A stretch of DNA of 53,410 bases from Clostridium sp. (lineage in GTDB: Bacteria; Bacteroidota; Bacteroidia; Bacteroidales; Muribaculaceae): contig JAMPBQ010000009.1 in NCBI GenBank assembly GCA_023666615.1, positions 1 to 53,410 of the forward strand. The letters run 5' to 3'. How positions within the stretch are numbered: position 1 is the first letter of the stretch; each line of letters begins with the position of its first letter. A model generated the notes under the pieces. That model saw only the letters and a list, made by a program, of their open reading frames with translations. It searched no databases and was not told the origin of the DNA. Positions 1 to 53,410 of the stretch are shown here, piece after piece. The position numbers were made by a program, and so were the translations under genes.

Positions 1-73
1 TAGCGCCCTGGGGCTGCACCTGCCACCCCATGAACCCCGCGCCGCAATATGCCAAATGCATAAAATACCGCAT
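1..73 (-). CDS. truA: tRNA pseudouridine synthase A, N-terminal fragment
   Basis: Reading leftward from the ATG at 73-71 gives 24 residues beginning MRYFMHLAY and containing GFMGWQVQPQG. This matches the conserved start of TruA, which converts U38-40 of tRNA anticodon arms to pseudouridine (family pattern: Y.AYDGT.Y.GWQ.QP). The gene leaves the window at its left edge, so the catalytic Asp region is not visible. The Asp usually found in the AYDG motif is Cys here (AYCG), a small deviation at a non-catalytic position. The call rests on a short but distinctive stretch. Confidence 0.82.
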   Translation of the reverse strand, partial: MRYFMHLAYCGAGFMGWQVQPQGA

Positions 74-149
74 CCTATTGAAAAAGGGTGTTTAAAAACT
101 CACAATCAAGAATTTCACTCTGATAAATTATTTATTAATCAATAAATCA

Positions 150-171
150 GTGAAATCCGTGTAATCCGTGG
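150..171 (-). repeat. Dispersed ACCACGGATTWCACGGATTT-type repeat, copy 1
   Basis: This stretch is the reverse complement of a motif that recurs at 6970-6993 and, in tandem, at 40905-40996. It lies in the 136-bp gap between truA and speA. The rest of the gap is AT-rich and shows no gene or clear terminator. Confidence 0.6.
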
Positions 172-209
172 TTATTTATTAGCCTTAGTTATTCAAATCG
201 CCCAAAATT

Positions 210-2108
210 TCACTCCAAATAAGTGTAACCAAACAGTCCTGACCTATAAGTGCTCAGGAAATCCCGGCCCTCTTCAGGCGAAATCTTTCCATCCTTCATG
301 CTCTTAGTCACCCATGTCTCGACATTGCGCACGAGCTTCTTGGGATTAAACTGCACGTATTCCAGCACCTCGGCCACTGTCTCGCCCTCTACTATTTGGT
401 CTATCTCATACCCGTCCTTGCGCACGCGGATATGCACGGCGTTGGTGTCGCCAAACAGATTGTGCATGTCGCCAAGTATCTCCTGGTACGCGCCCACAAG
501 GAACACGCCCAAATAGTACGGCTCGCCCGGCCTTACCTGATGCACGGCCAGTGAGTTCGAAATCTCATTCTGCGAAATGAAATTCCCTATCTTGCCGTCG
601 CTGTCGCAGGTTATGTCCTGTATCGTGCAGTTGTGCGTAGGCTTCTCGTCCAGCCTGTAAATGGGCATAATCGGGAATATCTGGTCAATGGCCCATGAAT
701 CAGGCAGCGACTGGAACACCGAGAAGTTGCAGAAATACTTGTCCGGTATCATCTTCGCTATCTTTCGCAGCTCTTCCGGCGCATGCTTCATCGACGCCGC
801 CAGCTCGCCCACTTCGCGCGCTATGCTCCAAAACAGCTTCTCTATCTGCGCCCGGGTACCCAAGTCCAGCATCCCCAGCGAGAACAGGTCCAAAGCTTCC
901 TCGCGTATCTGCAGGGCGTCGTGCCAGCCCTCAAACATTCGCGTCTGGTTCAGCTTGTCCCATATTTCATACAGCTCTTTCGCCAGTTCATGCGCATCCT
1001 CGGGAAGTTCTTCATTGTCCTTCCAAATGGGCAGCGACGTCGTCTCAAGCGCCTGAAACACCAGGATTGTGTGGTGCGCCGACAGCGACCTCCCGCTCTC
1101 GTTGATGATGTTGGGCTGCTTCAGCCCGTTCTTTTCGCATGCGTCAACCATCTGCGACACCGCGTCGTTGGCGTATTCCTGGATGGAATAGTTCATTGAG
1201 CTCTCGCTCGAACTGCTGCGCGTGCCGTCATAGTCCACGCCAAGTCCGCCGCCTATGTCCACAAAGTCCACGTTGAATCCCAGCTTGCTCAGCTGCACGT
1301 AGAATTGCGCCGCCTCTCTAAGGGCGTTCTTTATCAAGCGTATCTTCGTTATTTGGCTGCCTATGTGGAAGTGTATCAGGCGCAGGCAGTCCTTCAGCCC
1401 ATGGCGCTTAAGCACTTCTATGGCCTCCAATAGCTCTGAGGAGTTAAGGCCGAATTTCGATTGGTCGCCGCCCGATTCCGCCCATTTCCCTGATCCGGAG
1501 CTGGACAGCTTGATGCGTATTCCTATGTTGGGCTTTATGTTGAGCCTCTTGGATATCTGCGCTATAAGGTGCAGCTCGTTCAGCTTCTCCACAACAAGGA
1601 AGATCCGCCTCCCCATCTTCTGCGCCAATAGCGCAAGCTCTATGTAGCTTGCGTCCTTGTATCCGTTGCAGATGATCAACGCGTTTTCAGCGATGTTGGT
1701 AGCCAACACGGCGTGAAGCTCGGGCTTGGAGCCTGCCTCTAGGCCTATGTTGTACTTCTTGCCGTAAGTCACGATTTCCTCTACTATCGGCCGCATCTGA
1801 TTCACCTTGATGGGATATATCAGATAGTTTTGTCCCTTGTAGGCGTACTGTTTTGCCGCCTCGCTGAAGCAATTCGAGATTTTCTCTATGCGGTTGTCAA
1901 GTATGTCGGGGAATCGCAATAGCACGGGCGCCGTGATGTCACGCACCTGCAGCTCGTCCATTACGTCTTTTAGGTCCACTGAGGCGTAACCCTGGCGGGG
2001 TGTTACCACTACATGTCCTTTTTCGTTGATGGAGAAATAGTTGCGTCCCCAACCGATGATATTGTACAATTCGGCGCTGTCTTCAACGCGCCATTTCCTT
2101 ACTGGCAA
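210..2108 (-). CDS. speA: Biosynthetic arginine decarboxylase
   Basis: The protein has 632 residues, the normal length of the family. SpeA is a PLP enzyme that decarboxylates L-arginine to agmatine, the entry step of polyamine synthesis. Visible motifs are the PLP-lysine segment IYPIKVNQ (Lys101), GLEAGSKPEL (about 122-131), HFHIGSQ (246-252) and the phosphate-binding DIGGGLGVDYDG (284-295). The C-terminal part has the usual helical insert and beta domain. The start at 2108 gives MPVRKWRVEDSAELYNI, which aligns well with known N termini. The gene is leftward, 136 bp behind truA and 98 bp from the purB stop. In many gut Bacteroidetes agmatine is carried on to spermidine through carboxynorspermidine; a synthase for that step is encoded at 33960-35165. 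Confidence 0.96.
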   Translation of the reverse strand: MPVRKWRVEDSAELYNIIGWGRNYFSINEKGHVVVTPRQGYASVDLKDVMDELQVRDITAPVLLRFPDILDNRIEKISNCFSEAAKQYAYKGQNYLIYPIKVNQMRPIVEEIVTYGKKYNIGLEAGSKPELHAVLATNIAENALIICNGYKDASYIELALLAQKMGRRIFLVVEKLNELHLIAQISKRLNIKPNIGIRIKLSSSGSGKWAESGGDQSKFGLNSSELLEAIEVLKRHGLKDCLRLIHFHIGSQITKIRLIKNALREAAQFYVQLSKLGFNVDFVDIGGGLGVDYDGTRSSSSESSMNYSIQEYANDAVSQMVDACEKNGLKQPNIINESGRSLSAHHTILVFQALETTSLPIWKDNEELPEDAHELAKELYEIWDKLNQTRMFEGWHDALQIREEALDLFSLGMLDLGTRAQIEKLFWSIAREVGELAASMKHAPEELRKIAKMIPDKYFCNFSVFQSLPDSWAIDQIFPIMPIYRLDEKPTHNCTIQDITCDSDGKIGNFISQNEISNSLAVHQVRPGEPYYLGVFLVGAYQEILGDMHNLFGDTNAVHIRVRKDGYEIDQIVEGETVAEVLEYVQFNPKKLVRNVETWVTKSMKDGKISPEEGRDFLSTYRSGLFGYTYLE

Positions 2109-2166
2109 TTCTTAATATAGTTTTTAAGGTGAAAAAATCAATTCTAATAGCCTTGCTCCAAATGCG

Positions 2167-2188
2167 GGTATGCGCCCTGGCGCATACC
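2167..2188 (-). terminator. Hairpin just downstream of purB
   Basis: A perfect inverted repeat (GGTATGCGCC at 2167-2176 and GGCGCATACC at 2179-2188) lies 18 bp past the purB stop on the leftward strand. No U-tract follows, so it may act as a transcript 3' stabiliser or processing point rather than an intrinsic terminator. Confidence 0.4.
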
Positions 2189-2206
2189 TTGCCATTGCCT
2201 TGCAGC

Positions 2207-3562
2207 CTAAATTCCTGTGTAGCTCTTGGGGCTAAGCGCATGCAGCTCTTTGCGCACTGCGTCCGACACCTCAAGGCTGTCTATGAAGTCTGATATGCTC
2301 TGCTCGGTTATGGCCTCGTTGGTGCGGGTCAGGCCCTTAAGCGTCTCGTAGGCGTTGGGGTAGGCCTCCCGCCTCAATATCGTCTGGATGCCTTCGGCCA
2401 CTACGCTCCACATTTTCTCCAAGTCGGCGTCTATCGCTGCTTGGTTCAGCAAGAGCTTGCCCAGACCCTTTTTCGTGCTCGCCAGCGCTATCAGCCCGTG
2501 CGCCATGGGCACGCCCGTGTTCCTTATCACCGTGCTGTCTGTGAGGTCGCGCTGCAGCCTGCTCACGGGCAGCTTCTGAGCCAAATGCGCCAAGAGGGCG
2601 TTGGCTATGCCTATGTTGCCCTCTGAATTTTCAAAGTCGATCGGGTTGACCTTATGCGGCATGGCCGATGACCCTACCTCTCCGGCCTTGATCTTTTGCT
2701 TGAAGTATTCCATGGATATGTACATCCACATATCGCGGTCAAGGTCAAGGATTATGGTGTTGATGCGCCGCATGGCGTCATATAGCGCCGCCAGGTTGTC
2801 ATAGTTGGATATCTGCGTGGTGTATTGCTCGCGCTCTATGCCAAGGGTCTTGGTCAGAAATTCGTTTGCGAAGCTCTTCCAGTCGATGTCGGGATATGCT
2901 GCGTGGTGGGCGTTGAAGTTGCCCGTCGCCCCTCCGAATTTTCCGCTGATCTTCACTGCGTCGAGCGTGGCCAGCTGCTCTTCGAGCCTGTACGCAAACA
3001 CCATGATTTCCTTGCCCAGCCTTGTCGGCGACGCGGGCTGCCCATGGGTCTTGGCCAGCATCGACACGTCTTTCCATTCTTCTGCCCTAGCCTTCAGCAT
3101 GTCTATCAGCTCTGCTATGGCGGGGCGGTACACTTCGCTCAGTGCGTCGCGGATGGATAGCGGAAGCGCCGTGTTGTTGATGTCCTGCGATGTAAGGCCG
3201 AAATGCACAAATTCCTTGTACATGTTCATGTCATAGGTGAGGTGCAGTGCGTCAAACTGCTCTTTGATGAAATATTCTACGGCCTTTACGTCGTGATTGG
3301 TGATGGATTCTATGTCTTTTACCCTTTGCGCCTGCTCGGGAGTGAATTCGCGGTAGATGTCGCGAAGCACTTCTTCGTCGATGTGACCCAGCGAGGGCAG
3401 CTGCGGCAGGCCTAGGTGGCTCAATGCGATGAAATATTCTATCTCTACCTTGATGCGGTATTTTATCAAGGCGTATTCTGAGAAATACCTGTCCAGGCTC
3501 TCACATTTGCCGCGGTAGCGGCCGTCGATGGCGCTGATGGCCGTCAGTGGAGTCAATTCCAT
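2207..3562 (-). CDS. purB: Adenylosuccinate lyase
   Basis: The protein has 451 residues, close to the usual length of the bacterial enzyme. It catalyses two beta-eliminations that release fumarate: SAICAR to AICAR, and adenylosuccinate to AMP. The fumarase/aspartase superfamily signature is plain as GSSAMPHKVNPIDFEN (about 297-312), with the flexible-loop serine. KTHGQPASPT (171-180) carries the conserved histidine, and TSQDINNTAL lies at about 124-133. The N terminus MELTPLTAISAIDGRY is typical, fixing the start at 3562. A candidate -7 element lies 27 bp upstream. No irregularities were seen. Confidence 0.97.
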   Translation of the reverse strand: MELTPLTAISAIDGRYRGKCESLDRYFSEYALIKYRIKVEIEYFIALSHLGLPQLPSLGHIDEEVLRDIYREFTPEQAQRVKDIESITNHDVKAVEYFIKEQFDALHLTYDMNMYKEFVHFGLTSQDINNTALPLSIRDALSEVYRPAIAELIDMLKARAEEWKDVSMLAKTHGQPASPTRLGKEIMVFAYRLEEQLATLDAVKISGKFGGATGNFNAHHAAYPDIDWKSFANEFLTKTLGIEREQYTTQISNYDNLAALYDAMRRINTIILDLDRDMWMYISMEYFKQKIKAGEVGSSAMPHKVNPIDFENSEGNIGIANALLAHLAQKLPVSRLQRDLTDSTVIRNTGVPMAHGLIALASTKKGLGKLLLNQAAIDADLEKMWSVVAEGIQTILRREAYPNAYETLKGLTRTNEAITEQSISDFIDSLEVSDAVRKELHALSPKSYTGI

Positions 3563-3588
3563 ATCTTTTTTGCTTCTTTTTCGTTGCG

Positions 3589-3596
3589 CAAAAATA
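3589..3596 (-). promoter_or_regulatory. Candidate -7 element for purB
   Basis: On the leftward strand this reads TATTTTTG, matching the Bacteroidetes -7 consensus TAnnTTTG, 27 bp upstream of the purB start. No TTTG is found at the expected -33 distance, so this is a partial match only. Confidence 0.4.
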
Positions 3597-3650
3597 CAAA
3601 TAAAAAATCACATTGCGTTTATGTGTGCGCAATTTTTATCGTCTGAAGGC

Positions 3651-5021
3651 CTAATTTTTTCCATTTCTGCGGCTTAACAGGGTGAGAGCGTCGGATATCA
3701 TCGCCGGCAGTATGTAGGACGCTGGCCCATGCACGGTGAGCACGGCCGTCGCCTCTGCTCCGGTGGCGCTGAAGTCCAAAGTATAGCCGTTTTTCAGCCG
3801 GAACGCTTTCATTGCCTGGTGATTATAGGGGATAGAGGCATAGGCCACGGCCTTGGGCGCGCCATAAATCTCCCCTTGGCTCACCACTTCGTATGCGTCT
3901 AGGTCGTAGCTCCCTACTTCCAAATAGACGCTGTCCACCCTTGTGTGCAGCTTTCCGCCGCTAAGAAAGTCTATAAGCTCAGCGGCGTCATATCCTTTGT
4001 CGGGGTCTACGGGTATGGCGCACTTCACTAGCCAACTCTCCAAGTCCATCCGCCTAATGGTTTCAGCGCTCCCGCCCGGAGCGGCGCCTATCGCCAAAGT
4101 GCCCCCGTCGGTGTGCATCACGTCTATCACCGCCCCCACTCCTATGCGGGACGCCAGCGGCCATGTCTCGCTCATCTGCTTTATGGCTTCTGGCAGGATT
4201 TCATTGACGCCGGCGGCCGCGTAAGCTATCATGCCGGGTGGCATCTCGCTCAGGGCGGCGGGGTCTACAGCCGGCATGTCGCGCAGCGCCGCGGCCGGAT
4301 GCCCATCCCGCAGCCCCCACATTGACAAGGATATGCTGCGGTCTGATAGCCTCAATTCCGCATAGACGGCCTCTATCGGCTCGCCAAGCGGGTTGTTCGG
4401 AATGTCGCAATTCACTATTGCCTTGCATTGCGCTGCCCGCTCCAAAAATAGGTAGGCCGCCTCATGCTTGGTTATGGGGTCGGCGTCCGCCGCCCCCACC
4501 ACATAATCCACAGCCTGCCCCATAGGCAAGCCGCAGTCCGCCACCCACCACATCTGACTCGCCGTCCTGGCGTGGCTCACTCCGTCGGCGCTGTTCACTA
4601 CCTCCATTTCTCCCAAAAGCGGGCTCATGTATATCGGGGCGTCTTTTGCTCTAACGTCTGCCTCGGGATGCATGCGCAGCTCTTCTCTCACGGGCGCGGT
4701 CACCATGATTCCCATAGTGTCGCCAAGGATCACCACGCGGCTCAAGTCGGCCACATTGCCGCTCTGCGCCACTGCCCTAAGCAGAGACAAAGCCATTGTG
4801 TCAGCCATCCCAACAAGCCTTTCAATGTCCTTCGTCAGCGTTATCCGGCCTCCATTGCTTCGGCATGCCGCAGATTTCAGCAACGCGTCCAAATTGACGC
4901 AAGCCACAATCTTCGCCTTCGCCGGCACCGTCTCCAAAAGCTCCCTCTCCCTAAGCGCCTCCTTCCGTCCGCACCCCAAAAGCAGCAGCGCCGCCGCCAA
5001 ATAAATTACAATCCTCGCCAT
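3651..5021 (-). CDS. DUF4836-like lipoprotein
   Basis: The protein has 456 residues and no recognisable enzymatic motif. The N terminus is a lipoprotein signal: a hydrophobic stretch ending in LLLLGC with lipobox Cys17. The mature part resembles the protein encoded at 5327-6820: both open with a line about avoiding or measuring a value (VPAKAKIVACVNLDALL against SEDLVVATGNLADVLTNAAC), then GGRITLTKDIERLV against GITLTPQLGRII. I read them as divergent paralogs of the DUF4836 type, a Bacteroidales family of unknown function. The codons are rich in G and C with many rare-looking Ala/Gly runs. It is leftward, 88 bp downstream of purB's start side, and separated from its paralog by a hairpin repeat array. 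Confidence 0.7.
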   Translation of the reverse strand: MARIVIYLAAALLLLGCGRKEALRERELLETVPAKAKIVACVNLDALLKSAACRSNGGRITLTKDIERLVGMADTMALSLLRAVAQSGNVADLSRVVILGDTMGIMVTAPVREELRMHPEADVRAKDAPIYMSPLLGEMEVVNSADGVSHARTASQMWWVADCGLPMGQAVDYVVGAADADPITKHEAAYLFLERAAQCKAIVNCDIPNNPLGEPIEAVYAELRLSDRSISLSMWGLRDGHPAAALRDMPAVDPAALSEMPPGMIAYAAAGVNEILPEAIKQMSETWPLASRIGVGAVIDVMHTDGGTLAIGAAPGGSAETIRRMDLESWLVKCAIPVDPDKGYDAAELIDFLSGGKLHTRVDSVYLEVGSYDLDAYEVVSQGEIYGAPKAVAYASIPYNHQAMKAFRLKNGYTLDFSATGAEATAVLTVHGPASYILPAMISDALTLLSRRNGKN

Positions 5022-5060
5022 TCAATCAAACATGAAAAAGAGTCTATTCAAAAACTCACC

Positions 5061-5232
5061 CATAGCCTACTAGATGCTTTTTTGTGAGTAAACCCCAGGC
5101 GTAGCCTGAAAGCTCTGAGAACCATAGCCTCGTAGAGGCTTTTTTGTGAGCAAACCCCAGGCGTAGCCTGAAAGCTCTGAGAACCATAGCCTCGTAGAGG
5201 CTTTTTTGTGAGTAAACCCCAGGCGTAGCCTG
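5061..5232. repeat. 62-bp hairpin tandem repeat array
   Basis: Units start at 5061, 5123 and 5185, an exact 62-bp period, and the third is cut short at about 5232. Each unit carries two short hairpins with a GTA loop: GCCTC-GTA-GAGGC followed by a T run, and CAGGC-GTA-GCCTG. The first unit is diverged in the first hairpin (GCCTACTAGATGC). After the array lie the palindrome CTCTGATAATCAGAG (5240-5254) and a further single GCCTCGTAGAGGC (5262-5274). The array fills most of the 305-bp gap 5022-5326, where I see no gene. The T-tailed hairpins could terminate transcripts in one direction. Confidence 0.9.
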
Positions 5233-5326
5233 GGGGGGTGCTCTGATAATCAGAGAGGTAAGCCTCGTAGAGGCGTCGTTGTGGTTACAGCATTCACTAT
5301 CCTTTCAACAACCACGTCGTCAAATA

Positions 5327-6820
5327 TCAATTAGACGCCTCGGCGATATACCTTATCAAGGTATCAAGCAAATACTCGCCTTCTCCAACCACTTCTACGT
5401 CAAACGCCAGTTGCGATCCGTCAGTCGACAAAGCCACGATAGGCTGGAACGTCAGCGCCGGCACCCCGGGCAACGATGTGCCCTCAGCCAAGCTCGCCTC
5501 AATGGCCAGCATCTGACCCTTGAAGTATTCTTTGCTAAAGATAGAGCCTCCTTCGCCGGTTATTGCCTCAGTGGAAATCACAAGCATCCCGGCCACATCT
5601 TTCAGGTAGAATTTAAACGGCGCCAATTCTATCACAGTAGCGTCGCCCTCCGCCTTCGAGCCAATGCCATAGCTCGACGCCAGCGTCTTGATTTCATTGA
5701 TGTATCCTGCCGCCGACCCCTTCTTCATCTTGGCGCCGAGAGTGAGGCTCCAGTATTGCGGCCCCGAGGTCATCATGAGCAAGTTCTTCGGATGCGCCGA
5801 CACAAACACCGTGCCGTCTACATTTCCCAGCACCTCTGCCACCTTGTTCATGATCATCTTGTTGGCGCCGCGAGTGAGGTTTCCGCCCATTTGCTGGTCA
5901 ATCGCCGCAATCACGGTATTCCAGTCCATCCCTTCAGGCAGGCTTACGGCTGCCGCCAGGTTGTCGCCCTTGTTGATGTATTTGAAAATATCCATGTCAA
6001 TGGGCTTAATGGCCTGCTTTGCCTTTACCTGATTGCCTTCCCGGTCACGCGCCTTGATTGTCACGTTCAGTTTCTTGCCGCGCAATTCAGCTGTGACTTC
6101 CGCATAGCCATTCTTGATTGCCTCTATGTCAATGTACTCGGTGCCAGCCTGGTTGAGGGTCTCTTCTCCCACCATTTTTGTGAAATGCTTGCCGCTCACC
6201 AGCGCCGTGAAAGTCCTGCCTTCGCCCAGCGCCTTGGTCTGCCATTCCGCCAGGGGCGATGCCTCGGCCTGGGCTTTCAGTTCGTTGAAATGCTCCAGTG
6301 TGCATTCTTTGCTGTTGGATGATACAATGTAGGCGGCTCTTTCATTGGCGAAAATCTTTACGTTCTTTTCAAGGCCGTATACTTCATATTCGCCCTCTGA
6401 CTCCGGAGCCTCTACGCCCATGTCCTCAGTGATCCACTCCCTGAAGGCCTTGGCGTCGGTAAGGCCTAAAGCGATTATGCTCTCTTCATCTGCGTTTACC
6501 TTCAGAAAGCATCCATTGAAGTCAACGCCGCGTATCTTAAGAGCCTTCTCTATCTGCGCTTTTTCGCGTGGCGACGCCCCCTTGTCTATGATGCGCCCCA
6601 GCTGCGGGGTGAGCGTGATGCCCTGATCGCCATAGGCGCATGCCGCATTTGTCAGCACGTCGGCCAGGTTGCCGGTGGCCACCACCAAATCCTCGCTGGA
6701 CCCCAGCTTTACAAAGGCTTCTTCCGTCGCTGCCTTGTCGTTACCGCCGCAAGCGCTGGCCAAAACAGCCAAGCCCACGCAAATCGCTGCATAAAACATC
6801 CCGATATAACTCTTCTTCAT
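5327..6820 (-). CDS. DUF4836 family lipoprotein
   Basis: The protein has 497 residues. The N terminus MKKSYIGMFYAAICVGLAVLASACGG is a lipoprotein signal with Cys24, so the mature protein should be membrane-anchored outside the cytoplasm. The rest looks like the DUF4836 family of Bacteroidales lipoproteins: a segment on residual values and thresholds, then KMIMNKVAEVLGNVDGTVFVSAHP, and a C-terminal half with LPGVPALTFQPIVAL. No function is established for this family as far as I know. It is leftward with a long upstream region (6821-7579) that carries a -7-like element, a decamer repeat array and a terminator, so it is probably its own transcription unit. The protein at 3651-5021 appears to be a divergent paralog. 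Confidence 0.78.
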   Translation of the reverse strand: MKKSYIGMFYAAICVGLAVLASACGGNDKAATEEAFVKLGSSEDLVVATGNLADVLTNAACAYGDQGITLTPQLGRIIDKGASPREKAQIEKALKIRGVDFNGCFLKVNADEESIIALGLTDAKAFREWITEDMGVEAPESEGEYEVYGLEKNVKIFANERAAYIVSSNSKECTLEHFNELKAQAEASPLAEWQTKALGEGRTFTALVSGKHFTKMVGEETLNQAGTEYIDIEAIKNGYAEVTAELRGKKLNVTIKARDREGNQVKAKQAIKPIDMDIFKYINKGDNLAAAVSLPEGMDWNTVIAAIDQQMGGNLTRGANKMIMNKVAEVLGNVDGTVFVSAHPKNLLMMTSGPQYWSLTLGAKMKKGSAAGYINEIKTLASSYGIGSKAEGDATVIELAPFKFYLKDVAGMLVISTEAITGEGGSIFSKEYFKGQMLAIEASLAEGTSLPGVPALTFQPIVALSTDGSQLAFDVEVVGEGEYLLDTLIRYIAEASN

Positions 6821-6903
6821 CTCAGTATTCTTTTTTAGTTAATCATCCGTTTCTAAATCAAGCTCCCGTTTCTATCTTAAGCGTTCGTTTTTTGATTCAT
6901 CCG

Positions 6904-6911
6904 CAAAATTA
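6904..6911 (-). promoter_or_regulatory. Candidate -7 element for the DUF4836 gene
   Basis: On the leftward strand this is TAATTTTG, matching TAnnTTTG, 84 bp upstream of the start at 6820. A -33 TTTG at 19-21 bp is not present. Confidence 0.4.
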
Positions 6912-6969
6912 ATCAAAATTCCGAAACGCGCACCGTTATCTTGAAAAAATGATTCGCCATCCCCAAAAT

Positions 6970-6993
6970 TAATCCGTAAAATCCGTGAAATCC
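6970..6993. repeat. Dispersed AATCCGTGAAATCC-type repeat, copy 2
   Basis: This stretch reads AATCCGTAAAATCCGTGAAATCC, the same motif family as 150-171 and 40905-40996. It lies upstream of the DUF4836 gene. Confidence 0.5.
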
Positions 6994-7070
6994 AAAGAAA
7001 AATTCCGCCCACCAAGCCCCCCTTACGTCCCTCCCCCTTCAGATCCCCAAAAAAATCCCTCAAAATATCT

Positions 7071-7236
7071 CAAGATTCCACAAGATACCCCATGATTCCA
7101 CAAGATCCTCCAAGATTCCCCCCCCTCAAGACATCTCAAGATTCCAAAAGATACCCCATGATTCCCCAAGCCCCCTCAAGATTACACAAGATCCCTCATG
7201 ATCCCCCACGATTCCTCATGATCCCCCACGATTCCC
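7071..7236. repeat. Decamer tandem array, consensus CAAGATTCCN
   Basis: The sequence falls into 10-bp units: five in register at 7071-7120, then a 6-bp broken unit (7121-7126), then eleven more in register at 7127-7236. Most units match CAnGATnCCn (for example CAAGATTCCA, CATGATTCCA, CATGATCCCC, CACGATTCCT). Weaker decamers may extend it left to 7051. The region is non-coding: open frames through it are a by-product of the repeats. It lies about 160 bp upstream of the DUF4836 promoter candidate. Confidence 0.85.
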
Positions 7237-7293
7237 CCCACATGCCCCCTCAAGCAAAAAAATCCGTAGTCCCCCAAAATCCACCATCACCAA

Positions 7294-7339
7294 AAAAATC
7301 AAGCGAGGGCCGCTTCTGGGCGGCCCTCGCTTGATTTTT
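7294..7339. terminator. Bidirectional rho-independent terminator
   Basis: A 20-bp perfect stem (7294-7313 pairing with 7320-7339) with the six-base loop TTCTGG. The stem begins with an A run and ends with a T run, so it can terminate transcripts from either side. The only natural client is the leftward sigma-factor transcript that ends at 7580. Confidence 0.9.
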
Positions 7340-7579
7340 CCCCTGTTTTCTTTACCTTAAATAACAATACCTAAACCAATTCTTTTTGCAATACCTAAAT
7401 CAATTCTTTTTTTACCTTGAAAGATTATCCCTTTGGATTCCTTTTCTTTTCTAAACCTGTAAAACCCAATTATATTCTTACCTAAAAAATTGCAATGCCT
7501 AAACCAATATCTTTACCATAAATCATTCATTCCCAAATCATTGTTGACTAATTAAGTCATCCGTTTTGCACGAACCCGG
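7340..7579. other. AT-rich intergenic stretch, no gene seen
   Basis: This is the remainder of the 759-bp gap between the DUF4836 gene and the ECF sigma gene. It contains loosely repeated ACCTAAAyCAATTCTTTT segments (for example near 7371 and 7394, and again near 7509). No ORF, RNA gene or further terminator was recognised. Confidence 0.6.
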
Positions 7580-8086
7580 TCAGTTGCGGTAGTCAGCAAA
7601 ACGCTCCTGAAGGCGCTTCCTCGCCGCGAAGATGCGGCTCTTCACAGTCCCGATCGGCAGGTTGAGTTCCTCGGCGATCTCCGCGTACTTATAACCGGCC
7701 ACGTGCATCGAAAACGGCTTGCGGTATTCGTCGCTGAACGAGTTGATCGCGTCTGTGATCTCCGACGCGGAAATCGAATCCTCGGGCTGCGCCAGTCCTG
7801 AATCCTGGCTAAGGTTCAGGTGGTACAGATTGTCTGTCGTGTCCACCATCGTAGCCGTGCGGGCTATGCGCCGATAGTTGTTGATAAATATATTGCGCAT
7901 TATCGTGAACACCCATCCCTTGAAATTCGTGTTGTCGGTGTACTTGTCCTGATTGTCTATCGCCTTCAGGGTAGTGTCCTGAAGCAGGTCGTACGCGTCA
8001 TCTCTGTTCGAAGTCAGCATCATTGCGAAGTTGAGCATGTTGCTTTGGAGGCTCATCAGATTCGATTGGAATGTTTCAGTTTTCAT
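7580..8086 (-). CDS. ECF-type RNA polymerase sigma factor
   Basis: I chose the ATG at 8086, giving 168 residues beginning MKTETFQSNLMSLQSNML. An upstream in-frame ATG at 8197 would add 37 Lys/Gln-rich residues, but that extension covers the promoter described at 8151-8183. Region 2 is visible as FAMMLTSNRDDAYDLLQDTTLKAI with NFKGWVFTIMRNIFIN. Region 4 is SFDEYRKPFSMHVAGYKYAEIAEELNLPIGTVKSRIFAARKRL in shorter pieces (helix-turn-helix TVKSRI). These define an extracytoplasmic-function sigma factor that redirects RNA polymerase. No anti-sigma gene is adjacent: the neighbour upstream (8322-9038) is an unrelated membrane protein. The transcript probably ends at the strong hairpin 7294-7339. Confidence 0.93.
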   Translation of the reverse strand: MKTETFQSNLMSLQSNMLNFAMMLTSNRDDAYDLLQDTTLKAIDNQDKYTDNTNFKGWVFTIMRNIFINNYRRIARTATMVDTTDNLYHLNLSQDSGLAQPEDSISASEITDAINSFSDEYRKPFSMHVAGYKYAEIAEELNLPIGTVKSRIFAARKRLQERFADYRN

Positions 8087-8150
8087 ATTCTGGAGATTTT
8101 TAAAATTCGTTTTTCTTTCTTTTGGTTGCTGTTGTTGTCTCTTGACATTG

Positions 8151-8183
8151 CAAAGATAAGGCCCTTTTTCCGCCCATGTCAAA
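8151..8183 (-). promoter_or_regulatory. Promoter of the ECF sigma gene (-33/-7)
   Basis: On the leftward strand TTTG (8183-8180), a 21-bp spacer and TATCTTTG (8158-8151) match the Bacteroidetes primary-sigma promoter (TTTG, 19-21 bp, TAnnTTTG). Transcription would start near 8144, leaving a leader of about 58 nt before the ATG at 8086. This supports the shorter start. Confidence 0.75.
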
Positions 8184-8321
8184 TTTTTCGACCGCAAAAA
8201 TTCATCAAAGCCGCAAACTTTTTCATTTTTACATCTAATACACTGTTAATCAACATTGTACAATTGTTACAAAACAAAAACCAAATGATACAAATCACAA
8301 AATGCAACAGAATTGTAGCAT

Positions 8322-9038
8322 TTATTCCATATTGTTTCCCTTTTCCGCGGCCTTCGCGGTTTCGCCCTCGCCGGCCTTATCATTCTTCGGGCCCTCTATG
8401 CCGGGGGCCTTGGTCAGCTCTTCGCTCTCATCGCTCTCGCCCTTGTCCGCTTCTTTGCCCTTGGCGCCCTCGCCTTTTGCCTCCTCCTGGGCCTTTTTTG
8501 CCGCTTTTATGTCCATGCGCCTTGCCGCCCCCAGCATGCTGCCCTCAACAAGGCACCCCGCAGCCAGCACGGCCGCCGAGATTCCGGTCACAAGGATTAT
8601 CGGCAGCTGCGCCACGCTGTCCTTCGCCACAAATATGTATGTGGCCGCCACGGCCAGCGCTATCGGGAACACATAGAGCCATCCCGGAAGCACGTGCGGC
8701 CTTACCGCCGCCGCCAAGACATAAAACTGCCATATGGCCAGCATCGCCACAAGAAGCCCAAAGATGAACGTGACCAATGGCACAAACGAGCCCTGAAAAG
8801 CTATCATGCAAATGCCGAACACTATCGATGCGGCATTGGCCACATACCCGAACACCTTGCCGGCCCCGGCCTCCTTGTTGCGCGATATGGCTATGCAATT
8901 GGCCAGGCCGGCCAGTATAAACAGGATTCCCCCGGTCAGCACCACGCCCAGCGGCGTTATGCTGTTGCGGGCTATGATCAACGCGGCAGCCACTACCGCC
9001 GCCAGTATCCCAAAAAATGTAAGTGTGCGTCCCTTCAT
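8322..9038 (-). CDS. Six-TM membrane protein with charged C-terminal tail
   Basis: The protein has 238 residues. Six hydrophobic segments are visible in about the first 170 residues (for example LTFFGILAAVVAAALIIA, GVVLTGGILFILAGLANC, ASIVFGICMIAF), a pattern like the HdeD/DUF308 group of small membrane proteins. That assignment is weak. From about residue 175 the tail becomes hydrophilic and very rich in Lys, Glu, Ala and Gly, and is presumably cytoplasmic and disordered. It is leftward and divergent from the PpiD-like gene, with 214 bp between them. I cannot assign a function. Confidence 0.7.
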   Translation of the reverse strand: MKGRTLTFFGILAAVVAAALIIARNSITPLGVVLTGGILFILAGLANCIAISRNKEAGAGKVFGYVANAASIVFGICMIAFQGSFVPLVTFIFGLLVAMLAIWQFYVLAAAVRPHVLPGWLYVFPIALAVAATYIFVAKDSVAQLPIILVTGISAAVLAAGCLVEGSMLGAARRMDIKAAKKAQEEAKGEGAKGKEADKGESDESEELTKAPGIEGPKNDKAGEGETAKAAEKGNNME

Positions 9039-9115
9039 AATATCAATAGTTTTGTGTTCTTATTTTCTATATATAACAAATAAATCGCAGTTTTTTCAAA
9101 AAATAACCCTCCATT

Positions 9116-9147
9116 TTTGGTGCAATGCCAAAAAATTCATAACTTTG
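9116..9147 (+). promoter_or_regulatory. Promoter of the PpiD-like gene (-33/-7)
   Basis: TTTG at 9116-9119, a 20-bp spacer and TAACTTTG at 9140-9147 match the Bacteroidetes promoter consensus. Transcription would start near 9154, giving a leader of about 99 nt before the ATG at 9253. Confidence 0.75.
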
Positions 9148-9252
9148 TGCGAAATTTTGTGCCCTGGCTCCGGCTTCCGCCCGGCGTCTCGGCGCGATTT
9201 TGTACGCTAAACGAAAATAAATCAATCAAAAAAATAACTCTTTAAACACGAA

Positions 9253-11460
9253 ATGGCAACACTTCAGAAAATCAGAAACAAATCTTGGCTTCTGTTCGTC
9301 ATTATCACTCTCGCCCTTCTGGCCTTCATCCTCGGAGACCTTTTGGACTCCAGGCGCTCGATCTTCTTCAGCGCCGGCGCCAGGGACATGGCGAAAGTCG
9401 GCTCTGTGAAGGTCGATTACGACAACTACCGTAAAACATATGAGGACGTCCGCAGCCAGGGCCAGCAGTACAACGATGCTGTCGTTGAGCAGCAAGTCGT
9501 GCAGCAGCTCCTTATGCAACAGCTCCTTGAGGAGGAGTACGACAAGCTCGGAATCCAAGTTACCGACGAGGAAATATCCCGCATTATGATGTCGCCCGCA
9601 TCGGCTTATATGATGCAGCCCCTCGCCTCCAACCTCGGCGTCAGCGACCCACGCGCCATCTACGATATGGTTTGCAACCCGGCTAAGTACAACCTCCCCG
9701 CTTCGGTGCAGGAACAGCTCACCCAAATTTGGGCCAACCTCGAGAAGCAGGCCGAGGAGTCGCTGAAGACACAGGCTTACCTCAGCCTCGTCTCTGGCCT
9801 CTTCACCGCCAACGAGCTTGACGCTAAGTCGCGTTACGCCGACAATAACGACCGAATGGCTATCGAGTATGCCGCGGTTAACATCCCATTCGGCAACCCC
9901 GAAACACCGGTTTCTGACGCTGAGCTAAAAAGCATGTGGGAAAGCCACAAGGAAAATTTCTCCACTTTCGGCCTCGCCGGCTCTAATGTCAAGGAGCCCG
10001 TTCGCGCCATCGAATACATCTCGGTTGTAGTGAATCCTTCTTCTTCTGACATTCAGGCCGCTCGCGACGTCGTTAGCCAAGGCTATGCCGACCTTAAGGA
10101 CAACGAAGGCATCGCCGGTCTGGTTGACGCCCCCGGATTCATCCGCAACGCCGTTTCGGCTCCCCGCGCCAATGTCCGCGCTCGCGCCGGCGTAGCCGCG
10201 ATGCCCGATTCTCTGCTGAAGGTCAACGGCACATATATGTCGCCCTTCAATAGCATGAACAATACTTTCACCCTCGCTAAGGTCACTGGCGTCAACGCCA
10301 AGGTCGACAGCGTGAAGGTGTCTATGTTCATCGCAAAAGACGCCGCCGAGAATGATTCTGTGCTTGGCGTTCTCAACGCTGGCGCTTCTTTCGCCGAGCT
10401 CGCGCAGTCTAATCCCGGCCAGGTGGTGGAAGATTACCTCTATCTGCCACAGTCCGACCTTCAGCCCGGCCAAAACGAGGCTGTCCTACTGCAAATCCTC
10501 AACATCGATGAGGTTAACTCTGGCGTTTACTCAAATCCCATTGGCAAGACCACAGCATACACCGATACCGTTACAGGCCTTAACCTCCTTTACAAGGTCA
10601 ATGACCGCAACAACCCCAAGGATTATGTGGAAATGCAGGTGTTCACCTACAATGTAGATCCTTCCGCCGAGACTCGCTCTGAGCTCCGCAATGGCCTGGC
10701 TAGTTTCGTTGCAAGCAACAACAATGCCAAGAGCTTTGTTGCCGCTGCCGACACCACTCCGCAGTTCGCTGCCATGCGCGCTTTCGTTAGCGCAAGCACC
10801 CCCTACATTGGCTCGGGCTACAATTACTTCGATAATACCCGCAAGGTCGTTAAGTGGGCTATGGACGCTAAGAGCGGCCAAGTGTCTCCCATCTTCGACG
10901 TTCGCACGCTGAAGAACCCCAACATGCCCAATGTCGCTACCCGCGACGTCTACATGGTGGCAGCCCTCACCGATGTGCTTGACGGCAACTATGTTCCCTA
11001 CAACTCATCTCTTACACGCGCCGACCTCGAGGCTATGGTGCGCGCCGACAAGGCCGCTAAGGAACTGATCGACCAGTACGCAGGAAAGGCTTCCACCGTG
11101 GCTGAATACGCCAATTTGATGAACGCCACCGTTGCTTCTGACAGCGCCGCCGTATTCACTACGGCAATGCGCCAGGATCCCGTCATCGCGGGCTCAATGG
11201 CCGCAGCCGCTCCCAACACCGTGGTTGGCCCCGTGCAGGGCATGAACCAAATCGTTGTTTTCACGGTTAATCCCGTTGATTCTGAAGCTCGCCCGTACAC
11301 ATACGCAGCCGACGCTATGGACTACATCAATACCTTCGGATTCCCCGTTAGCCGCCAGACCGGCATGATTGACCAGACCACTCTCCTCAATATGCTAATC
11401 GGCAATCGCGAATACAAAAATCAGACCCTCAACGTTGTCAGCGCTCAGGACGAAGAATAA
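9253..11460 (+). CDS. PpiD/SurA-like periplasmic folding factor
   Basis: The protein has 735 residues. It starts with a short cytoplasmic stretch and one TM segment (about 11-30, WLLFVIITLALLAFILGDLL), then a large periplasmic part. The N-terminal SurA/PpiD-type chaperone region is recognisable from AKVGSVKVDYDNYRKTYEDV and EQQVVQQLLMQQLLEEEYDKLGI, with two-helix pairs. A parvulin-like module appears near residues 350-470 (FAELAQSNPG at about 379), but several residues usual in active prolyl isomerases are not evident, so it may act as a chaperone without isomerase activity. It stands alone between a good promoter and a strong terminator. Family members assist outer-membrane protein folding; that role is inferred here. 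Confidence 0.88.
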   Translation: MATLQKIRNKSWLLFVIITLALLAFILGDLLDSRRSIFFSAGARDMAKVGSVKVDYDNYRKTYEDVRSQGQQYNDAVVEQQVVQQLLMQQLLEEEYDKLGIQVTDEEISRIMMSPASAYMMQPLASNLGVSDPRAIYDMVCNPAKYNLPASVQEQLTQIWANLEKQAEESLKTQAYLSLVSGLFTANELDAKSRYADNNDRMAIEYAAVNIPFGNPETPVSDAELKSMWESHKENFSTFGLAGSNVKEPVRAIEYISVVVNPSSSDIQAARDVVSQGYADLKDNEGIAGLVDAPGFIRNAVSAPRANVRARAGVAAMPDSLLKVNGTYMSPFNSMNNTFTLAKVTGVNAKVDSVKVSMFIAKDAAENDSVLGVLNAGASFAELAQSNPGQVVEDYLYLPQSDLQPGQNEAVLLQILNIDEVNSGVYSNPIGKTTAYTDTVTGLNLLYKVNDRNNPKDYVEMQVFTYNVDPSAETRSELRNGLASFVASNNNAKSFVAAADTTPQFAAMRAFVSASTPYIGSGYNYFDNTRKVVKWAMDAKSGQVSPIFDVRTLKNPNMPNVATRDVYMVAALTDVLDGNYVPYNSSLTRADLEAMVRADKAAKELIDQYAGKASTVAEYANLMNATVASDSAAVFTTAMRQDPVIAGSMAAAAPNTVVGPVQGMNQIVVFTVNPVDSEARPYTYAADAMDYINTFGFPVSRQTGMIDQTTLLNMLIGNREYKNQTLNVVSAQDEE

Positions 11461-11482
11461 TCCCCTCCAACTCCCATAATGA

Positions 11483-11520
11483 AGAGGCCTCCTGGCGACA
11501 GCCCGGAGGCCTCTTTTTTT
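11483..11520 (+). terminator. Rho-independent terminator after the PpiD-like gene
   Basis: A ten-base-pair stem (AGAGGCCTCC at 11483-11492 with GGAGGCCTCT at 11505-11514) is followed by eight T residues, starting 22 bp after the stop codon. Confidence 0.92.
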
Positions 11521-11541
11521 CTCAATCACATTCCCCGATGC

Positions 11542-11605
11542 CATTCCTCTATTCAACAGATTTTTATTCACACATTTCATTCCTCTATTCAACAGATTTT
11601 TATTC
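11542..11605. repeat. 28-bp direct repeat, two copies
   Basis: Identical 28-bp copies lie at 11542-11569 and 11578-11605 (period 36). A third, diverged copy (about 11614-11636) falls inside the first codons of the next gene, where it encodes FFYSVEFY. Confidence 0.85.
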
Positions 11606-11608
11606 CCG

Positions 11609-12124
11609 ATGTCTTTCTTCTATTCAGTAGAATTTTACGTTATCCTTGCCGTGGTGGCCGCCGCGATAGTCGCCCTGGCGTCTCGGCCAGCCCAAAATGG
11701 CCCTGTCGAGGAAATCCTCATCTCCTGTCTGATAGAGGATGCCTCCTCCCCTCAAACCCGCTCGCTCGCCGCCGACAGCCTGACAAGCGCCACCCTTCCA
11801 GTTGACCATCCGAAGGCGGCATTGCGCATGCAATGCCTGGACAGCGGCCGCATTGCCATCACACGCTTTGGCCTCGCCAACCTCTGCGGCGATGGAGCCG
11901 TCTCCCTCGCCATCCAGGTAAAGGGCGCCGACATCCGCATTGAGGAAAGATTGACTCCGGGGAAAGGCCTGCTCCTTCCTTTGGCCACCGCCTCATGCGT
12001 TTTGCCTTTCATCAAGCTCGACCGATACCATGTGGCGTACAACAGCGCCTCCACCGGCCTGTTCGCCTCATTCACCTTCCCCGCTAAGCCGGGCATGGTC
12101 GTCGATGCCAATCTGCGGATGTAA
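11609..12124 (+). CDS. Unknown membrane-anchored protein
   Basis: The ORF has 171 codons from the ATG at 11609. The N terminus is a hydrophobic anchor (FYVILAVVAAAIVALA, about 9-24). The rest is a soluble domain without motifs I recognise, containing MQCLDSGRIAITRFGLANL and a Gly-rich turn before CVLPFIKLDRYHVAYNS. The start overlaps the third copy of the upstream repeat, so the first codons may be of repeat origin. It sits between the PpiD terminator and asd, with a 211-bp gap to asd. The reading frame and codon use look real, but no function can be assigned. Confidence 0.6.
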   Translation: MSFFYSVEFYVILAVVAAAIVALASRPAQNGPVEEILISCLIEDASSPQTRSLAADSLTSATLPVDHPKAALRMQCLDSGRIAITRFGLANLCGDGAVSLAIQVKGADIRIEERLTPGKGLLLPLATASCVLPFIKLDRYHVAYNSASTGLFASFTFPAKPGMVVDANLRM

Positions 12125-12335
12125 TATCGCGATTCTTTGCCGCTCTCTCAATTTTAATTTTTAGAAATTCTCTCACTTTTAAGGAGTTTTCTCGCTATAA
12201 TTCACCATTTTTTCGTAATTTCGCACAATGATTTTGGCGCGTCTCGCCTTGTAGGCGTCCTTAAATTCACTTCATCGCTAATTATCAATTCGTTATCACT
12301 TCATTCAAATATAATCTCTTAAAAATCTGCATATA

Positions 12336-13340
12336 ATGAACGTGGCTATTGTCGGCGCCAGCGGCGCTGTGGGGCAGGAATTCCTGCGAGTGCTCGATGA
12401 GAGCGATTTCCCCGTGGACGAACTCCGTCTTTTTGGGTCAATCCGCAGCGCCGGACGCGAAATCAAATGGAAAGGGAAAAAATACATCATCGAAGAGCTG
12501 ACCGCTGACTCCGACCTTTTCAAGAGCGTGGATGTAGCCTTCGTTTCTGCCGGAGCCGGCGTTTCCAAGCAATATGCCGATATCATCACTAAGCACGGCG
12601 CGATAATGATTGACAACTCAAGCGCCTTCCGCATGGACGAGGACGTGCCTTTGGTGGTGCCGGAGGTCAATGGCGATGACGCTTTCAATGCCCCGCGCCG
12701 AATAATCGCGAACCCCAATTGCACCACCATTCAAATGGTGGTTGCCCTCAAGCCAATAAGCGACCTAAGCCCCATACGCCGAGTGCATGTGGCCACATAC
12801 CAAGCCGCAAGCGGAGCCGGCGCGCAAGCCATGGCCGAGCTTGAGGAGCAGCACAGGCAAATCGCTTGCGGACAGCAGCCCACACCGAAAAAGTTCGTGG
12901 ATCAACTTGCCTTTAACGTAATTCCACACATAGATTCGTTTCAGGACAACGGTTACACCCGCGAGGAAATGAAGATGCACTTCGAGACAAAGAAAATCAT
13001 GCACGCTCCCGATCTTGAGGTGAGCGCCACATGTGTGCGCGTGCCGGTCCTCAGGGCCCACAGCGAGGCCATATGGGTGGAAACCGAAGAGGAAATCTCC
13101 CTTCCTCAAGCCCGACAAGCCTTCGCCAACGCCAAGGGCATTGTGCTTGAGGACAAGATGGAGCCCCTTGGCTATCCCATGCCTTTGCGCAAAGCCGGCC
13201 TTGACCCCGTCTACGTAGGCCGCGTGCGCAAAGACCTCGCTAATCCCAAGGGCCTGGCGTTCTGGACCGTATCCGACCAAATCAAGAAGGGCGCGGCCCT
13301 GAACGCCGTGCAGATTGCCCAATACTTATTCAAAGTATAA
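12336..13340 (+). CDS. asd: Aspartate-semialdehyde dehydrogenase
   Basis: The protein has 334 residues. Asd reduces aspartyl phosphate to aspartate semialdehyde with NADPH, the branch point towards lysine/diaminopimelate, threonine and methionine. The Rossmann motif [15 protein letters not shown] lies at the N terminus, the catalytic cysteine is Cys129 in NPNCTTIQM, and [20 protein letters not shown] in pieces gives the substrate region. [12 protein letters not shown] and the C-terminal [12 protein letters not shown] are also typical. The start at 12336 gives the expected [10 protein letters not shown]. The antiporter gene follows 43 bp after the stop if its ATG at 13384 is used. Confidence 0.97.
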
Positions 13341-13383
13341 CTCTCAAGAATTCAAAGTACAACTCCCAAGTATAGACACAGCG

Positions 13384-15543
13384 ATGGTGACGTTAGTGAT
13401 GGTGACGCAGCCGGTGGCGATATTCCTTATCGTCCTCATCATCATTTTGTCCGCTCCGTTGATTCTGAATAGGTTGCGTATTCCCCACATCATTGGCATG
13501 ATTGTGGCGGGTGTGGCTGTCGGCCCCTACGGATTCAAGATTCTGGAGAATGATTCCTCCTTCGCCATTTTTGGGCAGGTGGGTCTGCTTTACCTCATGT
13601 TTCTGGCCGGGCTTGAGATTGACATGTACCACCTCAAGCTCAATCTCAAGCGCGGCCTCCTATTCGGATTTCTTACCCTCATAGTGCCGCTTATTTTGGG
13701 CGTGGCGTCAAGCCACTACCTTCTTCACCTCGACCTGCTCACGTCGCTGCTCCTTGGCACGATGTATGCCTCCCACACACTCATCGCCTACCCCGTTGCC
13801 ACTCGCTTCGGCATCACGCGCTCCCCGGCCGTGCTGATTTCAATTGTGGGCACCATAATTGCCGTAATTGGAGCCCTTTTGGCCTTGGCTGCCACGGTCA
13901 GCGTCAGGCGCGAGGGCGCCCTCGACCTATCCGCCTTCCTCAAGCTGCTGGGCATGCTGGTCGGCTATAGCCTTTTGATTCTATACGCCTATCCGCGCAT
14001 CACGCGCTTCTTCTTCAAGCTCGTTAGCGACAAGGTGAACCAATATGTGTTCATCCTGGCCTTGGTGTTCCTCGCCTCGTGGGGCGCGCAGGCCATCCAC
14101 CTTGAGCCTGTGCTTGGGGCCTTTTTGGCCGGCCTCGTTTTGAACCGGTATGTTCCGGCTGGCTCTTCGCTCATGTCGAGCATCGAATTTGTGGGCAACG
14201 CCCTCTTCATCCCATATTTTCTGATAAGCGTGGGCATGATGATCAACCTCGGCGTCGTGTTCAACGTCTCCACCCTCTCCGTGGCCGGCGTAATGCTGGC
14301 GGTTGCTTTGCTCAGCAAGTGGATTCCGGCCCTGATTGTGCAAAAGGTCAACAAACTGTCTTCAGCTAGCCGTGGCGTGATTTTTGGCCTCACCACCGCG
14401 CACACGGCCGTGGCCCTCGCCGTTGTCACCCTGGGCATGAACCTGGGCATGATGGACGCGCGCGTCTTTAACAGCACTATGGTCGTTATCCTCGTTTCTT
14501 GCGCCCTGGCCCCCATTTTCACATCCGGCTCCGCAGCTAAGCTTAAAGTGGAAATGGCGGAAAGCGATGACGGCTCCGGCGATAACCACGTGCGCCGAAT
14601 ACGCCGCCACAATATCCTCGTGTCACTCGGAAATCCCATCATCGCGCAGCAGCTTGTGGACCTCGCCGCCCTCCTGCGGTCTGAACAGGGTTCTTACTCT
14701 ATCTTCGGCCTCCACGTGCGCACCGACAATTCCAATTCCGCAAAGGCCGTTTCGCGGGCTACGATTGAGGAGGCGCGCAAAGCCGCCGCTGCCGCCGATA
14801 TGACGATCTCCCCCATCGAACGCTTCGACCTCAATGTCGTCACCGGCCTGATCAACACAATCAATGAGCGGGACATTACCGAAGTGATTCTCGGCATGCA
14901 CCGCCGAAGCACGGTTGTCGACTCTTTCTTCGGCACTAACACAAACCAGCTCCTAAGGGCCACCAACAAGATGATCATCATCACCCGCACATTCATCCCG
15001 GCAAATACCCTCACCCGCATTGTGGTATGGGCCCCGAAGAATGCGCAGTACGAGACTGGCTTCAGCCAGTGGGTACGCTCTATGGCTTCGCTCACGCGAC
15101 AAGTGGGCTGCCGCATCATATTCTGCTGTCCCGAAGATATCCAACCTCTCATAAGGGGCATCCTTTACCACGATAATTTCGGCATCCGATGTGAATTCCG
15201 CACCATAGAATCCTGGGATGACTTCATCCTGATGAGCAATCGCGTGCTCGACGACGACCTGTTCGTAGTCATTGGCTCGAGGGTAAACTCTGTCTCTTAC
15301 AGCGACGCCATGCTCGAAATGCCCCAATTCCTGCAAAAATATTTTTCCCGCAACAATTTGCTTGTCATTTATCCCGAGCAATTCGGCGAGGCCGACCACG
15401 AAATAATGTCCTTCGCCGATCCCATGGCCGTTGACCTTGGAGGCACTCCCTCCCCAATCTGGCTCCACATCAAATCCGCCTGGAAATCAATCATCGCGGC
15501 AAAAAAGAAAATCTCCCACCGCCGCCGCAAAAAAAAATTCTGA
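13384..15543 (+). CDS. CPA2-type cation/proton antiporter with Usp-like tail
   Basis: I chose the ATG at 13384 (719 residues) because the frame opens upstream at 13315 inside asd; 13399 is also possible. About twelve hydrophobic segments follow. RIPHIIGMIVAGVAVGPYG and GLLYLMFLAGLEIDM are hallmarks of the Na+/H+ exchanger (KefB-like, CPA2) domain, running to about residue 390. The cytoplasmic C-terminal part (about 410-700) resembles two universal-stress-protein-like modules rather than a TrkA-N domain. It has a very basic end (RRRKKKF). It would exchange Na+ or K+ for H+ across the inner membrane; the ion is not predictable. The three consecutive genes asd, antiporter and glycosyltransferase are closely spaced. 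Confidence 0.88.
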   Translation: MVTLVMVTQPVAIFLIVLIIILSAPLILNRLRIPHIIGMIVAGVAVGPYGFKILENDSSFAIFGQVGLLYLMFLAGLEIDMYHLKLNLKRGLLFGFLTLIVPLILGVASSHYLLHLDLLTSLLLGTMYASHTLIAYPVATRFGITRSPAVLISIVGTIIAVIGALLALAATVSVRREGALDLSAFLKLLGMLVGYSLLILYAYPRITRFFFKLVSDKVNQYVFILALVFLASWGAQAIHLEPVLGAFLAGLVLNRYVPAGSSLMSSIEFVGNALFIPYFLISVGMMINLGVVFNVSTLSVAGVMLAVALLSKWIPALIVQKVNKLSSASRGVIFGLTTAHTAVALAVVTLGMNLGMMDARVFNSTMVVILVSCALAPIFTSGSAAKLKVEMAESDDGSGDNHVRRIRRHNILVSLGNPIIAQQLVDLAALLRSEQGSYSIFGLHVRTDNSNSAKAVSRATIEEARKAAAAADMTISPIERFDLNVVTGLINTINERDITEVILGMHRRSTVVDSFFGTNTNQLLRATNKMIIITRTFIPANTLTRIVVWAPKNAQYETGFSQWVRSMASLTRQVGCRIIFCCPEDIQPLIRGILYHDNFGIRCEFRTIESWDDFILMSNRVLDDDLFVVIGSRVNSVSYSDAMLEMPQFLQKYFSRNNLLVIYPEQFGEADHEIMSFADPMAVDLGGTPSPIWLHIKSAWKSIIAAKKKISHRRRKKKF

Positions 15544-15591
15544 CTGAAACAGAACCGATGCAGTCTTTGGATTGTTCCGACTAAATTTTTA

Positions 15592-16485
15592 ATGAAGATG
15601 GATGTGACTATTGTTATGCCGGTGAGGAATCGCGAGGGGATTGTGGGGCGCACGCTTCGCAGCCTTGAGTTGCAGTCTTTTCGCCCGCTTTCGGTAATTC
15701 TCGTTGACAACGGCTCCACTGATGGCACGCGCGCCGCGCTCGAGAGCTGGGCGAACAAAGTTTCCTCCCCCGACTTCAACGTCACGATCATTGACGAGCC
15801 CATCCCTGGAGCAGCGCGGGCCAGAAACGCCGGTCTCGATAAGGTGGTGACAGAATGGACTATGTTCTTCGACTCTGATGATGAAATGCTTCCCGACCAT
15901 GTGGATAGAGCCATGAACTGCGCTAAGAAGCATCCAAAGGCCGAGCTGATAGGCTGGGACGTGAAGGCCATTCTGCCCTCAGGAAAGGAAAAAATCTGCC
16001 CATTCTTCAGCAGCGACATGATGTACAACAACATCCTGCACGGAGGATTCGCCACTCTGCGCTATATGGCCCGCACCGCCCTCTTCCGCAAAGCCAAAGG
16101 CTGGAATGCCGACTTCGGAGTGTGGGATGATATCGAGCTTGGCGCCAGGATTCTGAGCCTCAACCCGGCTCCGCGCATGTTCAAAGTGAATGGAGTGCCA
16201 AGGGTAATAACCCATTTCACACATGAGTCTCTCACCGGAGAATCCTGGAGCGGAAAAGCCGCCGAGCTGTGCGCAGCGATTGACAAAATCGAGCTACAGC
16301 TGCCCAAAAGCATGCGATGGATAGCTAACCTGAAGCGCGCCCAAGTGGCACGCGTCTGCCGCAAGGAAAACCGCCCAGACCTGGCAAAGGCTATTGTCGG
16401 CAAAATCTCCTGCAGCCCTTGGCAACGACCGCTCTTCCGCCTGGCCTCCTACCTCCCTTCCGACCTTCTCCGCCCATTTTTCTGA
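15592..16485 (+). CDS. Family 2 glycosyltransferase
   Basis: The protein has 297 residues with a single GT-A domain and no TM segment. The start reads MKMDVTIVMPVRNREGIVGRT, then VILVDNGSTDGT (36-46) and FFDSDDE (92-98), which carries the metal-binding DxD-like acidic cluster. FGVWDDIELGARI at about 180-192 resembles the (E/D)D acceptor-side motif. GT2 enzymes transfer a sugar from a nucleotide sugar; the acceptor and donor are not predictable here. It lies 48 bp after the antiporter gene and is not part of a visible polysaccharide cluster. Met3 is an alternative start. Confidence 0.88.
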   Translation: MKMDVTIVMPVRNREGIVGRTLRSLELQSFRPLSVILVDNGSTDGTRAALESWANKVSSPDFNVTIIDEPIPGAARARNAGLDKVVTEWTMFFDSDDEMLPDHVDRAMNCAKKHPKAELIGWDVKAILPSGKEKICPFFSSDMMYNNILHGGFATLRYMARTALFRKAKGWNADFGVWDDIELGARILSLNPAPRMFKVNGVPRVITHFTHESLTGESWSGKAAELCAAIDKIELQLPKSMRWIANLKRAQVARVCRKENRPDLAKAIVGKISCSPWQRPLFRLASYLPSDLLRPFF

Positions 16486-16525
16486 TTTTTGCCGCGCCAG
16501 GGGCCAATGTTTCAGAAAAAATTGG

Positions 16526-16533
16526 TATTTTTG
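16526..16533 (+). promoter_or_regulatory. Candidate -7 element for rsmA-mgtE
   Basis: TATTTTTG matches TAnnTTTG, 63 bp upstream of rsmA. No good -33 TTTG is present. Confidence 0.45.
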
Positions 16534-16596
16534 CGCATTGGTAGAGGCATTGCGCCCCTTCTTCGTTTTTTATTGTTTAAACCGCTTTGAAGAGAT

Positions 16597-17379
16597 ATGC
16601 CTGAAGTACGCGCGAAAAAGGCCTTGGGCCAACACTTCCTTACCGACCAGCATGTGGCCGAACGCATCGCCGCCACCCTCGACGACTTTAAAGGGATGCC
16701 GGTGCTCGAGATTGGCCCCGGCATGGGCATCCTCACGCGATGGCTCCTCGACAAGGGCCACGACCTGAAAGTGGTGGAAATAGACGCCGAAAGCGTGGAA
16801 TATCTGAACCGCAATTTCCCGGCCCTCCAAGGCCGCATCATCGAAGGCGATTTCCTACGGCTTGACCTGGATAAATTGATGGACGGCAAAGAATTCTGCG
16901 TTATTGGCAATTACCCTTACAACATCTCGTCACAGATATTCTTCAAAATCCTCGACTATAAGGACCTTGTGCCATGCTGCAGCGGCATGCTCCAACGCGA
17001 AGTGGCCGAGCGCCTCGCCGCCGGCCCAGGCACAAAGGCAAGGGGAATACTCAGCGTGCTCCTGCAGGCCTGGTACAACGTAGAATATCTCTTCACTGTG
17101 AGCGAGAACGTGTTCAATCCGCCCCCAAAAGTGAAATCGGGCGTGATTAAACTTACGCGAAACGGCGTGACTGAGCTTCCATGCGACGCCTCTTTGTTCC
17201 GCACCGTGGTGAAAACCTCTTTTGGCCAGCGCCGCAAGACTTTGCGCAATTCCATCCGACCGCTTTTGCCTCCCGGCGCCGCGCTGCCGGATTCTGAATT
17301 GCTGGCGCTTCGCCCTGAGCAGCTTGCTCAAGATCAATTTTACGAACTCACCAACCTTATCTCCTCATTGCGCTCATGA
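16597..17379 (+). CDS. rsmA: 16S rRNA dimethyladenosine transferase
   Basis: The protein has 260 residues. RsmA (KsgA) dimethylates two adjacent adenosines near the 3' end of 16S rRNA using S-adenosylmethionine, late in small-subunit assembly. The N-terminal KKALGQHFLTD, SAM-binding VLEIGPGMG (36-44) and catalytic NYPYNISS (105-112) are all visible, with VFNPPPKVKSGVI and FGQRRKTLRN in the C-terminal half. The stop overlaps the mgtE start (ATGA at 17376), so the two genes are translationally coupled. Confidence 0.97.
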   Translation: MPEVRAKKALGQHFLTDQHVAERIAATLDDFKGMPVLEIGPGMGILTRWLLDKGHDLKVVEIDAESVEYLNRNFPALQGRIIEGDFLRLDLDKLMDGKEFCVIGNYPYNISSQIFFKILDYKDLVPCCSGMLQREVAERLAAGPGTKARGILSVLLQAWYNVEYLFTVSENVFNPPPKVKSGVIKLTRNGVTELPCDASLFRTVVKTSFGQRRKTLRNSIRPLLPPGAALPDSELLALRPEQLAQDQFYELTNLISSLRS

Positions 17380-18734
17380 AAGAAAATTACGAAGACTATT
17401 TGCAGCACTTGCGCGACGTAATCAGCCGCAATGACGAGGCCGAAGCCAGAAAGGAAATTGAGGAGCTGCACCCAGCCGACATCGCCGAGCTTTACCAGGA
17501 TCTGAACCTCGACGAAGCCGAGTACCTTTTCCGCCTTCTCGACGAAGAGACAGCGGCCGACGTGCTCATGGAGCTCGACGAGGACGACCGCCTCAAACTC
17601 ATTGAGCACATGCCCGCCGAGGAAATCGCCAAGCAGATCGACCACCTGGACACTGACGACGCCGTTGACCTCATTCAGCAGCTCGACGAAGAGGACCGCG
17701 ACGAGGTCCTCTCGCAAATCGAGGACGTGGAGCAGGCAGGCGACATCATCGACCTTCTCAAATACGACGAGAACACTGCCGGCGGCCTTATGGGCACGGA
17801 GATGATCGTGGTGAATGAGAATTGGTCAATGCCCGAATGCATCAAGCAAATGCGCCTCCAGGCTGAGGATATGGACGAAATCTACAACGTATACGTTGTG
17901 GACGACGACAATAAGCTGAAAGGCGTACTTCCGCTGAAAGAGTTGATCACCCACCCATCGGTATCTAAAATCAAGCATGTGATGGAGGCCGACCCGGTGA
18001 GCGTAAAGGCTGATACCCCGGTTGACGACGTCGCCCTTGACTTTGAGAAATATGACCTTGTGTCAATGCCGGTTGTCGACAGCATTGGCCGCCTTCTTGG
18101 CCGCATCACCGTCGACGACATCATGGACCAGGTGCGCGAATCAAGTGAACGCGACTACCAGTTGGCTTCGGGTATTTCCAGCGACGTTGATGCCGACGAC
18201 TCCATACTGGCCCAGACCAAAGCACGCATACCTTGGCTTCTCGTGGGCGTAGCTTCCGGCATTCTCGCCTCCCTCATCCTCGCAGGCTTCGAGGCAGAGC
18301 TGCAGGCCGTGACCGTGCTGGCGCTGTTCATTCCCATCATCGGCGGCACCGGCGGCAACATCGGCGTGCAGGCTTCGGCCATTGTGGTGCAATCTCTGGC
18401 CAACGGCACAATCGACGCCAAGGACACCCTTAAGCAGCTGTCGAAGGAATTCATGATAGGCCTTCTCAATTCCTCCGTCATAGCCTTGGTGATGTTCATT
18501 TACAATCTGATATTCATCCCGGATGATTTCGCCGTCACCATCTCGGTGAGCGTCAGCCTCTTCCTGGTGTCTATGTTCGCCACTGTGCTTGGCACTCTCG
18601 TACCTCTCACCTTGGAAAAGCTCAAAATCAACCCCGCCTTGGCCACTGGCCCCTTCATCCAGATATCCAACGACATCTTCGGCATCATCATCTATGTGTG
18701 GATTTCGCGTCTCTTCCTAGGCTGGCTGCAGTAG
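17376..18734 (+). CDS. mgtE: MgtE-type magnesium transporter
   Basis: The protein has 452 residues, the full family length. The acidic N-terminal MgtE_N superhelix (about 20-130) contains LDEETAADVLMELDEDDR. A CBS pair follows at about 135-255 (YVVDDDNKLKGVLPLKELI, and VVDSIGRLLGRITVDDI). The last 175 residues hold five TM segments with the conserved GGTGGNIGVQA pore-region motif. MgtE is an inner-membrane Mg2+ channel closed by Mg2+ binding to its cytoplasmic domains. It begins inside the rsmA stop codon and is convergent with the next, leftward, gene. Confidence 0.96.
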   Translation: MKENYEDYLQHLRDVISRNDEAEARKEIEELHPADIAELYQDLNLDEAEYLFRLLDEETAADVLMELDEDDRLKLIEHMPAEEIAKQIDHLDTDDAVDLIQQLDEEDRDEVLSQIEDVEQAGDIIDLLKYDENTAGGLMGTEMIVVNENWSMPECIKQMRLQAEDMDEIYNVYVVDDDNKLKGVLPLKELITHPSVSKIKHVMEADPVSVKADTPVDDVALDFEKYDLVSMPVVDSIGRLLGRITVDDIMDQVRESSERDYQLASGISSDVDADDSILAQTKARIPWLLVGVASGILASLILAGFEAELQAVTVLALFIPIIGGTGGNIGVQASAIVVQSLANGTIDAKDTLKQLSKEFMIGLLNSSVIALVMFIYNLIFIPDDFAVTISVSVSLFLVSMFATVLGTLVPLTLEKLKINPALATGPFIQISNDIFGIIIYVWISRLFLGWLQ

Positions 18735-18787
18735 AGTTTTTGTGGCCGCCTTTAGCTTTTACTTATTGGCCAAAGGCAACGCTTTGA

Positions 18788-19927
18788 TTAATAGTCAAAG
18801 ACAAAGGTGGCGAGAAGCGGATAATGGTCGCTGGCGTCAATGCCGCACCGCTTTATCGCCCACGGACGCATATTGCCGCGATACAGGATATGGTCAATGC
18901 GGAAGAAAAGATAATTGGCGTTGTAGGTGATGGCCGGGCCGAATCCCGCCTCGGCGTATGCCTGCCGCATCTTGCTCACCTTCTCCAATGACGAAAGCGC
19001 ATAGCAGCCCACAGGGTCGTTAAAGTCGCCGCATACTATTGCGTTGGCTCCCCCATATTTCGCCAAATACTTCTCCAAATACTCCACTTGCTTTTGTCTA
19101 TCCACGGCCGCGGCCTTGATTTTTGGGAAAACATCAACGCGCATCTCGTATATCTCCTTGCGCCCAACGCTGTCAAGCTTCACCAGGTCTTGGTAATGGC
19201 CTTTGTCGGCGTCGGTAAGCGAGTAAGACCTCAAGCGCACACTGAATACATTGACCACCCTGTCGTCGATACGCAAACGCCAGCCCGACATATCGCCGCT
19301 GGGAAATGAATCCTTGGGGAAATTGATGGCTATTGGCTTTACTTCAAATTTGGAAAATATGGCGAATTCCTTTCCCTGCGTCAGCACGTAAGGATAGACT
19401 ATGTGCAGGGAATCAAGCTGTCGCTGCGATATTTTGTTCTCAGGGTTAGGCGCCAGATAGTCAGCCTCCTGTATGCACACCACATCCGGCCTCTTGCGCA
19501 GGATGTATTCCATCTGCAGGCTTTCCTTTCCTCCCCTCTCCCTGAAATCCAAAAATTTATAGGCATTGTAAGTCATTATCGTAAACGACCGGGCCTTCTC
19601 CTCTTCGCCCATGCGGAAATTTGGGATGTTCAGCGGGCAAAAATCGCGGATAGGGCCCAGGCATGCCAGCATAGCGACGCCGGCAATCCACGCTGTGCGT
19701 CTCCACCATATCAGGTCAATGGCAAATACCAGCACGCAGCCGGCAAACCACCATCCAAAGGTCATGGCCACAATCGACGAAGCAGGCCAAGAGCTCGGAG
19801 CTATGTCGTGGGCATAGGCCGAGGCCAAAAGGCCAAGGCACACGCCAATGTTCACAATGAGCACCACGGCGTTGACAAAAACGCGCAGAGCCCTTAGCCA
19901 CTTGTTTTCCTCCTCTCTACCCTTCAT
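18788..19927 (-). CDS. Membrane-anchored EEP-family hydrolase
   Basis: The protein has 379 residues. Three N-terminal hydrophobic segments (about 15-37, 50-72, 78-92) precede an endonuclease/exonuclease/phosphatase domain from about 115. Family motifs are VVCIQEADYL (metal-binding Glu), IVCGDFNDPVG (Asp/Asn pair) and DASDHYPLLATF near the C terminus (catalytic His with the Asp before it). Members cleave phosphodiester or phosphate-ester bonds in DNA, lipids or inositol phosphates; the substrate cannot be told. The start overlaps the stop of the upstream rhomboid gene by four bases, so the two are probably co-translated. Confidence 0.88.
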   Translation of the reverse strand: MKGREEENKWLRALRVFVNAVVLIVNIGVCLGLLASAYAHDIAPSSWPASSIVAMTFGWWFAGCVLVFAIDLIWWRRTAWIAGVAMLACLGPIRDFCPLNIPNFRMGEEEKARSFTIMTYNAYKFLDFRERGGKESLQMEYILRKRPDVVCIQEADYLAPNPENKISQRQLDSLHIVYPYVLTQGKEFAIFSKFEVKPIAINFPKDSFPSGDMSGWRLRIDDRVVNVFSVRLRSYSLTDADKGHYQDLVKLDSVGRKEIYEMRVDVFPKIKAAAVDRQKQVEYLEKYLAKYGGANAIVCGDFNDPVGCYALSSLEKVSKMRQAYAEAGFGPAITYNANYLFFRIDHILYRGNMRPWAIKRCGIDASDHYPLLATFVFDY

Positions 19928-20718
19928 TTGAGACGCTGCGATAATTCAAACAATTGCTGGCGCTCGGCCGCCGTGAGGGAATCATAGCCTGAGCGGCTCA
20001 CCTTTTCGAGAAGAATATCAAGCCTGGCCACAGCCTGAGTCTTTGTCATGCCGGCGCCAAAGTTAGGATTTGCCTTATATCGAGATTTCTGCGGCAAAGA
20101 AAAAGATATCTTTCCGCCCTTCTCAATCAATCCCCACAAATAACCCGCGCAAAGGCCTGCGCCGTGGGCGATGCTCATATAGGCGTCCGGCTCCAAGATT
20201 ATGAAAAGCACAATCGCAGCCAATGCCACCCACAAAACCTTTACTCTGCCAAAAAGCAACATGTTAACCTCAATACTCGGCGTCAGCGCCAAGCACGCCC
20301 CCACAACACCTATCACCGCGCACGACGCTCCTATCATCGGAGCCCCGCCGTTTGAATGCACCAAATTTGAAATCAAGAACGCCGCGGCGCCGGCAAGACC
20401 TGAGATTACATACACGGCCAAAAGCTTGCCCCTGTCCAAACGCATCTCCAAAAGCGTGCCGAAAAGCATCAGCCAAAGCATGTTCACGAGCAGATGTAAG
20501 AAATCGTAATGCGAAAACATATACGTCGCCACCGTCCAAATCCTTTCCGGCAGCATAAATATCGATGAAGGCATTCCAAAAAGCCCAATCCACCAATTGG
20601 CGCTGCCGGCCGGAATAAAAGCCAACCCGGCTGCAATCACAATCCAAACAATGAAATTGACTGTAATAAGCCGACGAGGCATCGTGCTCCAAAGCCATGT
20701 GTTCCAATATTCTCGCAT
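19924..20718 (-). CDS. Rhomboid family protein with GASC active-site motif
   Basis: The protein has 264 residues with six TM segments. The putative nucleophile is Ser132 in IGASCAVIG and the base is His185 in AHGAGLCAG, with HLLVNM (about 75-80) supplying the oxyanion-hole Asn. Rhomboids usually have GxSG; here the glycine after the serine is Cys133, so activity is uncertain although Ser and His remain. A cytoplasmic C-terminal tail of about 65 residues ends in a Gln/Leu-rich helix. It is one of two rhomboid genes in tandem, followed with overlap by the EEP-family gene. Confidence 0.88.
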   Translation of the reverse strand: MREYWNTWLWSTMPRRLITVNFIVWIVIAAGLAFIPAGSANWWIGLFGMPSSIFMLPERIWTVATYMFSHYDFLHLLVNMLWLMLFGTLLEMRLDRGKLLAVYVISGLAGAAAFLISNLVHSNGGAPMIGASCAVIGVVGACLALTPSIEVNMLLFGRVKVLWVALAAIVLFIILEPDAYMSIAHGAGLCAGYLWGLIEKGGKISFSLPQKSRYKANPNFGAGMTKTQAVARLDILLEKVSRSGYDSLTAAERQQLFELSQRLK

Positions 20719-20748
20719 ACCAACAATCCTAAGCCAAAACTAATGCCC

Positions 20749-20797
20749 TACACTCAATACTTTATACTCTATACTTAATACTTTACACTTTACACAA
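20749..20797. repeat. Heptamer tandem array between the rhomboid genes
   Basis: Seven consecutive 7-bp units occur in perfect register: TACACTC, AATACTT, TATACTC, TATACTT, AATACTT, TACACTT, TACACAA. They fill most of the 84-bp gap between the two rhomboid genes. Confidence 0.85.
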
Positions 20798-20802
20798 CGC
20801 GT

Positions 20803-21537
20803 TCAAAAACGCTTTGTGTAAGCATGCTTCCAATAAAGGATGATGAAGAATCCGAAGAGCATGCCGCCGAGGTGGCAAAAATGGGCCACATTCGACGCCG
20901 TGCCGGAAACGCCAAGCAAAAGCTCCAGCACGCCGTAGCCAATCACAAGCCACTTAGCCTTTATAGGCATCGGCGGGATAAGAAGCATCAGCTCGCGGTT
21001 GGGCCAAAGCATGCCAAAAGCCAGCAATATGCCATAGATCGCTCCCGACGCGCCCACCGTGCCGCCGTTCACAAGGCTGTTGATATCGCCAAGATATGGA
21101 TCAGCGAAAGTGCGCCCTGTCTTAAGCAATATAGCTCCCTGATCGATAATCTCTTGCATCTCATAATCAGAGAACATCGCATAATACTTATGCAGCATAA
21201 TGGCGAATACGCCCTCCTGCACCAGCGCGGCGCCTATTCCCACTGATATATAATAGAATAAGAACCGCTTTGACCCGAAGGCCCATTCTATCGACGGGCC
21301 AAACATATAGAGGGCGAACATATTGAAAAACAAGTGGGCAAACCCTCCATGGATAAACATGTAGGTGATCAGCTGCGCCGGATTGAACAGCGGCGAAGAG
21401 AAGTAATGCAGCGCGCAATATTGAGAAATCACATTCTCCTTGCCGGCTATCGCCATAACCGCAAAAATCAGCACATTGATTATCAACAGGTTTTTCGTAA
21501 CCGGCGGAATATGTCCGAAATGAGTAGACCCTATCAT
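20803..21537 (-). CDS. Rhomboid family intramembrane serine protease
   Basis: The protein has 244 residues and six or more TM segments. It has the complete catalytic set: Ser164 in VGASGAIYG, and His222 in AHFCHLGGMLFG, with FAHLFFNMFALYMFG providing the H/N pair of TM2. Rhomboids cut substrates inside the membrane; the substrate is unknown. A loop of about 35 residues between TM segments (about 125-160) is longer than usual. It is the first gene of a leftward cluster with a second rhomboid and an EEP-family protein, and is divergent from the restriction-like locus. Confidence 0.94.
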   Translation of the reverse strand: MIGSTHFGHIPPVTKNLLIINVLIFAVMAIAGKENVISQYCALHYFSSPLFNPAQLITYMFIHGGFAHLFFNMFALYMFGPSIEWAFGSKRFLFYYISVGIGAALVQEGVFAIMLHKYYAMFSDYEMQEIIDQGAILLKTGRTFADPYLGDINSLVNGGTVGASGAIYGILLAFGMLWPNRELMLLIPPMPIKAKWLVIGYGVLELLLGVSGTASNVAHFCHLGGMLFGFFIILYWKHAYTKRF

Positions 21538-21606
21538 CGTTTAAAAAAATAAATTCCAAAAATAAAGAAACAGCCAAAGAACGACAAAAAGCCATCCTTC
21601 AGTCCG

Positions 21607-21614
21607 CAAAATTA
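21607..21614 (-). promoter_or_regulatory. Candidate -7 element for the rhomboid cluster
   Basis: On the leftward strand this is TAATTTTG, matching TAnnTTTG, 70 bp upstream of the start at 21537. No TTTG lies at the standard -33 spacing. Confidence 0.4.
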
Positions 21615-21689
21615 CGAAAAAAAACAAAGCAAACCGCCCCTATCCCCAAAAATACCCTCCCCATCACCCCAATATAAAGAAAAAAGCCT

Positions 21690-21697
21690 TATCTTTG
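21690..21697 (+). promoter_or_regulatory. Candidate -7 element for the restriction-like locus
   Basis: TATCTTTG followed by CA matches the Bacteroidetes -7 element, 65 bp upstream of the ATG at 21762. No matching -33 element was found. Confidence 0.45.
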
Positions 21698-21761
21698 CAA
21701 AGGAAAATGGATTGCCGCCCTTTGAAGATTACAATGACTGCATACAAAGCCGCTATTAGAA

Positions 21762-22742
21762 ATGGATTTAAGCTTTAACCTACATACCCACATTGACCTC
21801 ACTCCCGAGCTGCTGAGCATCCTCCTAAAAGATCGCACCACTGATAAAAACATCTTTTGGGCCACGGACAATTATTCGCATCTCGGAGAAGGCTATCAGT
21901 TCTCTGACGAGATAAGGGTTGAGGCCATAAGCGGAACGAACAACAATGTCATTGTCCCTCGCGCCCTAAAGCCGCGCCAGCTTCAGCAAGAGCGCGCCCG
22001 CAAAATGGCCGAGGTGTTCACGCCCTCTTGGGTTTGCAACAACATGAACAACCTTGTTGACAACAGTTGGTTCGGCCGCGAAGATGTGTTCAGCTCTGAA
22101 ATAAAGGGCCCAGACATGAAGCGCTCTTGGGCGCGCACAGAAAGCAAAATTGAATTTCCTGAAGGGAAGACCTGGCATGACTATGTGACTGAGAACCGCC
22201 TTGAAATCACTTGCGGCGAAGCCCCGTTCCTGGTCAGCCGCTACGACACAGTCTCCGGCGAAGCCTTGCCGGTAAAGGACCGCATAGGCCTGCTTGACCG
22301 CAAGCTGCGCATTGTAAGCGAAAACACGGATTCAGCCGCCGACTGGATAAATGAGGCCAAAGCCGCTTTGCGCTCCACCTACGGCTACGAATGGCAAGGC
22401 GACAACATAGTGATAGCCCGCCAGAACATGCTTTTCACCATGCTTGAGCATTATGAGGATGTGTTCGGGGAAAAGCTGCCCGATGACACAATCACCGAAT
22501 GCGCGGAAATCGTTTCGTGGAACATCTGGCAGATGGATGGACTGAAAATGGTGATCCCCTGCTCATGCCACGATGAGGAGATCAGCGCGTCATTGTTTGG
22601 CGGCAGCGTTCAGACCAAGCCATGCCCGGGCTGCAAGAAAAAAAATTATTGGCTGCACAACGGCGTGTACGCCAAAATAATGGACTGGGAGGCCGGGCAT
22701 CCCATCCAATTCGTATCCATAGTGAAAAAAGCAAAAAAATAA
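21762..22742 (+). CDS. Methyltransferase-like protein of an RM-like locus
   Basis: The protein has 326 residues. AEVFTPSWVCNNMNNLVD (83-100) is the entry motif of many N6-adenine methyltransferases. LEITCGEAPFL (147-157) reads as SAM-binding motif I, followed by STYGYEWQGDNIVIARQNM (205-223), the usual next strand and helix. The catalytic (D/N)PP(Y/F) motif is not visible anywhere. Where it would be expected there is instead a possible metal site: C267-x-C269 and C288-x2-C291. It could be an inactive or accessory methyltransferase, or a diverged active one. The next gene starts 8 bp after this stop, so they are one operon. I believe similar pairs occur in other Bacteroidetes, labelled as restriction subunit M, but I could not check. 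Confidence 0.75.
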   Translation: MDLSFNLHTHIDLTPELLSILLKDRTTDKNIFWATDNYSHLGEGYQFSDEIRVEAISGTNNNVIVPRALKPRQLQQERARKMAEVFTPSWVCNNMNNLVDNSWFGREDVFSSEIKGPDMKRSWARTESKIEFPEGKTWHDYVTENRLEITCGEAPFLVSRYDTVSGEALPVKDRIGLLDRKLRIVSENTDSAADWINEAKAALRSTYGYEWQGDNIVIARQNMLFTMLEHYEDVFGEKLPDDTITECAEIVSWNIWQMDGLKMVIPCSCHDEEISASLFGGSVQTKPCPGCKKKNYWLHNGVYAKIMDWEAGHPIQFVSIVKKAKK

Positions 22743-22750
22743 GGGCTGCA

Positions 22751-25700
22751 ATGGGCAAAGCGCGCGGCATAAGAATCGACGATCGAATCCTTGACACTGT
22801 CATTACCGGCAGGGTCGATCCGCATATCTATGCCTTTACTACGCAGACTGTGCCCAATTATCTGAAAGTTGGCGACACGTACCGACCAATAAGGGAGCGG
22901 CTGGATGAATGGCGCGTTGCATTCCCCGATTTGAAATACTTGTACAGCCATAGCGCGCGGATTGACGACGACACTATTTTCAGAGATTATTCCGTGCATA
23001 AATTCCTTGAAGCGGACAAATCGAGGCATAGGCTCCAGAAGGAAGACATGCCGGAATTGCAATATTATTCCAATGAATTTTTTAAGGACGCCAACGCCGG
23101 CGACATCGATGAAGCCATAGCCGACATACATAAATGCGCCAGGGAAGGAGGCGGCAAATATTCATTCTATTCTTCCGAACATCTGCCTAAAATCCTTGAA
23201 TACAAAAGGGACCAAAACTATTCTCCCCGCGAGAACCAGGAGCAAGCGATAGAGAATTTCGCCAAGGCCCTGAAGCTTGGGCGCAAAAACTTGCTGATGT
23301 TCGCTGTAATGAGATTCGGCAAAACCTTCACGGCCATGTGCTGCGCACAAAGGATGAAGGCAAAGAAGGTGCTTGTGCTCTCCGCAAAGGTGGACGTTAA
23401 CGACGAATGGAGAAAGACTGTTCAATCCCACGTCCGCTTCGATGGCTACATCTTTGCCGACAAGCGAAATTTGCTGGAGAGTGAATCCTTTTTGCGGGAT
23501 TCCTTGGCAAAGAAAAAGAAAGTAGTCCTGTTCCTTTCTCTGCAGGATTTGCAGGGCGAGGACATGAAGGAGGTCCACAGGGAAGTGTTTGGCTTGGATT
23601 GGGACTTGGCGATAGTGGATGAGACGCATTTTGGCGCCAGGGCTGAGCATTACGGCAAGGTGCTCCAAAACAAAAAAAGCGCCTCCGCTGAGCTGAAGCG
23701 CCAACTGGAAGACGTCGATGTCCTCGATAGCCTTGACAATGCGATAAAGGAGCTGCATGCGAGAGTGACGCTTCACCTGTCTGTCACCCCGTACCGAATA
23801 TTGATGGGAGATGAATTTGAGAAGGAGGACATAATAGCCTTTTTCCAATTCTCTGACATAGCGGACGCTCAGCGGAAATGGATAGAACAGCATAAATTCG
23901 ACGAGAAAACACCGGAATGGAAGAACCCATATTTTGGATTCCCCAAGATGATACGCTTTGCCTTCAATCCGAACCAATCATCCCTTGAAAGAATAGCCCG
24001 GCTAAAGGCGGAGGGGGCGACAGCGTCGTTTTCCGAGCTCTTTCGGCCAAAATCCCTAACGCCGGCGAACGATGGCTATTGCCGGTTCGCGCACCAAGAC
24101 GTTGTGCTGGATTTTCTGAAGGTGATAGACGGCGTGAAAGAAGACGCGAACGTTCTCGGATTCCTTGACAACGAAAGGATAAAAAGCGGCAAGCTCTGCC
24201 GGCACATGGTTTTTGCGCTGCCCTACTGCGCATCCTGCGACGCCATGGAGGCTCTCATCAAACAAAACGCCGAAGAATTCAAGAACCTGTCGGAATATGA
24301 GATAATCAACATCTCGGGGGTAAAGCGAGACAAAAGATTCAACAACACTCCAAGCATCAAGCGGCATATAGAAGACTGCGAGGCCAAAGGCATTAAGACA
24401 ATCACCCTTACAGTGAATCGCATGCTCACCGGCAACACTGTGCCGCAGTGGGATACGATGCTCTACCTTAAGGCGACATCATCGCCCGAGGAATATGACC
24501 AAGCCATATTCCGGCTCCAGAATCCATACATTGACGCTTATGTGGACAAGGATGGAACCTATGCGAAAATTGACATGAAGCCGCAGACAATTCTTGTGGA
24601 CTTCGACCCCGAGAGAGTGTTCCGCCTGCAAGAATTCAAAAGCCAAATCTATAACGTAAATACCGACAACAACGGAAATTCAAGACTTCGCGCCCGCATT
24701 GAAAAAGAGCTGGAAATCTCGCCAATCATAGTGCTTGACCACAATAAGCTCAGGGAAGTGACCGCCAACAATGTGATGGACGCCGTGCGCCGATATTCCG
24801 AGACGCGCAGCGTGATTGACGAAGCCGCGGATTTGCCCATCGACATGTCTCTCCTCAAGAACGCCGACCTGCTGCGGGCGGTGCTGGCCCTCAACGCCCT
24901 GAAATCAAAGAAAGGGATTATGGCGCCGGCCAACAGCAAGCCTGATGACGATGGCGACGACGTGAACCCTACTGCCCAAGGGGAATCTTCTGGCGCAAAT
25001 GCCGGCCTGCCGGCTGAAGGCGCTCAGCCGCAGCGCAATGACGACGACACTTTGGCAAAAAAATTCGCTTCATATTTTGCCCTGATTCTTTTCTTCGCAT
25101 TCTTGACAGACGACAATGTGACAAGCCTTGAGGAAATCATAGGCGTCCTGGATGCTTCAGACGACAATAAAAGGATTTGCCTCCACCTTGAGCTTTCCCC
25201 GGATATGCTGAAATACATACAATCCCACTGCAATGGCTTTATCCTCAGCAAGTTGGACGATCGCATAAAAAAGACGAACGAACTAAATCAGAACGACGGC
25301 CGCAATCCATTGGAGCGGGCCAGGCTTGCGCTTACGAAATTTGGGCGCATGTCCGAATCTGAAATTGTGACTCCGGCAAAGGTGGCGGATGATATGGTGG
25401 GGTTATTGCCGGAGGACGTGTTCGAGCATGGCCCGGCTCTTGACATAGCCTCCAAGCAAGGCGAGTTTGCCATAGCCCTGCTCAAGCGGTATGGCAATTC
25501 CGCCGCCGACAAAATCTATTCCGTCTGCACTTCAAAATTGGCATATGAGTTTACGCGAAAAATCTATAAGCTCCTGTCCCTGCCAATCGACCACATATTC
25601 GATTCATTCACAAGCTACGACCTCATAAAGAGAAACAAAGACAAAAAATTCATAGTACCCCAAGCAATACAAGACATGAATTTTTCAACAATAATCGGAA

Positions 25701-26695
25701 ATCCTCCATACCAAGAGAATCTTGAAGCCGGCAGAAGCTTGGCGAAACAGCTATTCCCTGCTTTCATAGAATTTGGCATAGACCAAACCCCATGCTGGTT
25801 CTCACTGATTACCCCTGCCCGATGGTTTACCGCCGACGCACAAGACAATTCATTTCCAAGATTGCGTGAATACATACGCAAACACAATAATTTCTCCACC
25901 ATCATCACAGATAATGGCAAATGCTTGTTCCCTGATACAGAATTAAGCATGGTCAATTATTTTCTGTGGACAAATGGATACAGAGGGAAAGTGAAATTTG
26001 TTGAAAATCATAACGCAAGGAATGACTTTTTTGACCGCCCCTTATTTGAGAAAGGATTAGACATTATCATACCCCAAAATAAAATCATATCTATCCTAAA
26101 AAAAATTAAGACAAAAAAATTCGTGTCCCTAAACACCATCACCACCGGGCGCGATGCCTTTGGAATCGTTGGCAAAGATTTCGTAAAACGCTCACAATCA
26201 AAAACCTTTGAGGACGCTATTGCCGTACAATGCGCGTATGAGCAAATACGCTATATTAAACGCGAAGAAGTGAAGAAGGGAACGGATATATTGGATAAAT
26301 ACAAAGTATTCACTTCTAAAGGCAATGGAGGTGCAGGACTCTTGACTGACGGGAAACCAGTAACCATTATCGGGAAATCCTATATCGGCGAGCCAGGAAT
26401 GGCATGCACAGACTCCCTCATTCCCTTTGGGCGGTTCACAACTATAATTGAGGCTCAAAACCTTCAGAAATACATGTCGACTAAGTTTTTGCGCTTCTGT
26501 GTAGGAATATTGAAGGTTTCACAGAATCTTTACCAAAACGTGTATTCATTTGTGCCGCTGCAGGATTTTACGGCGGGGAGTGATATTGACTGGACCGTGA
26601 GCGTTGAGGATATTGACAGGCAGCTCTATGGCAAATACGGGCTTGACGAAAAAGAGATAGCCTTCATTGAGGCAAAAATCAAGCCTATGCCATAG
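22751..26695 (+). CDS. GIY-YIG / SF2 helicase / Eco57I-like methyltransferase fusion
   Basis: I chose the ATG at 22751 (1314 residues); an earlier ATG at 22622 would overlap the previous gene by 121 bp. Residues about 24-130 look like a GIY-YIG nuclease of the T5orf172/MUG113 kind (HIYAF, YLKVGDT, IRERLDEW, NEFF). Residues about 155-600 form an SF2 helicase: MRFGKT (187-192) as Walker A, VDETHFGAR (289-297) as the DEAH-like box, SVTP (344-347) and QAIFRLQNPY (584-593) as motif VI. An acidic, Pro/Gly-rich linker at about 724-766 follows. Residues about 860-1300 are an Eco57I-type N6-adenine methyltransferase: motif I ALDIASKQGEF (from 896) and catalytic NPPY (984-987), then a probable target-recognition part. 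Cleavage, translocation and modification activities appear joined in one chain. Confidence 0.85.
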   Translation: MGKARGIRIDDRILDTVITGRVDPHIYAFTTQTVPNYLKVGDTYRPIRERLDEWRVAFPDLKYLYSHSARIDDDTIFRDYSVHKFLEADKSRHRLQKEDMPELQYYSNEFFKDANAGDIDEAIADIHKCAREGGGKYSFYSSEHLPKILEYKRDQNYSPRENQEQAIENFAKALKLGRKNLLMFAVMRFGKTFTAMCCAQRMKAKKVLVLSAKVDVNDEWRKTVQSHVRFDGYIFADKRNLLESESFLRDSLAKKKKVVLFLSLQDLQGEDMKEVHREVFGLDWDLAIVDETHFGARAEHYGKVLQNKKSASAELKRQLEDVDVLDSLDNAIKELHARVTLHLSVTPYRILMGDEFEKEDIIAFFQFSDIADAQRKWIEQHKFDEKTPEWKNPYFGFPKMIRFAFNPNQSSLERIARLKAEGATASFSELFRPKSLTPANDGYCRFAHQDVVLDFLKVIDGVKEDANVLGFLDNERIKSGKLCRHMVFALPYCASCDAMEALIKQNAEEFKNLSEYEIINISGVKRDKRFNNTPSIKRHIEDCEAKGIKTITLTVNRMLTGNTVPQWDTMLYLKATSSPEEYDQAIFRLQNPYIDAYVDKDGTYAKIDMKPQTILVDFDPERVFRLQEFKSQIYNVNTDNNGNSRLRARIEKELEISPIIVLDHNKLREVTANNVMDAVRRYSETRSVIDEAADLPIDMSLLKNADLLRAVLALNALKSKKGIMAPANSKPDDDGDDVNPTAQGESSGANAGLPAEGAQPQRNDDDTLAKKFASYFALILFFAFLTDDNVTSLEEIIGVLDASDDNKRICLHLELSPDMLKYIQSHCNGFILSKLDDRIKKTNELNQNDGRNPLERARLALTKFGRMSESEIVTPAKVADDMVGLLPEDVFEHGPALDIASKQGEFAIALLKRYGNSAADKIYSVCTSKLAYEFTRKIYKLLSLPIDHIFDSFTSYDLIKRNKDKKFIVPQAIQDMNFSTIIGNPPYQENLEAGRSLAKQLFPAFIEFGIDQTPCWFSLITPARWFTADAQDNSFPRLREYIRKHNNFSTIITDNGKCLFPDTELSMVNYFLWTNGYRGKVKFVENHNARNDFFDRPLFEKGLDIIIPQNKIISILKKIKTKKFVSLNTITTGRDAFGIVGKDFVKRSQSKTFEDAIAVQCAYEQIRYIKREEVKKGTDILDKYKVFTSKGNGGAGLLTDGKPVTIIGKSYIGEPGMACTDSLIPFGRFTTIIEAQNLQKYMSTKFLRFCVGILKVSQNLYQNVYSFVPLQDFTAGSDIDWTVSVEDIDRQLYGKYGLDEKEIAFIEAKIKPMP

Positions 26696-26773
26696 CCGCA
26701 AAAAAGTTTGGGAATTTTTGTGGCGGTTAAGGATTCTTCGCCAAAAAAAGATGGATTAATGGGAAAATAATTG

Positions 26774-26781
26774 TAATTTTG
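26774..26781 (+). promoter_or_regulatory. Candidate -7 element for the parE operon
   Basis: TAATTTTG followed by C matches TAnnTTTG, 47 bp upstream of the parE start. No -33 TTTG at the right distance. Confidence 0.45.
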
Positions 26782-26827
26782 CATTTGCGCGTGTTGCGCA
26801 TAGGCAAAATCAGATTTTTTCACCTCC

Positions 26828-28750
26828 ATGGCAGACATTGACGACACCATACAATCCACCCCGGCCCAGGAGCCGCGCTATGACGAAAACGACATAAAGA
26901 CCCTCAATTGGCGCGAGCACTTGAGGGAGAGGCCCGGCATGTACATCGGCGCGGTGGGCGACGGCTCCAGCGCCGACAATGGCATCTACACCCTGCTGAA
27001 GGAGGTGATAGACAACTCCATTGATGAATACGCCATGGGCCACGGAAAGCAAATCATCGTTGACATCACGGCCGAGGGGACTGTGAGCGTCCGCGATTTC
27101 GGCCGCGGCATCCCCTTGGGCAGCCTTGTCAAGGCCGTGTCCACGATGAACACTTCGGGAAAGTTTGATTCCAAGGCTTTCCAAAAGTCGGTGGGGCTTA
27201 ACGGCGTGGGCGTAAAGGCCGTGAACGCTTTGTCTACGTCCTTTGAAATCACGTCAACTCGCGATGGTCAGACAAAGCGCGCCACATTCAGCAAAGGCGA
27301 ACTGATATCCGAATCGGAGATCGAAGCCACCGACCAGCCCAACGGCACCTGGGTGAAATTCACGCCCGACGCCACTATATTCCGCGGCTACGCCTACCGC
27401 GAAGATTTCGTAGTGGCCATGATGAAGAACTATTCGTTCCTCAACATAGGACTGTCCATGGTGTACAACGGGAAGAAATACCTGTCGCGCCACGGCCTGC
27501 TCGACCTCCTTACCGAGAACCTCGACAAAGACCCGCTGTATCCCGTAATACACCTTCAGGGAGAGGACATAGAGGTGGCAATCACCCACGTTAAGCAATA
27601 TGGCGAAGAGTTCTATTCGTTTGTCAACGGCCAGCACACCACCCAGGGCGGCACGCACATGGCGGCATTCAAGAAATACGTGGCGCAGACAATCAAGGAC
27701 TATTTCGGAAAGAACTTTGAGCCGCAGGACGTGCGTTCGGGCATGGTGGCGGCAATAGCCATTAGGGCGCAAGACCCCGTGTTTGAATCGCAGACAAAAG
27801 TGAAATTCACCAGCACCGAGATGGAGGCCGGGGGCGTTTCAGTTGACAAGTTCATAGGCGATTTCATCAAGACCGAGCTTGACAACTATATGAGGCGCAA
27901 CCTTGATGTTGCGGACATAATACTAAAAAAAGTGCAGGAAAGCGAGAAAGCTCGCAAGGCGATCGCCGGCCTGCAAAAACAGACACGCGCCAACGAAAAG
28001 AAGGTGAGCCTGCACAACAAGAAGCTTCTCGACTGCACAGTACACCTCAACGACCCCAGGGGCGGGGAAGACATGCGCGAGGCATCGTCAATCTTCATCA
28101 CCGAGGGCGACTCCGCATCGGGCTCCATCACCAAGATACGCGATGTGCGCACCCAGGCCGTTTTCTCCCTGCGCGGAAAGCCGTTCAACTCCTACGGCGC
28201 CACCGAGAAGGAATTGCTCCTGAATGAAGAGCTCAGCCTCCTGCGCGCGGCGCTCAACCTCAAAGACGGAATCGAAGGGCTGAGGTACAACAAGGTGATA
28301 ATCGCCACGGACGCCGACGTCGACGGCATGCACATACGCATGCTCCTCACCACCTTCTTCCTGCAATTCTTCCCCGACTTGATAAAGATGGGGCATGTCT
28401 ACGTGCTGCAGACGCCCCTCTTCAGGGTGCGCAGCAAAAAAGCGCAGAACAAGAGGAAGAAGAGCAATGACGAGACATTCTATTGCTACACCGAGGAAGA
28501 GCGCATAGCAGCCATAGAGCATTTCGGGGAAAAGGATGCGGAAATCACGCGATTCAAGGGGCTTGGCGAGATATCCCCTTCGGAATTCCGCGAGTTCATC
28601 GGCCCGGACATGAGGCTCGACCAGGTGACCCTGCGAAAAGAGGACCATGTGATGGCCCTTTTGGAATTCTATATGGGAAAGAACACGATGGAGAGGCAAA
28701 ACTTCATTATCGACAACCTCATTGTGGACGATGATTCACAGGTGTCTTAA
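26828..28750 (+). CDS. parE: DNA topoisomerase IV subunit B
   Basis: The protein has 640 residues. ParE is the ATPase half of topoisomerase IV, which unlinks daughter chromosomes. The GHKL ATPase motifs are EVIDNSIDEYAMG (Glu59, Asn63), DFGRGIPLG and GLNGVGVKAVNALS. The transducer domain follows, then the Toprim domain with EGDSASGS (426-433) and DADVDGMHIRML. The N terminus with HLRERPGMYIGAVGDGSSADNG is the Bacteroidetes ParE form rather than GyrB; the shorter length and absence of the GyrB insertion agree. It opens a run of closely spaced rightward genes. parC is not in the window. Confidence 0.94.
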   Translation: MADIDDTIQSTPAQEPRYDENDIKTLNWREHLRERPGMYIGAVGDGSSADNGIYTLLKEVIDNSIDEYAMGHGKQIIVDITAEGTVSVRDFGRGIPLGSLVKAVSTMNTSGKFDSKAFQKSVGLNGVGVKAVNALSTSFEITSTRDGQTKRATFSKGELISESEIEATDQPNGTWVKFTPDATIFRGYAYREDFVVAMMKNYSFLNIGLSMVYNGKKYLSRHGLLDLLTENLDKDPLYPVIHLQGEDIEVAITHVKQYGEEFYSFVNGQHTTQGGTHMAAFKKYVAQTIKDYFGKNFEPQDVRSGMVAAIAIRAQDPVFESQTKVKFTSTEMEAGGVSVDKFIGDFIKTELDNYMRRNLDVADIILKKVQESEKARKAIAGLQKQTRANEKKVSLHNKKLLDCTVHLNDPRGGEDMREASSIFITEGDSASGSITKIRDVRTQAVFSLRGKPFNSYGATEKELLLNEELSLLRAALNLKDGIEGLRYNKVIIATDADVDGMHIRMLLTTFFLQFFPDLIKMGHVYVLQTPLFRVRSKKAQNKRKKSNDETFYCYTEEERIAAIEHFGEKDAEITRFKGLGEISPSEFREFIGPDMRLDQVTLRKEDHVMALLEFYMGKNTMERQNFIIDNLIVDDDSQVS

Positions 28751-28763
28751 ACTCAGAGAAGAA

Positions 28764-29234
28764 ATGAGAACAGCAGTTTTCGCCGGGACATTCGACCCCT
28801 TCACCATCGGGCACGCCCACATAGTGAAGCGCGGGCTGGAAATATTCGACCGCATAGCCATAATGATTGGCGTCAACGCCCAAAAGCCCGACGCGGCGGC
28901 AAAGGCGGCGGAGCGCTTTGAGCATATTTCAGCCCTATTCGCCTCAGAGCCAAGGGTGACAGTACACCTTTGGAGCGGACTTACGGCAGACTTCGCCAAG
29001 AGCATCGGCGCGAAATTCCATCTGCGGGGCATAAGGTCGGCAAAAGATTACGAATACGAATTAGGGATGGCGGACGCCAACGCCACGTTCGGGCTTGAGA
29101 CCGTCACGCTCTTCACCTCGCCCTCGCTTTCATACGTATCCTCGTCACTGGTGCGGGAGCTGGCATCATTCGGAAAAGACGTTTCAGAATATTTACCCAC
29201 AAAAGAATACATTGACAAATTGCTAAAATTATGA
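28764..29234 (+). CDS. coaD: Phosphopantetheine adenylyltransferase
   Basis: The ATG at 28764 gives 156 residues with the expected start MRTAVFAGTFDPFTIGHAH. The frame is open upstream into parE, but the nucleotidyltransferase motif must lie at the N terminus. CoaD adenylates 4'-phosphopantetheine to dephospho-CoA, the penultimate step of CoA synthesis. TIGH (14-17) is the nucleotide-binding HxGH-type motif (Thr replaces the first His, as in many CoaD), and YVSSSLVRELASFG is the C-terminal ISSTxxR-like motif. It starts 13 bp after parE and overlaps the next gene by four bases. Confidence 0.95.
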   Translation: MRTAVFAGTFDPFTIGHAHIVKRGLEIFDRIAIMIGVNAQKPDAAAKAAERFEHISALFASEPRVTVHLWSGLTADFAKSIGAKFHLRGIRSAKDYEYELGMADANATFGLETVTLFTSPSLSYVSSSLVRELASFGKDVSEYLPTKEYIDKLLKL

Positions 29235-30829
29235 AAATACCCACAATCAGGCCCATAGCGCTCATAGCCGCCGCGGCCGCGGCCATTGCCATATACGCAA
29301 AAGACAATAGCCAATCCATAGAAAATGACTTTTACACCAGCGCGCAAAAGCTGGCAACGGCTGAGAAAATCATAGAGAGCTTCTATGTGGAGGACATCAA
29401 CTCCGATTCCATAACGCAGGAGGCGATCATAGCCATGCTAAAGACCCTTGACCCGCACTCCTCCTACGCCTCGCCCGAAGAGACCAAAGAGCTTAACGAG
29501 CCGCTTGAGGGCAAATTCTCAGGCATCGGCGTGTCGTTCAACATGACCACCGATACGGTATACGTGATTCAGACCGTGACCGGCGGCCCTTCGGAGAAAG
29601 TGGGCATCATGGCCGGCGACCGCATCATAGCCGCCGACGACTCGATAATAGCCGGAAAGAAAATCCCCGCTGACAACATCAAGAAAATCCTACGCGGACC
29701 CAAGGGGTCGAAGATTCGCCTTGGAGTGATGAGAGCCGGCAATCCCGAGCTCATAGAGTTTGTGGTGACGCGCGACGACATTCCAATCAACAGCGTAGAC
29801 GCCGTGTACATGGCCGCTCCGGAGATTGGCTATCTTCGCCTTACCCGGTTCGCCGAATCCTCGGCGGACGAAGTGGAGGACGCGATAAAGAAGCTGCAAA
29901 AGCAGGGCATGAAAAAGCTGATCATTGACCTGCAGGGCAATGGCGGAGGCTTGCTGCAGGCGGCGGTTGACATTTCCTCGCTCTTCCTGCAAAAAGGCGA
30001 GAAAATCGTATCGATGCAAGGCCGCGCCGTTCCCGGCAGAGAATACGTCGCTGACAACAGCAAGCCCCTCTTCACGGGCCCCATCGTAGTGCTTGTGGAT
30101 CAATTCTCGGCCTCGGCGTCAGAAATCCTGAGCGGAGCCCTTCAGGACAATGACCGCGCCACGGTGGTGGGCCGCCGCACATTCGGGAAAGGATTGGTGC
30201 AAAGGCCGTTCCCCTTCCCCGACGGGTCGATGATCCGCCTTACGATAGCAAGATATTACACGCCTGTGGGCCGATGCATCCAAAAGCACTATGACAAGGG
30301 CCATGGCGAAGAATACCAGCTGGACCTTCTGAACCGATACGACAGCGGCGAGCTTTGGAGCGCCGACAGCATCCACTTTGATGAGAGCCAAACATTCAAG
30401 ACCCTCAAAGAAGGGCGCACCGTGTACGGCGGGGGCGGAATCATGCCCGACAAATTCGTGCCTGTGGATACATCTTACTATTCACCGCTTTACCGCAACT
30501 TGCTGAGCAAGGGCACAATGTCACAGTACTGCCTGCAGTACGTTGACAAAAACCGGTCGGCGCTCACCAAGAAATACAAGACACCGCAGAAATTCTTCGA
30601 GAAATTCGAGATTTCAGATGAACTCCTCAACGGGCTGAAGACCAAGGCCGGCGCTGACGAAATCGAATGGAATGAAGAACAATTTGAGAAGTCAAAGCCA
30701 ATGATTGAGGCCATCCTGAAAGGATACATAGCCAACGACCTATACGAAGAGGCATCGTATCTGCAAGGCATCAACCCGCTGAATCCAATATTCTCGGAAG
30801 GCTTGCGAACAATCAAGGAAAAGAATTAG
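29231..30829 (+). CDS. S41 carboxy-terminal processing protease
   Basis: The protein has 532 residues. A hydrophobic N terminus (about 10-20, IALIAAAAAAIAIY) acts as signal or anchor. A PDZ domain at about 95-175 (GKFSGIGVSF, GIMAGDRIIAADD) is followed by the S41 catalytic domain. The Ser/Lys dyad is in FSASASEI (292-299) and FGKGLVQ (318-324), with DLQGNGGGLL before it. C-terminal processing proteases trim or degrade periplasmic and lipid-anchored proteins. The gene overlaps coaD by four bases (ATGA). In Bacteroidetes such proteases are commonly found beside coaD, as I recall. Confidence 0.94.
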   Translation: MKIPTIRPIALIAAAAAAIAIYAKDNSQSIENDFYTSAQKLATAEKIIESFYVEDINSDSITQEAIIAMLKTLDPHSSYASPEETKELNEPLEGKFSGIGVSFNMTTDTVYVIQTVTGGPSEKVGIMAGDRIIAADDSIIAGKKIPADNIKKILRGPKGSKIRLGVMRAGNPELIEFVVTRDDIPINSVDAVYMAAPEIGYLRLTRFAESSADEVEDAIKKLQKQGMKKLIIDLQGNGGGLLQAAVDISSLFLQKGEKIVSMQGRAVPGREYVADNSKPLFTGPIVVLVDQFSASASEILSGALQDNDRATVVGRRTFGKGLVQRPFPFPDGSMIRLTIARYYTPVGRCIQKHYDKGHGEEYQLDLLNRYDSGELWSADSIHFDESQTFKTLKEGRTVYGGGGIMPDKFVPVDTSYYSPLYRNLLSKGTMSQYCLQYVDKNRSALTKKYKTPQKFFEKFEISDELLNGLKTKAGADEIEWNEEQFEKSKPMIEAILKGYIANDLYEEASYLQGINPLNPIFSEGLRTIKEKN

Positions 30830-30839
30830 CCGCCTCGAA

Positions 30840-30891
30840 AATTAACAGCCGCAAGGCAATGGCCGCGGCTTGAATTAACAGCCGCAAGGCA
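30840..30891. repeat. Short direct repeat before the MazG-like gene
   Basis: The 19-bp sequence AATTAACAGCCGCAAGGCA occurs at 30840-30858 and 30873-30891 (period 33) in the 83-bp gap between the S41 protease and MazG-like genes. Confidence 0.75.
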
Positions 30892-30912
30892 TGAAAGATT
30901 GTTATATCTGAA

Positions 30913-31245
30913 ATGGCAGACCAAGAGGAAATAACCATCAAGGAGGCTCAAAAGGCCGTAGATGAGTGGATCACCACGATAGGCGTGAAGTATTTCTCGC
31001 CACTGACCAACATGGCCATTCTCGCCGAAGAGACCGGCGAAGTGGCCAGGGCAATGGCCAGAATCTACGGCGACCAAAAGGCAAAGGAAACCGACAGCCT
31101 GAACCTTGCCGACGAGCTCGCCGATGTGCTGTGGGTGACGATGGCCATAGCCAACCAAACGGGCGTTGACCTGACCAGGGCCTTTGCCGAGAACCTGAGA
31201 AAGAAAACCGAGCGCGACAAGGAAAGATTCAAAAAAAAAGATTAA
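30913..31245 (+). CDS. MazG-like nucleotide pyrophosphohydrolase
   Basis: The protein has 110 residues, all of it one MazG-like helical domain. The metal-binding pattern EETGEV (about 37-42) plus DELADVLWVTMAIAN (about 63-77) matches the EExxE ... ExxD layout of the all-alpha NTP pyrophosphatases. Such enzymes hydrolyse (d)NTPs to monophosphates and remove damaged nucleotides. The single domain is half the length of E. coli MazG. It is 83 bp behind the S41 gene and 19 bp ahead of deoC, another nucleotide-catabolism gene. Confidence 0.92.
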   Translation: MADQEEITIKEAQKAVDEWITTIGVKYFSPLTNMAILAEETGEVARAMARIYGDQKAKETDSLNLADELADVLWVTMAIANQTGVDLTRAFAENLRKKTERDKERFKKKD

Positions 31246-31264
31246 ACACCTAATAGATAAAGAT

Positions 31265-32149
31265 ATGTCTGACAAGTATCATGAAACTGTGGCCAAGAGC
31301 CAAGTGCTGACAGATGATGCCGCCGTCAAGGCTGCAGTCGAGAAGATCCTCGCAGAACACCTGCAGGAGAACATGAACCAGGACGTTTACCGCTTCTGCT
31401 TCAATGCCATCGACCTCACCACGCTGAAAACCACCGATTCTCCACAATCAGTGGCCAATTTCGTTGAGAGAGTGAACGCTTTCGACGAGGAATATCCCGA
31501 GCTGCCCAACGTGGCCGCAATCTGCGTATACCCCAACTTCGCCCAAGTGGTGCGCACAGTGCTTGACGTATCAAAAGTAGACATAGCCTGCGTATCAGGC
31601 GCATTCCCCACCGCTCAGTCATTCATTGAGACAAAGATAGCCGAAACGCACCTGGCCGTAGACGGCGGAGCGGATGAAATCGACATCGTATTCAACGTAG
31701 GCAACTACCTTGACGGCGACTGGGAAGAGGTATGCGACGAAATTTCAGAGCAAAAAACCGCATGCCGCGACGCACGCCTGAAGGTGATACTTGAGACCGG
31801 CGCGCTCAAGACCGCGGAAAACATCAAGAACGCCTCAATACTTTCGCTGTACTCCGGCGCCGACTTCCTGAAGACCTCCACAGGCAAGGAATATCCCGGC
31901 GCGTCGCTTGAGGCCGCATATGTGATGGCCCAGTGCATCAAAGAGTACTACCAAGAGACGGGCAACAAGGTCGGCTTCAAGGCAGCGGGCGGCGTATCCA
32001 CAACGGAGGAGGCCGTGAAATATTACACCGTGATCAAGGAAGTGCTAGGCGAAGAGTGGCTGAGCAATGAATATTTCCGCATCGGGGCAAGCCGCCTGGC
32101 CAACAACCTACTTGGAGATATACTTGGGAAGGAAATCAAATTCTTCTAA
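31265..32149 (+). CDS. deoC: Deoxyribose-phosphate aldolase
   Basis: The protein has 294 residues, the longer Bacteroidetes type rather than the about 220 to 260 residues common elsewhere. DeoC cleaves 2-deoxyribose 5-phosphate to acetaldehyde and glyceraldehyde 3-phosphate during deoxynucleoside catabolism. The Schiff-base lysine is Lys203 in FLKTSTGK, and the second lysine is in FKAAGGVST. DEIDIVFNVGNYLDG is the substrate loop. The gene lies 19 bp after the MazG-like gene and 9 bp before the GYF_2/CD225-like gene, so it is very likely co-transcribed. Confidence 0.96.
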   Translation: MSDKYHETVAKSQVLTDDAAVKAAVEKILAEHLQENMNQDVYRFCFNAIDLTTLKTTDSPQSVANFVERVNAFDEEYPELPNVAAICVYPNFAQVVRTVLDVSKVDIACVSGAFPTAQSFIETKIAETHLAVDGGADEIDIVFNVGNYLDGDWEEVCDEISEQKTACRDARLKVILETGALKTAENIKNASILSLYSGADFLKTSTGKEYPGASLEAAYVMAQCIKEYYQETGNKVGFKAAGGVSTTEEAVKYYTVIKEVLGEEWLSNEYFRIGASRLANNLLGDILGKEIKFF

Positions 32150-32158
32150 TTCAGGAGG

Positions 32159-32917
32159 ATGAAAGTCTGGATACACGTAAACGGCATACAAGAAGGGCCG
32201 TTTATGCTTGAAGAATTGCCGTTGGACCGCATGGACGCCGACACGCCCGTGTGGTACAATGGCCTTCCCGATTGGATGCCCGCGGGCCAAGCGCCGGAAG
32301 TGGCTCAAATATTGGCCCAGCGCGCCGCATCATGCCCGAATCCCGTTGACGAGCCCCAAACACAGGAAGAAGCATGCGATTGCGCCGTGGACGCCCCGGC
32401 ACAAGAGAATACTATGCCGAACCAGGGCCAAGAAAAAAACTGGCGTCAGCAGGCGGCCCCAGGACAACAACAACCCCAGTCGCAGCCGGGGTGGCAACAG
32501 CCACGGATACCGCAGCAGCCGATGCAAGGCTGGGGACCGCAGCCGGGATATCAACAGCCGGGTGGGCCGCAGCCGGGGTATCAACAACCGGGATGGCAAC
32601 AGCCGGGATATCAACAGCCGGGATGGCAGCAGCCGCGCCCACAAAACTGGTCAGAGCCATGGCGCGCGCCAATCGGGCCCGACGGCATGCCGATGCCATG
32701 CCCTCCTACGTATCTTGTGTGGTCGATTCTCCTGACGGTGCTGTGCTGCAATCCTGTGGGCATTGTGGCCATCATCTATGGATTCAGCGTAAGGTCAAAA
32801 TTCTATTCAGGCGATGTTGAAGGGGCTCAGCGCGCTTCAAACGCTACGCAATGGTGGCTGGCGATATCAATCGTCACCGGCCTGATCATGTCCTGCTGCG
32901 GATTCTTGATAATATAA
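32159..32917 (+). CDS. GYF_2 domain, Gln/Pro-rich linker and CD225-like membrane protein
   Basis: The protein has 252 residues in three parts. Residues 1-50 look like a GYF_2 domain (HVNGIQEGPF, WYNGLPDWM). Residues about 95-165 are a low-complexity linker of near-repeats such as GYQQPGWQQPG. The C-terminal part (about 175-252) has two membrane segments, with PPTYLVWSILLTVLCCNPVGIVAIIYG and a second one SIVTGLIMSCCGF (shown in pieces), the layout of CD225/dispanin proteins with the PVG turn after the first segment. GYF_2 plus CD225 combinations are common in Bacteroidetes; the function is not known to me. An RBS-like GGAGG sits 5 bp before the ATG. It is 9 bp after deoC and 7 bp before the fused flippase/synthase gene. 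Confidence 0.85.
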   Translation: MKVWIHVNGIQEGPFMLEELPLDRMDADTPVWYNGLPDWMPAGQAPEVAQILAQRAASCPNPVDEPQTQEEACDCAVDAPAQENTMPNQGQEKNWRQQAAPGQQQPQSQPGWQQPRIPQQPMQGWGPQPGYQQPGGPQPGYQQPGWQQPGYQQPGWQQPRPQNWSEPWRAPIGPDGMPMPCPPTYLVWSILLTVLCCNPVGIVAIIYGFSVRSKFYSGDVEGAQRASNATQWWLAISIVTGLIMSCCGFLII

Positions 32918-32924
32918 ACGCCTT

Positions 32925-35165
32925 ATGGATAGCGAGAAGAAAAAGACTTCCGCGCTTGGGGCGCTGATGAAATACGGGCTACCGCTGGTGGTGACGGTGG
33001 GATTGTGCTGGCTAATGTTCCGCAACATCAACTTTGATGAGATGATGCGGATCATACGCAGCCAATGCAATTTCATTTGGATAGCCTTGGCGTTGGCCCT
33101 AAGCGTGTTTTCCCATGTGATCAGGGCTTTCCGCTGGGACATCCAGCTCAAGGCCTTAGGCGTGCATGCTCCCAAGCATGTGTTGATATACAGCATCTTC
33201 GGCACCTACACAGTCAACCTTGTCTTTCCTCGCCTGGGCGAGGTGTGGCGCACGGGCTATGTGGCCCAGCGGCAAAAAGCACCCTTCTCCACAATCTTCG
33301 GATCAATGGTGGGCGACCGCCTGGCCGATACTGTGACTGTGGCGCTCCTCCTCCTTCTCACTTTCCTGCTTGCGTCAAATCAGCTGATAAGCTATCTGTC
33401 GCAGAACGGCGACTTATATGAAAAATGCGTGTCGGCGGCAACGTCGCCCTGGCTGTGGCTAGCTATAGCCGCGGCAATCGCAGCCGCATGGTGGTTCCTC
33501 ACCCGCAAGGCGGAATCCGGCTCATTGGTGGGCAAGCTGCAGGGATTCGTAAAGGGCCTGTGGCAGGGATTTTCCGTTTTGGCCACGATGAAGGGAAAGG
33601 GCCTCTGGCTATTCCTCACCATCTGTCTATGGGGATGCTACTTCCTGCAATTCTATGTGGCCATGTACGCGTTTCCATTCACGTCCGACGCCGTGGCGGA
33701 GCACGGCGTGATTTGCCCCTTGGTGGCATGGGTATTCTCAAGCATAGCCATGGGAGTGCCAAGCAATGGGGGCATAGGCCCGTGGCAATGGGCCGTAATC
33801 TTCGGCCTTGGGCTGTACGGCGTGGGGCAGACCGACGCGGCGGCGTTCGCCAACCTTGTGCTCGGCACGCAGACGCTCCTGCTGATCGCGCTTGGCATAA
33901 TCACATTCATAGGCATAATGCTCGACAAGAAAAAAACGAAAAAACTAAATATCAAAGCAATGCATAAAGTAATAATAATTGGCTGCGGAGGCGTAGGCAC
34001 GGTTGTGGCGCACAAGTGCGCCCAGAATCCCGATGTGTTTGGCGAAATCGTCATAGCCTCGCGCAACAAGGCCAAGTGCGACGCCGTGGCCAAGGCCATC
34101 GGCAGCCCCAACATCACCACGGACCAGGTTGACGCCGACAGCGTGCCGCAGCTCGTGGAGCTCTTCCGCAAGCACAAGCCAGAGCTTGTGATCAATGTGG
34201 CACTCCCCTATCAAGACCTTACGATCATGGACGCTTGCCTTGAGTGCGGCGTGAACTATCTTGATACGGCCAACTATGAGCCCAAGGACGTGGCGCACTT
34301 TGAATATTCCTGGCAATGGGCCTACCGCAAGCGCTTTGAAGAGGCCGGGCTAACGGCTATCCTCGGCTGCGGCTTTGACCCGGGCGTTTCGGGCGTATTC
34401 ACAGCCTACGCCGCCAAGCATTACTTCAAGGAAATGGAGTACCTTGACATTGTGGACTGCAATGCGGGAAACCACGGAAAGGCCTTCGCCACGAACTTCA
34501 ATCCGGAAATCAACATACGCGAAATCACCCAAAACGGACGCTACTATCAGGATGGGAAATGGGTGACAACCGGACCGCTTGAAATCCACGCGGAGCTGAC
34601 ATATCCCAACATCGGCCCTCGCGATTCGTACCTTCTGTACCACGAAGAGCTTGAGAGCCTTGTGCAGAACTATCCCACAATCAAGAGAGCCCGCTTTTGG
34701 ATGACTTTCGGCCAAGAATACCTAACGCACCTGAGGGTGATTCAGGACATAGGCATGGCGCGCATTGATGAAATAGACTATAACGGCCAAAAGATTGTGC
34801 CTCTGCAATTCCTGAAGGCCGTGCTGCCCAACCCGCAAGACCTTGGGGCCAACTACCACGGCGAAACTTCAATAGGCTGCCGCATTTCCGGCATAGGGAA
34901 GGACGGGAAGCCGATGACGTACTACATCTACAACAACTGTTCGCATGAGGAGGCGTACAAGGAGACCGGCATGCAGGCCGTAAGCTATACTACAGGCGTA
35001 CCGGCAATGACCGGCGCGATGATGTTCCTAACCGGAAAATGGCGCAAGCCCGGCGTGCATAACGTTGAGGAATTTGACCCTGATCCATTCTTGGCGGAAT
35101 TGGCTAAGCAAGGATTGCCCTGGCATGAAATCATCAATGAGCCGCTTGAGGTGGACAAGATTTAA
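32925..35165 (+). CDS. Flippase-like membrane domain fused to carboxynorspermidine synthase
   Basis: A single 746-residue frame contains what look like two complete proteins. Residues 1-345 form the LPG_synthase_TM (UPF0104) membrane domain with about eight TM segments and the PSNGGIGPW motif; relatives include lipid-flippase-like proteins. From Met346 (ATG at 33960) a 401-residue part begins MHKVIIIGCGGVGTVVA, a Rossmann motif followed by the saccharopine-dehydrogenase-like carboxynorspermidine synthase fold. That enzyme reductively condenses aspartate semialdehyde with putrescine or diaminopropane, and is the spermidine branch used by many gut Bacteroidetes. The junction is A-rich and frame-sensitive (see 33929-33967). 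It may be a true fusion or two genes joined by an indel. The second half begins at an ATG where it could also be translated alone. Confidence 0.85.
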   Translation: MDSEKKKTSALGALMKYGLPLVVTVGLCWLMFRNINFDEMMRIIRSQCNFIWIALALALSVFSHVIRAFRWDIQLKALGVHAPKHVLIYSIFGTYTVNLVFPRLGEVWRTGYVAQRQKAPFSTIFGSMVGDRLADTVTVALLLLLTFLLASNQLISYLSQNGDLYEKCVSAATSPWLWLAIAAAIAAAWWFLTRKAESGSLVGKLQGFVKGLWQGFSVLATMKGKGLWLFLTICLWGCYFLQFYVAMYAFPFTSDAVAEHGVICPLVAWVFSSIAMGVPSNGGIGPWQWAVIFGLGLYGVGQTDAAAFANLVLGTQTLLLIALGIITFIGIMLDKKKTKKLNIKAMHKVIIIGCGGVGTVVAHKCAQNPDVFGEIVIASRNKAKCDAVAKAIGSPNITTDQVDADSVPQLVELFRKHKPELVINVALPYQDLTIMDACLECGVNYLDTANYEPKDVAHFEYSWQWAYRKRFEEAGLTAILGCGFDPGVSGVFTAYAAKHYFKEMEYLDIVDCNAGNHGKAFATNFNPEINIREITQNGRYYQDGKWVTTGPLEIHAELTYPNIGPRDSYLLYHEELESLVQNYPTIKRARFWMTFGQEYLTHLRVIQDIGMARIDEIDYNGQKIVPLQFLKAVLPNPQDLGANYHGETSIGCRISGIGKDGKPMTYYIYNNCSHEEAYKETGMQAVSYTTGVPAMTGAMMFLTGKWRKPGVHNVEEFDPDPFLAELAKQGLPWHEIINEPLEVDKI
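33929..33967 (+). other. Homopolymer junction of the fused gene
   Basis: Runs of seven A (33930-33936) and six A (33939-33944) lie just before the ATG at 33960. One extra base in the A run would end the first half at TAA 33965-33967, overlapping the ATG as ATGCATAA. One base fewer would end it at TAA 33946-33948. The present frame has no stop. This can be read as a recent indel joining two overlapping genes, or as an assembly error. Confidence 0.75.
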
Positions 35166-35254
35166 TTCATAATGCATAATTCATAATGCATAATGCTTAA
35201 TTCATAATGCATAATTCATAATGCATAATTCATAATGCATAATGGGCAATGGGA
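35164..35254. repeat. Heptamer tandem array, AATTCAT/AATGCAT
   Basis: Thirteen 7-bp units are in perfect register, mainly alternating AATTCAT and AATGCAT, with AATGCTT, AATGGGC and AATGGGA as variants. The array runs from the stop codon of the fused gene to the terminator at 35256. Confidence 0.92.
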
Positions 35255-35255
35255 T

Positions 35256-35283
35256 GGCGGCTTACGGGCCGCCTTTCTTTTTT
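35256..35283 (+). terminator. Rho-independent terminator of the parE to synthase run
   Basis: A stem GGCGGC (35256-35261) pairing with GCCGCC (35268-35273) is followed by a T-rich tract at 35274-35283. Confidence 0.8.
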
Positions 35284-35404
35284 GGGAGATGATGGTTTTT
35301 GTCTTTATTTGGGTGGGGAGAAAAAGATTATTAGTGTTTTTGCATTTTTTAAGATAAAATTGGTGATAAAATTTGGGGTTAATGTGTCATTATAGCAAAA
35401 TGTT

Positions 35405-35470
35405 TCTTGGATTATTCCTTGATCATTCTTTGATTGTTCTTTGATTGTTCTTGGATTATTCTTTGACTTG
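35405..35470. repeat. 11-bp phased tandem array upstream of an ECF sigma gene
   Basis: Six consecutive 11-bp units: TCTTGGATTAT, TCCTTGATCAT, TCTTTGATTGT, TCTTTGATTGT, TCTTGGATTAT, TCTTTGACTTG. The array ends 54 bp before the sigma-factor ATG. A second small period of 7 bp (CTCAATG TTTTAGA TTCAATG TTTTAAA CTAAATG, 35493-35527) runs into the start codon. With the heptamer array and terminator, this fills the 359-bp gap 35166-35524, where there is no gene. Confidence 0.88.
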
Positions 35471-35524
35471 TTTCTTTTATCCGATTCTTGGACTCAATGT
35501 TTTAGATTCAATGTTTTAAACTAA

Positions 35525-36013
35525 ATGCAATTCACTGTTGACGAATACGAAATCATATTTCGACGATGCCATCCCCACGCTTTGGGACTAGCCTACTCAC
35601 TGTTGGGCGACGGCGATGAAGCGCGCGACATCGCACAGCAAGCGTTCGTGAACATGTGGGAGAGCAAGGTGAGAATCGAAAACCCGGACGCATTTGCGTT
35701 GCGGTCAGTGAGAAACCTCTGCATTTCGCGCTTGGAGCAAATGAAGGCAAAGGACAGGATAAGGCAGCAATACGCCATCCTCGCCAAGGAGGAAGACCCA
35801 GAGCCGGATTCACAGCTCGAAAACCTGCGCAAGGCTATGGATCGACTGCTTTCAGAGAGAGAAAAGCAAGCAGTGGATGAAATCTTTGACAAAGGCAGCT
35901 CCTACAAAGAAGCGGCCGCGAACCTAAGCCTCTCCACTTCAGCGATAAACAAATACATCTGCAGCGCGCTGAAGACGCTGCGCACTCACTTCAAGACAAA
36001 AAAGGACAAATGA
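35525..36013 (+). CDS. ECF-type sigma factor (Bacteroidales group)
   Basis: The protein has 162 residues. Region 2 is YEIIFRRCHPHALGLAYSLLGDGDEARDIAQQAFVNMWE in pieces (positions about 8-46). Region 4 is YKEAAANLSLSTSAINKYICSALKTLR, a helix-turn-helix with SINK-like SAINKYI. This matches the small sigma-70-family factors that Bacteroidales pair with membrane anti-sigma proteins. The next gene begins inside this stop codon (ATGA at 36010) and encodes a single-TM protein that could be its regulator. The 11-bp array upstream is a plausible regulatory region. Confidence 0.93.
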   Translation: MQFTVDEYEIIFRRCHPHALGLAYSLLGDGDEARDIAQQAFVNMWESKVRIENPDAFALRSVRNLCISRLEQMKAKDRIRQQYAILAKEEDPEPDSQLENLRKAMDRLLSEREKQAVDEIFDKGSSYKEAAANLSLSTSAINKYICSALKTLRTHFKTKKDK

Positions 36014-36705
36014 CACAGCCCGAACGAGACAAAATCATAGAAAAGATGCTCACAAAGCCTTCGGCGCTAAGCGACGCCGAAATAGAACGCATTCTGGCCG
36101 ACGACGAGCTATGCCAGCTCTATGACGCCGCCATGCAGGCCAAGGCCGCTATTTCCCTGAAGGACTACGACGCGGACGCCGAATGGGCTGCATTCGTGCC
36201 CAAGCTCAAGAAAAAGCCACGCTTTGCTTTCGCAGGATGGAGCGCGGCGGCCGCGGTCGCAGCTTTGCTGATTGCGGGAATATCTTTTTTGAAAACTTCT
36301 GACAACAAGGAGTCCACGATGACCTTGATTGCGAAAACTGATACGCTTTACATCAACCAAGGGGTGACCGAGGCTGAAATTAAAGATTCTGTTGAGCCAG
36401 AATTGCTTGCGCAGGCCGAAGCTAAGCTGCCGGAAGCGCCGAAGATAAGCAACAAAAAGAAAACAACATCGCCGCCGAACATCCCCACACCGCCCCTTAA
36501 CAACCCTACATTGCAACAGCCCGCGGAAATAGACCTGCAGGAGGCGTACATAATAGAGCAAGCGAGGATAGAGAACGAATTGGCGACGCTAAGGGCACAG
36601 GCGTACATCGCTCAATCTTACGCCGAATTTTATTCAAATCCAAAATATATCCTTGATGATGAGCTTACGCTATCAGACAAGCTTACTTTTTTAACCGCAC
36701 AATAA
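36010..36705 (+). CDS. Single-TM protein, possible anti-sigma factor
   Basis: The protein has 231 residues. About 75 cytoplasmic residues with charged helices (DAEWAAFVPKLKKKPRF) precede one TM segment (AAAAVAALLIAGISFL, about 79-94), and a periplasmic part rich in Lys, Pro, Glu and Ala follows (KKTTSPPNIPTPPLNNP). No FecR domain is visible, so it is not a typical FecR-type anti-sigma factor. Its position, overlapping the ECF sigma gene by four bases, with topology N-in, single TM, suggests an anti-sigma function. This is inference from context. Confidence 0.65.
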   Translation: MTQPERDKIIEKMLTKPSALSDAEIERILADDELCQLYDAAMQAKAAISLKDYDADAEWAAFVPKLKKKPRFAFAGWSAAAAVAALLIAGISFLKTSDNKESTMTLIAKTDTLYINQGVTEAEIKDSVEPELLAQAEAKLPEAPKISNKKKTTSPPNIPTPPLNNPTLQQPAEIDLQEAYIIEQARIENELATLRAQAYIAQSYAEFYSNPKYILDDELTLSDKLTFLTAQ

Positions 36706-36730
36706 ACAACACGATAAAAATTAATGATTT

Positions 36731-37546
36731 ATGAGAAATTTTATCCTAACAATCCTTGGCTTGGCCTTAATGGCTCCAGCAACGGCCCTGGGGCAGGCCA
36801 ATGTAAAAAAGGCGTTTGAAAAGCTAATCGAAAACAAGCATGCCACAGTGACTGAGACCCACGAGCTGGAAAAAGACCCGCAGACAGGCGAACAGCTGAC
36901 AATGGCAGATGTTTACGACTTCACCATTCCATCCACAGAAATGACCCTTATCACAAACATCGAAAAGGCGTTCAAGCAAGATTCAGAAAAGGCATACGGC
37001 TACTACAGCGGCTCCAATGCAAAAGAAGGCGCGGTGGAGGTATCGTCAGGCAGGAACAAAAGCACAAACATCATTCCCTATGATAAGTCGACCTACACAT
37101 ACGCTGTATTCCTTGACCCCACAAAGCCAGAAAACAATTATAGATACGCATATTGCCTGAGCTATTGCAAGACAGGGGATAACCTCAATGAAATCAAGGG
37201 AAGGCTGACAATCACCTACTCCACTACCCTGCAATATCGACAGTCGCAGGCCGAAAACAACCAATGGCACGCCACCATGATTGTTGAGCGAAATTGGATT
37301 GAAAAATTCTTTGACCGCGTCGGCTCCATAGAGTTCCTACTGGACAATGGCGCTCAAGTGATACAATTGCAGCCGACTATAGCCGCCCTGTACAAACTGA
37401 GCGGGGAATGCCCATCGGACCTGAGCAAACAAGACCGCGAAATGGCATTAAGCATAATCTCGGATTTATTAAAAAATCCGGACTTGCAGCACGCTACGCT
37501 CCAAAGACTTCTTCAGACATCATTCGACAATATAAACAAACAATAA
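36731..37546 (+). CDS. Secreted protein of unknown function in an ECF operon
   Basis: The protein has 271 residues with a signal peptide (MRNFILTILGLALMAPATALGQA; cleavage about residue 21-22). The mature part has a helical start (NVKKAFEKLIENKHATVTETHELEKDP in pieces) and then a mixed domain. It resembles the DUF5024-type proteins that follow ECF sigma and anti-sigma genes in Bacteroidales, but I am not certain of that family. It starts 25 bp after the anti-sigma-like gene, so it is probably co-regulated with it and a likely output of the sigma factor. Confidence 0.72.
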   Translation: MRNFILTILGLALMAPATALGQANVKKAFEKLIENKHATVTETHELEKDPQTGEQLTMADVYDFTIPSTEMTLITNIEKAFKQDSEKAYGYYSGSNAKEGAVEVSSGRNKSTNIIPYDKSTYTYAVFLDPTKPENNYRYAYCLSYCKTGDNLNEIKGRLTITYSTTLQYRQSQAENNQWHATMIVERNWIEKFFDRVGSIEFLLDNGAQVIQLQPTIAALYKLSGECPSDLSKQDREMALSIISDLLKNPDLQHATLQRLLQTSFDNINKQ

Positions 37547-37738
37547 CAAGATTCATCACATGAAGCGTTTATCCCTCATAACCAATATCATACCTATGTA
37601 CTCTGTGGACTAAAGCAAGGACCATCCAGGACACAGCGCTGTTGGAGTGCGACTTGACGGCCATTGGCGGGGCGGCATATCCGTGGTTAACAATGGAGAG
37701 GCGGCTCCGCAGTGGTTTTGAGTTGACGGGGGTGAGGA
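37547..37738. other. Intergenic, possible gene remnant
   Basis: This is part of the 411-bp gap before the DUF3791 gene. A start-like ORF at 37561 gives only 17 codons (MKRLSLITNII...) before a stop. Downstream, another frame runs without stops to about 37749 (KARTIQDTALLECDLTAIG and onwards) but I recognise nothing. No RNA gene seen. Confidence 0.45.
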
Positions 37739-37845
37739 TTTTTTCAAGATAACGTTATTGATTTGGGAATTATTCTTATCTTTGCAGTGTGGTCATGGAT
37801 TTTTGGCCTTGGCTGGTGGTTGACATGCCGAAGGCATATCCCTAC
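37739..37845 (+). repeat. 107-bp direct repeat, left copy
   Basis: This 107-bp sequence is repeated at 38915-39021 with five mismatches. It contains a -7-like TATCTTTG (37777-37784) and the hairpin ATGCC-GAA-GGCAT (37825-37837). The same short hairpin occurs again alone at 37879-37891. Confidence 0.95.
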
Positions 37846-37965
37846 TATGGGCGCGGTCAGAATTGGGCACGGGGCTACATGCCGAAGGCATGTCCCTACG
37901 GGTTTGACGAAAGACTGGACAAGATAGTGATGACAATAGAAAAATTTGATAGGATATATGACTAA
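37795..37965 (+). CDS. Small ORF leading into DUF3791, coding status uncertain
   Basis: A 56-codon ORF starts 11 bp after the -7-like element of the repeat and ends at TAA 37963-37965, overlapping the DUF3791 start as ATGACTAA. The product begins MDFWPWLVVDMPKAYPY. Its second half (DERLDKIVMTIEKFDRIYD) looks more protein-like. The overlap resembles those of the next two gene pairs (7-8 nt), which hints at translational coupling, but the first half is repeat DNA and the ORF may be chance. Confidence 0.3.
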   Translation: MDFWPWLVVDMPKAYPYYGRGQNWARGYMPKACPYGFDERLDKIVMTIEKFDRIYD

Positions 37966-38176
37966 GAATCAGATAGATTATGTGACATGCGTTATTGGCG
38001 CGCTGGCTCTTATGACGGGGAAATCATGTTCATGGATATATCATAGACTTAACGCCGCGGGGTTGATTAAAGATTATTTGGCAGCGGCATATGATGTGCT
38101 CCACACCTTCAGCCTTGAATATGTGGCAGAAGAAGTCATTAGCCTCATGAAAAAGAGAGGATACGCTCTATGTTAG
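37958..38176 (+). CDS. DUF3791 family protein (first copy)
   Basis: The protein has 72 residues from the ATG at 37958. It reads MTKNQIDYVTCVIGALALM, then SWIYHRLNAAGLIKDYLAAAYDVLHT, then VAEEVISLMKKRGYALC, the pattern of the small helical DUF3791 proteins found beside DUF3990 genes. They are thought to be the antitoxin or partner of the DUF3990 product; that is inference. The stop overlaps the DUF3990 start by seven bases (ATGTTAG), so translation is coupled. Confidence 0.82.
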   Translation: MTKNQIDYVTCVIGALALMTGKSCSWIYHRLNAAGLIKDYLAAAYDVLHTFSLEYVAEEVISLMKKRGYALC

Positions 38177-38649
38177 TATATCACACTTCAGACCAATGTT
38201 TTGAGACTCCGGATGTAGAACATTCACGCAACGCTCTTGACTTTGGAAAAGGATTCTATGCGACTAGGCTTAAGGAACAGGCTGTTAGTTACGCAGACAG
38301 ATTTTTAAAGGTAGGCGTCAATGCCTATCTCCATGTTTTTGAGTTTACGCCTGACCCCAATTTGAGGGTGAAAACCTTTGATTCGTACAATGAGGAATGG
38401 CTTGACTTTGTATGCAACTGTCGGAAAGGAAATGATGCGTATAAACAATATGATCTCATAGAAGGAGGCGTGGCCAACGATAAAGTTTACCGGACAGTAG
38501 ACCTTTACATGGCCGGGATATACAACAAAGAACAGGCATTGGATAAGCTTATGTATGAGATGCCCAACCACCAGTTGTGGTTTATCACACAGGAGGCGAT
38601 AGACAAATGCCTGAAATTCATTGAACACAATGTCATTGAACATGGATAA
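38170..38649 (+). CDS. DUF3990 family protein, ADP-ribosyltransferase-like
   Basis: The protein has 159 residues. MLVYHTSD, then LDFGKGFYATRLKEQAVSYADRF (in pieces, about 24-46), then ELWFITQEAIDKCLKFIE-like text near the end matches the DUF3990 pattern (YHGS ... DFGkGFYlT ... A..wA ... F.T..al..L.fi). The layout resembles ADP-ribosyltransferase folds (first-strand His5, GFYAT), so it is a candidate toxin that modifies a cellular target. The biochemical role is not established to my knowledge. It lies between two DUF3791 genes with overlaps on both sides (7 and 8 nt), so the three are one translationally coupled cassette. Confidence 0.85.
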   Translation: MLVYHTSDQCFETPDVEHSRNALDFGKGFYATRLKEQAVSYADRFLKVGVNAYLHVFEFTPDPNLRVKTFDSYNEEWLDFVCNCRKGNDAYKQYDLIEGGVANDKVYRTVDLYMAGIYNKEQALDKLMYEMPNHQLWFITQEAIDKCLKFIEHNVIEHG

Positions 38650-38872
38650 AGCCACTCGCATATTAAGGGACATGAAATATTCCCGCATCATTGACATAAT
38701 AGCGGAGAAGCAGCAGATTCCGCTTGAAGAGGCTATGGATATGCTGTATTCATCCCCTTTGTTTGAAATTATCGATGACGGGACTGCCGACCTCATCTGT
38801 CGCAGCGACATTTACCTTGCCGACGAAATTATCCGCATGGCATTGCCTTCATCTGCAAAAATGGAATATTGA
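38642..38872 (+). CDS. DUF3791 family protein (second copy)
   Basis: The ATG at 38642 overlaps the DUF3990 stop as ATGGATAA and gives 76 residues (MDKATRILRDMKYSRIIDI). TTG at 38621 or ATG at 38630 would be slightly longer. AEKQQIPLEEAMDMLYSSPLFEIIDDG and YLADEI are the same family pattern as the first copy, though sequence identity between the two is low. It is a plausible second partner of the DUF3990 protein. The right copy of the 107-bp repeat starts 42 bp after its stop. Confidence 0.82.
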   Translation: MDKATRILRDMKYSRIIDIIAEKQQIPLEEAMDMLYSSPLFEIIDDGTADLICRSDIYLADEIIRMALPSSAKMEY

Positions 38873-38914
38873 CACTTAACTTGTACTTGAATTAAGATTG
38901 TTTAAAGTCTATCG

Positions 38915-39021
38915 TTTTTTCAAGATAACGTTATTGATTTGGGAATTATTCTTATCTTTGCAGTGCGGTCATGGATTTTTGGCCTTGGCTGGTTGTTGAG
39001 ATGCCGAAGGCATGCCCCTAC
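38915..39021 (+). repeat. 107-bp direct repeat, right copy
   Basis: The counterpart of 37739-37845 with five mismatches, 1176 bp away. Its -7-like TATCTTTG lies at 38953-38960 and its hairpin at 39001-39013. It could provide the promoter for the aminopeptidase gene, whose ATG is 69 bp past the repeat. Confidence 0.95.
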
Positions 39022-39089
39022 ATTGGTTGGATAGTCCGCACGTGGAGGTTGGGAGGTTTTTTATTTTTTGGATTTTAAATTTTATTGAG

Positions 39090-40874
39090 ATGAAAGAAGA
39101 GATTAGGGAGCGGCTTGAGGAGCTGCGCGCAGAGATGAAGGCGGCGTCGGTTGATGCGACGATAATTCCACAGACGGATCCGCACCAGAGCGAGTACATA
39201 GCCAGCCATTGGCAGGTGAGAAGATACTTGAGCGGATTTACGGGATCGGCCGGAACGCTTGTCGTTACAGGCGACAAGGCGCTTCTTTGGACAGACTCGC
39301 GCTATTTCCTTCAGGCGGCCGATGAGCTGGCCGGCACGGATATCGAGCTGATGAAGGATGGTCTGCCCGGGACACCGTCCATTCAAGAATATCTGATTGA
39401 GACGCTTCCGTCAGGATCGACTGTTGGCATTGACGGGATGCTCTTTTCGGCCTCGGCGGCCGGGGCTATGGCCAAGGCATTCGGCAAGCATGGGCTGAAA
39501 CTTGACGCCGGCTTTGACGCAGTGGACAAGATTTGGCCCTCGCGCCCGGCTCTGCCCAAGCACCCCATAATCATCCACGAAGAGAAATACGCGGGGCTGA
39601 GCGCCAAGGACAAAATAGCGGATATGCTGGCGTCGGCCAAGAAGCAGCAGGCTGATTCGGCATTCATTTCGCCGCTTGACGAGATAGCCTGGGCGCTCAA
39701 CATCCGCAGCCGCGACGTGAAATACAATCCTGTGGCAACGGCATATCTGTACATATCAGCTGACAAGAACGTGCTCTTCACTGACCCGGACAAGGTGAAC
39801 GCCGAGGTGGCAGAATACCTAAAAGGCCAAGGCGTGGAGACGATGCCATACGACAGCGTAAAGGCATTTATCGAAGGGCTTGGCGACGAGAAGGCGCTAA
39901 TTGAAGAGGCAAAGACCTCGGCCACCGTGGCGAGCTGGCTTGGCGACAAGGCCGTAAAGGGCGAATCGCTGGCGGCGCTGCCAAAGGCCATAAAGAACGA
40001 GACCCAGCTGAAGGGCATCCGCAACGCCATGGTGCGCGACGGCGTGGCCCTGGTGAAATCGCTGATGCAAATTGAAAAGACGATGGCAGAGGGCAAACCC
40101 CTGACCGAGCTTGACGTAGACAGAATCCTACGGGAAAACCGCAGCCAACAGGTGCTCTACTTCGATGAGAGCTTCGGAACAATAGCCGGGTATGGCCCCC
40201 ACGGCGCAATAGTGCATTACGAGCCGGATGAAGAGAGCAACTCCACAATCGAGCCCCACGGCCTTCTTTTGATAGATTCAGGCGCCCAGTACCTTGACGG
40301 CACCACCGACATCACCCGCACCATAGCCATGGGAGAGCCCACGCAGATGGAGAAGCATGACTTCACCCTTGTGGCGAAAGGGCACATAGCGCTTGGATCG
40401 GCAGTGTTCCCTGCAGGGACAGTGGGCATGCAGCTGGATGGCCTGGCGCGCCAATTCCTTTGGAAAGAGGGGCTGAGCTACCTGCACGGCACGGGACACG
40501 GGGTAGGGCATTTCCTGAACGTGCATGAAGGGCCGCAGTCGATCCGCATGAACTACATTCCGACGCCGCTTGTACCCGGCATGGTGACGTCGAACGAGCC
40601 GGGGCTTTACCGCGAAGGGATACACGGGATACGCTGCGAAAACCTGGTGCTGACCGTGCCGGCGATGGAGACAGAGTTCGGCAAGTTCTATAAGTTTGAG
40701 AATTTGACTCTTTTCCCGTTTGACTTGAGGCTCTTTGAGACTGAGATCATGACGGATGAGGAGATCGCCTGGGTGAACGATTACCATAGGACTGTGAGGG
40801 AGCAGCTGACGCCGCACCTTATGCCAGAAGAGGCGGCATGGCTGGCGGAAAAGACGGCAACCTTAACAAGATAA
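39090..40874 (+). CDS. Xaa-Pro aminopeptidase (M24B)
   Basis: The ATG at 39090 gives 594 residues with MKEEIRERLEELRAEMK at the start. The frame is open upstream, but that would add 26 residues from the repeat. This is the long three-domain form, with two creatinase-like N-terminal domains and the pita-bread catalytic domain. Metal ligands are in LIDSGAQYLDGTTDITRTI (two Asp), HGTGHGVGHFLNVHEGP (His), and EPGLYREG / IRCENLV (two Glu). The enzyme removes the residue before proline at the N terminus of peptides. It stands between the DUF3990 cassette and asnA. Confidence 0.95.
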   Translation: MKEEIRERLEELRAEMKAASVDATIIPQTDPHQSEYIASHWQVRRYLSGFTGSAGTLVVTGDKALLWTDSRYFLQAADELAGTDIELMKDGLPGTPSIQEYLIETLPSGSTVGIDGMLFSASAAGAMAKAFGKHGLKLDAGFDAVDKIWPSRPALPKHPIIIHEEKYAGLSAKDKIADMLASAKKQQADSAFISPLDEIAWALNIRSRDVKYNPVATAYLYISADKNVLFTDPDKVNAEVAEYLKGQGVETMPYDSVKAFIEGLGDEKALIEEAKTSATVASWLGDKAVKGESLAALPKAIKNETQLKGIRNAMVRDGVALVKSLMQIEKTMAEGKPLTELDVDRILRENRSQQVLYFDESFGTIAGYGPHGAIVHYEPDEESNSTIEPHGLLLIDSGAQYLDGTTDITRTIAMGEPTQMEKHDFTLVAKGHIALGSAVFPAGTVGMQLDGLARQFLWKEGLSYLHGTGHGVGHFLNVHEGPQSIRMNYIPTPLVPGMVTSNEPGLYREGIHGIRCENLVLTVPAMETEFGKFYKFENLTLFPFDLRLFETEIMTDEEIAWVNDYHRTVREQLTPHLMPEEAAWLAEKTATLTR

Positions 40875-40900
40875 AGATTACCCCGGATTGATTTGTGGGG

Positions 40901-40998
40901 AAGTTTACCACGGATTTTTGTTTCACGGAAAGGTTTACCACGGATTTCACGGTTTTTTGTTTCACGGAAAGGTTTACCACGGATTTCACGGATTTTTA
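40901..40998. repeat. 39-bp tandem repeat of the CCACGGATTTCACGG family
   Basis: A partial unit (40901-40919) is followed by units at 40920-40958 and 40959-40996. Each contains TTTCACGG and TTTACCACGGATTTCACGG. The repeat happens to be open in the frame of asnA and would extend that protein by 45 residues of a repeated HGKVYHGFHGF type if a start at 40888 were used. Confidence 0.9.
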
Positions 40999-41022
40999 GT
41001 TTTAGCTTTTAGAATTGACGGC

Positions 41023-42069
41023 ATGGCATTCAAGATACCAAAGAGATATAGGCAGAAGATCACTCCCGACACGACGGAGTTCATCATAAAGGAGATCAAG
41101 GATTCATTCCAGAAGGAATTGTCGGAGGCCTTGAACTTGAGGCGCGTCACGGCGCCACTGTTCGTACTGAGCGACACGGGCATCAACGACAACCTGACGG
41201 GCAAAGAAACGCCTGTGACCTTTGCCATATCGGCACTTGGGGACAAAAAGGCAGAGGTGGTGCATTCGCTGGCCAAATGGAAGCGGTCAAAGCTGGCGGC
41301 CTACGGCATCCCAGCCGGCTACGGGCTCTACACAGACATGAACGCCATCCGCGCCTTTGAAGAGCTGGACAATACGCATTCGCTATACGTAGACCAGTGG
41401 GACTGGGAGATGACCATAAGCGAAGGCGACCGCACCACCGACTTTCTGAAGCAGACCGTGGAGAAGATATTCAGGGCCGTGAAAAACGCCGAGCGAGAGA
41501 TATTCAAGAAATATCCGCACATCACGCCCACGCTGCCAGAGAGCGTGACCTTCGTAAACTCGCAAGACCTGATTGACATTTGCGGCGAAGAATCGACGCC
41601 CAAAGAGCGGGAACACTACGCGGCAAAGAAATACGGGGCAGTCTTCATCATCGGCATAGGCGACAAGCTCTCTGACGGAAGGAGGCACGACGACAGATCG
41701 CCCGACTATGACGACTGGACGACGCCAAGGCAAGAGAACGGCAGCGAATACACGGGCCTGAACGGCGACCTGATACTCTGGAACACCGTGCTTGAAGAGC
41801 CGTTTGAGCTATCGTCGATGGGCATACGCGTAGACAAAGAGGCGTTGCTACGACAACTTGAGATATGCGGATGCGAGGACAGGCTGGAGCTGCCGTTCCA
41901 CAAGAGCCTCCTCAACGGTGAACTGCCCCTGAGCATAGGCGGAGGCATCGGACAGAGCCGCCTATGCATGTTCCTTCTGCAAAAGGCGCACATCGGCGAA
42001 GTGCAGTCATCAATCTGGCCAGAGGAGCAAATCGAAGAATGCAAAAAGGCGGGAATCACCTTATTGTAA
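41023..42069 (+). CDS. asnA: Aspartate-ammonia ligase (AsnA-type asparagine synthetase)
   Basis: The ATG at 41023 gives 348 residues beginning MAFKIPKRYRQKITPDTTEF, aligned with the family. AsnA makes asparagine from aspartate, ammonia and ATP by a class II aminoacyl-tRNA-synthetase-like fold. Motifs seen are LNLRRVTAPLFVLSDTGINDNL, LAKWKRSKLAAYG, LYVDQWDWE and the C-terminal GGGIGQSRLCMFLL (motif 3 Arg). The enzyme is slightly longer than the E. coli protein (330). It is 47 bp ahead of uvrB. Confidence 0.96.
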   Translation: MAFKIPKRYRQKITPDTTEFIIKEIKDSFQKELSEALNLRRVTAPLFVLSDTGINDNLTGKETPVTFAISALGDKKAEVVHSLAKWKRSKLAAYGIPAGYGLYTDMNAIRAFEELDNTHSLYVDQWDWEMTISEGDRTTDFLKQTVEKIFRAVKNAEREIFKKYPHITPTLPESVTFVNSQDLIDICGEESTPKEREHYAAKKYGAVFIIGIGDKLSDGRRHDDRSPDYDDWTTPRQENGSEYTGLNGDLILWNTVLEEPFELSSMGIRVDKEALLRQLEICGCEDRLELPFHKSLLNGELPLSIGGGIGQSRLCMFLLQKAHIGEVQSSIWPEEQIEECKKAGITLL

Positions 42070-42115
42070 AAAACTACATTGCAACAAACCACCACGACAC
42101 ACAGGCAAAGGCAAG

Positions 42116-44197
42116 ATGGATTTCAAGATAGAATCGAACTACAAGCCCACCGGCGACCAGCCGCAAGCTATAACGCAGCTGGCGGAAGGGGTGAATAGCG
42201 GACTGCCCGCGCAGACCCTATTGGGCGTGACCGGCTCGGGAAAGACCTTCACGATGGCCAATGTGATCGAGAAGGTGCAGAAGCCCACATTGATACTGAG
42301 CCACAACAAAACATTGGCCGCACAGCTCTACAGCGAGTTCAAGAATTTTTTCCCCAACAATTCAGTGCAGTACTTCGTATCATACTACGACTACTACCAG
42401 CCCGAGGCCTACATCCCCTCAGTGGACAAGTACATTGAAAAGGATTTAATGATCAACGATGAGATAGACAAGCTGCGGCTTGCCACCACGTCGGCACTTC
42501 TGTCGGGGAGGAGGGACGTCATCGTAGTGTCTTCAGTGTCTTGCCTATACGGCATCGGCAACCCCGAGGACTTCCACCAAAGCATCGTGCCCATCAAGGT
42601 AGGGCAAAAAATCTCGAGGAATGAATTTCTTCGGCACTTGGTCAACGCCCTCTACAGCCGCAACGAAGTGGACCTGCAGCGAGGCAACTTCCGAGCCAAG
42701 GGCGATACCGTAGACATACGCCTGGCGTACGAAGAAATAATATTGCGAGTTGTGTTCTGGGGCGACGAGATAGAATCAATCACCACCCTCCACCCCAACG
42801 ACAACATATCGCTGGGCAAACACGAATCATTCAACATCTTCCCGGCCAACATCTTCGTGACCACCCCCGAGCGGCAGGCTTCGGCAGTGGCGCAAATACA
42901 GCTGGACCTCGGAGAAAGAGTGGAGCAATTCAACGCCGAGGGGAAAGAGCTTGAGGCCAAGCGCCTATACGAGCGAGTCACGTACGATGTGGAGATGATA
43001 AAAGAAGTGGGTTACTGCTCAGGCATAGAGAACTATAGCCGCTACTTTGACGGACGCAGCCCGGGATCACGGCCCTTCTGCCTTTTGGACTACTTTCCGA
43101 AAGACTTTCTCACCATCATAGACGAGAGCCACGTGACAATACCCCAAATCAGGGCCATGTACGGGGGAGACATCTCGCGCAAGATGAACTTGGTGGAATA
43201 CGGCTTCCGCCTTCCGGCGGCCATCGACAACAGGCCGCTAAAATTTGAAGAATACGAAAGCCTCACGCCGCAGACGATATACGTGAGCGCCACGCCGGCC
43301 GACTACGAGCTGGGCCGCAGCGAAGGCGTGGTGGTGGAGCAGCTGATACGCCCAACGGGGCTTCTCGACCCCATCATCAGAGTGCGCCCCAGCGTGAACC
43401 AAATCGACAACCTTCTGGAAGAAATACAGCTGAGGATAGAGCGAGGCGAGCGCACACTTGTGACCACCCTGACCAAACGCATGGCAGAAGAGCTCAACGC
43501 TTACTTCATAAAGATGGGCATTAAGACCGCGTATATCCACAGCGACGTAGACACCATGGACCGCATACGCATCCTTGACGATTTGCGGGCCGGCACCTAC
43601 GACGTGCTCGTGGGCGTGAACTTGCTGAGAGAGGGGCTTGACTTGCCCGAGGTGTCGCTTGTGGCCATACTCGACGCCGACAAAGAAGGCTTCCTGCGCA
43701 GCCACCGCTCGCTGACGCAGACCGTGGGGCGCGCGGCGCGCAACATCAACGGCGAGGTTATCATGTACGCAGACAAAATCACCGAATCCATGCAGCTGAC
43801 CATAGACGAGACAGAACGCAGAAGGAAGCTGCAGCTGGAATACAACGAAAAGCACGGCATCACGCCGCAGGCAATCGTAAAGGCCCGCAACGCCATCATA
43901 GGACTAGAGGAAACAGAGCCAGAACCATCATCAACCCGCCGCAGCGGCAAGCCGCAGCGCAACACCAAGGACAAGCGGCAGGCAGGCAAGCAGCGAGGAT
44001 ACGACTACGAATTTTCAACGAGCGTAGACATCGCCGCCGACCCCGTGATAGAATACATGAGCGCCGACCAAATGCGAAAGCACATAGAGCAGCTGCGCGG
44101 CCAAATGATGAAGGCCGCCAAAAACATGGAATTTATCGAAGCGGCGCGCCTGCGCGACGAAATCATAAAGCTAGAGCAAAAGCTTGAATCCAAATAA
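42116..44197 (+). CDS. uvrB: UvrABC system protein B
   Basis: The protein has 693 residues. UvrB is the damage-verifying helicase-like subunit of nucleotide excision repair. Walker A is GVTGSGKT (37-44), and the beta-hairpin region is YYDYYQPEAYIPSVDKYIEKD. The DEAD-like box is IIDESHVTIPQ. The C-terminal helicase motifs include LLREGLDLPEVSLV and QTVGRAARN. The C-terminal UVR motif, residues about 640-690, pairs with UvrC. A basic linker (KPQRNTKDKRQAGKQ) precedes it. uvrA and uvrC are not in the window. Confidence 0.97.
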   Translation: MDFKIESNYKPTGDQPQAITQLAEGVNSGLPAQTLLGVTGSGKTFTMANVIEKVQKPTLILSHNKTLAAQLYSEFKNFFPNNSVQYFVSYYDYYQPEAYIPSVDKYIEKDLMINDEIDKLRLATTSALLSGRRDVIVVSSVSCLYGIGNPEDFHQSIVPIKVGQKISRNEFLRHLVNALYSRNEVDLQRGNFRAKGDTVDIRLAYEEIILRVVFWGDEIESITTLHPNDNISLGKHESFNIFPANIFVTTPERQASAVAQIQLDLGERVEQFNAEGKELEAKRLYERVTYDVEMIKEVGYCSGIENYSRYFDGRSPGSRPFCLLDYFPKDFLTIIDESHVTIPQIRAMYGGDISRKMNLVEYGFRLPAAIDNRPLKFEEYESLTPQTIYVSATPADYELGRSEGVVVEQLIRPTGLLDPIIRVRPSVNQIDNLLEEIQLRIERGERTLVTTLTKRMAEELNAYFIKMGIKTAYIHSDVDTMDRIRILDDLRAGTYDVLVGVNLLREGLDLPEVSLVAILDADKEGFLRSHRSLTQTVGRAARNINGEVIMYADKITESMQLTIDETERRRKLQLEYNEKHGITPQAIVKARNAIIGLEETEPEPSSTRRSGKPQRNTKDKRQAGKQRGYDYEFSTSVDIAADPVIEYMSADQMRKHIEQLRGQMMKAAKNMEFIEAARLRDEIIKLEQKLESK

Positions 44198-44207
44198 GGC
44201 CTGCAAA

Positions 44208-46097
44208 ATGGGTGAGGACATAAAAATGGAATGGCTGCCGACATCGGTGAAAGAGATGAAGGCCCTGGGCTGGGAATGGGTGGACGTTGTGCTCTTCTCG
44301 GGCGACGCATACGTGGACCATCCATCGTTCGCGGCGGCCGTGATAGGGCGATCTCTGCAGGCGGCGGGCTACAAAGTGGCCATAGTGCCGCAACCCAACT
44401 GGCGCGACGACCTTCGCGACTTCAAGAAATTCGGGACGCCGCGCTTGTTCTTCGCGGTATCGGCGGGGGCTATGGACTCAATGGTGAACCACTACACTGC
44501 CAACCGGCGAAAGAGGAGCGACGACGCATACACACCCGACGGGCGGCACGGCATGCGGCCCGACTATCCCACCATAGAATACACCAAGATCCTGCGCGAG
44601 CTTTACCCTGAGACGCCCATCGTGGCAGGCGGGATAGAGGCGTCGCTAAGGAGATTCTCGCACTACGACTATTGGCAAGACAGGCTGCGGCCCTCGATCA
44701 TCCTTGACGCGAAGGCCGACATGCTTCTGTACGGCATGGGAGAAAGGACAATCGTAGAGCTGGCGGACAGGCTTGCGGCAGGAGAAAAGATATCAGAGAT
44801 AAAGGATTTGCGCCAATCCGTGATTTTGCTGCCGGCCACAGAGATCCCAAAGGCAGAAGAGAGGGCAAATCCTCTGACCGCCACTGACATTACGCTGAAC
44901 AGCTGGGAACAATGCCGAGCCGACAAACGGCTGCAGTCGGCCAACTTCAAGCACATAGAACAGCAAAGCAACCGCCTGGACGGCGGTGCCACGCTATGGC
45001 AAAGATACGGCGACAGGGCCGTAAAGGCCAACCCAATGCGGCCGGCTATGCAACAGGGCGAAATAGACATGGCGTTTGACCTGCCATATACGCGCCTGCC
45101 GCATCCCCGCTACAAAGGCAAGCGCATACCTGCCTACGAGATGATAAGGCACAGCGTGAACCTGCACCGAGGCTGCTTTGGGGGATGCGCATTCTGCACC
45201 ATTTCGGCGCACCAGGGCAAATTCATAGCCTCTCGCTCAAAAGCAAGCATCATGAAGGAGGTGGAGCAAGTGACGCGCATGCCAGACTTCAAGGGATACA
45301 TCAGCGACTTGGGAGGACCGTCGGCAAACATGTACGCCATGGGGGGAAAAGACAAGGACATGTGCGCAAAATGCCTACGGCCGTCATGCCTGCATCCATC
45401 GCCATGCAAGAACCTCAACACCGACCACGGGCCGCTTCTGGACATCTACCACAGCGCCGACGCAATCCAAGGGGTGAAGAAATCGTTCATCGGGTCCGGC
45501 GTAAGGTACGACCTCTCGATGCATCCCACCGGCGACAAGGCAATAGACAAGACCAACCGAAGATACAACGAGGAACTGATAGCCAAGCATGTGTCGGGGC
45601 GTCTGAAAGTGGCGCCGGAGCATACAGAGGATGCAGTGCTGCAGGTAATGCGCAAGCCCTCCTTTGCTCTGTTCCACGAATTTAAGGACATCTTTGACGA
45701 AGTGAACCGCAAATACGGGCTGCGGCAACAACTGATACCCTATTTCATCTCCAGCCATCCCGGATGCCGTGAAGCTGACATGGCAGAGCTGGCATGCCAC
45801 ACCAAGGAGCTCAATTTCCACCTGGAGCAGGTGCAGGATTTCACGCCAACGCCAATGACCGTGGCCACAGAGATATATTACAGCGGCTATCACCCTTACA
45901 CGGGGGAAAAAATTTTTACCGCCACAAGGCCGGAGGAAAAATTGGCGCAGAGGCAATACTTCTTTTGGTACGACAGGGCATATAGGCAAGACATAATCCG
46001 CTCGCTCAACGGGCTGCACCGGCCCGACTTGATCAAAAGGCTCTTCGCGGCAGGGCGCCCACAACACAAGCCGCCGCACAATCAACAGCCAATTTGA
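44208..46097 (+). CDS. YgiQ family radical SAM protein
   Basis: I chose the ATG at 44208 (629 residues), because seven residues then precede WLPTSVKEMK, as in relatives; 44226 is also possible. The protein carries the YgiQ N-terminal domain (VDVVLFSGDAYVDHPSFAAAVIGRSLQ), then the radical SAM core with the cluster cysteines C323, C327 and C330 in RGCFGGCAFCTI, and a Cys-rich insert at CAKCLRPSC. The C-terminal part contains FTPTPMTVATEIYYSG, also typical. The family has no proven reaction that I know of. It is 10 bp after uvrB, so the two are probably co-transcribed. Confidence 0.92.
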   Translation: MGEDIKMEWLPTSVKEMKALGWEWVDVVLFSGDAYVDHPSFAAAVIGRSLQAAGYKVAIVPQPNWRDDLRDFKKFGTPRLFFAVSAGAMDSMVNHYTANRRKRSDDAYTPDGRHGMRPDYPTIEYTKILRELYPETPIVAGGIEASLRRFSHYDYWQDRLRPSIILDAKADMLLYGMGERTIVELADRLAAGEKISEIKDLRQSVILLPATEIPKAEERANPLTATDITLNSWEQCRADKRLQSANFKHIEQQSNRLDGGATLWQRYGDRAVKANPMRPAMQQGEIDMAFDLPYTRLPHPRYKGKRIPAYEMIRHSVNLHRGCFGGCAFCTISAHQGKFIASRSKASIMKEVEQVTRMPDFKGYISDLGGPSANMYAMGGKDKDMCAKCLRPSCLHPSPCKNLNTDHGPLLDIYHSADAIQGVKKSFIGSGVRYDLSMHPTGDKAIDKTNRRYNEELIAKHVSGRLKVAPEHTEDAVLQVMRKPSFALFHEFKDIFDEVNRKYGLRQQLIPYFISSHPGCREADMAELACHTKELNFHLEQVQDFTPTPMTVATEIYYSGYHPYTGEKIFTATRPEEKLAQRQYFFWYDRAYRQDIIRSLNGLHRPDLIKRLFAAGRPQHKPPHNQQPI

Positions 46098-46134
46098 TTG
46101 AATAGGGCAAAACCAACTAATGAAAAATTAAATT

Positions 46135-46172
46135 AACGGCTATGGCGGCTATGCTCATCGTAGCCGTTTCTC
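46135..46172. terminator. Possible hairpin between ygiQ-like gene and HigA-like gene
   Basis: The arms AACGGCTA (46135-46142) and TAGCCGTT (46161-46168) can pair around an 18-base loop. There is no clean T run, so its role as a terminator for the convergent genes is weakly supported. Confidence 0.3.
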
Positions 46173-46313
46173 TCATCGTTTTCTTCTATTCCTTGACTAT
46201 GGGGAGTACACCAAAGAGTGGCATTGTAAGATGCTGCGGAGTTGTGGAGATTACTTGTAAAAGGAATCCCGTAACATATCCTTCACTCCAAATCCTCTCA
46301 TTTATTCCATGCC

Positions 46314-46634
46314 TTACCAAAGGGCAACTTTCATTCCTCCCGCAGACAGTTCGGCAGGGATACCAAGAGCCTTAAATGCTCGCGCAATAGTACCGAATGT
46401 CAGATTACGTCCGCTCTCAATCTTTGATACTTGCGCGCGCTGCACGCCCATCCTTGCTCCTAATTCCTCCTGTGTGAGGTCCTGTTGCAGACGAGCCTGT
46501 TTAATGGCCTCTCCAATATGATAGGCGTGTATTTCTTCTTGAAGTGATTCTTCATAAGCGTCACGGCGAGGAGTTCCGACTCTTCCGATATATTTGTCTT
46601 CAAGTTCTTCAAGTGTTGCGTATTTCATTGCCAT
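46314..46634 (-). CDS. XRE-family antitoxin (HigA-like)
   Basis: The protein has 106 residues. The C-terminal half is a Cro/C1-type helix-turn-helix: KQARLQQDLTQEELGARMGVQRAQVSKIESG, shown in pieces (about 44-74). The N-terminal half is charged and helical. Antitoxins of this kind bind the toxin and repress their own operon. The gene begins 4 bp after the stop of the HigB-like toxin, the toxin-first order typical of higBA pairs. Confidence 0.9.
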   Translation of the reverse strand: MAMKYATLEELEDKYIGRVGTPRRDAYEESLQEEIHAYHIGEAIKQARLQQDLTQEELGARMGVQRAQVSKIESGRNLTFGTIARAFKALGIPAELSAGGMKVALW

Positions 46635-46638
46635 ATCC

Positions 46639-46983
46639 TTAATTTTTCTTATCGTTGAAATATTCTTTCATTATTGCTTTTGCGTGGTCTTTTTCATTTT
46701 GGGGAGTTTTCTGTTGCTTCTTCTTGAAACCATGTGTAGCAACAACAAGCGTTTCCCCATCCTTATCCCAGAAAGCCAAAAGACGATAGGCTATCCCCAT
46801 CCACTCAGTCCGGAACTCCCAAATGGAAGTTCCTTCAAGTTTTTTGAATAGTCTGACATCCTTAACTCCACCACGAACCTTTCGGATGTTGTAGAGGACT
46901 TTCTCTCTCACATTGTCAGGCAACGAGTCAAGAAACTCGATTGCCTCGGGCAGCATTATCAACCGAAAGATTTGTTTGTCCAT
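46639..46983 (-). CDS. HigB-like toxin (RelE fold, Gp49/DUF891 type)
   Basis: The protein has 114 residues. The pattern MLPEAIEFLDSLPDNVREKV, LFKKLEGTSIWEFRTEW, YRLLAFWDKDGETLVVATHGFKKKQQKTP, and EKDHAKAIMKEYF is that of the phage-derived Gp49-like/HigB family, ribosome-dependent mRNA interferases. It is first in a leftward pair with an XRE antitoxin. The preceding 900 bp contain no gene, so the module may have moved in by itself. Confidence 0.92.
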   Translation of the reverse strand: MDKQIFRLIMLPEAIEFLDSLPDNVREKVLYNIRKVRGGVKDVRLFKKLEGTSIWEFRTEWMGIAYRLLAFWDKDGETLVVATHGFKKKQQKTPQNEKDHAKAIMKEYFNDKKN

Positions 46984-47887
46984 ATTGTTTTAGAATTATT
47001 CTGCAAAGTTAATAATTCCGTTCCAAATATGGAAACAAAATACATAATAAATTTGTTCGGCAAAACAAAAAATTCAAACCATCGGGCAGGATTCTACCCT
47101 TATGAGGAACTCAGAAGGAATCTTGAACTTACAATCAAATCCCATTCTTTTTTCATTGGTCAACTTCGTTACTTTGCCAACTTTGTTACGCTCAGATTTG
47201 AGCCGATGAGAGAATAATGTCGAATCAGAATTTGAAATCTACCCCTTGGGATTATTGACATTTTGGCACTTTCTTTTCATCGGTTTAATCAGCCTATATC
47301 GCATTGATGATTGTATTGGCATAAGTGATTGTGATGACTATGTTGAAAACAGTCGTTAGTAAAATTGGAATACTGGCGTATCAGTACACCGAGAACACCA
47401 GTGCAAAGCAAGTAGGAGCGGATAAGCGACCGATTTCAGTGTCACAGAAATCTAAACTCGCTACGCTTCCAATCTTATCATCATAGCCACTCATAGCAGA
47501 GTTGCATCCTGTCAGAAAAATGAGTTTTTGAAATCTTATTGCCATACCTGCCGTTTCTGCCGTTTGTGGCTTGAAATGGCGGAAATGGCAGAAAAGGCAA
47601 GTATGTAAGAGTAACATTGCAGGGAAGTAACAATGAAAAAGAAAACCCGCCGATTGTGGTCGGAGGGTCTTGATTGTACAATAGCGCCAATAATGCCAAG
47701 GGGTATTTCTAATCTGCAACACAAATAAAATTTTTCAGAAATATGAGGGAATAATGGCATAAAAGGAAGAAGGGGGATAAGATTCGGCCAATAGTCCAAT
47801 TTTTTGGCGGAATTGGAAATATTGGAATGCGAAAATTTTTGTAATTTTGCGCTTAGAAAATTAAACACGTTTTTATATAAAAGCCAA
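46984..47887. other. 904-bp intergenic region with hairpins, possible mobile-element remnant
   Basis: No convincing gene was found. Two hairpins stand out: 47549-47565 with 47583-47599 (17 bp arms, 15 matching, around TGCCGTTTCTGCCGTTT) and ACCCGCCGA/TCGGAGGGT (47645-47653 and 47660-47668, one mismatch). A 50-codon ORF at 47334-47486 looks coding but is unrecognised. The frame-shifted text of this area looks like sequence I have seen near mobile elements in Bacteroidales, which I could not verify. Confidence 0.5.
47842..47849 (+). promoter_or_regulatory. Candidate -7 element for the efflux operon
   Basis: TAATTTTG followed by C matches TAnnTTTG, 39 bp upstream of the ATG at 47888. No -33 TTTG at the usual distance. 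Confidence 0.45.
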
Positions 47888-49045
47888 ATGACATCTTTGA
47901 AAATTAATTCGCTTGCAATCGCCGCGGCCATATCCGTGAGCGTTGCATCGTGTTCAGGAGACAAAACGCAAGGCGGTCCACAACAGCAGGCACCCGAGAT
48001 CGCAGTAATGACCATCGAGCCCACCACCTCAGAGCTGCAGTCAACATATCCCGCCATCATCAAGGGAAAAACCGATATCGACATCCGTCCGCAGGTGACC
48101 GGATTCATCACCAAGGTGCATGTGGACGAAGGCGACTACGTGCGAAAGGGGCAGACGCTCTTCACGCTTGACCAAGTACAATACCAAGCAGCCGTGGACC
48201 AGGCGCAGGCGGCAGTGAACTCCGCCAAGGTGGCAGTGAGCAACGCGCAGATACAGGCCGACAACCAGAAGAGGCTCTATGACAAGAACATCATAAGCGA
48301 ATCGCAATACGTGACATCCGCCAACCAGCTGTCGCAGGCCAAGGCCTCCCTGGCACAGGCCGAGGCAGCCCTGGCAAGTGCGCGCAAGAACCTGTCATAC
48401 ACCGTAGTCACCTCTCCGAGCGACGGCGTAGTGGGCTCCATTCCCAACCGCGAAGGCTCACTGGCATCGCCCTCATCGGCCCAGCCCCTGACCACCGTGA
48501 GCGAGAACAAGCAGATGTACGCATACTTCTCGCTCAACGAGAAAGAGCTCCTTAAGCTCACCAACAACGGAGAGAAGAGCGTAGAGGCCGCCATCAACGC
48601 GATGCCGGCCGTCAAGCTCCAGCTGGCCGACGGGTCAATCTATCCGCTTGAAGGCAAGATCGCCACTGTGTCGGGCGTGATCAACAACACGACCGGCGCG
48701 GCGTCGGTAAGGGCCATCTTCAACAATGAGAACGGGATGCTGCGCAGCGGCTCGACGGGGCAAATCATCATCCCCGAGACATCTGACGCAGCCATCGTGA
48801 TACCACAGAAGGCGACGCAGGAAATCCAGGACAGGAAATTCGTGTACGTAGTGAACGACAGCAACAAGGTGGTTTCCACCCCGATCACCATACTTGGGGT
48901 CAACGACGGCAAGAACTATGTAGTGACCTCTGGCCTGACCCCCGGCGACGTCATAGTGATAGAAGGCGTAGGCACGAAGGTGCGGGACGGCGGCTACATC
49001 ACCCCGGTGAACACAGCCGAAGAAGTGGCGCAGTCAGAGGAATGA
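47888..49045 (+). CDS. RND efflux membrane fusion protein
   Basis: The ATG at 47888 gives 385 residues beginning MTSLKINSLAIAAAISVSVASC, a lipoprotein signal with Cys22. The adaptor domains follow in order: beta-barrel start (STYPAIIKGKTDIDIRPQVTGF in pieces), lipoyl half VHVDEGDYVRKGQTLFTLD, an alpha-helical hairpin rich in Ala/Gln (QAAVDQAQAAVNSAKVAV), and the second lipoyl half YTVVTSPSDGVVGS. The C-terminal part is the membrane-proximal domain (GLTPGDVIVIEGVGTKV). These adaptors link the inner-membrane RND pump to the outer-membrane channel. The pump gene follows 49 bp later. Confidence 0.95.
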   Translation: MTSLKINSLAIAAAISVSVASCSGDKTQGGPQQQAPEIAVMTIEPTTSELQSTYPAIIKGKTDIDIRPQVTGFITKVHVDEGDYVRKGQTLFTLDQVQYQAAVDQAQAAVNSAKVAVSNAQIQADNQKRLYDKNIISESQYVTSANQLSQAKASLAQAEAALASARKNLSYTVVTSPSDGVVGSIPNREGSLASPSSAQPLTTVSENKQMYAYFSLNEKELLKLTNNGEKSVEAAINAMPAVKLQLADGSIYPLEGKIATVSGVINNTTGAASVRAIFNNENGMLRSGSTGQIIIPETSDAAIVIPQKATQEIQDRKFVYVVNDSNKVVSTPITILGVNDGKNYVVTSGLTPGDVIVIEGVGTKVRDGGYITPVNTAEEVAQSEE

Positions 49046-49094
49046 TTTGGAATTCCAGAAAAATGTTTCAACTTGAGATACAAAAAGTCAAAAA

Positions 49095-52000
49095 ATGAAG
49101 CTAGATACATTTATAAACAGGCCAGTGCTCTCCACGGTGATATCAATCTTCATCGTGCTCTTGGGCCTTATCGGCTTGGTGTCGCTGCCCGTAACGCAGT
49201 TCCCCGACATCGCGCCGCCCACCATCTCGGTGACCACCACATACTATGGCGCCAACGCGCAGGCCGTGCTGAACTCCGTGATCGCGCCATTGGAGGAATC
49301 CATCAACGGCGCCGAAGGCATGACCTACATGGAATCGACGGCCACGAACACCGGCTCGGCGACCATCAACGTATACTTTGAGCAGGGCTTTGACCCGAAC
49401 ATGGCTGCGGTAGACGTGCAGAACCGCGTGGCCAAGGCACAGAGCCTTTTGCCCGCCGAGGTAACGCAAGTGGGCGTGCTGACGCAAAAGCGCCAGACCT
49501 CAATGCTCCTTGGCATTTCCGTCTATGACGAGAATGGGACATACAGCGAGGAATTCTTGGAGAACTACATGAAAATCAACATTGTGCCCCAGGTGCAACG
49601 CATCTCGGGCGTAGGCGATGTGATGGTGATGGGCGCCGACTACTCGATGCGCGTATGGCTGAAGCCCGACGTGATGGCGCAATACAACCTGCAGCCGTCA
49701 GACGTATCGGCCGCGTTGGCGGAGCAAAACGTAGAGGCTGCGCCGGGCGCATTCGGCGAGCAAGGCAACCAGACCTTCCAATACAACATGACATACAAGG
49801 GCCGCCTGACGACGCCTGAAGAATTTGGGGACATCGTGGTGCGGGCCAACAGCAACGGCGAGACGCTGCTGTTGAAGGACGTGGCAGAGATCGAGCTTGG
49901 CCGCGTAACCTACGGCTTCCACTCCCAGCTCAACGGCAAGACCTCGACCATGTGCATCATCTTCCAGACGCCCGGGTCGAACGCCACCACCATCATCAAC
50001 AACTGCTTGGCATTCGTAGATGAAATGAAGAAGGACCTGCCGGCCGGCATCGGCGTAGCGATCCCGCTCAACAACAACGACTTCCTCTATGCGTCGATCC
50101 ATGAGGTGATCAAGACCCTTATAGAGGCGTTTGTGCTGGTGTTCTTCGTGGTGTACATCTTCCTGCAGGACTTGCGGTCCACCATCATTCCGGCGATAGC
50201 CATCCCCGTGGCATTGATCGGCACCTTCTTCATGCTTAACCTGATAGGGTTCTCAGTGAACTTGATCACCCTATCGGCGCTGGTGCTCGCCATCGCGATA
50301 GTGGTGGACGACGCGATAGTGGTGGTAGAGGCGGTACACGCCAAGCTGGACGTAGGATACAAGAGCGCGAGGATGGCGTCAATCGACGCCATGAGCGAGA
50401 TCGCGGGCGCGCTGATATCGATTACGCTTGTGATGATGCTCGTGTTCATTCCCGTGTCGTTCATGGGAGGCACCTCGGGCGTGTTCTACCGCCAATTCGG
50501 CCTCACCATCGCGATAGCCGTAGGCTTTTCGGCCATAAACGCCTTGACGCTTTCACCGGCATTGTGCGCGGTGTTCCTGAAAGGACATGACGAGAACGGC
50601 GAAGAAAAGAATCTGAAAGAAAAAATGGGCGAGGCCTACAGCGCAGCCGGAGAGGCCATGAAGAAGCGCTACGCAAGCCACTTCACGCTCAACATCCACC
50701 CCGCAATCACGATGCTCTTCGTGGCGGCCACAATCACATTCATGGTGCTGGGCTGGTTCCAGACCGAGGTAATTTGGAAGCTGATAGTGGCTGTTGTTGT
50801 GGCCATCATCGCGGTGATGGGCATCTTCAACAAGCGCTTCCACGAAGGATTCAACAGCGGATTCAACAAGATGCTGAAGCACTACAACAAGATAGTGAAA
50901 TTTTTCTGCAACCACAAGCTGACCAGCGGCGGCATAGTGCTGGCGTCAATCGCGGCGCTTGTGCTATTGATGAGGAGCACACCTACGTCGCTTGTGCCGG
51001 CAGAGGACACGGGCGTGTTCTTCGTGATGCTAAACATGCCTCCGGGCACATCGCAAGAGCGCACCGGCCAGGAGCTGGAGAAAATCAACAAAATCCTCAT
51101 GCAGCTGCCGGGCGTGAAGCTGACGCAGATGATTGACGGCTACAGCTTCATAGCGGGCCAGGGAGCGACCTACGGCACATTCATCGTGAAGCTGAAGGAC
51201 TGGGAAGAGCGCGGCAAAGACGAGAGCGTAACCAACCTAATCAATATGGTTTACGCCCTAACGGCCAAAGAGATAAAGGACGGCACCGTGGCCGCCTTCG
51301 CTCCGCCCATGATCACCGGCTACTCGGCCACCAACGGCTTTGAGATAAAGATGCAGGACAAGACCGGCGGCGACATCAACCAATTCTTCGGGATAGTGCA
51401 GGGATTCCTGGCAGAGCTTAACAAGCAGCCCGAGGTGCAGATGGCCTACACGACGTTCAACCCGACCTTCCCGATGTACATGGTTGACATCGACGTTGCC
51501 AAGGCCAAGCAGGCAGGCATCAGCCCGAGCACGCTTCTCTCCACGCTGCAAGGATACTACGGCTCTATGTACGTATCGAACTTCAACCGCTTCGGCAAAA
51601 TCTACCGCGTGATGATGCAGGCCGACCCAGAGGACCGCGTATCGCCCGAGACGCTGAACGGCATCAAGGTGCGCAATGGATCTGAAATGGCGCCTATCTC
51701 CAACTTTGTGAGCCTGCGCAGGGTATACGGCCCCGACTTGCTTAACCGCTTCAACATGTTCACGTCAATATCCGTGAACGGCCAGCCCAACCCGGGATAT
51801 TCGTCGGGCGACGCCATCGCGGCCATCCAGCGCGTTGCGGCCGAGACGCTGCCCACGGGCTACGGCTACGAATACGCCGGCATGACGCGCGAGGAGGCAA
51901 AACAGGATTCAAGCGCCACGGCCGTCATCTTCGGCATCTGCCTGCTCTTCGTTTACCTGCTTCTGTCGGCGCAATATGAGAGCTACATCTTGCCCTTCGC

Positions 52001-52478
52001 GGTAATCCTCTCGATACCCTTCGGCTTGATGGGGTCGTTCATCTTCGCGAAGATGGAAGGACTTGACAACAACATCTATCTGCAGATTGCATTGATTATG
52101 CTGATCGGACTTTTGGCCAAGAACGCGATCCTCATCATTGAGTTCGCCCTTGAGCGCAGGCGCACAGGCATGTCGATACTCAACGCGGCCATCAACGGCG
52201 CCTCGGCCCGCCTTCGCCCAATCCTTATGACTTCACTGGCGCTGATCATCGGCCTTCTGCCGCTGATGTTCGCCCACGGCGTAGGCGCCAACGGCAACCG
52301 CGCGCTTGGCGCAGGCTCAATCGGCGGCATGCTCATAGGCATGATTCTGCAGGTGTTCATCGTGCCGGCCCTGTTCGTGACTTTCCAGATTATCCAGGAG
52401 AAGATCAGCCCGATCAGGTGGAAGGACGAAGAAGAAGGCGGCACGATTGAAAACGAAATCGAGCAGTATGTGAAATGA
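49095..52478 (+). CDS. RND efflux transporter, HAE1 type, with extra TM insert
   Basis: The protein has 1127 residues, about 70 to 80 longer than E. coli AcrB (1049). It has the HAE1 start MKLDTFINRPVLSTVISIFIV, the two periplasmic porter halves, and TM4 with the proton-relay acids D405 and D406 (VDDAIVVVE). After TM6 (about residue 490) there is an insert of about 90 residues (50581-50850) containing two hydrophobic segments, ITMLFVAATITFMVLGWF and WKLIVAVVVAIIAVMGIF, before the usual RFHEGFNSGFNKM. The pump exports drugs or amphiphiles with proton uptake; the substrate is unknown. Adaptor upstream and outer-membrane channel downstream form one operon. Confidence 0.95.
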   Translation: MKLDTFINRPVLSTVISIFIVLLGLIGLVSLPVTQFPDIAPPTISVTTTYYGANAQAVLNSVIAPLEESINGAEGMTYMESTATNTGSATINVYFEQGFDPNMAAVDVQNRVAKAQSLLPAEVTQVGVLTQKRQTSMLLGISVYDENGTYSEEFLENYMKINIVPQVQRISGVGDVMVMGADYSMRVWLKPDVMAQYNLQPSDVSAALAEQNVEAAPGAFGEQGNQTFQYNMTYKGRLTTPEEFGDIVVRANSNGETLLLKDVAEIELGRVTYGFHSQLNGKTSTMCIIFQTPGSNATTIINNCLAFVDEMKKDLPAGIGVAIPLNNNDFLYASIHEVIKTLIEAFVLVFFVVYIFLQDLRSTIIPAIAIPVALIGTFFMLNLIGFSVNLITLSALVLAIAIVVDDAIVVVEAVHAKLDVGYKSARMASIDAMSEIAGALISITLVMMLVFIPVSFMGGTSGVFYRQFGLTIAIAVGFSAINALTLSPALCAVFLKGHDENGEEKNLKEKMGEAYSAAGEAMKKRYASHFTLNIHPAITMLFVAATITFMVLGWFQTEVIWKLIVAVVVAIIAVMGIFNKRFHEGFNSGFNKMLKHYNKIVKFFCNHKLTSGGIVLASIAALVLLMRSTPTSLVPAEDTGVFFVMLNMPPGTSQERTGQELEKINKILMQLPGVKLTQMIDGYSFIAGQGATYGTFIVKLKDWEERGKDESVTNLINMVYALTAKEIKDGTVAAFAPPMITGYSATNGFEIKMQDKTGGDINQFFGIVQGFLAELNKQPEVQMAYTTFNPTFPMYMVDIDVAKAKQAGISPSTLLSTLQGYYGSMYVSNFNRFGKIYRVMMQADPEDRVSPETLNGIKVRNGSEMAPISNFVSLRRVYGPDLLNRFNMFTSISVNGQPNPGYSSGDAIAAIQRVAAETLPTGYGYEYAGMTREEAKQDSSATAVIFGICLLFVYLLLSAQYESYILPFAVILSIPFGLMGSFIFAKMEGLDNNIYLQIALIMLIGLLAKNAILIIEFALERRRTGMSILNAAINGASARLRPILMTSLALIIGLLPLMFAHGVGANGNRALGAGSIGGMLIGMILQVFIVPALFVTFQIIQEKISPIRWKDEEEGGTIENEIEQYVK

Positions 52479-52571
52479 ATTAGGGCAATGACGGGATGTC
52501 GATTTGACAGATTGAGAGATTGGAGGATCGGCATCCCGAATGAATTTGAATTGATAACAACCGCGACAATA

Positions 52572-53410
52572 ATGAAATCAAACAAAATACTGCTGGCAGG
52601 AGCCGCGATAGCCATGACGATAAGCATGGACAGCTGCGGAATCTACGGCAAATACGAGACCCCCGACAATACGGCCATCACATCAGCGTACGCGCAGGCC
52701 AGGCAAGACACCCTTGACGCAGGGGGCTTTGGCAACATGCTGTGGGAAAACGTATTTACCGACCCACTCCTGGCCGACTACATCAACCAGGCGCTGCAGA
52801 ACAACACCTCGCTGCGCAACGCGCAAAGCAATGTGAAGATAGCTCAAGCCAACCTGCAGGGAGCGCGCCTTGCCTACCTTCCGTCCCTGACCCTTGCGCC
52901 CAACGGCGGGGCATCGTCGTACGGCGGCTCGGCTCCAAGCTGGACCTACTCCATCCAGGCCACGGCCAGCTGGGAAATCGACATCTTCGGAAAGACGCTC
53001 AACAACAAGCGCAAGGCCCAGGCGGCAGTGTACCAAAGCGAGGCATACGCACAGGCCGTGCGTTCGCAGATCATCTCAGGAGTGGCCAATTGCTACTACG
53101 GCATAGCGATAGCCAATGACCAGCTAGCTCTCTACCGCCACACGGCCGATTTGTGGAAAGAATCGGTAGAGGTGATGAAAAACCTCAAAGAGGCGGGACG
53201 CACCACCGAGGCAGCCGTAGTGCAGTCCACGGCCAACTATTACAGCATCCTCGCCGGCATCACAGACGTGGAGGTAAGCCTACGACAGCTCAACAACACC
53301 ATGTCGCTCCTTCTGAACGTGATGCCGCAAGAGTGGGCGGTCAGCCCCGAGGCCAACCTGCAGATGCCCACGGCGCTTGAGCAGGGCGTGCCGATGTCAG
53401 TGCTGGCGGC
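52572..53410 (+). CDS. Outer-membrane efflux lipoprotein (TolC/NodT type), partial
   Basis: The frame is open from the ATG at 52572 to the window's right edge (279 complete codons). The start MKSNKILLAGAAIAMTISMDSC is a lipoprotein signal with Cys22. YETPDNTAI and LWENVFTDPLLADYINQALQNN are typical of NodT-family outer-membrane factors, followed by an Ala/Gln-rich coiled helix (NAQSNVKIAQANLQGARLAYLPS in pieces) and WEIDIFGKTLNNKRKA. It begins 93 bp after the pump gene. The C-terminal half is outside the window. Confidence 0.95.
   Translation, partial: MKSNKILLAGAAIAMTISMDSCGIYGKYETPDNTAITSAYAQARQDTLDAGGFGNMLWENVFTDPLLADYINQALQNNTSLRNAQSNVKIAQANLQGARLAYLPSLTLAPNGGASSYGGSAPSWTYSIQATASWEIDIFGKTLNNKRKAQAAVYQSEAYAQAVRSQIISGVANCYYGIAIANDQLALYRHTADLWKESVEVMKNLKEAGRTTEAAVVQSTANYYSILAGITDVEVSLRQLNNTMSLLLNVMPQEWAVSPEANLQMPTALEQGVPMSVLA

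Follow-up and report, generated by a model that had tools for sequence, protein, structure and literature searches.

Type III restriction-modification systems consist of separate Mod and Res proteins with a PD-(D/E)XK nuclease in Res, and the nuclease of CglI and NgoAVII is of another type than that of the system described here. We know of no ATP-driven motor in Type IIG enzymes and of no motor in the GIY-YIG nucleases Eco29kI, Cfr42I and Hpy188I. According to their abstracts, CglI and NgoAVII also differ from the present system in that methyltransferase, endonuclease and ATPase are encoded by three separate genes. PMC4081073 describes Eco29kI, Cfr42I and Hpy188I as Type II restriction enzymes and defines Type IIG by a cleavage domain and a gamma-class methyltransferase in one chain. 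One enzyme formed from two polypeptides is represented by M.AquI and M.EcoHK31I, naturally split cytosine-5 methyltransferases whose second chain carries motifs IX and/or X (PMC3404938). Among known kinds, Type ISP comes closest to the present system. PMC3874165 describes it as a single chain that runs from nuclease through translocase and gamma-class methyltransferase to the recognition domain; LlaGI and LlaBIII, in which helicase and methyltransferase are joined, are of this type.

The window, the whole stretch of 53,410 nucleotides that was analysed, contains a small and a large gene of 326 and 1314 codons separated by 8 bp, and the coordinates given in the initial annotation were confirmed. 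The large gene is counted from the ATG at 22751; its mechanical open reading frame is longer, starting at 22622 and overlapping the small gene. The features of the locus are as follows.

21690–21697, forward strand: TATCTTTG, 5' of the small gene, by sequence only a candidate Bacteroidetes-type -7 promoter element, the consensus of which we take to be TAnnTTTG
21762–22742, forward strand: small gene, read from its PDLC03390 match and motifs as the SAM-binding half of a gamma-class m6A methyltransferase, without NPPY
22008–22025, forward strand: motif X (AEVFTP, residues 83–88), invariant in the 12 rows of alignment A1
22200–22229, forward strand: motif I (LEITCGEAPF, residues 147–156), with E148, C151, G152, E153 and P155 invariant in A1
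22380–22433, forward strand: motif II region (YGYEWQGDN..AR, residues 207–224), named by analogy with the methyltransferase order
22521–22541, forward strand: motif III-like NIWQMDG (residues 254–260)
22560–22634, forward strand: cysteines C267, C269, C288 and C291, a possible zinc site kept by only part of the family
22751–26695, forward strand: large gene, comprising GIY-YIG-type nuclease, SF2 ATPase, linker, helical segment, ros half and NPPY/target-recognition half
22820–23089, forward strand: GIY-YIG-type nuclease domain (Y27, K39, G41, R50, D79, H83, E109), from the homologue alignment and Pfam on homologues
23219–24820, forward strand: SF2 helicase-like ATPase (ResIII), from Pfam and the motif alignment
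24923–25039, forward strand: acidic, disordered linker (residues 725–763, residues 26–64 of model P0001)
25031–25339, forward strand: helical segment, which together with the following part aligns with HsdM-type proteins
25361–25627, forward strand: second SAM-binding-like half, termed ros (VTP ... DIASKQGEF), with Lys replacing the first Gly of motif I
25673–26692, forward strand: catalytic NPPY half and target-recognition region, an exchangeable module according to Pfam, PADLOC, identities and trees
25700–25711, forward strand: NPPY motif IV (residues 984–987), after which relatives diverge

PADLOC model PDLC03626 (REase_MTase_IIG) matched residues 13–1313 of the large protein with 1074.8 bits and PDLC03390 (MTase_II) matched the small protein over nearly its full length with 386.7 bits. 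A chance gene pair is ruled out by these near-full-length matches and by the recurrence of the pair, and the restriction-modification-like character first given to the locus is supported. Because near-full-length models exist for both proteins the family is already catalogued, under generic names ('Type IIG' and 'Type II methyltransferase') that give no hint of an SF2 motor, a GIY-YIG domain or a split methyltransferase. The idea of an undescribed system is not supported for the proteins. As to the layout, among the matches listed from open PMC papers no description was found of GIY-YIG, SF2 and methyltransferase in this arrangement, which is not proof of absence, nor of a split gamma adenine methyltransferase. 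A search of open PMC papers, with REBASE and subscription journals outside its reach, found no tested activity for the family.

Pfam identified ResIII (3.4e-12) and the Eco57I methylase (3.6e-11) in the large protein and gave no match for the small protein. Sequence searches against solved structures gave no significant match at E values up to 1, a solved chain of Type ISP included. The window's own N-terminus matched no Pfam model, T5orf172 and MUG113 included, and the nearest solved chain was T4 endonuclease II at a non-significant E value of 0.18. When 43 homologous N-termini (the window's among them) were scanned at E values up to 0.1, T5orf172 was found in 31 (best 3.4e-8) and MUG113 in 19 (best 1.3e-7), both of which we take to be members of the GIY-YIG clan. 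Y27, K39, G41, D79, H83 and E109 are invariant in 43/43 and R50 is present in at least 90%, so that putative GIY and YIG elements and the catalytic Arg and Glu of the superfamily can be recognised. From these Pfam matches and the invariant signature residues the N-terminus was assigned to the GIY-YIG-type family rather than to PD-(D/E)XK, in agreement with the initial annotation. A model of these N-termini detected the domain in 101 open reading frames. Of the 103 helicase ORFs it recognised 97, and the other six look split or truncated.

The remaining parts of the large protein were also as first annotated, with the SF2 motor and an NPPY methyltransferase in one chain with the nuclease, and an acidic linker that is disordered in the model (pLDDT < 50). 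The helicase motifs MRFGK (187–191), DExH (290–293), SxTP (344–347) and QxxFRxQ (584–590) are invariant in 22 aligned large proteins, as is NPPY 984–987. The motor distinguishes the protein from Type IIG enzymes, with which it shares a cleavage domain and a gamma-class methyltransferase in one chain, and the GIY-YIG-type nuclease together with a motor and NPPY half in one chain distinguishes it from Type III. The nuclease class is shared with Eco29kI, Cfr42I and Hpy188I. The joining of helicase and methyltransferase had been listed among the differences from classical Type I, III and IIG systems, but it is already known from Type ISP, and the domain order on the chain is the same.

The small protein had initially been taken for a separate second methyltransferase-like protein. 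It contains motifs X, I, II and III and lacks NPPY. The [CA]G of motif I is retained in 126 of 126 small proteins and [WF]QMDG in 120 of 126, and [NDS]PP[YFW] is absent from every small protein of less than 400 residues, on which ground a second full methyltransferase was rejected as first choice. The protein is better read, short of proof for the window, as the SAM-binding half (motifs X–III) that completes the NPPY half of the large protein. This reading is based on natural fusions of both halves and the confident model of one of them, on phage stretches in which only these halves were seen, and on the pairing of the small gene with every near-full-length large gene in 297 family genomes. 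The model of fusion L114, built on 106 rows that include 3 fusions, has a confident and complete two-half methyltransferase fold, with strands 1–3 in the small part and 4–7 in the NPPY part by our own numbering. It follows the gamma-class order X-I-II-III-IV and then the recognition domain, an order that the ros and NPPY halves of the window also follow in cis in their model. A Foldseek search with the L114 model returned 39 matches at E values up to 0.001, all of them methyltransferases or restriction enzymes containing one, at low query-normalised TM-scores of 0.15–0.46. The target of methylation is presumably adenine. M.AquI and M.EcoHK31I differ as cytosine-5 enzymes, whereas the methyltransferase here is of the gamma adenine type, has its break after motif III and before motif IV, and is linked with a motor and a nuclease.

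The family is widespread: with the small protein as seed, a scan in which each species was represented by one genome gave at least 580 relatives, and since it was seeded in this way and the best 80 of 580 were kept, class counts are not unbiased. Record titles among these best 80 of 580 include Bacteroidetes, Clostridia, Bacilli, Treponema, Helicobacteraceae and Gastranaerophilales; relatives were also found in 27 viral contig loci, 7 phage records and 20 plasmids, those of Bifidobacterium and Enterococcus among them, so the suggested Bacteroidetes subtype was too narrow. Matches were obtained in 10 of 395 genomes of the window's phylum, counting the genome of the window itself and three weak cases, and in 37 of 297 genomes of its family, some through fragments.

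The search for the pair in other genomes that had been proposed with the initial annotation recovered a small gene and a single GIY-helicase-NPPY chain in 75 of 107 loci, with intergenic gaps between -112 and +25 nt in 69 of the 75. Three loci have a small-NPPY fusion and a separate GIY-helicase protein, and three have three ORFs (L045 may be a frameshifted fused gene). Small and NPPY halves with no helicase in the stretch occur in one locus (phage PTm1), a helicase ORF open at the contig end with no NPPY seen in six, and a helicase piece without NPPY in two. The small gene alone was seen in 17 (12 viral and 5 genome contigs), although a piece of the GIY-YIG domain is left in three of the genome contigs, L059, L084 and L086. 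The 12 viral loci (L111, L115, L116, L118, L119, L120 and L122–L127) contain no NPPY-type ORF longer than 150 residues, and the whole records of nine gave no NPPY-half match in eight and a partial match in one. A further layout, class E, has a short small protein, a ros-NPPY protein and a separate GIY-helicase protein (L128 4185–9112, L129 4888–9569, L198 632–5715); the small proteins of L128 and L129 bear a canonical EPACGTGNF. In Tenacibaculum phage PTm1 (L013 4528–6960), where no nuclease-helicase was seen, the two halves possibly protect phage DNA. The small-NPPY fusion of Fusobacterium phage FNU4 (L014 6001–7881) begins after motif X with similarity reaching further upstream, and is possibly a truncated gene.

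As a counter-check on the small-seeded scan, the 297 family genomes were searched with a large-protein profile, which gave 57 rows, 30 of them with at least 1200 model positions; the pairing count covers these 30, the 27 shorter rows being contig pieces and class E proteins. The small gene accompanies 30/30: it lies on the same contig in 29, within 200 nt in 28 and 1.1 kb away in one, and on the thirtieth contig the last part of a small gene, cut off by the contig start, immediately precedes the large gene.

Trees were calculated for 69 systems (31 of class A and 38 of class B), with L016, L017, L020 and L049 left out by hand. The GIY-helicase parts form two lineages, although the clean A/B split is partly by construction because classes were assigned by match to the window's nuclease model. 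Upstream of NPPY the mean identity is 26.9% between the lineages (1178 pairs) compared with 56.9% and 62.5% within them, while the small proteins are 56.8% identical between lineages and 59.1% and 59.3% within, the system pairs in these comparisons being non-independent. On the small-protein tree 12 switches of lineage have to be assumed, and well-supported branches compel at least 10 of them; the small protein of the window, from class A, groups there with one from class B (support 100/99). The NPPY tree, which like the helicase tree is a quick tree with long-branch warnings, requires 13, at least 9 of them forced. The trees show repeated movement of both halves between the two nuclease-helicase lineages. 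Among 38 pairs with an upstream identity of at least 85% the NPPY halves are less than 45% identical in 27, and in all 27 the small proteins are at least 75% identical; in the examples inspected divergence sets in right after NPPYQ. A comparison of NPPY halves over 73 full-length systems included spare copies. Two loci (L078 11790–15949 and L102 11060–15213) each carry two spare NPPY/recognition halves, one of them partial, adjoining a tyrosine recombinase-like gene (named by eye), with inverted repeats over the NPPY motif. The expressed half of L102 is 82% identical to an inverted spare in L078, and these copies likely provide switchable specificity.

The locus is probably a two-gene, ATP-dependent restriction-modification system with its methyltransferase split over both proteins, a reading that draws on the domain order, intact motifs, gene pairing, natural fusions, module exchange and the two-half fold of a fusion relative, each supported by sequence or model. 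In this single N6-adenine methyltransferase, SAM binding (motifs X to III) would be the part of the small protein, and catalysis (NPPY) and target recognition that of the end of the large protein. The joined halves would methylate a particular sequence of the host DNA. Sites that lack the mark would activate the SF2 motor and be cut by the N-terminal GIY-YIG nuclease in the manner of Type ISP. Specificity would change through a swap of the NPPY half, with which the small subunit would remain compatible. It is less probable, and on balance we consider it unlikely, that the large protein is self-sufficient like a Type ISP enzyme, in which case ros and NPPY would build the methyltransferase in cis, with an accessory role left to the small protein (as an allosteric SAM sensor, a stabiliser or a second-strand helper). 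The presence of the small gene with all 30 near-full-length large genes of the family genomes argues against this, as do the Lys at the first motif I Gly of ros in 72/73 and the three fusions and phage PTm1, which have small and NPPY halves and no ros on the chain. Moreover, five comparisons of a class A with a class B system have NPPY halves that are 61–66% alike and ros halves that are only 18–30% identical. In the window the partner of the NPPY half would be the small protein and not ros.

Ros could still take part if the two SAM-binding halves excluded each other on one NPPY half, the small protein directing it to methylation and ros to a signal for motor and nuclease, with small-only phages tipping the balance towards marking. 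Class E and the 81 aligned systems have two X–I halves to one NPPY half (spare NPPY halves occur in two of the 81), and both pairings, small with NPPY in L114 and ros with NPPY in the window, model as complete folds; there is no direct sign of competition between halves, and the spare NPPY halves in two loci speak against such a switch, which we regard as improbable. If true, marking or cutting would be chosen by exchanging halves of a single active site. Function is read here from domains only, and viral loci with the small protein alone show that the parts may serve other ends. That the whole system does something other than restrict unmethylated DNA, be it to cut modified DNA, to act in abortive defence or to regulate through methylation, seems very improbable, given a nuclease, motor, methyltransferase and variable recognition module all together, the patchy spread in the family and the defence-like neighbours of some relatives.

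The system may well work, by analogy, like a Type ISP enzyme, and may translocate and cleave DNA and defend against phages. It was not filed as Type ISP because nuclease and subunit make-up differ: Type ISP enzymes are self-contained single polypeptides with an Mrr-like PD-(D/E/Q)XK nuclease, whereas here the N-terminus is of GIY-YIG type, a separate small gene accompanies the near-full-length large genes and methyltransferase halves are exchanged between systems. The definition of Type ISP also includes translocation driven by ATP and cleavage that depends on a pair of sites in head-to-head orientation. The proposed system would account for genes labelled 'restriction endonuclease subunit M' and 'Eco57I restriction-modification methylase domain-containing protein' and, if true, GIY-YIG would join the nucleases used by ATP-driven restriction enzymes. 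A constant SAM-binding subunit with exchangeable catalytic/recognition halves, and spare copies in two loci, suggests a natural route to new DNA specificity.

As to the defence-island context raised with the initial annotation, some relatives have defence-like neighbours; in the window none of ten ORFs scanned with Pfam resembled a defence gene. Ten downstream neighbours of ten relatives, chosen by hand and with no background control, gave four strong PADLOC matches (RmrA, IetS, PDC-S01, SIR2), two partial (pAgo-type, mad2) and four without any. The direct neighbours of the pair in the window are rhomboid-like and parE-like (named by eye). Neither 20 short loci, including that of the window, nor 9 longer congener regions showed a rhomboid match next to parE, so that they offered no readable empty site. 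Two adjoining rhomboid-like membrane proteins (by eye) lie at 19924–21537, divergent from the small gene. Further downstream, in a 746-residue ORF (32925–35165), a membrane region of the lysylphosphatidylglycerol synthase type is oddly fused with saccharopine dehydrogenase domains (Pfam), and 38170–38649 encodes a DUF3990 protein (Pfam).
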